Virus record (IMG/VR): IMGVR_UViG_3300021091_000454 | Location: 1-22,638 of that record | Length of the DNA stretch: 22,638 nt | Direction: 5' to 3' (one strand) | DNA from: a virus | Shown here: positions 1 through 22,638 of the stretch, piece by piece | Layout of the letters: each line of letters begins with the position of its first letter | Numbering within the stretch: the stretch's first letter is position 1 | The notes under the pieces: model-generated | The model's database searches: none | What the model saw: the letters and a program-made list of their open reading frames with translations, nothing else | Told to the model about the DNA's origin: nothing | Position numbers and translations under genes: made by a program

Positions 1-231
1 TACGCCACGGTCTACGCCTCGGTGGTCCCGGCCAGCGGCCAAGAAAACACGATCGCCGAGGCGATGCAGGTGCAGCAGACGCACACGATCACCATTCGCT
101 ACCGCAGCGATGTGGCGGCAACGCATCGAGCGCTTTTCAGCTCTAGGCAGTTTAATTTTCAGTTCGTGCGCAACCTCGATGAGCGCAACCGCTGGCTGGA
201 AATTACCGCCACCGAAAGGACGGGTGCGTGA
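1..231 (+). CDS. Phage head-closure / head-tail adaptor protein, 5'-truncated
   Basis: The reading frame is open from base 1, so only the C-terminal 76 residues are present. The segment with YASVVPASGQENTIAEAMQV followed by HTITIRYRSDV and a final NLDERNRWLEITATE matches the layout of the SPP1 gp16 / HK97-type head-tail joining family (Pfam PF05521), in which a beta-barrel ends with a conserved 'DERxRxLEI' strand. These proteins sit in the connector below the portal and close the filled head. The stop (229-231) overlaps the next start in a TGATG. The start codon lies outside the window. Identification is from motif memory. Confidence 0.75.
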   Translation, partial: YATVYASVVPASGQENTIAEAMQVQQTHTITIRYRSDVAATHRALFSSRQFNFQFVRNLDERNRWLEITATERTGA

Positions 232-800
232 TGGCGGTCCGGTTTAACAGCCAGAGCAGCAGGGCCGCCGCCAAGCTGACCGGCTTGAGCAACGCGCTGG
301 CGTTTCTCAAATCAATTGGTCCGAACAAGCTCAAGGCGGCGCTTAAGACAGCGGCGCGGAAAGTGTCGCCTATTGCGGTCGCGGCGGCCAGACAGAAAGC
401 TCCGCAGTTACGCAAATTCGTGTACACGCAGGACGGCAAGATGCCGGTGTACGGAGCCAGCGGCCAGCTCAAGAAATCCATTGGCTACCGCATCGGCGTC
501 AACAAGAGGACCGGCTCGATCTACTCCGTGGTCGGTCCTCGTCGTCGCATGTATGCCATGGCGTTCATGGCGTACTACAAACCCAAAAAGACCGTACAAG
601 CGCAGCGGAATGTCATGGTCCGCGTTAATCCCGGCAAGTACACGCACCTTGTTGAGAACGGATTCACGGCCAAGATCTGGGGCACCGGCAAGCGCGTCGT
701 GGTCCAAGGCAGGCCGTTCCTGCAGCGAGCGCTCAACGAAGTCAATCCGCAGATCGAGCCGATCACCGTCGATGCCGTTATGAGGGAGCTGGAGAAATGA
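231..800 (+). CDS. HK97 gp10-like tail completion / neck protein
   Basis: A 189-residue basic protein. An N-terminal helix (about 15-60) is rich in Ala and Lys, followed by a beta-rich part with GASGQLKKSIGYRIG and VVGPRRR, and by KYTHLVENGF and GRPFLQRALNE near the end. The 'A....G.L+.SI' and 'H...vEfGt...pa.PF.rpA' pattern is the signature of the HK97 gp10 family, which joins the neck to the tail. The ATG at 231 overlaps the previous stop; a GTG at 228 is in frame but less likely. Its position between head-closure and tail-terminator genes fits this role. Confidence 0.8.
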   Translation: MAVRFNSQSSRAAAKLTGLSNALAFLKSIGPNKLKAALKTAARKVSPIAVAAARQKAPQLRKFVYTQDGKMPVYGASGQLKKSIGYRIGVNKRTGSIYSVVGPRRRMYAMAFMAYYKPKKTVQAQRNVMVRVNPGKYTHLVENGFTAKIWGTGKRVVVQGRPFLQRALNEVNPQIEPITVDAVMRELEK

Positions 801-1213
801 GCCTGCTCGGCAAGGTGCTCCGCGACTACCTGTCCGGCCAGACCGGCTACGCGGCCAATTTGCCTGGCGGCATACATCCCGAGCAGGCGCCGCAGGGATC
901 GTCGTTGCCGTTTGCGGTGACGACCGGATCGAGTCGCACGCGGGTGATGCACCTTGACGGCACCCCTGCGGTCAGCACCGAGGTCGTCGATATGACCATA
1001 GTGGCCATGACTCGAAGCGTGGCCCAAACGTCGGCCGATTGGATCAAGGCGCGGATCCAAGAGTCTCCGGCGCGGCAGACAATCGGGAACACCATTGTTC
1101 ACCATTGGAGAATTGAGAACGAGTCGGACGAGTCGCAGGCTTACACCGACGGCTCGGACGAACAGGCACGCCTGACGACGCTCACAATCGTCGGCACTAT
1201 GGAGGGTGGATAA
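797..1213 (+). CDS. Tail terminator / tail completion protein (DUF3168-like)
   Basis: 138 residues, starting in an ATGA overlap with the preceding gene. It has a short N-terminal helix (LLGKVLRDYLS), an extended middle containing GGIHPEQAPQGSSLPFAV, and a beta-strand-rich end (VDMTIVAMTRS, LTTLTIVGTM). Size, position directly upstream of the tail tube gene, and the PQGxxxPFAV-type strand fit DUF3168 / lambda gpU-like proteins, which cap the tail tube and define its length end. The assignment relies on synteny as much as on sequence. Confidence 0.65.
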   Translation: MSLLGKVLRDYLSGQTGYAANLPGGIHPEQAPQGSSLPFAVTTGSSRTRVMHLDGTPAVSTEVVDMTIVAMTRSVAQTSADWIKARIQESPARQTIGNTIVHHWRIENESDESQAYTDGSDEQARLTTLTIVGTMEGG

Positions 1214-1656
1214 TGCCAAAGGTTTTGGCTGCGGGCGCTAATGCGTCCATTGCGTCGATCACGCTGGTGTCAGGAGTCGAGACCACGGGCGCCTCGAGTT
1301 CGTTGGACAATCTGGTGTCTATTGGAAGCAACAGCGCCACGGTCGCCACCAGCGACCAGACCGGACTCGCCGACAGCACCTTGATAAAGTTTCCGGCTCG
1401 GATTGATCCAGGCACCGTGCAGTTTGAATTTTTCCTTGACGACACCGCCACGGCTACCAACCAGCTCACGGCGTTACGGACTCGGCTTACTAACAAAATT
1501 AAGAGCGTGGTAACTGTGGACTTTATCGGATCGGCGATTGACACGCTGTTTTCGTTCACCGGGTTTATCACGGATGTGACGACGCCGACCATCGCCGCAG
1601 GCGACGACACGCTGAAGTACACCGTAACCCTGACGATATCCAGCGCGGCGCTGTAA
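1213..1656 (+). CDS. Major tail tube protein
   Basis: 147 residues, low in charge and rich in Thr, Ser, Ala and Gly, with alternating beta-strand patterns (STLIKFPARIDPGTVQFEFF, SVVTVDFIG, YTVTLTISSAAL). This is typical of siphovirus tube subunits that assemble as hexameric rings around the tape measure. 'IDPGTVQFEFFLDD' resembles the strand-loop common to tube proteins of the lambda gpV/HK97 type. It starts in TAATG overlap with the terminator gene and is followed by the chaperone pair and tape measure, the canonical order. Confidence 0.75.
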   Translation: MPKVLAAGANASIASITLVSGVETTGASSSLDNLVSIGSNSATVATSDQTGLADSTLIKFPARIDPGTVQFEFFLDDTATATNQLTALRTRLTNKIKSVVTVDFIGSAIDTLFSFTGFITDVTTPTIAAGDDTLKYTVTLTISSAAL

Positions 1657-1666
1657 GGAGCGATTG

Positions 1667-2038
1667 ATGGGACTGAGTAAGGCGGACATCCTGTCCAAGG
1701 CCAAAGTGCGGGTAGAACAAGTCGAGGTTCCCGAGTGGGGAGACGCGGTTCACCTGCGCGAGCTGACCGCTGGCGAGCGCGACCTCTACGAGGGAGCCTC
1801 GATCGAGGCCAAGGGAATGGCCAAGTGGCGGGATGTCCGAGCCAAGCTGCTGAGCCTGTCGCTGTGCGATGAGCAGGGTGTCAGGTTGTTTGGAGACGCA
1901 GATATTCAGCAGCTCAGTTCCCTGCCTGCCGGCATCGCCGATCGTCTTTGGGAAAAAGCGCTGAAGCTGAACCGCATGACCAAAGACGATGTGGATGCTC
2001 TGGAAAAAAACTCCGCGAGCGACCGACCCGCCGCTTGA
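1667..2038 (+). CDS. Tail assembly chaperone, G-like
   Basis: 123 residues from ATG 1667, chosen because AAGGAG (1655-1660) lies at the right distance; an in-frame TTG at 1664 is rejected. The sequence has the features of tail assembly chaperones: a short strand with VEVPEWGDAVHLRELTAGER (the 'v.ipeWG..v.vR.lt..er' pattern), and an acidic helical C-terminus. It acts with the downstream T-like segment to keep the tape measure soluble while the tube polymerises. The end of the gene carries a -1 slippery heptamer (2005-2011), so a fraction of ribosomes probably produces a longer GT fusion. Confidence 0.8.
   Translation: MGLSKADILSKAKVRVEQVEVPEWGDAVHLRELTAGERDLYEGASIEAKGMAKWRDVRAKLLSLSLCDEQGVRLFGDADIQQLSSLPAGIADRLWEKALKLNRMTKDDVDALEKNSASDRPAA
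2005..2011 (+). promoter_or_regulatory. Programmed -1 frameshift site (A AAA AAC)
   Basis: In the G frame the codons read GAA AAA AAC TCC, giving the canonical X XXY YYZ heptamer A AAA AAC nine codons before the G stop. A -1 slip enters the frame of the T-like ORF, which is open through the site (KKLRERPTRRLMFALAG). This is the arrangement of lambda G/GT and of many siphoviruses. I did not identify a definite downstream pseudoknot. Confidence 0.75.
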
Positions 2039-2331
2039 TGTTCGCATTAGCCGGACATCTCGGCTGTACGGTCGCCGAGCTAGGTGAGCGGATGAGTGCG
2101 AGCGAGCTGGCCGAGTGGATGGCGCTCATGTCAGTTGATCCATGGGGTCAGGTTCGCGGCGACATCCAGGCGGCGACAGCGGCGTGGGCCGCGACGGCAC
2201 CGTGGGCCAAGGATGTCTCGATGTCGGACTTCCTGCCGCACTACGGCGAGGAGTCCTCGACGAGGGAGATGAGTCCCGAGCAGGCGCGAGCGATTCTGCT
2301 GGCTAGTGGTGCGGAGGTCAGGCGTGGCTAG
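2038..2331 (+). CDS. Tail assembly chaperone, T-like (read mainly as GT fusion)
   Basis: 97 residues if started at ATG 2038, which overlaps the G stop as TGATG. The N-terminus (LAGHLGCTVAELGERMSASE, then LAEWMALMSVDPWG) matches the DUF4035 / gpT-like pattern 'LA..LG.tv.EL...ms..E...W.a.....P.G'. No Shine-Dalgarno is visible before ATG 2038, so expression is more likely by -1 frameshifting at 2005-2011, giving a fusion running from 1667 to 2331; reinitiation at the overlap is the alternative. It overlaps the tape measure start by 8 bases. Confidence 0.75.
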   Translation: MFALAGHLGCTVAELGERMSASELAEWMALMSVDPWGQVRGDIQAATAAWAATAPWAKDVSMSDFLPHYGEESSTREMSPEQARAILLASGAEVRRG

Positions 2332-4333
2332 CATCATCCGCACATCACTGGCCATGGCATGGGACGGCATCGAGGCGATTGCCGGACTCACTAAAATGGC
2401 TGGCAGTCTCCAGAAGACCGGCCAGCATGTTGATGATCTTGCGATCAAGGAAAAGCGCGCCGCAGCCGAACAAGCCGCGTTCAACAAACAGCTTGAGGGT
2501 ATGAACGCTCTAGAGCGAAAGCAGGCCATCCTAGCGCGGGAAACGAAGCAGCGCCGCATGTCGATGAGCGCTGAAGCTATTCAGGCCGACATTCGTGCTA
2601 AGGAGAAAGCAGCTCAAAAGGAAAAAGCGCTCGACGAATTTAGAAACAAGTCGACCTTCCAGAAGTTGGGCAGCATCGCCGCCGGTGCTGCCGACATCCG
2701 TGCCGCCGGCGGCATGGCATTTGGCGTGGCCGGTGGCATCGCCAGCGGAGCGATGCAGTTCGCGCAGCTCGGCGCCGAGCTGGAGTCGATGCAGATCCGC
2801 GCGGCGCACCTCGCCGGCAGTTTTTCCAAAGGCACCAAGGCGATCGAGGACATGCGCCAGGCGTCCATGGCGTCAGGTGTCGCTCTCAAGGAAAACATCG
2901 CCGCCATGTCCGGCCTGGCCAATGCCGGCATCTCAATGGAGGCGGCGACCAAGACCGTGATGCAGGTGCAGGGTGCGGCCGAGCTACTCGGCGAGCAAGG
3001 CGCCGCCACGATTGCCAGCTCCATTGCGGGCATTTTTAAGGCCGGCATTGCCGGCGCTGGCGAGCTCGACGCGCTGCAGTCTCAAGGCATCAGAGTCTAC
3101 GAGTCGCTGGCCAAGGTGCTGGAGCAGACCACTGGCAAGACGCATTCGCTTGAAGAAGCCATGGCGGCGGTGCGGGAAGGTTCCGTAACCAGCGCCGAGG
3201 GAATCCGCGCGGTCATGATTGCGACTAACGACAAGGACATGCAGGACGCGGCGGCAAGGTTTGCCGGTTCGTTTGAAGGCCAGGTGCGGCGGCTCAAGAC
3301 GACCATGGAGGACACCTTCCGCGAAATCTCGAAGATGTTCCTAGACAGCTTTGACATCACCTCGATCGCAGCCGGACTGCGTGGCGCGTTCATAGCGATC
3401 AGGGACATCGTTAAGGAAATCTCAGACACATTCATTCCAGTCATTGATCCGAAGGACAAGGCGCAAGGAATACAAAACACATTCAAAAACATACGGGATA
3501 TTACCTATGACCTGTCTGAGCGTTTTGCCAAACTGGCGCTAGATTTTAAGTTTGCAATTGAGGACGCGGTTGCTTCTTTGGAGCTGATGGCCAAAAAGTT
3601 TGAGATCAGCATGCGCGAGGGTGTTTCCGGACAGATGACAGGTAAGACCAAAAGGTTGCAACGAGAGGCTGAAATCAATCAAGAGTTGATCCGTGGCAGG
3701 CCGGAAGAGATCGCGACGATACGAGCTGGCCAATCGGCCGCAATCACTGAATTTTTCAACAACATCAAAGCTAATGCTGCCGCTCGTGATGCTGCCAATG
3801 CCGCCAATCCCCAACAGAATGTTGCCGACGCATTCAACAAACTAAACAACCAAGTGGGCGAGGCGCAGCTTGCTCTTGAGGCCATGGCTAAGAGCACCAA
3901 TAAGTTTGCCACCGACACGCTTACGCAGATGCGCACGCCGTTTGAATCGTTTAATCATGAATTGCAAAGCATTTCAAAATCGGCAACAGAAGCCAAGATG
4001 GCGTTGATGGGAAGTGCAATCAATCAAAAAGAAATCAACAGGTTTCGCGAGGCGGCCAATCGCAAGACTGGAAAACTTCTTCAAGACCTCATCGCCAACA
4101 ACATCGGCGGCGAGTCGCAGTTCTCGTCTGCATCTGTGCGCGGCAGCGCCGCCGATGTTGAGATGCGGGTGCGCGCGCAGTACGGCGAGGAGACGATGTC
4201 GATCCAAGAGAAGATTCGCATTGCCACCGAGCGCGCGGCGTTCAACAGCGACAAGCAGTTGGCATACTCGGATCAACTGGTCAAGGCATTCGAGAAGGTT
4301 AAGGGGCCGCCGGTGGCGGCAATAGGCAAATAA
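2324..4333 (+). CDS. Tape measure protein
   Basis: 669 residues from GTG 2324, preferred over GTG 2306 because GGAGG (2313-2317) is 6 bases upstream. It sets tail length and is ejected with the DNA. The N-terminal 100 residues are charged and helical (coiled-coil-like, many Lys/Glu/Ala). Residues about 120-330 resemble the tape-measure core domain (TIGR02675-like): AELESMQIRAAHLAGSF, LDALQSQGIRVYESLAKVL and a REGSVTSAEG motif. The rest is long and helical. It is short for the family, predicting a tail near 100 nm. No clear transmembrane bundle; the Gly/Ala-rich stretch at about 115-145 is the most hydrophobic part. Confidence 0.85.
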   Translation: MASIIRTSLAMAWDGIEAIAGLTKMAGSLQKTGQHVDDLAIKEKRAAAEQAAFNKQLEGMNALERKQAILARETKQRRMSMSAEAIQADIRAKEKAAQKEKALDEFRNKSTFQKLGSIAAGAADIRAAGGMAFGVAGGIASGAMQFAQLGAELESMQIRAAHLAGSFSKGTKAIEDMRQASMASGVALKENIAAMSGLANAGISMEAATKTVMQVQGAAELLGEQGAATIASSIAGIFKAGIAGAGELDALQSQGIRVYESLAKVLEQTTGKTHSLEEAMAAVREGSVTSAEGIRAVMIATNDKDMQDAAARFAGSFEGQVRRLKTTMEDTFREISKMFLDSFDITSIAAGLRGAFIAIRDIVKEISDTFIPVIDPKDKAQGIQNTFKNIRDITYDLSERFAKLALDFKFAIEDAVASLELMAKKFEISMREGVSGQMTGKTKRLQREAEINQELIRGRPEEIATIRAGQSAAITEFFNNIKANAAARDAANAANPQQNVADAFNKLNNQVGEAQLALEAMAKSTNKFATDTLTQMRTPFESFNHELQSISKSATEAKMALMGSAINQKEINRFREAANRKTGKLLQDLIANNIGGESQFSSASVRGSAADVEMRVRAQYGEETMSIQEKIRIATERAAFNSDKQLAYSDQLVKAFEKVKGPPVAAIGK

Positions 4334-4334
4334 C

Positions 4335-5273
4335 ATGGCCTACAAGCTATTCAAGGAGTCTGAGGCCGGGCGGCGCGCCAGCATCGACCAACGATACCAG
4401 CGCACCTATGCTCGAGTTTTTATCATTCGCACCGACTCGTCGAGCTATGGTCCCTACTACGCCGGCTCTCACCCATCGCTGCCGGCGATCTGGTCGGCTC
4501 ATCCCGAGGATGCGCTGGCTCGCTGCACATCGCTAGATGTCCAGCAGGACGCTGGCGATGCGCTCCAATGGCGTGTCACGGCAAACTACGCCTACTATGC
4601 GGACCAAACTAGCAATGCCAGCACCGGCGATCCTGCCGTCGACAATCAACAAAAAGGCCAGGATCCGGTTGATCGCGTGCAATCGCCTCTTAGCCGTCCG
4701 CGCGACTACCAGATCTCCACGACCAGCTACAAGATCGCCACGGCAACGGCATGCAACACGAGCACCAATGCGTACACTGTGCCAATCGTCAACTCGGCAG
4801 GTGATCCATTCCTGCCACCACTGGAGACCGAGCGCGGCGCCGCAACGCTCACCGTTGGACTCAACAGCAGCAGCGAACCATCGAGCGCGTGGATCCAATC
4901 GATTGGGTTCGTCAACAGCAGCAGTTACACGATCGGACCTTATGTGATCGCCGCCGGCCTGACCAAGTTGGACAGCGTCTCGGCGCAGCGAGCGTTTGAG
5001 AACAATGTTGCTTATTGGCGTTGGAGCCTTGTGTTTTCGTATCGGCCGCTTGGGTGGGCCGTCGTCGTCATGGATGCTGGCAAGCGCGAAAAAAGCGCCA
5101 TCAGCGGCGAGATGCGAAACATCACCATGAACGGCGTGCCAGTGTCATCGCCTGTGCCGCTCAATGGGAGCGGATTCAAGCTGAGCCGCACGCTGATCGA
5201 GGCCGACCCGGTCGGCGCCTACACCTACCTGACCTTCCATGTGTATCCTCGCGTGGCATTCCCGAGTCTGTAA
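4335..5273 (+). CDS. Tail tip / distal tail structural protein, unrecognised
   Basis: 312 residues directly after the tape measure, the usual place for distal tail or baseplate components. I do not recognise a family. It is rich in Ser, Thr, Ala and Tyr with strand-like stretches (CTSLDVQQDAGDALQWRVTA, WSLVFSYRPLGWAVVVMDAG, YLTFHVYPRVAF) and no membrane segments or cysteine clusters. The 'ALQWRVTANYAYYA' portion alternates hydrophobic residues like the barrels of distal tail proteins. Its stop overlaps the next start as TAATG, so it is probably co-translated with the fibre genes. Confidence 0.55.
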   Translation: MAYKLFKESEAGRRASIDQRYQRTYARVFIIRTDSSSYGPYYAGSHPSLPAIWSAHPEDALARCTSLDVQQDAGDALQWRVTANYAYYADQTSNASTGDPAVDNQQKGQDPVDRVQSPLSRPRDYQISTTSYKIATATACNTSTNAYTVPIVNSAGDPFLPPLETERGAATLTVGLNSSSEPSSAWIQSIGFVNSSSYTIGPYVIAAGLTKLDSVSAQRAFENNVAYWRWSLVFSYRPLGWAVVVMDAGKREKSAISGEMRNITMNGVPVSSPVPLNGSGFKLSRTLIEADPVGAYTYLTFHVYPRVAFPSL

Positions 5274-6034
5274 TGGCTGGATACCTTGTCAGCGACGAAG
5301 ACCTCAAGCGCCTGGCGGCGGTGCTGTCCGACTATGAGCGAGGGTTGCTGAATACCAAGACGCTGCCAGAGGAGTTTGCCGGACAGCTCCCTATCGTGCA
5401 TGTTGTCAGGGTGTCAGGATCTCCGACCAGCGGCACCTATCCCGGCTACCTGCAGGAGTACAACGAGACCACGTCAACCTATACAGATCTTGACAGCATC
5501 TTGATCCGCGAGATCAACGGCGCCGCGCTGAATATCAACACGAAGTACATCGGCCGCTACGCCGGCGATGTGGCCACAGGCAGCGTCTATCTAGTCATTG
5601 CTACCGGCAGCTCATGCGAAACCCTGACGATTGATTTCATCACCTCGCTGTCCTGCGTTGATGGCGTGATTACGCCTGTGTATTCGACCGTTTGCATACC
5701 TTGCGCCTACATCTGCACGACGACCACGACGACAACAACGGCAGCGCCGACAAGCAGCACCACGACCAGCTCAACTTCAAGTACCACGACAGAAGAACCG
5801 ACTACCACCACGACCACGACTACGACAGAAGAACCGACAACGACTACGACAACGACAACGACAACGACGACAACATGCAATCCTGCAGCTTTTGGCTATG
5901 CCACTTGGGTTTGGACAGGTAGTTCCTGGAGCATGACGGGGAATTATTGCGACGAAAGTGCAGTCCCCGTCTCTCCAAATTTTAACGGTACAACGATAGG
6001 GCAAACGACATCAACATGCTGCGCGCCGACCTGA
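5273..6034 (+). CDS. Tail fibre-like protein with Thr-rich stalk and C-terminal Trp/Cys module
   Basis: 253 residues from ATG 5273 (TAATG overlap); a longer upstream extension of the frame is rejected because it lies inside the previous gene. Residues 1-145 form an N-terminal domain of unknown fold, probably the tail-attachment part, ending in a Cys cluster (CIPCAYIC). About 53 residues follow that are nearly all Thr with Ser, Ala and two TTEEPTT insertions. The C-terminus is one copy of a Trp/Cys module (ATWVWTGSSWSM, final TSTCCAPT) that recurs in the next two genes. I infer an adsorption or fibre role from place and architecture. Confidence 0.6.
   Translation: MAGYLVSDEDLKRLAAVLSDYERGLLNTKTLPEEFAGQLPIVHVVRVSGSPTSGTYPGYLQEYNETTSTYTDLDSILIREINGAALNINTKYIGRYAGDVATGSVYLVIATGSSCETLTIDFITSLSCVDGVITPVYSTVCIPCAYICTTTTTTTTAAPTSSTTTSSTSSTTTEEPTTTTTTTTTEEPTTTTTTTTTTTTTCNPAAFGYATWVWTGSSWSMTGNYCDESAVPVSPNFNGTTIGQTTSTCCAPT
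5717..5875 (+). repeat. Thr-coding low-complexity tract 1
   Basis: Continuous ACN-rich codons. It includes a 17-bp direct repeat (ACGACAGAAGAACCGAC at 5786-5802 and 5822-5838, 36 bp apart) and tandem ACAACG hexamers near the end. All units are multiples of three, so copy-number change would alter stalk length without shifting the frame. Confidence 0.9.
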
Positions 6035-6219
6035 TTGCTACCACTCAGCCACCTATTGACTGCCAGTGGCTATGGGATGGCATGCAGTGGGTCCCTTATG
6101 CGCATGAGGCATGCGAGCCGCCGTGCTGGCCGCCGCTGCGAGATGGCGTCTATTTTGGAGACATGACGACGACTGGCAGGACAACCACGCCTCCACCGAG
6201 GAGTCGCGAAAATGCCTGA
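6016..6219 (+). CDS. Small Trp/Cys module protein between the fibre genes
   Basis: 67 residues. It overlaps the previous gene by 19 bases and the next by 8, each in a different frame. The core (CQWLWDGMQWVP, CEPPCWPP, DGVYFGD) is a shortened copy of the same Trp/Cys module found in the flanking proteins, followed by TTTGRTTTPPP, a vestigial Thr stalk. There is no obvious ribosome binding site, so translation probably depends on coupling. It could be a free-standing tip subunit or a piece of a once-longer fibre split by frameshifts; the module match argues that the frame is real. Confidence 0.55.
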   Translation: MLRADLIATTQPPIDCQWLWDGMQWVPYAHEACEPPCWPPLRDGVYFGDMTTTGRTTTPPPRSRENA

Positions 6220-7537
6220 ATACAACCTGTGCGAAACGACATGCGTTTGGATCTGGGACGGTAGTAGCTGGTCAATCCTGTCTAGCGATTGCACGGCGCC
6301 GTGCGAATGCTCGTACATGCCTCCAACGCCGGGTGAATTTATTGGCCAGGAGGTTCTAACTTGGTGCATCGACTCGACGCCGACTAGCACGACGACAACC
6401 GAGGAGCCAGTAAGTAGCACGACCACTACTACCACGACTACCACGACTACCACGACTACCACGACTGCGGCGCCATGCCAAGGAATTTGTCAGTACCAGT
6501 GGTCAAGTGCGCTTAACCAATGGTTTATTGAGTTTTCAGGATGCGTTGGCGAAGGCTGTGGATGTCCTCCACCTCCTGAGACACCGGGGGCAGTCAACGG
6601 CGAGACATGGGCTGACTACTGCATACCCGGTGGCACGACCACGACAACTACGACGACATCGACATCCAGTAGCTCGACCTCGACAAGCTCCAGCTCGACT
6701 ACCACGACATCCACCTCGACAAGCACTACCTCGACCAGCTCCAGTTCGACATCAAGCACTACGACGACCACAACAACCGCCGCGCCATGCACCGGCGGAT
6801 GCACTTGGCGCTGGTCCGCCGCTGGATCCGCATGGCTAAAATACGGTCCAGGCAACTGCTCAGATGGTTGCTCATGCCAAGCGCCAACGACGCCGGGAAC
6901 AGTAGATGGCGAATACCAGACGGTAAACTGTGCACGACTGACATGTCAGGCGTGCTGCGGAAATAATGATTGCTGTCCAATAATTTGCTGCGGCGAAACA
7001 ATTCCTGCAGTCCTTTATGTAACATTTAACATGGCTGGTTTATTTAATTGCATGGACGGAGTGTCCGTGCAAATCAATTTTGTTTCAAGGACCAACACAG
7101 TTCCAACTCTCTACAGTTACGCCAGCACTGGTTCTGTAAATTTTAACGGACTAAAATATCAAAAAGTCACCCCGTGCAACGGCCTGACATACTATCGGCT
7201 CGGTAACTGTTTTGGCGCCGCACAATACGATTGCGACAACGATTTGTATGTCCATGTCGGATTAAACATTGAATGCGGAGAAGGCGGCGGAACTATTTTG
7301 GGCGCTTTTATTTCGTGGATAGTTCAAGGCAAAGACATCTTTACACCATGCACATTTGTTGCGCGACAGGCAAACGGTTATCCAGTAAATTTTTCATGTC
7401 CTGTTTTGCCAATCAATTACACCATAGATTTTCCTAGTTATTTTGACAACTGCGAGTTAAGTGGATCAAATCCTAATGCGGGTATTGTTTATGGAAATCA
7501 AGCCGATGGCGCATTCACGCTGAGCCTGACCGAATGA
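6212..7537 (+). CDS. Modular tail fibre with three Trp/Cys modules and two Thr/Ser stalks
   Basis: 441 residues. Order: module A (about 5-52, CVWIWDGSSWS with CECSYMPPTPGE), stalk of about 30 Thr/Ser, module B (about 90-135, CQYQWSSALNQW, CGCPPPPETPG), stalk of about 48 alternating Thr and Ser, module C (about 193-235, CTWRWSAAGSAWL, CSCQAPTTPG), then a Cys-rich hinge (CQACCGNNDCCPIICC) and a C-terminal domain of about 185 residues of unknown fold. That last domain is encoded by clearly AT-richer DNA (about 6955-7510), suggesting separate acquisition, as is common for receptor-binding tips. The even number of cysteines per module suggests disulphides. A receptor-binding role is inferred. Confidence 0.6.
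   Translation: MPEYNLCETTCVWIWDGSSWSILSSDCTAPCECSYMPPTPGEFIGQEVLTWCIDSTPTSTTTTEEPVSSTTTTTTTTTTTTTTTTAAPCQGICQYQWSSALNQWFIEFSGCVGEGCGCPPPPETPGAVNGETWADYCIPGGTTTTTTTTSTSSSSTSTSSSSTTTTSTSTSTTSTSSSSTSSTTTTTTTAAPCTGGCTWRWSAAGSAWLKYGPGNCSDGCSCQAPTTPGTVDGEYQTVNCARLTCQACCGNNDCCPIICCGETIPAVLYVTFNMAGLFNCMDGVSVQINFVSRTNTVPTLYSYASTGSVNFNGLKYQKVTPCNGLTYYRLGNCFGAAQYDCDNDLYVHVGLNIECGEGGGTILGAFISWIVQGKDIFTPCTFVARQANGYPVNFSCPVLPINYTIDFPSYFDNCELSGSNPNAGIVYGNQADGAFTLSLTE
6377..6466 (+). repeat. Thr-coding tract 2 with 9-bp tandem repeat
   Basis: It contains the 9-bp unit ACTACCACG in four perfect tandem copies (6428-6463) inside a Thr/Ser-coding stretch. The unit is in frame (Thr-Thr-Thr). Confidence 0.9.
6635..6778 (+). 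repeat. Thr/Ser-coding tract 3
   Basis: Alternating ACN and AGC/TCG codons, for example repeats of TCGACNAGCTCC-like units, code for about 48 Thr and Ser residues linking modules B and C of the fibre. Confidence 0.9.
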
Positions 7538-7899
7538 AACCCTGCCGCCACGACCCACCGCATGCAACATGCCGGCTGTGCTGGCTGTACGAACACGACG
7601 CACGCTACCGATCCATGTGGGGTGGTGATCCTGCAACCTTGACGCCAGCGACCGCTCCGGCGCCGGCTCCTTCTCAAATCACCGAGGAACAAAAGGCGCA
7701 GTTAGAGAAGATCAAAACCGTCATCAGGAACCCATGCGTCCACCTAGGCATGGCGCTTGAAGACAAACCTTCCTGTGGCTGCGGCGGCGGCGCTGCGCTG
7801 CTGCGTCAGTGCAGCGTCTACGGGCAGTGCCGGCCGTATGCTCCACGGCAGACTGAAATCCGCCAATGCGTTGGATGCGACAGTTACGAGGCTAAATGA
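7534..7899 (+). CDS. Cys-rich small protein paired with the glycosyltransferase
   Basis: 121 residues in ATGA overlap with both neighbours. The N-terminus has CRHDPPHATCRLCWLYEHD, a compact Cys/His cluster. After a Pro/Ala linker and a short helix, the C-terminus has CVHLGMALE, CGCGGG, CSVYGQC and CVGCDSYE, a probable zinc-binding domain. I recall similar 'C.HLG......C..C.G......C..hg.C.......C..C..Y' segments fused to, or next to, family 2 glycosyltransferases in planctomycete proteins, which fits this position. A partner or adaptor of the downstream enzyme is an inference. Confidence 0.55.
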   Translation: MKPCRHDPPHATCRLCWLYEHDARYRSMWGGDPATLTPATAPAPAPSQITEEQKAQLEKIKTVIRNPCVHLGMALEDKPSCGCGGGAALLRQCSVYGQCRPYAPRQTEIRQCVGCDSYEAK

Positions 7900-8762
7900 A
7901 ATTAACCATCGGCATGGCCAACTACGGCGACGCTCAGGGTGCATGGTGGACCCTCTCGTCGTTGCGGCTGCATCATGTGCCGCTGTCAGACACCGAGGTC
8001 GAGCTACTGGTCATCGACGACATGCCGACGGCCAACCAGGATCTTGCTATTGCGTGCGGTCACGCCAAGGCTCGCTACATCCACGCATCAAAGAACCAAG
8101 GTCCGGCGCACGCCAAGAACAGCGTGTGGGAGCATGCACGCGGTGAGCATGTTCTCCTGCTCGACTCTCATGTCCTGCTGTCTCCTGGCCATGTCGACAC
8201 GATCAAGCGACTCATTGACTCGGTCTGCATCGGCAGTGACATGTGGGTCGGTCCATTGGTCAACGAGTCCGGCGTCACCATCGCCACCGAGCTGCTGCCA
8301 GAGCTACGCGGCGGCATGCTCGGAGTTTGGCACACACGCCATCAGGCGCCGCCGTGGTTTGAGGTGGAAGCTCACGGTACTGCATACATGCTCATGCGAC
8401 GGGATGCGTGGCCTAAGTTCTCTGCTGACTTCCAAGGATTTAGTGGCGAGGAGGTCTACATCCACGAGAAGGTGCGCCGCGCCGGCGGCAAGGTGCTGTG
8501 CCACTCGGATCTGCGATGGTGCCACAGGTTCATGAGGTTTGGCGTGCCGGTCCAATACTGCCTGACACTCAACGACAAATACCGGAATCATCTGGTCGCC
8601 GCCTACGAGATGGGGTGGAGCGTTAAGCAGATGCGCGACTACTTCCGGCGCCGACTACCGCTGGACCAGTGCATCGTGGTGGAGGTCGATGTCGAGATGA
8701 TGCACCCCGATCTATGGCACCGTGACGACACGCAGGCTAGGCAGTTTCGGACTCACGACTAG
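7896..8762 (+). CDS. GT-A fold glycosyltransferase with DSH motif (GT2/GT27-like)
   Basis: 288 residues. The N-terminal half is a nucleotide-sugar binding GT-A domain: start KLTIGMANY, VELLVIDD (D41-D42), NQGPAHAKN, then HVLLLDSH (D90-S91-H92) as the metal-binding DxD-equivalent. The second half has GTAYMLMRRDAW and GFSGEEVYIHEKVRRAGG (catalytic acid region, E185-E186) followed by RWCHRF (about 207-212). DxH instead of DxD and the 'GEE...R....GG.......HRF' layout are typical of polypeptide GalNAc-transferases (GT27), although general GT2 enzymes are also possible. It sits directly behind Thr/Ser-rich fibre genes, suggesting fibre glycosylation. ATGA overlap with the Cys-rich gene. Confidence 0.8.
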   Translation: MKLTIGMANYGDAQGAWWTLSSLRLHHVPLSDTEVELLVIDDMPTANQDLAIACGHAKARYIHASKNQGPAHAKNSVWEHARGEHVLLLDSHVLLSPGHVDTIKRLIDSVCIGSDMWVGPLVNESGVTIATELLPELRGGMLGVWHTRHQAPPWFEVEAHGTAYMLMRRDAWPKFSADFQGFSGEEVYIHEKVRRAGGKVLCHSDLRWCHRFMRFGVPVQYCLTLNDKYRNHLVAAYEMGWSVKQMRDYFRRRLPLDQCIVVEVDVEMMHPDLWHRDDTQARQFRTHD

Positions 8763-8786
8763 GTAGTCTGTCCCTAGAGGAGGACT

Positions 8787-9038
8787 ATGCCGATGGATCC
8801 GATCCAGTTCATTCGAGAGCTTGGACTTCCAACAGCTATATGCTGCGCCATTGCTTACGGCAGTTATCACCTGGCGGCTTGGCTTGGCACACAGGTCGTC
8901 ATCCCGCTGCGGGACAGGCACTTTGCGTTCTTGGCATCCCTTGAGTCGACCCTGGACGCCATCGCTCAGACGCAGGCTCAAATCGCCAAGGAAATTGAGC
9001 GGGTAAGCACAGTCTGTAAAGGGAAGGAGAGCACATGA
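8787..9038 (+). CDS. Small membrane protein, holin candidate
   Basis: 83 residues from ATG 8787 behind a strong GAGGAGG (8777-8783). One hydrophobic helix (about 13-40, LGLPTAICCAIAYGSYHLAA) is followed by an amphipathic, coiled-coil-prone tail (LESTLDAIAQTQAQIAKEIE). Length and layout resemble small single-span phage membrane proteins, sometimes holins or spanin-like. It starts a new translation cluster after a 24-base gap and overlaps the next gene by ATGA. Holin function is inferred from topology and neighbours only. Confidence 0.5.
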   Translation: MPMDPIQFIRELGLPTAICCAIAYGSYHLAAWLGTQVVIPLRDRHFAFLASLESTLDAIAQTQAQIAKEIERVSTVCKGKEST

Positions 9039-9679
9039 TCGTTGCGGCGCTGCTGCTACTGGCCGGCCAAAAGATCGAGGTGCCTGCCGAGGTGCGAGGT
9101 GAGCCGGGTGCGTTTATTGCCATCACGCCAAAAACCGACGGAAAGCGCGTCAAATACTATTCGCTAGATGCCGGCCTCAATTCATTCCCTGCCGGACTCT
9201 TGTCCGATCCGACAGCCACGGTCGTCACGGCTCCATTGCCAGGACGCTACCGCCTGCTGGCATACACCGCACTCGGTGACATGCCATCCGACCCGGTGAT
9301 CATCACGGTTGTCGTTGGCGAAACGCAGCCGCCAAGGCCAAAAGAGCCGACTGCCTACGAGCGTTCGCTGCTGGCTATCTGGGGTGCCATCCAAGAGCCT
9401 GACAGGGAATCATCCCGCGTCGCCGTGGCGCAGCTCTACCGTCAGTGCGCTGTCGAGGCACGCAAGCAATACGACACGGCAGGCGCGCTTTACGACGCGC
9501 TGCTCAAGCTCTCGGCCGGCGTGCCTCGCACCAAGCTGGCGACGCTGCGTGAGCGCGTGGGTGCCGAGATCGCCACGGTAGTTCCTGATGATCCAGCCGC
9601 CGTCATCACGCCGGCTCAACGCCAGCAGGTCGCTGACATCTACGCCACGACGGCGGCTCTCTTGGAGTCGGTGAAGTGA
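9035..9679 (+). CDS. Exported Ig-like protein with helical C-terminus
   Basis: 214 residues. The N-terminus is a very short hydrophobic segment (MIVAALLLLAGQ) that could be a minimal signal peptide. A beta-rich domain of about 90 residues follows (KIEVPAEVRGEPGAFIAITP, PGRYRLLAYTALGDMPSD, VIITVVVGE), looking like an Ig-type fold, then a Pro-rich linker and about 110 helical residues (YERSLLAIWGAI, AVAQLYRQCAVEA, QVADIYATTAAL). I do not know the function. Between a membrane protein and a cysteine protease it may belong to a lysis or envelope-interaction cassette. Confidence 0.5.
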   Translation: MIVAALLLLAGQKIEVPAEVRGEPGAFIAITPKTDGKRVKYYSLDAGLNSFPAGLLSDPTATVVTAPLPGRYRLLAYTALGDMPSDPVIITVVVGETQPPRPKEPTAYERSLLAIWGAIQEPDRESSRVAVAQLYRQCAVEARKQYDTAGALYDALLKLSAGVPRTKLATLRERVGAEIATVVPDDPAAVITPAQRQQVADIYATTAALLESVK

Positions 9680-10566
9680 GCGAAATCTACACCGGATGGG
9701 TCAAGGACGACGAGGCGGTTGACCAGCTCCTTCAAGAGCTGCCGTATCCTGTCGCCGGCGACACTCCGGCCGGACAGCATGATCATCCGCTTCCGGATCA
9801 TGTACACCTTTGGCATTTCGCGCGACATGTCACAGGCGACTTGTTGCCGCCGGCGACACAAGGCGAGGTCGGATCGTGTGTCGCATTTGGCACGGCTCGC
9901 GCTATTGAGTACAGCATGTGCGCCGAGATCGCCAACGGCGACAAGGAAGAGTTCCGCAAGTTGGCCGAGGAGTGCATCTACGGCGGCGCTCGCGTCGAGG
10001 TGGCCGGAGGTCGCCTCCGTGGAGACGGTGCGGTCGGCGCGTGGGCCGCAAAGTGGGTCAGCGTGACTGGCGGCCTCATCCCGCGAGGCAAGTATGGCTC
10101 AATCGATTTGACCGCCTACAGCGTCGCCAGGTGCCAGAGATATGGAGCGTCGGGTGTTCCTGACGAGCTCGAGCCGGAAAGCCGCAAGCATCAGGTCATG
10201 GCGACTCAGGTGCGGAGCTGGATCGAGGCCAAGCGCATGCTGGCCAGCGGATATGGGATCAGTGTCTGCAGCAGCCAAGGCTTCAAGATGGCCCGCGATA
10301 AAAACGGCGTCAGCCAGCCATCTGGCTCATGGGCGCACTGCATGTGCCTGTGCGGGTACAGCACGATAGATGGCGCGGAGTACGGCCGCATCGACAACTC
10401 GTGGGGAGCGTCGACGCACACGGGTCCGACAGGTCCGGGTGATCCCGGTCCCGAGGGGTTTTACGCATCGAGCAGTGTCATCGACAAGATGCTGCGACAG
10501 AACGATAGCTGGGCGTTTTCAGCGATTGCCGGATTCCCGGTGCGCCGCCTGAGCTGGACAATATGA
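9676..10566 (+). CDS. Papain-like (C1 family) cysteine peptidase
   Basis: 296 residues starting at GTG 9676, which overlaps the previous stop (GTGA). All catalytic elements of the papain family are visible: oxyanion Gln in TQGEVGSCVAFGTA (Q62, nucleophile C68), histidine in GSWAHCMCLCGY (H221) and asparagine in GRIDNSWG (N241). Spacing fits a minimal C1A domain. No signal peptide or propeptide is apparent. C1 peptidases are unusual as phage enzymes; here the protein could help lysis, entry or virion processing. Placement after a membrane protein and an exported protein favours lysis, but that is inference. Confidence 0.75.
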   Translation: MSEIYTGWVKDDEAVDQLLQELPYPVAGDTPAGQHDHPLPDHVHLWHFARHVTGDLLPPATQGEVGSCVAFGTARAIEYSMCAEIANGDKEEFRKLAEECIYGGARVEVAGGRLRGDGAVGAWAAKWVSVTGGLIPRGKYGSIDLTAYSVARCQRYGASGVPDELEPESRKHQVMATQVRSWIEAKRMLASGYGISVCSSQGFKMARDKNGVSQPSGSWAHCMCLCGYSTIDGAEYGRIDNSWGASTHTGPTGPGDPGPEGFYASSSVIDKMLRQNDSWAFSAIAGFPVRRLSWTI

Positions 10567-10573
10567 GGTGGTT

Positions 10574-10900
10574 ATGCCGCACTCTTACGAGCTGCCTGCC
10601 GAGATCGATTTGGATGCCGTTCGCACGATCATCGACTTTGTTCGCGGACGGATTCCGTTCAGCCGCGATGTTGTGGCGGCAGGATATTGCCTCCTTGGCT
10701 ACGCTCTTGGCCAGGTCGCAGCGTCGCCGAGACTTGTTGGCTCGCCTGCGGATCCGAGGGAGGTCGACGCCGTCGCGCTCGATACCCTGGACGAGCTTGT
10801 TGCCGAACAACAAATTAGCCAGGGAATCATTCCGTGGGCGCTGCTCGTCGAGTGGCTGGTGAGCAAATTGCTTTCTGAGCTGATGAAGAGCTCTTCCTAG
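10574..10900 (+). CDS. Hypothetical protein, helical
   Basis: 108 residues from ATG 10574, preferred over GTG 10568 because GAGGTGG (10565-10571) sits just upstream. It contains amphipathic helices (IDLDAVRTIIDFVRGRIPF, DVVAAGYCLLGYALGQVA) and a hydrophobic C-terminal helix (IIPWALLVEWLVSKLLSEL) that may be peripheral rather than membrane-spanning. No family recognised. It is separated by one base from the downstream HNH gene. Confidence 0.55.
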   Translation: MPHSYELPAEIDLDAVRTIIDFVRGRIPFSRDVVAAGYCLLGYALGQVAASPRLVGSPADPREVDAVALDTLDELVAEQQISQGIIPWALLVEWLVSKLLSELMKSSS

Positions 10901-10901
10901 C

Positions 10902-11216
10902 ATGTGGCGCTGGTCGATGATCTGGGGCGGCACGCCGCGCTCGCCAAAATGGCCGACGCTGCGCAGCCGCTTCATCAAGGGTCGCTCCTGCTCAGGCTGC
11001 GAGGCCACCCGTGACCTGGAGGCGCATCACATCGTGCCATATCACATCGACCCGTCGCGGGAGCTCGACGAGTCGAACCTGATCTGCCTATGCCGCGAGT
11101 GTCATTTCCAGCTCGGTCACCTGCGGGACTGGTCGGCATCAAATCCGCATGTGCGGGACGACGCAGCGGTCTACCTAAAGCGATTGCTAGAGTTTGCGCG
11201 TCGACCACGCTCGTGA
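10902..11216 (+). CDS. HNH endonuclease
   Basis: 104 residues. The HNH fold is complete: CSGC (C30, C33) and CRECH (C64, C67, H68) for zinc, LEAHHIVPYH (H42, H43) for the metal and catalysis, and the conserved ELDESNLICLC with N59. The same protein type often nicks DNA in phage homing or packaging. It is the last rightward gene before the oppositely oriented integrase, so it may be a moron-like or homing gene at the end of the late operon. Confidence 0.8.
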   Translation: MWRWSMIWGGTPRSPKWPTLRSRFIKGRSCSGCEATRDLEAHHIVPYHIDPSRELDESNLICLCRECHFQLGHLRDWSASNPHVRDDAAVYLKRLLEFARRPRS

Positions 11217-11254
11217 GTACGAGCACTCCCCGCCGCCGGGGCGCATGGATGCGC
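11209..11254. terminator. Convergent-gene terminator candidate, three hairpins
   Basis: Three adjacent perfect inverted repeats lie between the convergent HNH and integrase genes: GCTCGT-GAGT-ACGAGC (11209-11224), CCCCG-CCGC-CGGGG (11228-11241) and GCGCAT-GG-ATGCGC (11241-11254). There is no T-tract on either strand, so intrinsic termination is not proven. The position at a convergent junction supports a bidirectional role. Confidence 0.45.
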
Positions 11255-11262
11255 AAGGCGGC

Positions 11263-12393
11263 TCATCCCCATTTTTCGACCACGGCCTCGACGCGCCTTC
11301 TTGGCACGGCGGCATATCGGCCTGTAATGGAGGTGGAGCCGGTGGAAATCGAGTCATCGTCGCCACGGCCGTGATGGCCGAGGATGGCACCGATGATCGA
11401 CTCGGGAACCATGCGGCCAACCAAAAAAGTGGCAGAAGTGTGCCGAACCTGTTGCGGGTTGTACGGCGGAAGTCCAAGCCGTTTGGTCGCTCGCGTGAAT
11501 GCCAGTCTGTAGGCGTCACTATCCCGAGGCTTGCTCATGGCCTGACAATTTACTCTTACATTCATTTTTCTAGCTGGAAAAAGGTAGCCACTTTTCAGTA
11601 GCAGTGGCGCCAGCAGTTTGCGAGCGCGAGGACCGACAAGGATAGTCAGCGCATGACCTCGCCAAGTGTTTTTGTGTACCCGAGGTGTGTACCGCCAAGG
11701 CTTAATAGATTGATCGATTTCGTCTGTCTGGACGCGAAGCGCCGTTTCCGTGCGCTGGCCAGTCAAAAGTTGCCAAGCCAAAACGGTTTTCCAAGGTTCC
11801 TTGAGCTGACGAAGGATCATGAACAGATGTTTTCTTGGTATTGGCTGCACTTTCTTTGACGGCCGGGTTTCTCCCTGGCGAAGCGCTGGCAGCGTGCGCA
11901 TGCGCAAATACTGCGCCTCATCCATAAGGTCTAAGCCAGCGCCCCACTTGAACATCTGCAACACAATACGCATGTATTCACGGATTGTTTTGCGCGCAAG
12001 GCCTCGCAGGATCAGGGTTTGCCGTATGGCAACAAGGTCCGCTTTGCCTACCTCATGCAGCGGACGGACGGCCAGCTCGGCCATGTGCTCTCGCATGACC
12101 GACCTAACTACCCCTAGCGTCTCGGTTTCGACACCATCGACGGTTCTGTAAACCCTTTGGCAGTCAGCATAAAAAAGAGCCATGAGTCCAGCCACCTGAG
12201 CCGGCCTCGCCACTGCCGCAGCGCTGACGCCGACATCCTGCGCATACCTGCGCACCCAAGCGTTGTAGCGCTCGACGCTTTGAATTGTGTTGGCGCGTCC
12301 AAAGTAATGCCGGGTTCCGGTTCTCGGGTCTCGCACATACGCCAGACCCTTGGCCTTGTGATGGCACAGCTTTGGTACTTTTTTGTGTACCAT
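11263..12393 (-). CDS. int: Tyrosine recombinase, phage integrase
   Basis: 376 residues from ATG 12393. The frame extends further upstream but would run through the tRNA fragment, so that extension is rejected. The N-terminus (KLCHHKAKGLAYVRD, GTRHYFG) looks like an arm-binding domain, with a core-binding helical domain at about 65-160. The catalytic domain has LLTGQRTETALR (R214), K241 in a beta-hairpin, QQVRHTSATF (R317, H318; the usual first His of HxxR is Gln), LGHHG (H340/H341) and ITGRYAAV (nucleophile Y360). It catalyses attP x attB recombination. Arm-type repeats overlap its start codon, implying self-regulation. Confidence 0.92.
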   Translation of the reverse strand: MVHKKVPKLCHHKAKGLAYVRDPRTGTRHYFGRANTIQSVERYNAWVRRYAQDVGVSAAAVARPAQVAGLMALFYADCQRVYRTVDGVETETLGVVRSVMREHMAELAVRPLHEVGKADLVAIRQTLILRGLARKTIREYMRIVLQMFKWGAGLDLMDEAQYLRMRTLPALRQGETRPSKKVQPIPRKHLFMILRQLKEPWKTVLAWQLLTGQRTETALRVQTDEIDQSIKPWRYTPRVHKNTWRGHALTILVGPRARKLLAPLLLKSGYLFPARKMNVRVNCQAMSKPRDSDAYRLAFTRATKRLGLPPYNPQQVRHTSATFLVGRMVPESIIGAILGHHGRGDDDSISTGSTSITGRYAAVPRRRVEAVVEKWG

Positions 12394-12610
12394 TTGCGTT
12401 TTTTGTGTACCGGCTTTTTGTCGTAAGTCGAGTCGGGGCGACAGGATTCGAACCTGCGACCTCTTGGTCCCGAACCAATCTAAAATGAATAGATAAGTCG
12501 TTGTCTTACAAGACTTTGCGTCAATAAGCCTAGAAAATTTTGTGTACGCAAAACCCGCAAAAACCCCGCGTTTTTGTGTGCTGCGTTTTGGAATTGTGTA
12601 CCTTGTGTAC
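12381..12610 (+). repeat. Arm-type integrase binding repeats (TTTTGTGTAC) flanking attP
   Basis: Direct copies of TTTTGTGTACC: 12381-12391, 12401-12411 on one side of the core; 12538-12547, 12572-12581 (TTTTGTGTGC), 12592-12602 (AATTGTGTACC) and 12601-12610 (CCTTGTGTAC) on the other. Several starts are 20 bp apart, about two helical turns. The first copy overlaps the int start codon. A further copy at 11670-11680 lies inside int and is probably coincidental. Confidence 0.75.
12433..12479 (-). other. attP: attP core: 3' half of tRNA-Pro (CGG)
   Basis: Read on the - strand this is the anticodon loop (TTGG-TTCGGGA-CCAA, anticodon CGG), variable region, T arm (GCAGG-TTCGAAT-CCTGT) and acceptor 3' strand CGCCCCG plus A of a bacterial tRNA-Pro. 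The 5' half is absent: identity stops at the anticodon stem and AT-rich DNA follows. This is the classic attP design in which integration rebuilds the host tRNA. The anticodon-stem inverted repeat (12464-12478) is the likely crossover region. It is not itself a functional tRNA. Confidence 0.85.
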
Positions 12611-12639
12611 TTGCCGGACAAGTCCTGTGGCTGTAATTT
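12611..12639 (+). promoter_or_regulatory. Putative promoter for the excisionase-like gene
   Basis: TTGCCG (12611-12616), a 17-base spacer, and TAATTT (12634-12639) on the + strand form a sigma-70-like promoter directly after the last arm repeat. Sequence inference only. Confidence 0.4.
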
Positions 12640-12660
12640 TTTCAATACTGCGACTTGTCC
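12616..12660. promoter_or_regulatory. Putative operator pair GGACAAGTC / GACTTGTCC
   Basis: GGACAAGTCC (12616-12625, itself a dyad) lies in the promoter spacer, and its 9-bp inverted counterpart GACTTGTCC (12652-12660) lies after the -10 element. Such a pair over a promoter is typical of repressor or excisionase sites; the RHH protein at 12957-13193 is a candidate binder. Confidence 0.4.
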
Positions 12661-12690
12661 AATTTTAATGAACAGTCGTACAGTAACAGA

Positions 12691-12764
12691 AGTAAGGACA
12701 TCCCTTACTCCGGCGCCTGGATGTCGCCGCAATGAGCGCAGAGGTGCGCACCCCATTGATGGGG
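12691..12764 (+). promoter_or_regulatory. Leader hairpins before the excisionase-like gene
   Basis: Three perfect stems lie in the presumed 5' leader: AGTAAGG-ACATC-CCTTACT (12691-12709), GCGCA-GAGG-TGCGC (12736-12749) and CCCCAT-TG-ATGGGG (12751-12764). The last contains the G-rich ribosome binding site of GTG 12773 and is followed by GTTTGTTTGT, so it could block translation or cause attenuation. Confidence 0.45.
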
Positions 12765-12772
12765 GTTTGTTT

Positions 12773-13105
12773 GTGAGTTACTTAAAGATTTCGGAAGTCT
12801 GTATCAAATACCGCGTATCCGATGACACTGTCCGTCGCTGGTTTTCATCAGGCGTTAAAAGGTTTGGCCAGCAACACACGCTGGCCGCATTCAAGGTCGG
12901 TGGCACTTGGCGAATTGACGAGCAGGATTTGACGCAATTCCTGCACAATCTGCAAGTCACGAAGCCTCGCCAGCGGGCGGAGAGTCGTGCTTCGACTGCG
13001 GCGCGCGAGCTGTCGGCGTTGGCAAATCTGCTGCGGCCAACAGGTCGGTCCAGCCGCGCTCCTCGGCGTAGCGGCGCAGCAAGAACTCCACAAGCAAAGC
13101 AATAG
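12773..13105 (+). CDS. MerR-like HTH protein, excisionase / regulator candidate
   Basis: 110 residues from GTG 12773. A longer frame upstream crosses the attP arm region and is rejected. Residues 2-60 form a compact winged HTH of the excisionase/HTH_17 type: YLKISEVCIKYRVSDDTVRR, then FKVGGTWRIDEQDLTQFL. Such proteins bend attP DNA for excision or regulate the switch. The last 45 residues are Arg/Ala/Ser-rich low complexity and overlap the antisense RHH gene. It is divergent from int, with attP in between. The predicted start has its ribosome binding site in a hairpin. Confidence 0.7.
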   Translation: MSYLKISEVCIKYRVSDDTVRRWFSSGVKRFGQQHTLAAFKVGGTWRIDEQDLTQFLHNLQVTKPRQRAESRASTAARELSALANLLRPTGRSSRAPRRSGAARTPQAKQ

Positions 13106-13193
13106 TCCGTGAATCACGCTCGGCAAGCGCTTTCGCTAAGGCGTGATGCGCCTTGCTGACGGTGATATTCACTCGCGGTTTGTTTGTAGGCAT
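12957..13193 (-). CDS. Ribbon-helix-helix protein, repressor candidate
   Basis: 78 residues. RVNITVSKAHHALAKALAER followed by SRTIALLVEFLLRRYAEERG fits the RHH fold (strand VNITV, helix, helix with a conserved hydrophobic core) found in CopG/Arc-type repressors. The C-terminal 30 residues are loose and overlap the 3' end of the HTH gene on the other strand by about 149 bases. It is divergent from the early operon at 13294, the place of a lysogenic repressor. No strong Shine-Dalgarno is visible; a short-leader or leaderless transcript is possible. An antitoxin role is an alternative, but no toxin is adjacent. Confidence 0.65.
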   Translation of the reverse strand: MPTNKPRVNITVSKAHHALAKALAERDSRTIALLVEFLLRRYAEERGWTDLLAAADLPTPTARAPQSKHDSPPAGEAS

Positions 13194-13200
13194 TTCACAA

Positions 13201-13228
13201 ATTTAAGGCCGATCATGCAATTTGCCAA
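13201..13228 (-). promoter_or_regulatory. Putative promoter for the RHH gene
   Basis: On the - strand, TTGGCA (13228-13223), a 16-base spacer and TTAAAT (13206-13201) end 7 bases before ATG 13193, implying a nearly leaderless mRNA. The 13194-13293 interval must also hold the promoter of the rightward early operon; no clear -10 was found for it. GAGTG-CAACAT-CACTC (13264-13279) is a small dyad just before the first early gene. Confidence 0.35.
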
Positions 13229-13293
13229 TTTTTTTTCAGTCTTGTATTGCTTTGCGTCGAAAGTGAGTGCAACATCACTCGCCGGAGAAGCAA

Positions 13294-13413
13294 ATGCGTG
13301 CACTGCTGGTTTTGCTTTCCGTCTGCTGCGTGGGGTGCGCGGCAGTTCAGACCGAGGTCGCCGTGACCTATCAGCACGGCGGCACGACAGTTACGACGAG
13401 CTTCAGGAGGTGA
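13294..13413 (+). CDS. Small lipoprotein, 39 aa
   Basis: A short gene from ATG 13294 behind GGAGAAG (13284-13290). The product starts MRALLVLLSVCCVGCAAVQT: a basic n-region, a hydrophobic core and a lipobox-like VGC with C15 as the modified cysteine. The mature part of 25 residues is Thr/Val-rich. The last codons contain AGGAGG, the ribosome binding site of the next gene, so the two are linked. As the first early gene it could be a superinfection-exclusion or envelope protein, by analogy to small phage lipoproteins; this is inferred. Confidence 0.65.
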   Translation: MRALLVLLSVCCVGCAAVQTEVAVTYQHGGTTVTTSFRR

Positions 13414-13635
13414 ATGGTGGCAATAGGTGACGACGAATACGACTGTCTGCTGAACGAGCATGAGCTGCTGGTGCTGCATCGCCGGCACATGCTGGCGGCC
13501 AAGACGGCCGCATGGGTCGAAGAGCGGTGGCAGGACTGCGTCCGCTACAAGCACGAAGTGGACAGGATCGATCGCAGCATGCACGACCTGTTTTTGCGCA
13601 TGACTCGGCTCAGGATCATGAAAGGAGTCGCGTGA
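13414..13635 (+). CDS. Hypothetical protein, helical, upstream of csrA
   Basis: 73 residues from ATG 13414 (TGAATG junction); GTG 13417 is an equally plausible start because AGGAGG (13405-13410) is closer to optimal for it. The protein is mostly helical and highly charged (DEYDCLLNEHELLVLHRRHM, WVEERWQDCVRYKHEVDRID) and may form a coiled coil. No family recognised. It overlaps the CsrA-like gene by one base (TGATG). Confidence 0.55.
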   Translation: MVAIGDDEYDCLLNEHELLVLHRRHMLAAKTAAWVEERWQDCVRYKHEVDRIDRSMHDLFLRMTRLRIMKGVA

Positions 13636-13976
13636 TGCTAGTGCTGACGCTGCGCCACGGCGGCGATAGCAACGACCACCTAGTCGTCGATACGCAAGCC
13701 GAGCAAATCAAAATTGAGATTCTGGATGTCCGCAACGGCAAGGTGCGCGTGGGAATCCACGCCGGAGACGAGGTCACAGTCATGCGCAAGAAAGTCTTAG
13801 AGACCAACACGGTCTCGGGATGGGAGACCGTCAAGAAGCCGATGTCCTCTTCTTGGACACAGCATGAGAGCGTCGATGGGTGGTTGGTGTACCAGGACGC
13901 GATTGGTCGCGTCTATCGCAACAAGGGAAGGATCTGGCAGATGAAAGTTGAAGTAGAACAGGAGGTTGAGCGATGA
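13635..13976 (+). CDS. csrA-like: CsrA-family RNA-binding regulator with C-terminal extension
   Basis: 113 residues from ATG 13635, with AAAGGAG (13621-13627) 7 bases upstream. Residues 1-57 read as CsrA: MLVLTLRHGG start, IKIEILDVRNGKVRVGIHAG and VTVMRKKVLE, with L4, R7 and R51 (equivalent of E. coli R44) in the RNA-binding positions. There is a 3-4 residue insertion after strand 1. CsrA dimers bind GGA motifs in mRNA leaders and repress or activate translation. The 56-residue extension (about 58-113, including DGWLVYQDAIGRVYRNKGRI) is not part of known CsrA and is unidentified. Likely remodels host or phage mRNA use. Confidence 0.8.
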   Translation: MLVLTLRHGGDSNDHLVVDTQAEQIKIEILDVRNGKVRVGIHAGDEVTVMRKKVLETNTVSGWETVKKPMSSSWTQHESVDGWLVYQDAIGRVYRNKGRIWQMKVEVEQEVER

Positions 13977-14713
13977 GTCTGGTTCCAGCCAATGAGGCGC
14001 CGACCACGGCGGTGATGCCGCGCGAGGTCGTGCGCAAAGGCGAGCAGGTGGCCGAGGCGTGCCGAGCCATTGTGCTGCAGTGCTCGATGCAACTGCAAGG
14101 CAAAAGCTACATCAAGGCCGAGGGGTGGCAGGCGCTCGCTGCGGCCAACGGGTTGTCTCCTCGCATCAGCGTCGTCGAGGAGCTCGACGGCGGCGACATC
14201 CGCGCCGTGTGCGATTTGGTACGACTGTCCGATGGCGAGGTGGTCGCATCGAGTGAGGGTTATGTCGGCGTCGATGAGCCGATGTGGACTCGTCGTCCAA
14301 AGTACGCCAGGCGCGCCATGGCTCAGACGCGTGCCACTAGCCGCGCCTGTCGCAGCGCATTGGCTTGGGTAGTGCCTCTGCTTAACGCCGGACTGGAGAC
14401 GACCCCGGCCGAGGAAATCCCACACGACGCCGAAGTCATTGTCGCCAATGTCGTGCCGGTCGTAGCAACGACTGCGCCTGTTGTCGAAAAGCCTGCAAAG
14501 ACGCTCAAGGCCACGCGCAAGCAGCTTGACGAGATTCTGTCGCTCTACGCGAAGGCGCAAGAGACCGGACGGCTGGACGGCGACTATTGGGAGAAGGTCA
14601 GGCAGGATTACAAGATCCGGAGCAGCAAGGTGTCTGAAAGCCTGCTGTCCGATCAGGCCGACGAAATCATCTCTCACCTTGGCGGCATCATTAAAATGGG
14701 AGCCGCGCAATGA
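13973..14713 (+). CDS. Putative ssDNA-annealing recombination protein
   Basis: 246 residues in ATGA overlap with the CsrA-like gene. Residues about 25-140 form the conserved part: QGKSYIKAEGWQALAAANGL, an EELDGGDIRAVCDLVRLSDG strand pair, and RRAMAQTRATSRACRSALAW. The 'YI..egW..la...G' and 'MAQTRA.SRa.R.al.wvv' patterns are typical of a family found next to SSB and RusA genes in phages; I place it loosely with ERF/Rad52-like annealing proteins. After a Val/Pro-rich linker there is a helical C-terminal domain (about 183-246) shared with the next gene. Confidence 0.5.
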   Translation: MSLVPANEAPTTAVMPREVVRKGEQVAEACRAIVLQCSMQLQGKSYIKAEGWQALAAANGLSPRISVVEELDGGDIRAVCDLVRLSDGEVVASSEGYVGVDEPMWTRRPKYARRAMAQTRATSRACRSALAWVVPLLNAGLETTPAEEIPHDAEVIVANVVPVVATTAPVVEKPAKTLKATRKQLDEILSLYAKAQETGRLDGDYWEKVRQDYKIRSSKVSESLLSDQADEIISHLGGIIKMGAAQ

Positions 14714-14931
14714 GCGAGGAGAACGTCAAGTTTCGGCCATGCCTGCGCGGCCAGCTTAGGCGCATGTCTGAGCTCTCGGGGTTCTTGCGTCTGTCAATGG
14801 AGGACTGGACCAAGATTTTAGAGCCTTATGGTCTGCGCAAAAAAGAAGGCTTGTCGGTCGATCAGGCCGACGAGGTGCTTGGCCGATTGCAGGCTCGAGC
14901 TGATTACAACGGTCGCAAGGCCAACCAATGA
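14710..14931 (+). CDS. Small protein sharing the C-terminal domain of its neighbour
   Basis: 73 residues, ATGA overlaps on both sides. The segment MEDWTKILEPYGLRKKEGL followed by SVDQADEVLGRLQ aligns with the C-terminus of the preceding protein (DYWEKVRQDYKIR, then LSDQADEIISHLGG). Both match the small helical domain that often ends phage annealing or SSB-associated proteins. It may be a free-standing paralogue of that domain, binding the same partner. Function unknown. Confidence 0.55.
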   Translation: MSEENVKFRPCLRGQLRRMSELSGFLRLSMEDWTKILEPYGLRKKEGLSVDQADEVLGRLQARADYNGRKANQ

Positions 14932-15173
14932 AATTGTATCGACCCTGCGTCTGGACCACCGACGGACTTGGCCGGCACATCTCAGTGCCGCCAACAGTGC
15001 AGTGCGTCGATTGCTCGAAGTGCCGCCGACTCTGTGTGCGCCAGTCGGTGGTCGAGGAGGACAGCCAGGTGTCGATGCTGGTGGCGCACGGTTACGCGGT
15101 TGTTTTTGGCCGGCACGAGCAAGGCCGGCCAGTGTGCGAAAGCTGCATCAAGGAGGCTACGAATGGAGATTGA
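14928..15173 (+). CDS. Small zinc-binding protein
   Basis: 81 residues. Cysteines are arranged as CVDCSKCRRLC (about 26-36) and CESC (about 71-74), suggesting one or two structural zinc sites. The middle (SQVSMLVAHGYAVVFGRHEQ) is beta-like. No family recognised. It lies between the annealing-protein gene and the DUF669-like gene in a tightly overlapping cluster, so a DNA-metabolism accessory role is likely. Its 3' end supplies the AAGGAGG (15150-15156) of the next gene. Confidence 0.5.
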   Translation: MKLYRPCVWTTDGLGRHISVPPTVQCVDCSKCRRLCVRQSVVEEDSQVSMLVAHGYAVVFGRHEQGRPVCESCIKEATNGD

Positions 15174-15591
15174 TTGGGATCAACAGGATCAGGCGTCGGC
15201 GCCGGTCAACAAGTTTGTGCGCGGAGGAACGCATGAGTTCAAGGTGGTAAGCGCCGAAGAGACCAACAGTCGCAACGGCCACCTGATGCTGAAGCTGCGA
15301 TTGCGAGCTGTCAGCGGACCTGATGCCGGTCTGCATGTCATGGAGTATTTGAATGTCGGGCACCCAAATCTGAGCGTTCAAAACATGGCCAAACAAAAGT
15401 TGCGGCAGCTCGCATCCGCAGTCGGCATTGAGCGCAAGTTCGACACGGCCGAGCTGGTCGGCAAGCAGGTCAGGGCCACGGTCTACTTGGACGACTCCGG
15501 CGAGTACATCAACACGCGCGTGAGGTCGTTTTCTAAATCCGAGACTTCCACGGACCTCGGGGATGCTGCGGCTCCCGACTGTCCATTCTGA
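15163..15591 (+). CDS. DUF669-like ssDNA-binding protein
   Basis: 142 residues from ATG 15163. The N-terminus (EIDWDQQDQ) and a beta-rich core (THEFKVVSAEETNSRNGHLM, LKLRLRAVSGPDAG, EYLNVGHPN) followed by QKLRQLASAVGIE and LVGKQVRATVYLD match the DUF669 family, phage proteins that replace SSB. The tail DLGDAAAPDCPF ends in the acidic-Pro-Phe motif that SSB-type proteins use to recruit replication and repair partners. It is the last gene before the 400-base structured gap. Confidence 0.7.
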   Translation: MEIDWDQQDQASAPVNKFVRGGTHEFKVVSAEETNSRNGHLMLKLRLRAVSGPDAGLHVMEYLNVGHPNLSVQNMAKQKLRQLASAVGIERKFDTAELVGKQVRATVYLDDSGEYINTRVRSFSKSETSTDLGDAAAPDCPF

Positions 15592-15593
15592 CC

Positions 15594-15716
15594 ACTGGTG
15601 CGGGCAGGCGGCTTGTCCATGGGCCGAGCATCTCACCAGTCACACGGCACCCTGCCACCGTGTGTTGGCGCGCGACTGTAGGCGGTCCTTGTCTAGGTTC
15701 GAGTCCTGGAGCGCGT
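15594..15716 (+). other. Structured intergenic DNA with tRNA T-arm-like element
   Basis: Series of stems: ACTGGTG (15594-15600) with CACCAGT (15634-15640); CACACGG (15641-15647) with CCGTGTG (15658-15664); and CTAGG-TTCGAGT-CCTGG (15693-15709), a textbook tRNA T arm, enclosed by CGCGC (15669-15673) and GCGCG (15711-15715). I could not fold a canonical cloverleaf with an anticodon arm, so I do not call a tRNA. It could be a degenerate tRNA or a small structured RNA. Confidence 0.4.
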
Positions 15717-15728
15717 CATGGAGGCGTG

Positions 15729-15884
15729 ATGAACAGAAGGCTGACGAGCAAGCGATTGCGAGCCGCGCTGTGGATCGCCGCCAACGGCAAGTGTCAGATA
15801 TTTAGGATGCCGACCAAATTTCAACTGGCTCAAAATGCGTTCGTGCGCTTGAGCGGCGACGATCGACTGGAGTTTATTGCCTAA
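15729..15884 (+). pseudogene. Short ORF, possible remnant of an HNH/helicase N-terminus
   Basis: 51 codons from ATG 15729 with GGAGG (15720-15724) upstream. The first 23 residues (MNRRLTSKRLRAALWIAANG then KCQ) resemble, from memory, the start of planctomycete proteins with an HNH zinc finger ahead of a helicase, where the next residues would be a CxxC and DHxxP. Here the similarity ends after KCQ, and the rest (IFRMPTKFQLAQNAF) shows no nuclease residues. It is either a decayed fragment or an unrelated small protein. Confidence 0.35.
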
Positions 15885-15900
15885 CTGACAACGCAGATGG

Positions 15901-15963
15901 CAACTGAGCTACGCGCGTGCTGACGCGCAACCCGACCGGGCGGAGGCATGGATGCCAATCCCG
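15901..15963. other. Structured region with a tRNA D-arm-like piece on the - strand
   Basis: The - strand of 15911-15901 reads TAGCTCAGTTG, the bacterial tRNA consensus around position 8-18, but no matching D-stem partner or anticodon arm follows. Adjacent stems are GCGCGT-GCTG-ACGCGC (15913-15928) and CCGGG (15936-15940) with CCCGG (15959-15963) enclosing GGCAT-GG-ATGCC (15945-15956). It may act as a terminator or RNA structure ahead of the 15993 gene. Confidence 0.35.
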
Positions 15964-15992
15964 GCCACACATGATGGGTGCGGAGAGACACG

Positions 15993-16463
15993 ATGTCTCA
16001 GGTGGTGGTTTCGCTGTCGTGGCACGAGGCTGCGATGGCATCGGAGATCGGCCGGCTGCGGCAACTGGCGGCGGTGAAGAACGGCCTGCCTGATCGCCAT
16101 GGCTATGACGGCGATGGCTGGAGCGAGCACATTGAGGGAGCTCTCGGTGAGCTCGCGGTGGCCAAGGCGCTGAACATCTATTGGGATGGCAGCGTCAACA
16201 CTTTTGCCAATCACGACCTTCCTGGCATTCAAGTCAGGACTCGATCCAAACACGACTACGACCTGATCGTTCGTGATGGCGACGATCCAGACGCCTGCTG
16301 GGTGTTGGTCACAGGAAAGTGTCCCAACTATTGTGTGCGCGGATGGATCCTTGGCCGAGACGCCAAGCAGTCACAGTGGCGCCAGGCGCACGGTGGTAGG
16401 CCTCCTGCTTACTTCGTGCCGCAATCCCATCTTCAACCGATCACTACACTGCCAAGGAGCTGA
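15993..16463 (+). CDS. Conserved phage protein, possible PD-(D/E)XK-like fold
   Basis: 156 residues from ATG 15993 (GGAGAGA at 15982-15988). Motifs: SQVVVSLSWHEAAMASEIG, GYDGDGWSEHIEGALGELAV, AKALNIYW, DLPGIQVRTRSKHDYDLIVR, ILGRDAK and RPPAYFVPQSHL. I recall the same set in phage proteins of unknown function near replication genes. The order E..(GELAVAKAL)..D(LPG)..Q-x-R followed by a strand resembles a PD-(D/E)XK nuclease core with Q-x-R in place of E-x-K. The nuclease idea is inference from this pattern only. Confidence 0.55.
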   Translation: MSQVVVSLSWHEAAMASEIGRLRQLAAVKNGLPDRHGYDGDGWSEHIEGALGELAVAKALNIYWDGSVNTFANHDLPGIQVRTRSKHDYDLIVRDGDDPDACWVLVTGKCPNYCVRGWILGRDAKQSQWRQAHGGRPPAYFVPQSHLQPITTLPRS

Positions 16464-16467
16464 CTTC

Positions 16468-17262
16468 ATGTCCTGGATCAAGTTACGCACCAATCTTGCT
16501 GACGACCCATCCGTGTGGCTGATCGCTGACACGCTGGAGCTTGACCACTACGCAGTCATTGGTCGACTCTGCGCCATGTGGGCGTGGTTCGACGGCCAGG
16601 CGACGGCTGAGAACCCTTGGGTCGCCGTCACGACCGCTGCGCTGGACAGGCGCCTTGGATGTCCCGGCTGGTGCGACGCATGCTGTGCGGCCGGCTGGCT
16701 CATCATTCAGGAAGGCCGAGTCGGTATTCCGAATTTCGAGCGACACAACGGCCAGTCTGCCAAGGATCGCGTCCTGATGCAGTCTCGCCAGTTTAGGCAC
16801 CGAGACCGTGCCGGACGGTTTGAGCCGGCGTCACCGGCTGGTCAGAGTGGCGTCACGGTGGCGTCACGCTCGCGTCACGCTCATGTCACGGTGGCGTCAC
16901 GCTCATGTCACGGTGACACCGTGACGCCACTGGCACCTAGTGCGACAGTGGCAAATGATGAAAATCGTAAACCCTTACAGGATAAAGAACTCTCTGGTCA
17001 CGGTGGGAGCGTGACGCCACGGCGCACTGGCGTCACGGTCGGCCGTGACAAAAGCGTGACATCAGCGTCCCAAGATAGAGGAGAGAGAGGAGAAAGAGAG
17101 AGGAGAGAAGAGGAGCCAGACGCCTCACCCATTAACAATCTTTCATCAATTCCAAACCAAGACCCAGACGCAAAGGCGGCGCTGCATGCCGCGTGGATAA
17201 AAAAGCTGGCCGAGGTGCAGGCGAAGTCCGCCAAGCCTCCGGCCACGGAGGTGGCGCCATGA
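16468..17262 (+). CDS. Phage replication initiator, O-like, carrying the origin
   Basis: 264 residues from ATG 16468, AAGGAG at 16454-16459. Residues 1-110 look like a winged-helix initiator domain: MSWIKLRTNLADDPSVWLIA, VIGRLCAMWAWFD, ALDRRLGCPGW, CCAAGWLI and GIPNFERHNGQSAKDR. These match phage DnaA-like/replisome-organiser N-termini. The middle (about 120-200) is low-complexity because the DNA carries 11-bp iterons; 33-bp periods give 11-residue repeats such as GVTVASRSRHA. A run of Arg/Glu/Gly follows, then a short C-terminal helix (AALHAAWIKKLAEVQ). By analogy with lambda O it binds its own gene to start replication. Confidence 0.65.
   Translation: MSWIKLRTNLADDPSVWLIADTLELDHYAVIGRLCAMWAWFDGQATAENPWVAVTTAALDRRLGCPGWCDACCAAGWLIIQEGRVGIPNFERHNGQSAKDRVLMQSRQFRHRDRAGRFEPASPAGQSGVTVASRSRHAHVTVASRSCHGDTVTPLAPSATVANDENRKPLQDKELSGHGGSVTPRRTGVTVGRDKSVTSASQDRGERGERERREEEPDASPINNLSSIPNQDPDAKAALHAAWIKKLAEVQAKSAKPPATEVAP
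16828..17070. other. ori: Putative replication origin: 11-bp iterons and AT-rich segment
   Basis: Consensus GCGTCACGSTS recurs at exact 11-bp spacing from 16850, 16861, 16872, 16883, 16894 and 16905 (four GCGTCACG, two ATGTCACG), with degenerate units at 16828 and 16839. GTCACGGTG at 16907-16915 faces CACCGTGAC at 16917-16925. A lower-GC stretch follows (about 16951-16995). A second cluster has copies in both orientations (16995-17005, 17009-17018, 17029-17038, 17044-17049, 17054-17060). Iterons next to an AT-rich segment inside an initiator gene is the lambda ori design. Confidence 0.7.
17077..17115 (+). repeat. 39-base uninterrupted polypurine tract
   Basis: Only A and G over 39 bases, coding for an Arg/Gly/Glu run in the initiator. 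It directly follows the second iteron cluster. Mirror-like purine tracts can form triplex DNA or help strand opening; here it may be part of the origin. Confidence 0.7.
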
Positions 17263-17441
17263 ACAAGGACCGGATCATCAGCGAGATCGAGACGCGGTAC
17301 GAGCACACGCAGGCCGGCATCGATGTGTCCTGGATGGCCAACGAGCTGGCGTGGATGCGCATGCTGCTGCGCCAGCACTTTGGCGACAACCCGCCGGCGT
17401 GGGTGCGGCTGGTGCTGGACGACCAAGAGGCGAGCGCATGA
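17259..17441 (+). CDS. Hypothetical small protein between the initiator and Zn-protein genes
   Basis: 60 residues from ATG 17259 (ATGA overlap), with GGAGG (17247-17251) 7 bases upstream. A longer in-frame start at 17193 is rejected in favour of this one. Two helices (MNKDRIISEIETRYEH, VSWMANELAWMRMLLRQHFG) and an acidic end. No family recognised. Tight overlap with the initiator gene and the following Zn-binding protein suggests a replication accessory role. Confidence 0.6.
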   Translation: MNKDRIISEIETRYEHTQAGIDVSWMANELAWMRMLLRQHFGDNPPAWVRLVLDDQEASA

Positions 17442-18073
17442 CTGACTTTATCCCATGGTGGGAGCTGTATCAATCGCTCGGGTTCATGACGCAGCCCAAG
17501 CAGTCCGTCACGCTCCAGGCGTGGGCGACCTTGTTTGATCAGGAAGGCCGGACCAACGACGAGATGGTGCAGGTAGTGCACGCCATTGCCAGGCGGACCA
17601 AGATGCCGTCGTTTGCCGAGGAGCACCTGCAGGCGATCCGCGAGGAGCTGCGGCGCATGGACTACGAGAGCTCAATAGTGGCTCCCGTTGTGGTAAACCG
17701 CGCGCCTTGTCCACTGTGCTTTGACTGCGGCATTGTCTGCGGCCTGCCTCACTCACGGCAGATCACCAACGACGGCGTGTGGACGGGGACCATTGGGGGA
17801 CCGGCGAGCACGCAGTGCGCCAAGTGCGACAGGTGCAATGTCGGACGGTCGATTGGTGGCGGCATGATCACGCTGACGCAGTACGAGAGCGCGAACCCGC
17901 ACTGGCAGTTGCAGCTTGAGTTTTATCGACAGTACAAGTCGCTCGAGAACGAGAAGGACCGCGTCGCGCGGAAAGATCCATCGGCGCAATATCCTGAGTC
18001 ATCTGCCGAGGTCGAGTCGAGCAGAAAGCTGAGCGAGACCATCGAAAAAATTCTAGCCAAGGTGCGCGCATGA
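17438..18073 (+). CDS. Zinc-finger protein, helicase-loader candidate
   Basis: 211 residues from ATG 17438 (ATGA overlap). The N-terminal 75 residues are helical (FIPWWELYQSLGFMTQPKQS, LQAWATLFDQEGRTNDEMVQ), resembling replisome-organiser or loader helical domains that count small repeated helices. Then CPLCFDCGIVCG and CAKCDRC provide a probable zinc site, split by a 45-residue insert. The C-terminus is a charged helix. As the second gene after an O-like initiator it occupies the position of lambda P-type loaders; that function is inferred by place only. Confidence 0.5.
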   Translation: MTDFIPWWELYQSLGFMTQPKQSVTLQAWATLFDQEGRTNDEMVQVVHAIARRTKMPSFAEEHLQAIREELRRMDYESSIVAPVVVNRAPCPLCFDCGIVCGLPHSRQITNDGVWTGTIGGPASTQCAKCDRCNVGRSIGGGMITLTQYESANPHWQLQLEFYRQYKSLENEKDRVARKDPSAQYPESSAEVESSRKLSETIEKILAKVRA

Positions 18074-18285
18074 AGGTCTCTATCACCGTCGAGGAGGGAC
18101 TGGTCGACATCGAGATCGGCCTGACTCCGGACAAGTCGATGCTCTACCTGCACACGGTGCGGGATGGTCGCGTTAACAGCGTGACATCGTTGACCACTAA
18201 CCAGACACGGATGGTCATGATGGCGCTGGATGCGGTCTCGGATGAAATCACCGAGCCAGATGAGGATGACGATGTCGAGGAGTAG
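18070..18285 (+). CDS. Hypothetical small acidic protein
   Basis: 71 residues in ATGA overlap. A beta-rich first half (MKVSITVEEGLVDIEIGLT, MLYLHTVRDGRVNSV), one helix (TRMVMMALDAVSDEI), and a strongly acidic tail (EPDEDDDVEE). The tail could mimic DNA or mediate partner binding, but no family is recognised. It overlaps the sigma factor gene by 14 bases. Confidence 0.55.
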   Translation: MKVSITVEEGLVDIEIGLTPDKSMLYLHTVRDGRVNSVTSLTTNQTRMVMMALDAVSDEITEPDEDDDVEE

Positions 18286-18820
18286 GAACAGGGTTCTGAC
18301 GCGGGAGCAGCAGGAACTGGTCGAGCAGAACATCTCGCTGGCGTATTGGTTTTCCAGGCGCATGCGCAAGCCGGTCGACCTGACTCACGAGGAGTGGGAG
18401 TCGGAGTGCCTGCTGGCGCTGGTGATCGCTGCGGAGTCGCACAATCCGGATCTCGGCAGCTTCTCTAATTATGTCGGCGTCTGCGTGCGCAGTAGGAGGT
18501 CGCACTGCGTGAACTATTACACGCGCAGCAAACGCACAGGCAAGACCATAGCTCTAGGCAAGTTTGAGCCGTTTGTGCGCAGCTCCGAGTGCGTGGATGC
18601 CGACGCAATATCGAGGGATGAGCAGCGCAAGTGCCGAGAGCTGGTGGCGAGGCTGCCGCAGCCGCATCGGTGCATCATGTTGCGCCGACTGGCCAACGAA
18701 ACCCTAAAGCAGATCGGCGACAGCCTTGGTTTGACTCGGGAAAGGATTAGGCAACTCGAGCAAGAGTCGATGCGCCGCATGCTGCGATTCATTCGATGTG
18801 ACGAGAAGAGACTAGCATGA
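18272..18820 (+). CDS. RNA polymerase sigma-70 family factor
   Basis: 182 residues from ATG 18272, with GAGG (18262-18265) correctly spaced; ATGs at 18260 and 18266 are in frame but less suited. Region 2 covers about 13-75: LVEQNISLAYWFSRRM, DLTHEEWESECLLALVIAAE and GSFSNYVGVCVRSR. Region 4 covers about 125-175: LPQPHRCIMLRRLANETLKQ and IGDSLGLTRERIRQLEQE, a clear HTH. Region 3 is absent, as in small group 3/4 sigmas. It should direct RNA polymerase to a phage promoter set, plausibly late genes. ATGA-linked to DUF3310. Confidence 0.85.
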   Translation: MSRSRNRVLTREQQELVEQNISLAYWFSRRMRKPVDLTHEEWESECLLALVIAAESHNPDLGSFSNYVGVCVRSRRSHCVNYYTRSKRTGKTIALGKFEPFVRSSECVDADAISRDEQRKCRELVARLPQPHRCIMLRRLANETLKQIGDSLGLTRERIRQLEQESMRRMLRFIRCDEKRLA

Positions 18821-19209
18821 GCGATCCTGTCAATCCGTCATACTACGACAGCCACGATGCTAGCGAGGTCGATTGCCTGCGCGCGCAGATGGCCATGCTT
18901 GGGGCCGAGCGGATGAAAGGCTACCACGCTGGCAATGTGCTCAAGTACCTATGGAGGTGGGAGCAGAAGAACGGCACCGAGGATCTGAGGAAAGCAATCA
19001 GGCACATCGAGTTCCTCGCAGCGCTGGAGGCGACCCATGAAAGAGTTTCCGGCGTGGTACGAGGAGCTGGCGACGCAGCTATGCGAGGCGGTGACGCTGG
19101 TCAGGGAAGCGGGATCTGCACTATCCGAATCGCCGCAGCACCCGAGGACGGCGGCGAGATATCTCCTGTCGGCGGCGCAGATCATCACGAATGCGGCGAG
19201 GTCAGTTGA
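18817..19209 (+). CDS. DUF3310 protein with Gly-rich C-terminal extension
   Basis: 130 residues. Residues 5-72 match DUF3310: NPSYYDSHDASEVDCLRAQM, GYHAGNVLKYLWRWEQKNG and EDLRKAIRHIEFLAALE. The family is widespread in phages, sometimes annotated as nucleotide kinase-like, with no proven activity known to me. The remaining 58 residues are Gly/Ala-rich and share their DNA with the next gene in another frame. The stop at 19209 overlaps ATG 19209, so the extension is likely translated. Confidence 0.75.
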   Translation: MSDPVNPSYYDSHDASEVDCLRAQMAMLGAERMKGYHAGNVLKYLWRWEQKNGTEDLRKAIRHIEFLAALEATHERVSGVVRGAGDAAMRGGDAGQGSGICTIRIAAAPEDGGEISPVGGADHHECGEVS

Positions 19210-19246
19210 TGAGCGGTTCCCGCCGATCCCACGACAAAAGCCTTAG
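19037..19246 (+). CDS. Hypothetical helical protein, out-of-frame overlap
   Basis: 69 residues from ATG 19037, GGAGG (19026-19030) 6 bases upstream. The sequence reads like a real helical protein (EFPAWYEELATQLCEAVTLV, AARYLLSAAQIITNAARS). It overlaps the DUF3310 tail by 173 bases in a different frame and the next gene by 38 bases. The strong ribosome binding site supports expression. Confidence 0.55.
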   Translation: MKEFPAWYEELATQLCEAVTLVREAGSALSESPQHPRTAARYLLSAAQIITNAARSVDERFPPIPRQKP

Positions 19247-19496
19247 CGCCTTGTCGCTCGGCACGATCACGGAAATAGAGCGCCGGTGGTGCGACACCAC
19301 GGCGCAGACGACGCACTGGCATGGATGCCATGCGGACCACGCGGGGTGCGCGGTCCGGCTCCTGGTGGCAGAGATTGACCGGCTACGGGATGTGGTCCAG
19401 TCTCTGCTGGGGTTACAGCAGCATGAAGCTGACGATATCGATGAGGTCTCTGGCGTCCGCGCTCCGGCAGCTCGGCCGCGTCCTAAGAAAAACTGA
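19209..19496 (+). CDS. Hypothetical small protein before the sliding clamp gene
   Basis: 95 residues from ATG 19209 (TGATG overlap with DUF3310). It has a His/Cys-containing middle (RRWCDTTAQTTHWHGCHADH), a helix (CAVRLLVAEIDRLRDVVQSL) and a basic Pro-rich tail. The Cys and His could bind metal. No family recognised. The last 74 bases overlap the sliding clamp gene in another frame. Confidence 0.5.
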   Translation: MSGSRRSHDKSLSALSLGTITEIERRWCDTTAQTTHWHGCHADHAGCAVRLLVAEIDRLRDVVQSLLGLQQHEADDIDEVSGVRAPAARPRPKKN

Positions 19497-20505
19497 GTCC
19501 AAGGTCACCAAGCTAAGCATCGTTGCGCATCGTCCTGGCGAGGCGATGCTGTCGGCTTCCGATGCCAAATCAGGTGTCTGGATGTCGGTGTGGATACCTG
19601 TCAGCCAACACGATGCACAGGTTGGCGACATCGCTTTGCCATCCGAGCAGTTGGCCGCCATTCTTGCCACGGCGCAAACACCTGATCTGGACCTGACCCA
19701 CGACGAAAACGGCACCACTATCACATCGGCCTCGGCCGAGTGGAAGTTGTCTCCGATCGATCTGTCATTGGTCCATGGACTTCCTGACACCGGTGGCAAA
19801 AAAACGCTGTTCAGTTGCGAGCCGGCTGTATTGAGTGCTGGCATCGCCAGCGTCGAACATGCGGTGGCATCCGAGACGGCCAGGTTTACGATGACGGGCC
19901 TTTTGATCGAGTCGAGCAAGACAGGGGTGCGACTCGTCTGCACTGATGGCAGGCGCTTGGCCATCCGCGAGATCGACTGCGTGCAGGGATCTGTCGGCGA
20001 CATCCTGCTGCCTCGCGCGTCTATGCAGGTGTTCGATTTTGAAGGCGCGAGCGAAACCAGAGTCGAGGCAAGCCGAAACCATGTCACGGTTAATTGGTTC
20101 AAGGACGGCCTGCCAGTGGCCGTGCTGACCGCCGCGCTGCTGGAAGGAAAGTTTCCGGCATATAGGGAAGTGCTACCAAAGGAGCCTGCCTACGGTTGCG
20201 TGCATCACATCGAGGGTCTGGTCAGTGCCATTAAGCAGGTAGCTTGTGTTTCGGAGCTCAACAGGGTGGATGTCGAATATCTGCCTGGCAAAGTCGTGCT
20301 GAGCTCCAGCAGCACTCACGGCAAGGCTCAAGTCGAGGTGGCATGCGAGCACGAAATATCGGCAAAGTTCGCCGCCAACTCTCGGTACCTCCTCGATGCA
20401 CTCGCGGCAATCGACCAACCGACGGCGACGATAAGCCTGTCGAAGCAGCCAAGTATCATCATCCAGTCGCGGGATCTGTACCAGCTCGTGATGCCATTGA
20501 GCTGA
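19423..20505 (+). CDS. dnaN: DNA polymerase III beta sliding clamp
   Basis: 360 residues from ATG 19423, matching the usual 360-370 of bacterial DnaN. Three repeated clamp domains are visible: MKLTISMRSLASALRQLGRV, IALPSEQLAAILATAQTPDL; second FTMTGLLIESSKTGVRLVCT, DGRRLAIREI; third KVVLSSSSTHGKAQVEVACE, SRYLLDALAAI, ending in QLVMPLS like bacterial clamps. The clamp encircles DNA and tethers polymerase and other clamp-binding enzymes. No phage polymerase is seen in the window, so it likely serves a host or redirected host polymerase. It overlaps the previous gene by 74 bases. Confidence 0.88.
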   Translation: MKLTISMRSLASALRQLGRVLRKTESKVTKLSIVAHRPGEAMLSASDAKSGVWMSVWIPVSQHDAQVGDIALPSEQLAAILATAQTPDLDLTHDENGTTITSASAEWKLSPIDLSLVHGLPDTGGKKTLFSCEPAVLSAGIASVEHAVASETARFTMTGLLIESSKTGVRLVCTDGRRLAIREIDCVQGSVGDILLPRASMQVFDFEGASETRVEASRNHVTVNWFKDGLPVAVLTAALLEGKFPAYREVLPKEPAYGCVHHIEGLVSAIKQVACVSELNRVDVEYLPGKVVLSSSSTHGKAQVEVACEHEISAKFAANSRYLLDALAAIDQPTATISLSKQPSIIIQSRDLYQLVMPLS

Positions 20506-20882
20506 TTCTGCCGATCCCACCGAGCGTTAACAAGATTTGGCGCTCTAATCGTGGACGAGTCCACAGGTCGAAGAATTATGACCTGTGGATCGTTCAGGCC
20601 GATGTGGCCGCGTTTACGGCCGGCCTGTTGCGAGGCGATGTGCTGTCTGACCGCGTCAAAGTGACGATCACCATTCACACCGGCAAAGGGTGGCGACGCG
20701 GCAGAGACTTGGACAACCTGATAAAGCCGATCCTCGACTGGTCGGTGCGTTACGGGTTGCTGATGGATGACGATTGGGAGCATGTCCCGAGCGTTGGCAT
20801 ATCCGTGGCACCGCAGGAGCCGCAGGCTTACGCCTCGGTGCGTTATGAGCGACTGGAACAACGATCAGACTGGCAAGCTTAA
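20496..20882 (+). CDS. rusA: RusA-type Holliday junction resolvase
   Basis: About 128 residues. The core ELILPIPPSVNKIWR, RGRDLDNLIKPILD and GLLMDDDWE carries the RusA catalytic acids; with the start at ATT 20496 they are D71, D73, K77 and D91/D92, matching E. coli D70, D72, K76, D91. No ATG, GTG or TTG exists near the natural N-terminus in this frame, so the start is uncertain: ATT 20496 (rare), CTG 20502, or a far upstream ATG (20343) that would add 51 residues. Expression is probably coupled to the dnaN stop at 20503-20505. Confidence 0.85.
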   Translation: MELILPIPPSVNKIWRSNRGRVHRSKNYDLWIVQADVAAFTAGLLRGDVLSDRVKVTITIHTGKGWRRGRDLDNLIKPILDWSVRYGLLMDDDWEHVPSVGISVAPQEPQAYASVRYERLEQRSDWQA

Positions 20883-21258
20883 TGAGCGCGTCATCGAGGA
20901 TCGCGTCCTTGGCCTTGGCCAGGTGTGCGGGTTCCCTGACGAGGCAGTCATGGACCTGAGCAACGATTGGTCGGGCGGCCACGACTACACGCTCTCAGTC
21001 ATTGAGCGCTGGCTGGAGCTGCTACCCGACAGGCTGATTGGGCTCAGTGCCAGGCAGTGGGCCTCGGCCTGCCTGCATGTGTGTCCTGAGCTATACGCTG
21101 AACCTCCTCGTCCGCTGAAGAGCTCTGACGCGACTCCAAGAAGCAAGGCAAAAATGGCGGCATTGCAGCGCCGAGCCGAGGCCGGAAGCAGTCTGTGGCA
21201 TCCGCTCGACACAAACGGGGTGCATGGTCCGACGCTGTTCGGGAACCGTCGAGGCTAG
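20845..21258 (+). CDS. Hypothetical protein after rusA
   Basis: 137 residues from ATG 20845, overlapping rusA by 38 bases. The conserved-looking part is helical (LNERVIEDRVLGLGQVCGFP, HDYTLSVIERWLELLPDRLI, LSARQWASACLHVCPELYAE), followed by a polar, Ser/Lys-rich C-terminus. No family recognised. No clear ribosome binding site; coupling with rusA is likely. Confidence 0.5.
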   Translation: MSDWNNDQTGKLNERVIEDRVLGLGQVCGFPDEAVMDLSNDWSGGHDYTLSVIERWLELLPDRLIGLSARQWASACLHVCPELYAEPPRPLKSSDATPRSKAKMAALQRRAEAGSSLWHPLDTNGVHGPTLFGNRRG

Positions 21259-21267
21259 TCTGTTGGC

Positions 21268-21546
21268 ATGGCCAATCGTTTGCCTCAACATCGACCGCAT
21301 CGGCCGAACCTGCCACAGGCGCAGGCAAGACCGACCACCGCTCAGCGCGGATATGACTCCGTCTGGCGAGCACTGCGGTTGATGGTACTGCGCCGTGAGC
21401 CGCTGTGCCGGCGTTGCGGGCACGAGGCAAGCCAAGTCGACCACATCAGGCCGATCAGGCAGGGTGGAGCAAGGCTAAATCCCGAGAACCTTCAGGCGCT
21501 GTGCCATAGCTGCCACAGTCGCAAAACCCGCACGGAGGATATGTAA
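21268..21546 (+). CDS. HNH endonuclease, terminase-associated type
   Basis: 92 residues. The basic N-terminus (about 1-30) is followed by an HNH domain: CRRC (C47, C50), QVDHIRPI (D58, H59), NPENLQALC (N74) and CHSCHSRKT (C79, C82, H83). HNH proteins of this length lie next to terminase genes in HK97-like phages and are needed for packaging there. Here the terminase start candidate is about 1 kb downstream. Its 3' end contains GGAGG (21534-21538) serving the next mini-ORF. Confidence 0.82.
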   Translation: MANRLPQHRPHRPNLPQAQARPTTAQRGYDSVWRALRLMVLRREPLCRRCGHEASQVDHIRPIRQGGARLNPENLQALCHSCHSRKTRTEDM

Positions 21547-21581
21547 TGCCGGATGTGTTCTCAAGCGTGTTTGATGGATAA
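21546..21581 (+). CDS. 11-residue coupling mini-ORF
   Basis: ATG 21546 (TAATG overlap with the HNH stop) to TAA 21581, encoding MPDVFSSVFDG. GGAGG at 21534-21538 is 7 bases upstream, and its stop overlaps ATG 21581 of the phosphoesterase (TAATG again). It likely hands ribosomes from the HNH gene to the phosphoesterase gene, which has no ribosome binding site of its own in range. Confidence 0.45.
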   Translation: MPDVFSSVFDG

Positions 21582-22447
21582 TGACCACCCCATGGTGGTC
21601 GATCGCCAAGGCCGAGGAAAACGCCTACCTCATGCGCGTGCAGTGTGAGCGCGCCGGCGACTCTCGGCGTGTGCTGTTGCTGGCGGACATCCACTGGGAC
21701 TCAGCGCACTGCGAGCGTGAGCTGTTGCGGGATGTTCTGAATGAGGCCAAGGCAGTCGGCGCGCCGGTAATCATCGCTGGCGATTTTTTTGATGCCATGC
21801 AGGGGAAATGGGATCCGAGAGCGTCGCAGGATGTGCTCCGGCCTGAGCACCGTGGCGGGAACTATCTCGATCTGCTGGTGAGCACGGCTGCTGAATGGCT
21901 GATGCCTTGGAAAGACAGCCTGGCAATTATTTCCTACGGCAACCATGAGACATCAATCCGCAAGCGGCACGAAGTCGATTTGCTGCAGAGGCTGTGTCAG
22001 GAGCTGCGGCGCGAAGGGTCGCTGGTTGAGTGCGGACCATATTGGGCGTTTGTTCAATGCGTTGCTAATTTTGTCGGCGCTAAAACTCAAAAGGACACTG
22101 TGACTATTTGCTACCACCACGGCTACGGTGGCGGAGGCGAGATCACGCGCGGCATGATTGACCACTCGCGGACTAGGTCGATGTACCTGGCGGATGTGTA
22201 CCTTAGCGGCCACATTCATCGGCGCAACCAAGACGAGAATGTGCTGACCAGCATCACGGCGCGAGGCGTGGTGAAACGCCGGCGCCAGCTATTCTTGCGT
22301 GCGTCCTGCTGGAAGGACGAGTCGTCAGACGGCTGGCATGTGCAGATGGGTCGCGCGGCTCGGCCGATCGGTGGGTGGTGGCTGGAGCTCACGACTCGCA
22401 AGGATGATCGTAGCTACTGGCTTGAATATCGAGCGGTGCCGACATGA
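21581..22447 (+). CDS. Calcineurin-like metallophosphoesterase
   Basis: 288 residues. All metal-binding motifs are present: LLADIHWD (D36, H38), IIAGDFFD (D68), ISYGNHET (N121, H122), CYHHGYG (H179/H180) and LSGHIHRR (H211, H213). This is a complete two-metal active site. The spacing is close to SbcD/Mre11-like and phage phosphodiesterases, but no SbcC-like partner is present, so the substrate may be nucleic acid or a nucleotide. It lies between the HNH gene and the terminase candidate. Confidence 0.85.
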   Translation: MTTPWWSIAKAEENAYLMRVQCERAGDSRRVLLLADIHWDSAHCERELLRDVLNEAKAVGAPVIIAGDFFDAMQGKWDPRASQDVLRPEHRGGNYLDLLVSTAAEWLMPWKDSLAIISYGNHETSIRKRHEVDLLQRLCQELRREGSLVECGPYWAFVQCVANFVGAKTQKDTVTICYHHGYGGGGEITRGMIDHSRTRSMYLADVYLSGHIHRRNQDENVLTSITARGVVKRRRQLFLRASCWKDESSDGWHVQMGRAARPIGGWWLELTTRKDDRSYWLEYRAVPT

Positions 22448-22551
22448 AAAAAATTTATTTTAGGGTAGGGGGTGAACGAGGTTTTTGTATTTTGCGAATG
22501 ACCGCCGGTGTACACAGCAAAAAAAATACGCTGGAACTCAGGAAATTGTGA
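22444..22551 (+). CDS. Short AT-rich ORF before the terminase
   Basis: 35 residues in ATGA overlap with the phosphoesterase: MKKIYFRVGGERGFCILRMT and a Lys-rich end. The DNA is distinctly more A/T-rich than its neighbours, so this interval may mainly be a promoter or packaging-related region, with the ORF incidental. A GTGTACAC palindrome is present at 22509-22516. Confidence 0.3.
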   Translation: MKKIYFRVGGERGFCILRMTAGVHSKKNTLELRKL

Positions 22552-22560
22552 GCTGCCAAA

Positions 22561-22638
22561 ATGGCGCGCGGGCGAAAAAAGACCGATCGGTCAAGCTGGC
22601 TGAAGCCAGGCGGATCACTGCCGCTGAAGCCGGCCGGA
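22561..22638 (+). CDS. N-terminus of a probable terminase small subunit, 3'-truncated
   Basis: ATG 22561 opens a frame to the window end: MARGRKKTDRSSWLKPGGSL and onward. The basic MxxGRKxxxxxxL start resembles P27-type small terminases. An AGGA lies upstream (22540-22543), rather far. The HNH-to-terminase order supports this, but only 26 residues are visible. Confidence 0.45.
   Translation, partial: MARGRKKTDRSSWLKPGGSLPLKPAG

Follow-up and report, generated by a model that had tools for sequence, protein, structure and literature searches.

A predicted GalNAc-transferase-like O-glycosyltransferase paired with Thr/Ser-rich stalk proteins in phage tail loci

In Gram-positive bacteria, the Ser/Thr-rich stalks of surface adhesins are O-glycosylated in the cytosol by the linked enzymes GtfA and GtfB, which are of the GT-B type. 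Prophages, for their part, can carry glycosyltransferases of the kind that modifies the host surface. To our knowledge, enzymes of the polypeptide GalNAc-transferase type are considered absent from bacteria. According to PMC9996832, GalNAc-transferases bind their metal through a DxH motif plus one more His. The mycobacteriophage virion glycans of Freeman et al. (2023), as related in PMC12619734, sit on the C-terminal ends of the subunits that form the capsid and the tail tube.

The locus analysed here computationally belongs to IMG/VR virus record IMGVR_UViG_3300021091_000454, and "the window" means the whole stretch of 22,638 nucleotides. The features needed below, all on the + strand, are the following.

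2306..4333, +, likely tape measure, 675 aa (ORF; assigned from position and length only)
4335..5273, +, 312-aa tail protein 5' of the stalk genes, kept in the window clade (L002, L003, L006, L008 and others have a similar ORF ahead of their stalk genes)
5273..6034, +, stalk protein 1, 253 aa (ORF)
5717..5875, +, Thr/Ser stalk 1, 53 aa, 44 of them S/T, within 5273..6034
6016..6219, +, 67-aa ORF lacking a long stalk, with a single small Trp/Cys-rich domain (counterparts in L002 and L003)
6212..7537, +, stalk protein 2, 441 aa with 33 Cys, its small Trp/Cys-rich domains separated by two stalks
6374..6466, +, Thr/Ser stalk 2, 31 aa, 26 of them S/T, counted on the translation, within 6212..7537
6635..6778, +, Thr/Ser stalk 3, 48 aa, 48 of them S/T, within 6212..7537
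7534..7899, +, Cys-rich protein, 121 aa, 10 Cys (ORF)
7896..8762, +, GalNAc-T-like DxH glycosyltransferase (GT), 288 aa, catalytic domain only (ORF and predicted structure)
8163..8171, +, DSH metal motif, Asp90-Ser-His92
8445..8453, +, GEE motif, residues 184-186
8523..8525, +, His210, candidate third metal ligand
8787..9038, +, small 83-aa protein, the next gene after the GT (ORF)
9676..10566, +, papain-like peptidase (PF00112), used as a synteny marker (Pfam)

The first-pass annotation of this DNA had described three overlapping fibre genes with stalks of about 53, 30 and 48 residues, followed through ATGA overlaps by a Cys-rich protein and a glycosyltransferase. The three stalks were recovered with 53, 31 and 48 residues, but they lie in two genes and not in three: stalk 1 in 5273-6034, and stalks 2 and 3 both in 6212-7537, the S/T stretch of the 6016..6219 ORF being limited to a short TTTGRTTT. 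Both downstream ORFs were confirmed, as were the overlaps between fibre and Cys-rich gene (7534-7537) and between Cys-rich gene and GT (7896-7899). The stalk proteins are putative fibres, so named only by their place behind the tape-measure-like gene; neither they nor the 2306..4333 product gave a convincing match in Pfam or PHROG. In a search for regulatory elements none stood clearly above shuffled sequences, and no RNA families were found.

Ser and Thr together make up 14.8% of seven other window genes, so that the 48/48 S/T of stalk 3 has a naive probability of ~1e-40. Since the stalks draw on all four codons for Thr and on both codon blocks for Ser, it is the amino acids, and not one DNA unit, that are repeated. 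The stalk DNA also contains tandem repeats.

The 7896-8762 product was modelled with AlphaFold (pLDDT 93.7) and compared with GT27 and GT2 folds, as the first-pass annotation had proposed. In Foldseek, ranks 1-41 were GalNAc-transferases (E 6.6e-14), and in VIA the best match had Z 22.8 over 260 aligned residues with an rmsd of 3.3; rows 1-29 were GalNAc-Ts throughout (Z 22.8 to 18.6), the next fold following at Z 17.9. A second model, of the clade-2 member L109 (32% identical to the window enzyme, pLDDT 90.9), gave GalNAc-Ts for 50 of the 50 Foldseek matches listed, and GT27 in the first 29 VIA rows (Z 24.2 to 20.3; next fold 18.9). GalNAc-Ts came out on top for two distant models, both with a catalytic domain that is GT-A and GalNAc-T-like. 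A C-terminal lectin domain is absent, the catalytic-domain alignment using up the 288 residues and Pfam giving no lectin match. There is also no room for a membrane anchor, since the fold begins at residue 3 of the model.

The active site points the same way. The motifs claimed earlier are all present in the ORF (DSH at residues 90-92, GEE at 184-186 and RWCHRF at 207-212), and a census of distinct phage and bacterial domains no shorter than 235 aa found D90, H92, F182, E185, E186, W208, H210 and F212 invariant (83/83). By profile alignment, Asp90, His92 and His210 fall on the metal ligands of GalNAc-T2, His210 on His359, and are predicted ligands; Glu185 aligns with Glu334, and the Glu-to-His spacing is 25 in both enzymes (E185-H210 and E334-H359). 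The same alignment puts Phe182 in the place of the key catalytic Trp331 of GalNAc-T2 in 83/83 domains.

At the level of sequence, GT2 was the sole family matched: the window enzyme scored 39.2 bits for Glycos_transf_2 (PF00535) against a gathering cut-off of 23.3, and 35/35 family members matched it at E <= 0.01. The nearest solved sequence was 6h1j, TarP (E 6.6e-8, N-terminal half of the enzyme). No GT27 chain was found at E <= 1, hhalign against a single GalNAc-T2 segment gave a probability of 1.5%, PHROGs returned nothing usable for the GT, and two queries against 50,697 GenBank phage records had no match at E 1e-5. The one close named relative, A0A6J7WYC1 (55% identical), comes from an uncultured phage and is known as a predicted structure. 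The first-pass annotation had named a firm placement in a lipid- or wall-sugar GT2 clade as refuting its reading. The profile search puts the sequence in GT2, and the structure comparison came out in favour of the GalNAc-T type; overall, that earlier interpretation is supported.

The same annotation had suggested looking for Thr stalks paired with DxH enzymes in other phages, and the pairing proved recurrent. A strict S/T stalk gene was found upstream in 16 of 24 GT clusters versus none of 120 random viral loci (p ~1e-15, a value that overstates independence because the GT clusters are related by descent). The 24 clusters, two of them from bacterial genomes, are what remains of 33 after leaving out 5 with too little upstream DNA and 4 known from the poly-Thr scan only (L165, L166, L233 and L235). 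If the cut is relaxed to 16 of 25, 11 of the 120 random loci pass as well. Among the 8 clusters with no strict stalk, five have no Thr-rich neighbour at all (L038, L081, L084, L089 and L090), and three have weaker ones: a short Thr tail immediately 5' of the GT in L078, a stretch of 15 of 25 in L095 and Thr-rich proteins on the opposite strand in L118. After masking of S/T runs, the carriers fell into several groups with undetectable mutual similarity. The GT tree is deep, and both of its deep clades, as well as bacterial genomes, show Thr-rich pairing. As a control, another phage GT2 enzyme yielded 7 loci only, of which 5 were examined and 0 had stalks; beyond the examined piece, the contig of one of these five (L361) holds both the DxH GT and a stalk, and the control is too small to carry weight.

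Poly-Thr stalks as such are common in IMG/VR (at least 120 loci). Among the matches listed, the GT was present in 5/120 of these loci, a further one (L191) having an edge fragment of it, and it adjoined 4 of the 47 stalks with at least 1.5 kb of downstream DNA; L165 is outside these 47, as its stalk failed the filter of that count. Among 89 ORFs near poly-Thr stalks that are without this enzyme, a few matches to GT4, GT2, Gly_transf_sug and Caps_synth were found, and 90 ORFs (of 239 selected) from random viral loci gave no such GT matches among the best 25 of 31 families, a comparison that is only suggestive of other glycosyltransferases beside such stalks.

The Cys-rich gene was followed in 30 loci carrying a relative of it. 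The GT lies within 62 bases in 26 of them (8 clusters at 90%); two of the remaining four run off the contig, and two (L397 and L399) have 4 kb of downstream DNA without a GT. In these two, the Cys-rich gene is kept and both GT and stalk are absent; their whole records contain no GT match, in a search that had no positive control of its own, and no run of 7 Thr. Both records may be fragments, and the joint absence rests on these two. A simple stalk deletion in L397 was considered and rejected, its fibre and upstream gene not being clear homologues of those in the window; the whole tail-tip block thus differs, and we speak of joint absence and not of loss. The 83-aa protein encoded after the GT is also found in L397 (39% identity).

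The window-clade loci that were examined have a Cys-rich gene or domain immediately 5' of the GT. Residues 33-120 of the Cys-rich protein correspond to the C-terminal part of the stalk-protein open frame in L041 (43% identity, E 3e-17, one frame without a stop), and also in L044 and L075. A fusion of the whole Cys-rich protein was rejected, since only these residues have a counterpart, and in-frame Met codons before the Cys-rich part make a separate start possible in all three. In clade 2, a tag of the CxxxCNKLG[FY] type (C...CN.L.[FY]) forms the C-terminus of the stalk proteins, mostly 18-20 bases before the GT domain. A Thr-rich protein was found near the enzyme in 7/9 bacterial loci, and PqqD scored above the Pfam cut-off in 5/9, either within the enzyme, next to it or as part of the Thr-rich protein.

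The GalNAc-T-like shape and metal site, together with the recurrent pairing with stalks, indicate that the enzyme probably puts sugars on the stalks, and a phage and prokaryotic GalNAc-T-like O-glycosyltransferase acting on Thr/Ser tracts of the tail proteins encoded upstream is the reading we favour with good, though incomplete, confidence. Modification of a host surface polymer (teichoic acid, LPS or capsule), for instance as a superinfection block, with the stalks not being the substrate, would agree with the closest solved sequences, which are wall/capsule-type GT2 enzymes (6h1j, chondroitin synthase and TarS). We regard it as unlikely, given that protein O-glycosyltransferases are the nearest folds of two separate models, that an ATGA overlap ties the GT gene to the tail stalk block, that both deep clades and bacterial genomes have the Thr-rich pairing and that GT and stalks are jointly absent in two relatives.

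The position of the Cys-rich gene or domain directly before the GT, and the single open frame that it shares with the stalk protein in three loci, could also mean that the Trp/Cys-rich domains or the Cys-rich protein are glycosylated and that the stalks are plain linkers. As the Cys-rich protein is present in L397 and L399 without the GT, and the GT of clade 2 and of bacteria accompanies Thr-rich tracts of unrelated proteins, this appears quite improbable. Least probable of all is that unmodified low-complexity stalks and an unrelated enzyme share one tail module by descent: most poly-Thr stalks in IMG/VR do lack the enzyme, and tandem repeats are present in the stalk DNA, but the carriers form several dissimilar groups along a deep GT tree, all four Thr codons are used, and the joint absence in two relatives again speaks against it.

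If the enzyme does glycosylate the stalks, the 7896-8762 product would be a soluble cytosolic GT-A enzyme of a prokaryotic GalNAc-T-like family, using a nucleotide-sugar, probably a UDP-HexNAc, as donor. The two tail proteins whose genes lie directly upstream would be the acceptors, through the hydroxyl groups of their Thr/Ser tracts, and we infer that transfer would take place before virion assembly. The product would be glycosylated, extended stalks separating the small Trp/Cys-rich domains, in which the coat might provide stiffness, protease resistance or a decoy. A wider proposal, which we put forward tentatively and hold to be somewhat less than an even chance, is that of a prokaryotic mucin-type counterpart: one DxH GT-A family of phages and bacteria, structurally beside animal GT27, would coat Thr-rich tracts on unrelated carriers, directed by a dedicated recognition element (in phages, a Cys tag at the C-terminus or a Cys-rich domain; in bacteria, the peptide-binding PqqD). 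Lengthening of the glycan in bacteria would then fall to GT25 domains on the same polypeptide.

If true, a phage and bacterial family with the GalNAc-T fold and metal site would revise the presumed origin of that chemistry, part of the poly-Thr stalks of environmental phages would be explained, and small lectin-free enzymes would become available for dense O-glycoprotein production in E. coli. The predicted glycan coat on phage tails could influence adsorption and protease resistance. The first-pass annotation knew of no such described system, and our search of the literature on phage glycosylation and Thr-stalk/enzyme pairing likewise found no description.

Compared with known systems, the phage enzyme resembles GT27 (e.g. 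human GalNAc-T2) in a catalytic-domain fold spanning the whole protein, in the DxH plus third His, in the equal Glu-to-His spacing and in a Thr/Ser-rich likely acceptor, here the product of a neighbouring gene; it differs in lacking both a significant sequence match and a lectin domain, in leaving no space for a membrane anchor and in having Phe for Trp331. With the GT2 wall/capsule enzymes (6h1j, 5tze TarS and the chondroitin polymerase K4CP) it shares the Glycos_transf_2 domain and its best sequence matches, in the N-terminal half only, but those enzymes have a DxD motif where the phage enzyme has DxH, their structural Z is lower (17.9 and below), and the phage context is that of tail stalk genes. 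As in the mycobacteriophages, phage virion proteins would be the glycan carriers, but the predicted acceptor in the present phage is a long stalk of Thr and Ser and not a subunit C-terminus. Like the serine-rich repeat adhesin system, the phage locus is predicted to combine a linked cytosolic enzyme with Ser/Thr-rich stalks; unlike GtfA/GtfB, however, its enzyme is of the GT-A type, all structure matches listed being GT-A and none GT-B.

Three tail-type genes precede five overlapping ORFs in the window (22,638 bases of a virus record), ordered as follows.

Order of the tail genes and of the stalk and glycosyltransferase block
Neck-type gene (phrog_5 match), upstream of the tape-measure-like gene
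Tape-measure-like gene, 675 aa, between the neck-type gene and the 312-aa tail gene
Tail gene, 312 aa, before the five overlapping ORFs
5273-6034, first overlapping ORF, with stalk 1
6016-6219, second, 67 aa, without a long stalk
6212-7537, third, with stalks 2 and 3
7534-7899, fourth, Cys-rich protein
7896-8762, fifth, glycosyltransferase (GT)

Re-reading of these ORFs confirmed the motifs and gene overlaps of the first-pass annotation; its count of three stalk-bearing genes was wrong, stalk 1 lying in 5273-6034 and stalks 2 and 3 together in 6212-7537. The stalks (Thr/Ser tracts) are 53, 31 and 48 residues long with 44, 26 and 48 S/T, thus offering 118 possible acceptor hydroxyls; the four Thr codons all occur in them, as do both blocks of Ser codons. 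A Trp/Cys-rich domain of ~45 aa (C..C.W.W...W...C...C.C..P..PG), possibly a carbohydrate-binding module, is repeated between stalks (6212-7537 and 6016-6219). The tail module also includes a papain-like peptidase (PF00112, 9676-10566). A phage integrase (PF00589, 11263-12756, minus strand) adjoins a stretch at about 12430-12480, a possible attachment site, whose spurious translations resemble those of a tRNA 3' end; ARAGORN found no full tRNA.

The GT was assigned by Pfam to Glycos_transf_2 and had no PHROGs match at E 1 or better. Relatives were found at 37 IMG/VR loci by single-sequence search and at 79 loci among the best 80 of 124 stretches by alignment search, and two genome contigs also contained relatives; 50,697 GenBank phage records held none at E 1e-5. 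With the AlphaFold2 model (pLDDT 93.7), Foldseek against solved structures returned only polypeptide GalNAc-transferases at ranks 1-41. VIA gave a top Z of 22.8 over 260 residues, and 29 GalNAc-T rows (down to 18.6) preceded the first other fold, chondroitin polymerase (Z 17.9). The model of a GT from the other deep clade of the GT tree (L109, 32% identical, pLDDT 90.9) behaved likewise, with GalNAc-T in 50/50 of the Foldseek matches listed and a VIA Z of 24.2, its 29 GalNAc-T rows reaching down to 20.3 versus 18.9 for the best other fold.

Residues D90, H92, F182, E185, E186, W208, H210 and F212 were invariant in 83/83 distinct GT domains that span 235 aa or more, those from bacteria among them. 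Profile alignment with GalNAc-T2 matched the DSH motifs of the two enzymes and brought the GEE/His block into register, with a Glu-His spacing of 25 in both; PMC9996832 gives DxH plus one further His as the GalNAc-T metal ligands. The modelled fold begins at residue 3, leaving no room for an anchor.

Pairing with stalks was assayed on 126 GT loci, grouped into 33 clusters at 90% identity, of which 24 were counted after leaving out five without upstream DNA and four from the poly-Thr scan alone. A strict stalk (S/T at least 20 of 25, same strand as the GT) lay 0.3-3.2 kb upstream of the GT in 16/24 clusters versus 0/120 control loci around a random 14-mer (1.06 Mb, both strands; Fisher p 1e-15, calculated ignoring kinship among clusters). 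At a looser cut of 16 of 25, 11/120 random loci also qualified. In the GT tree, where counts take in rows derived from the poly-Thr scan, stalks accompanied 9/9 members of the window's clade, and the other deep clade had 11 with a stalk, 8 without and 4 cut. When S/T runs were masked, 19 carrier sequences fell into several groups with no detectable similarity between them. In the reverse test, 47 of the listed poly-Thr stalk loci had 1.5 kb or more of downstream DNA, and the enzyme was present in 4 of these 47. Therefore, the enzyme predicts stalks, whereas stalks do not predict the enzyme.

IMG/VR contains many poly-Thr stalk proteins (at least 120, L119-L238), most of them without a GT of this family and a few lying near GT4-type or other glycosyltransferases. 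In a large phage (L004), a second GT-like gene (6877-7599), which may extend the glycan, lies directly 3' of the DxH enzyme.

The Cys-rich protein had relatives at 30 loci, with the GT at most 62 bases downstream in 26 (8 clusters at 90% identity); 23 of these 26 carried a stalk, and in the other three less than 1 kb of DNA lay upstream. L380 and L396 end with the contig, their downstream side cut off, and L397 and L399 have 4 kb downstream but neither GT nor stalk. The whole records of L397 and L399 span 40.8 and 34.3 kb and may be fragments; a search of them without its own positive control produced no GT match, and a scan that was positive for the L003 record detected no 7-Thr run in them. 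L397 retains genes for the Cys-rich protein, the 83-aa protein and the peptidase (35, 39 and 52% identity to the window), and its fibre differs from the window's.

Three loci from two GT clusters (L041, L044 and L075) have the Cys-rich protein's C-terminal three quarters in the open frame of the stalk protein, after its last Trp/Cys-rich domain and directly before the GT. The L041 segment is 43% identical (E 3e-17), and the remainder of that protein is related to the stalk protein 2 of the window (E 4e-17). All three loci lack the N-terminal part of the Cys-rich protein in the shared frame, where the Cys-rich part could have a separate internal start.

Stalk proteins of the second clade carry a C-terminal tag, such as KCEPDCNKLGY or KCIDNTCNKLGF, which at several loci recurs on at least two genes in a row. 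A regex for it found 22 distinct ends in 28,153 ORFs: 19 in GT-family loci, 17 of them with S/T at least 14 of 20 (the second L037 gene has 12 and L115 7), and three elsewhere, without stalks. CNK[LF]G[FY]-stop matched 39 times in IMG/VR, many of the contigs being close relatives of earlier ones or identical to them. The 19 matches terminating ORFs of at least 80 aa were all S/T-rich (16-24 of 25); 17 had the GT, at a distance of +18 to +20 bases in 15 and of +333 and +4539 in one each, and two had none within 2.9-4.2 kb. The other 20 ended ORFs of 6-75 aa without stalk or GT. We infer that the tag is a recognition or anchoring element. Tags matching C-x(n)-C-N-x-L-x-[FY] occur on second-clade stalk proteins in L091-L116, L165, L235 and L400-L435, and L037, L093, L098 and L109 have such a tag on more than one stalk gene.

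In bacteria, the GT domain was detected at E 1e-20 in 2/396 genomes of the phylum to which the Bryobacterales locus belongs and in 4/369 genomes of the class that includes the UBA7415 locus. A Thr-rich protein (at least 14 Thr in 40) was near the GT in 7/9 bacterial loci (6 genomes), a test passed by 9/120 random loci, viral rather than bacterial. L448 and L449 are on a 1.38-Mb contig and hence chromosomal. In a Pfam scan of nine proteins, covering part of the neighbours, PqqD scored above cut-off, whether adjoining the enzyme, inside it or within the Thr-rich protein, in L446, L447, L449, L450 and L451, and below cut-off in L117; L446, L447 and L449 had a GT25 domain on one polypeptide with the enzyme. 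These findings make peptide-guided, chain-building O-glycosylation a concrete hypothesis for these bacteria. With enzymes, some joined to PqqD and GT25, beside Thr-rich proteins that have signal-like N-termini (for example L446 3223-3585 and L448 5237-6010), loci L446-L452, L117 and L118 look like a protein-glycosylation or RiPP-like system.

Computation gave a GalNAc-T-like fold, an invariant metal site, pairing, joint absence and gene overlap. The GT, without room for an anchor, would act on freshly synthesised stalk proteins in the cytosol, transferring HexNAc or hexose from a UDP-sugar onto many Thr/Ser, and the glycosylated tracts may form extended rods on the tail between the small Trp/Cys-rich domains.

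A full-text literature search, covering a minority of subscription papers and no preprints, returned no description of the GT and stalk pairing. Virion-protein glycans are already known in mycobacteriophages, according to PMC12619734, and PMC6994419 describes GT27 as never found in bacteria. A search for a significant GT27 sequence match to the window GT found none. In contrast to polypeptide GalNAc-transferases (GT27), the phage enzyme has no lectin domain, and Phe182 takes the position of Trp331 in GalNAc-T2. By sequence the GT lies outside GT27, yet it probably works like a GT27 enzyme.

What the first reader, a model, noticed from the sequence alone, without database searches (positions are those of the whole stretch)
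16828..17070. 11-bp iteron origin inside the initiator gene
Six units at exact 11-bp spacing plus two degenerate units, facing GTCACGGTG/CACCGTGAC half-sites, a lower-GC segment and a second mixed-orientation cluster form an origin in the style of lambda. Because 11 is not a multiple of three, the coding sequence is forced into an 11-residue protein repeat every 33 bases, so DNA function appears to override protein sequence.
Basis: partly seen in the sequence, partly recalled or inferred. Interest (0 to 1): 0.7.

Follow-up and report, generated by a model that had tools for sequence, protein, structure and literature searches.

The report
Phage replication origin inside initiator gene
This phage appears to keep its replication start site inside the gene for the protein that starts replication, as a ladder of short DNA sites one helix turn apart, and the DNA there is conserved while the protein it encodes is free to change.

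Summary
Six GTCACG units sit exactly 11 bp apart (cores 16852-16907), after two decayed units (16830, 16841) that are less decayed in a close relative. A perfect 19-bp facing palindrome follows (16907-16925), then a lower-GC gap and a second mixed-orientation cluster (16997-17060). The host gene (16468-17262) is a phage replication initiator (PHROG 2509).

Relatives support the origin reading. Between the window and its 94%-identical relative, the DNA-binding domain shows 19 synonymous and 3 nonsynonymous changes; the array plus tract shows 1 and 8. A 45%-identical relative keeps the 11-bp phase, but all 17 of its sites read GTTAC instead of GTCAC. Across 104 relatives, cores lie 11-12 bp apart, inverted pairs 14 bp apart, and the last core abuts an AGAAG-type purine tract (149 of 157 arginines AGA there, 126 of 1599 elsewhere). 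In two Rac prophages the N-terminal domain, sites and tract are exchanged together while both flanks stay.

The kind is known (lambda O, pSK41 Rep). I found no description of this layout in the open-access library searched. Binding and initiation are inferred, not shown.

The parts
16468..17262 (+). Initiator gene, 264 aa. N-terminal DNA-binding domain about residues 1-115, linker encoded by the origin, short C-terminal tail without the DnaT-like domain seen in epsilon15
   Evidence: PHROG 2509 'replication initiation protein' E=2.6e-34 over residues 2-116; tblastn hits to epsilon15, TL-2011b, Rac YdaU and CP2 proteins; AlphaFold model pLDDT 86
16468..16812 (+). N-terminal domain, conserved to the motif HNGxx[AS]KxR; proposed site-recognition domain
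   Evidence: alignments A1 and A2; closest folds are viral initiator-like proteins
16828..16849 (+). Two decayed iteron units GCGTCACCGGC and TGGTCAGAGTG; in L002 both cores are intact (GCGTCACCGTG, TGGTCACGGTG)
16850..16915 (+). Six direct iterons, core GTCACG, exact 11-bp spacing
16907..16925 (.). Perfect 19-bp palindrome GTCACGGTG-A-CACCGTGAC (facing half-sites)
16949..16995 (.). Lower-GC segment (36% GC) between the clusters; possible but weakly supported unwinding site
16997..17060 (.). Second cluster, mixed orientation: GTCAC 16997, GTGAC 17011, GTCAC 17032, GTGAC 17045, GTGAC 17056
17072..17115 (+). Polypurine tract AAGATAGAGGAGAGAGAGGAGAAAGAGAGAGGAGAGAAGAGGAG, counterpart of the AGAAG-repeat tract that abuts the last iteron in most relatives; candidate unwinding or single-strand engagement site
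17259..17441 (+). 60-aa ORF next in the operon, no family
17438..18073 (+). 211-aa ORF kept near the initiator in L002 (98%) and L003 (41%); sits where annotated relatives carry a DnaC-like helicase loader; possible loader, inferred from position only

Best explanation
16828-17115 is the phage's replication origin, embedded in the coding sequence of its initiator. Copies of the initiator's N-terminal domain bind the GTCACG cores. Direct copies 11 bp apart put successive protein units on one face of the helix. The facing copies and second cluster complete a multi-protein assembly that strains and opens neighbouring DNA, most likely at the purine tract 17072-17115 and perhaps the low-GC gap. A partner, possibly the product of 17438-18073, then brings the host replicative helicase. 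Shown here: the sites, their phasing, their conservation and change across relatives, the DNA-level constraint, and the identity of the gene family. Inferred: binding, opening, helicase loading and the start of replication.
For: Gene family: (E=2.6e-34). Array beyond chance. Substitution pattern against L002: domain 19 synonymous / 3 nonsynonymous, array plus tract 1 / 8, Fisher p=1.7e-4; 47 related pairs: pN/pS 0.11 in the domain, 0.62 in the linker. Word change with phase kept: L003 has 17 GTTAC/GTAAC sites and no GTCAC/GTGAC in its array; the window array has no GTTAC/GTAAC. Family layout: same-orientation spacing 11 (64) or 12 (50), inverted spacing 14 (64), GTTAC cores 287 against 83.8 +/- 6.4 in synonymous shuffles. 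Last core abuts a purine tract in 95 of 104; arginine is AGA 149/157 in the tract, 126/1599 elsewhere. Cassette exchange of domain, sites and tract between two Rac prophages with both flanks at 87-92% identity. Lambda-like gene order in Rac: repressor, cII- and cro-like regulators, initiator, DnaC-like protein. A DNA-only pattern search finds the same initiator family in 115 of 120 loci.
Against: No binding, footprint or replication data for any member were found. GC skew does not switch at the array. The low-GC gap is unremarkable. The window protein lacks the DnaT-like C-terminal domain of epsilon15 and no recognisable helicase loader follows. The PDB fold search gave no significant match, so the DNA-binding fold is not independently fixed. 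An initiator-bound array could act in autoregulation or copy control as well as, or instead of, initiation.
Confidence: 0.85

Rival explanations
1. The array is an operator or copy-control element bound by the initiator or another phage regulator, and replication starts elsewhere.
For: Arrays of initiator sites also serve control in iteron plasmids (general knowledge; PMC5043065). No replication data exist for this phage.
Against: The array lies in mid-gene, with no promoter-like match in or just before it. The site-tract layout recurs in the same mid-gene place in most of 104 relatives. It is exchanged as a unit with the N-terminal domain.
Confidence: 0.08
2. It is only a repetitive low-complexity protein linker; the DNA repeat follows from tandem duplication of coding sequence.
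For: The protein does show an 11-residue repeat, and simple tandem repeats can arise by slippage.
Against: Synonymous sites are nearly frozen while amino acids change. The cores are read in all three frames and both orientations, and 68 of 101 loci use more than one frame. Every site in L003 has changed in concert to another word with phase kept. Arginine codons in the tract are almost only AGA.
Confidence: 0.03
3. The element acts in the mRNA as a folded structure that controls translation or stability of the initiator.
For: The RNA is predicted to fold much better than shuffles (z=-6.8).
Against: Strong folding follows automatically from facing copies of one word. It does not explain the 11-12-bp spacing of direct copies, the most regular feature. 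No Rfam match.
Confidence: 0.04

Closest known systems
Phage lambda O gene and ori-lambda
   Same: Origin inside the initiator gene, between the N-terminal DNA-binding part and the C-terminal part; initiator-bound iterons next to an unwinding region; extra iterons in Stx phages add residues to O (PMC7466680, PMC5043065); similar gene order in relatives
   Different: Lambda iterons are about 18-19-bp inverted repeats binding O dimers, next to an AT-rich tract. Here 5-6-bp cores lie one helical turn apart, mostly direct, with a purine tract. No match to a lambda O family was found for the window protein
pSK41 / RepA_N staphylococcal plasmid origin
   Same: Four Rep boxes centrally within rep; the encoded central region is a dispensable linker; in pPR9 the N-terminal domain and origin were swapped together while the C-terminus stayed (PMC5703833), as seen here for Rac
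   Different: Different initiator family; only weak, non-significant fold similarity to entries 4pt7 and 5kbj titled 'Structure of initiator' and 'Structure of Rep-DNA complex'; firmicute plasmids
PHROG 2509 initiators (Rac YdaU of strain 442/2, epsilon15, TL-2011b, CP2, VW-6S)
   Same: Homologous N-terminal domain; same arrangement of cores followed by a purine tract
   Different: Most have about 3-6 sites and a clean AGAGAAGAG tract. The window and L003 have expanded arrays (14 and 17 sites) in two clusters and an irregular tract
Iteron plasmids of the Rep_3 type (RK2, F, P1)
   Same: Helically phased direct iterons near an unwinding region (PMC5043065)
   Different: Longer iterons, generally outside the rep coding sequence (general knowledge); unrelated initiators
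DnaA box plus DnaA-trio of bacterial oriC
   Same: Double-strand sites next to a short tandem repeat
   Different: The analogy rests on arrangement only; no evidence that a phage initiator binds the purine tract as single strand

Membership tests
PHROG 2509 phage replication initiators | Homologous N-terminal domain | tested here: met
   E=2.6e-34 over residues 2-116
PHROG 2509 phage replication initiators | Full-length similarity including the C-terminal domain | tested here: not met
   Match ends at residue 116; the DnaT-like C-terminus of epsilon15 is absent. It joins the family by its N-terminal domain only
Intragenic iteron origins of lambda / pSK41 kind | Repeated sites inside the initiator gene, beyond chance | tested here: met
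Intragenic iteron origins of lambda / pSK41 kind | DNA-level selection overriding the encoded linker | tested here: met
Intragenic iteron origins of lambda / pSK41 kind | Adjacent easily melted region | tested here: inconclusive
   36% GC gap is modest; the purine tract is conserved in the family but is 49% GC here
Intragenic iteron origins of lambda / pSK41 kind | Initiator binds the repeats and replication starts there | not testable with these tools
   needs footprinting and replication assays
lambda O family | Sequence match to O-type initiators | tested here: not met
   No O-like family matches the window protein in PHROGs or Pfam
Phage_rep_org_N (PF09681) | Score above the curated cut-off | tested here: not met
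   14.4-17.6 bits against a cut-off of 23.3

The most novel reading that the evidence does not exclude
Many phage initiators of different sequence families share one origin design: short GTNAC-type sites one helical turn apart inside the initiator gene, followed by a short tandem repeat (AGAAG, ACAGAG, CAGATA, CATA and others) on which the initiator engages single strands. The site word evolves in step with a few residues of the N-terminal domain, so a recognition code can be read from sequence.
Probability: 0.35. Interest if true: 0.75.

Novelty: new variant of a known kind. Interest (0 to 1): 0.55.

Why it matters
It gives a concrete, testable origin for a large and largely unstudied group of phage initiators, including those of epsilon15 and a Rac prophage. 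The phasing rule and tract could locate origins in many phage genomes from sequence. Sister proteins with different site words (window and L003; L183 and L184) make a protein-DNA recognition code directly testable. It is also a clean natural case of DNA function constraining a coding sequence while the encoded protein drifts.

Tried and rejected
GC-skew switch as an origin marker: none near 17 kb. Per-locus shuffle test for repeated 6-mers: too weak for short arrays (35 of 102 loci), replaced by pooled tests. Pooled GTCAC count: uninformative (51 against 70.8 expected), since most loci use another word. Purine-run length alone: weak (92/104 at 15 nt or more, but 61% of synonymous shuffles also reach it), so the codon test was used. 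PDB sequence search: nothing; PDB fold search: nothing significant. Residue 100 as sole determinant of the word: R in 9 of 10 GTCCGC rows and 115 of 115 loci found by DNA pattern, but also in one GTTAC row and 7 of 32 GCGTGAC loci. Independent pairs 4 to 0 with 1 tie are not significant (p=0.125), and the window and L003 share D100 with different words. Spacing control: 11-bp arrays fall in initiator-like ORFs in 54 of 73 loci, 10-bp in 26 of 68, 12-bp in 43 of 120. Literature searches for the position of oriJ and for a described origin of this family found none; MG1655 YdaU proved to be a different N-terminal type.

Full report
What is there. The ORF 16468-17262 (264 aa) matches PHROG 2509 'replication initiation protein' over residues 2-116 (E=2.6e-34) and resembles proteins of epsilon15, TL-2011b, CP2 and a Rac prophage, annotated there as replication initiation or primosomal proteins, or YdaU. 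Just after this domain the gene carries GTCAC cores at 16830, 16852, 16863, 16874, 16885, 16896 and 16907 and a decayed core at 16841, all in one 11-bp register. A perfect 19-bp palindrome (16907-16925), a 36% GC gap (16949-16995), a second cluster of five mixed-orientation cores (16997-17060) and a purine tract (17072-17115) follow. Identical 5-mers 11 bp apart number 29, against a mean of 1.04 and a maximum of 7 in 1000 dinucleotide shuffles.

DNA constrained, protein free. The closest relative, L002 (94% protein identity), has the same array with both decayed cores intact. In the N-terminal domain the two genes differ by 19 synonymous and 3 nonsynonymous changes; in the array and tract by 1 and 8 (p=1.7e-4). 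Over 47 pairs of relatives pN/pS is 0.11 in the domain and 0.62 in the linker, with synonymous divergence lower in the linker (0.246 against 0.398). The linker comparison used a fixed ungapped window, so some misalignment is possible.

The same phase, another word. L003 (45% protein identity) has 17 sites, nearly all in 11-bp runs, every one GTTAC or GTAAC. It has no GTCAC in its array, and the window array has no GTTAC. Sites that change together while spacing stays are expected of binding sites for a protein whose specificity has changed, and not of a protein repeat.

A family-wide layout. I collected relatives from IMG/VR, GTDB genomes and named phages and reduced them to 104. In 101 a core word was assigned: GTTAC 77, GTCAC 10, GTCCGC 10, GTCTAC 2, GCGCCAC 2; one or two GTCCGC assignments, such as L172, look doubtful. 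Spacing of same-orientation cores is 11 (64) or 12 (50), with a second peak at 22-24 (21). Inverted pairs are 14 apart (64) or 25 (13). GTTAC cores number 287 against 83.8 +/- 6.4 in shuffles that keep the protein and codon usage. Cores fall in all three frames. In 95 of 104 the last core is followed within 1-3 nt by a purine tract, typically AGAGAAGAGAAGAG. Arginine there is AGA in 149 of 157 codons, against 126 of 1599 elsewhere. The window and L003 are expanded versions with a decayed last core and a less regular tract.

A cassette. Two Rac prophages (442/2 and MG1655) share flanks at 87% and 92% identity, but the stretch holding the first 427 nt of ydaU shows no similarity. It comprises the N-terminal domain, sites and tract; homology resumes just after the tract. 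MG1655 has a DUF1376-type domain with its own repeats (TGTTCA at 33-bp steps). This parallels pPR9 and pSK41 in staphylococci (PMC5703833).

DNA finds the gene. A DNA-only pattern for the GTCCGC version (two sites plus tract) returned 120 IMG/VR loci, of which 115 have the initiator motif upstream. A pattern of three CGTNACG at 11 bp returned 73 loci; 54 ORFs covering the arrays were scanned and matched many initiator, replisome-organizer and DnaD-like PHROGs. Eleven of 16 ORFs I had judged doubtful also matched. In 23 of 46 of these a short tandem repeat follows within 130 bp, against 0 of 44 upstream controls. This wider pattern goes beyond the finding and is offered as a lead.

Recognition. 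On the N-terminal domain tree (103 rows, many forks unresolved) the word needs about 15 changes. Residue 100 is R in nearly all GTCCGC proteins, but this is not exclusive and not significant by independent pairs. The AlphaFold model of the domain is confident (pLDDT 86). It resembles predicted viral initiator-like proteins, with weaker matches to replisome organizers, but no solved structure significantly.

How it most likely works. By analogy with lambda O and pSK41 Rep, the N-terminal domain binds the cores, the assembly opens nearby DNA, and a partner loads the helicase. The window protein lacks the DnaT-like C-terminus found in epsilon15. The next ORFs (17259-17441, 17438-18073) match no family, so the loading step is the least certain.

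Known or new. Origins inside initiator genes are known (lambda, pSK41). The short one-turn core, the purine tract with its codon signature, and the concerted word changes were not found described in the searches made. That library lacks most subscription papers, so prior description, for example in reviews of phage replication modules, is possible.

Noticed in passing
L361, L364, L368, L377, L384, L390, L413, L417, L421 (11-bp arrays): Phage initiator genes of other families carry 11-bp CGTNACG arrays followed by short tandem repeats such as (ACAGAG)n, (CAGATA)n, (CATA)n, (CAGGCT)n, encoding repeats like TETETE, DTDTDT or QAQAQA; 23 of 46 against 0 of 44 controls.
   Followed up: partly
L618:5120-5977 (MG1655 ydaU) and L018:1228-2016: Rac ydaU exists with two unrelated N-terminal domains, each with its own repeats and tract, on a shared C-terminus.
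   Followed up: partly
window 19471-20505: Phage-encoded sliding-clamp homologue (DNA polymerase III beta, Pfam E about 1e-8); a divergent homologue (32%) is also in the L003 phage.
   Followed up: no
window 18230-18820: Sigma-70 region 4 protein just after the replication genes, 89% identical in L002 and 23% in L003.
   Followed up: no
window 11263-12756: Tyrosine integrase on the minus strand (Pfam Phage_integrase), suggesting a temperate phage.
   Followed up: no
window 5786-5874, 6422-6466, 6647-6751: ACGACA-type and ACCACGACT-type tandem repeats in large ORFs outside the replication region; probably Thr/Ser-rich protein repeats.
   Followed up: no
window 17438-18073: 211-aa ORF with a cysteine-rich stretch (CPLCFDCG...CAKCDRC), no family, conserved beside the initiator; candidate helicase loader by position.
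   Followed up: partly
L498, L536, L590, L608 (12-bp arrays): CGTNACG triplets at 12 bp followed by AACAAT repeats, in loci not recognised here as initiators; possibly another initiator family.
   Followed up: no
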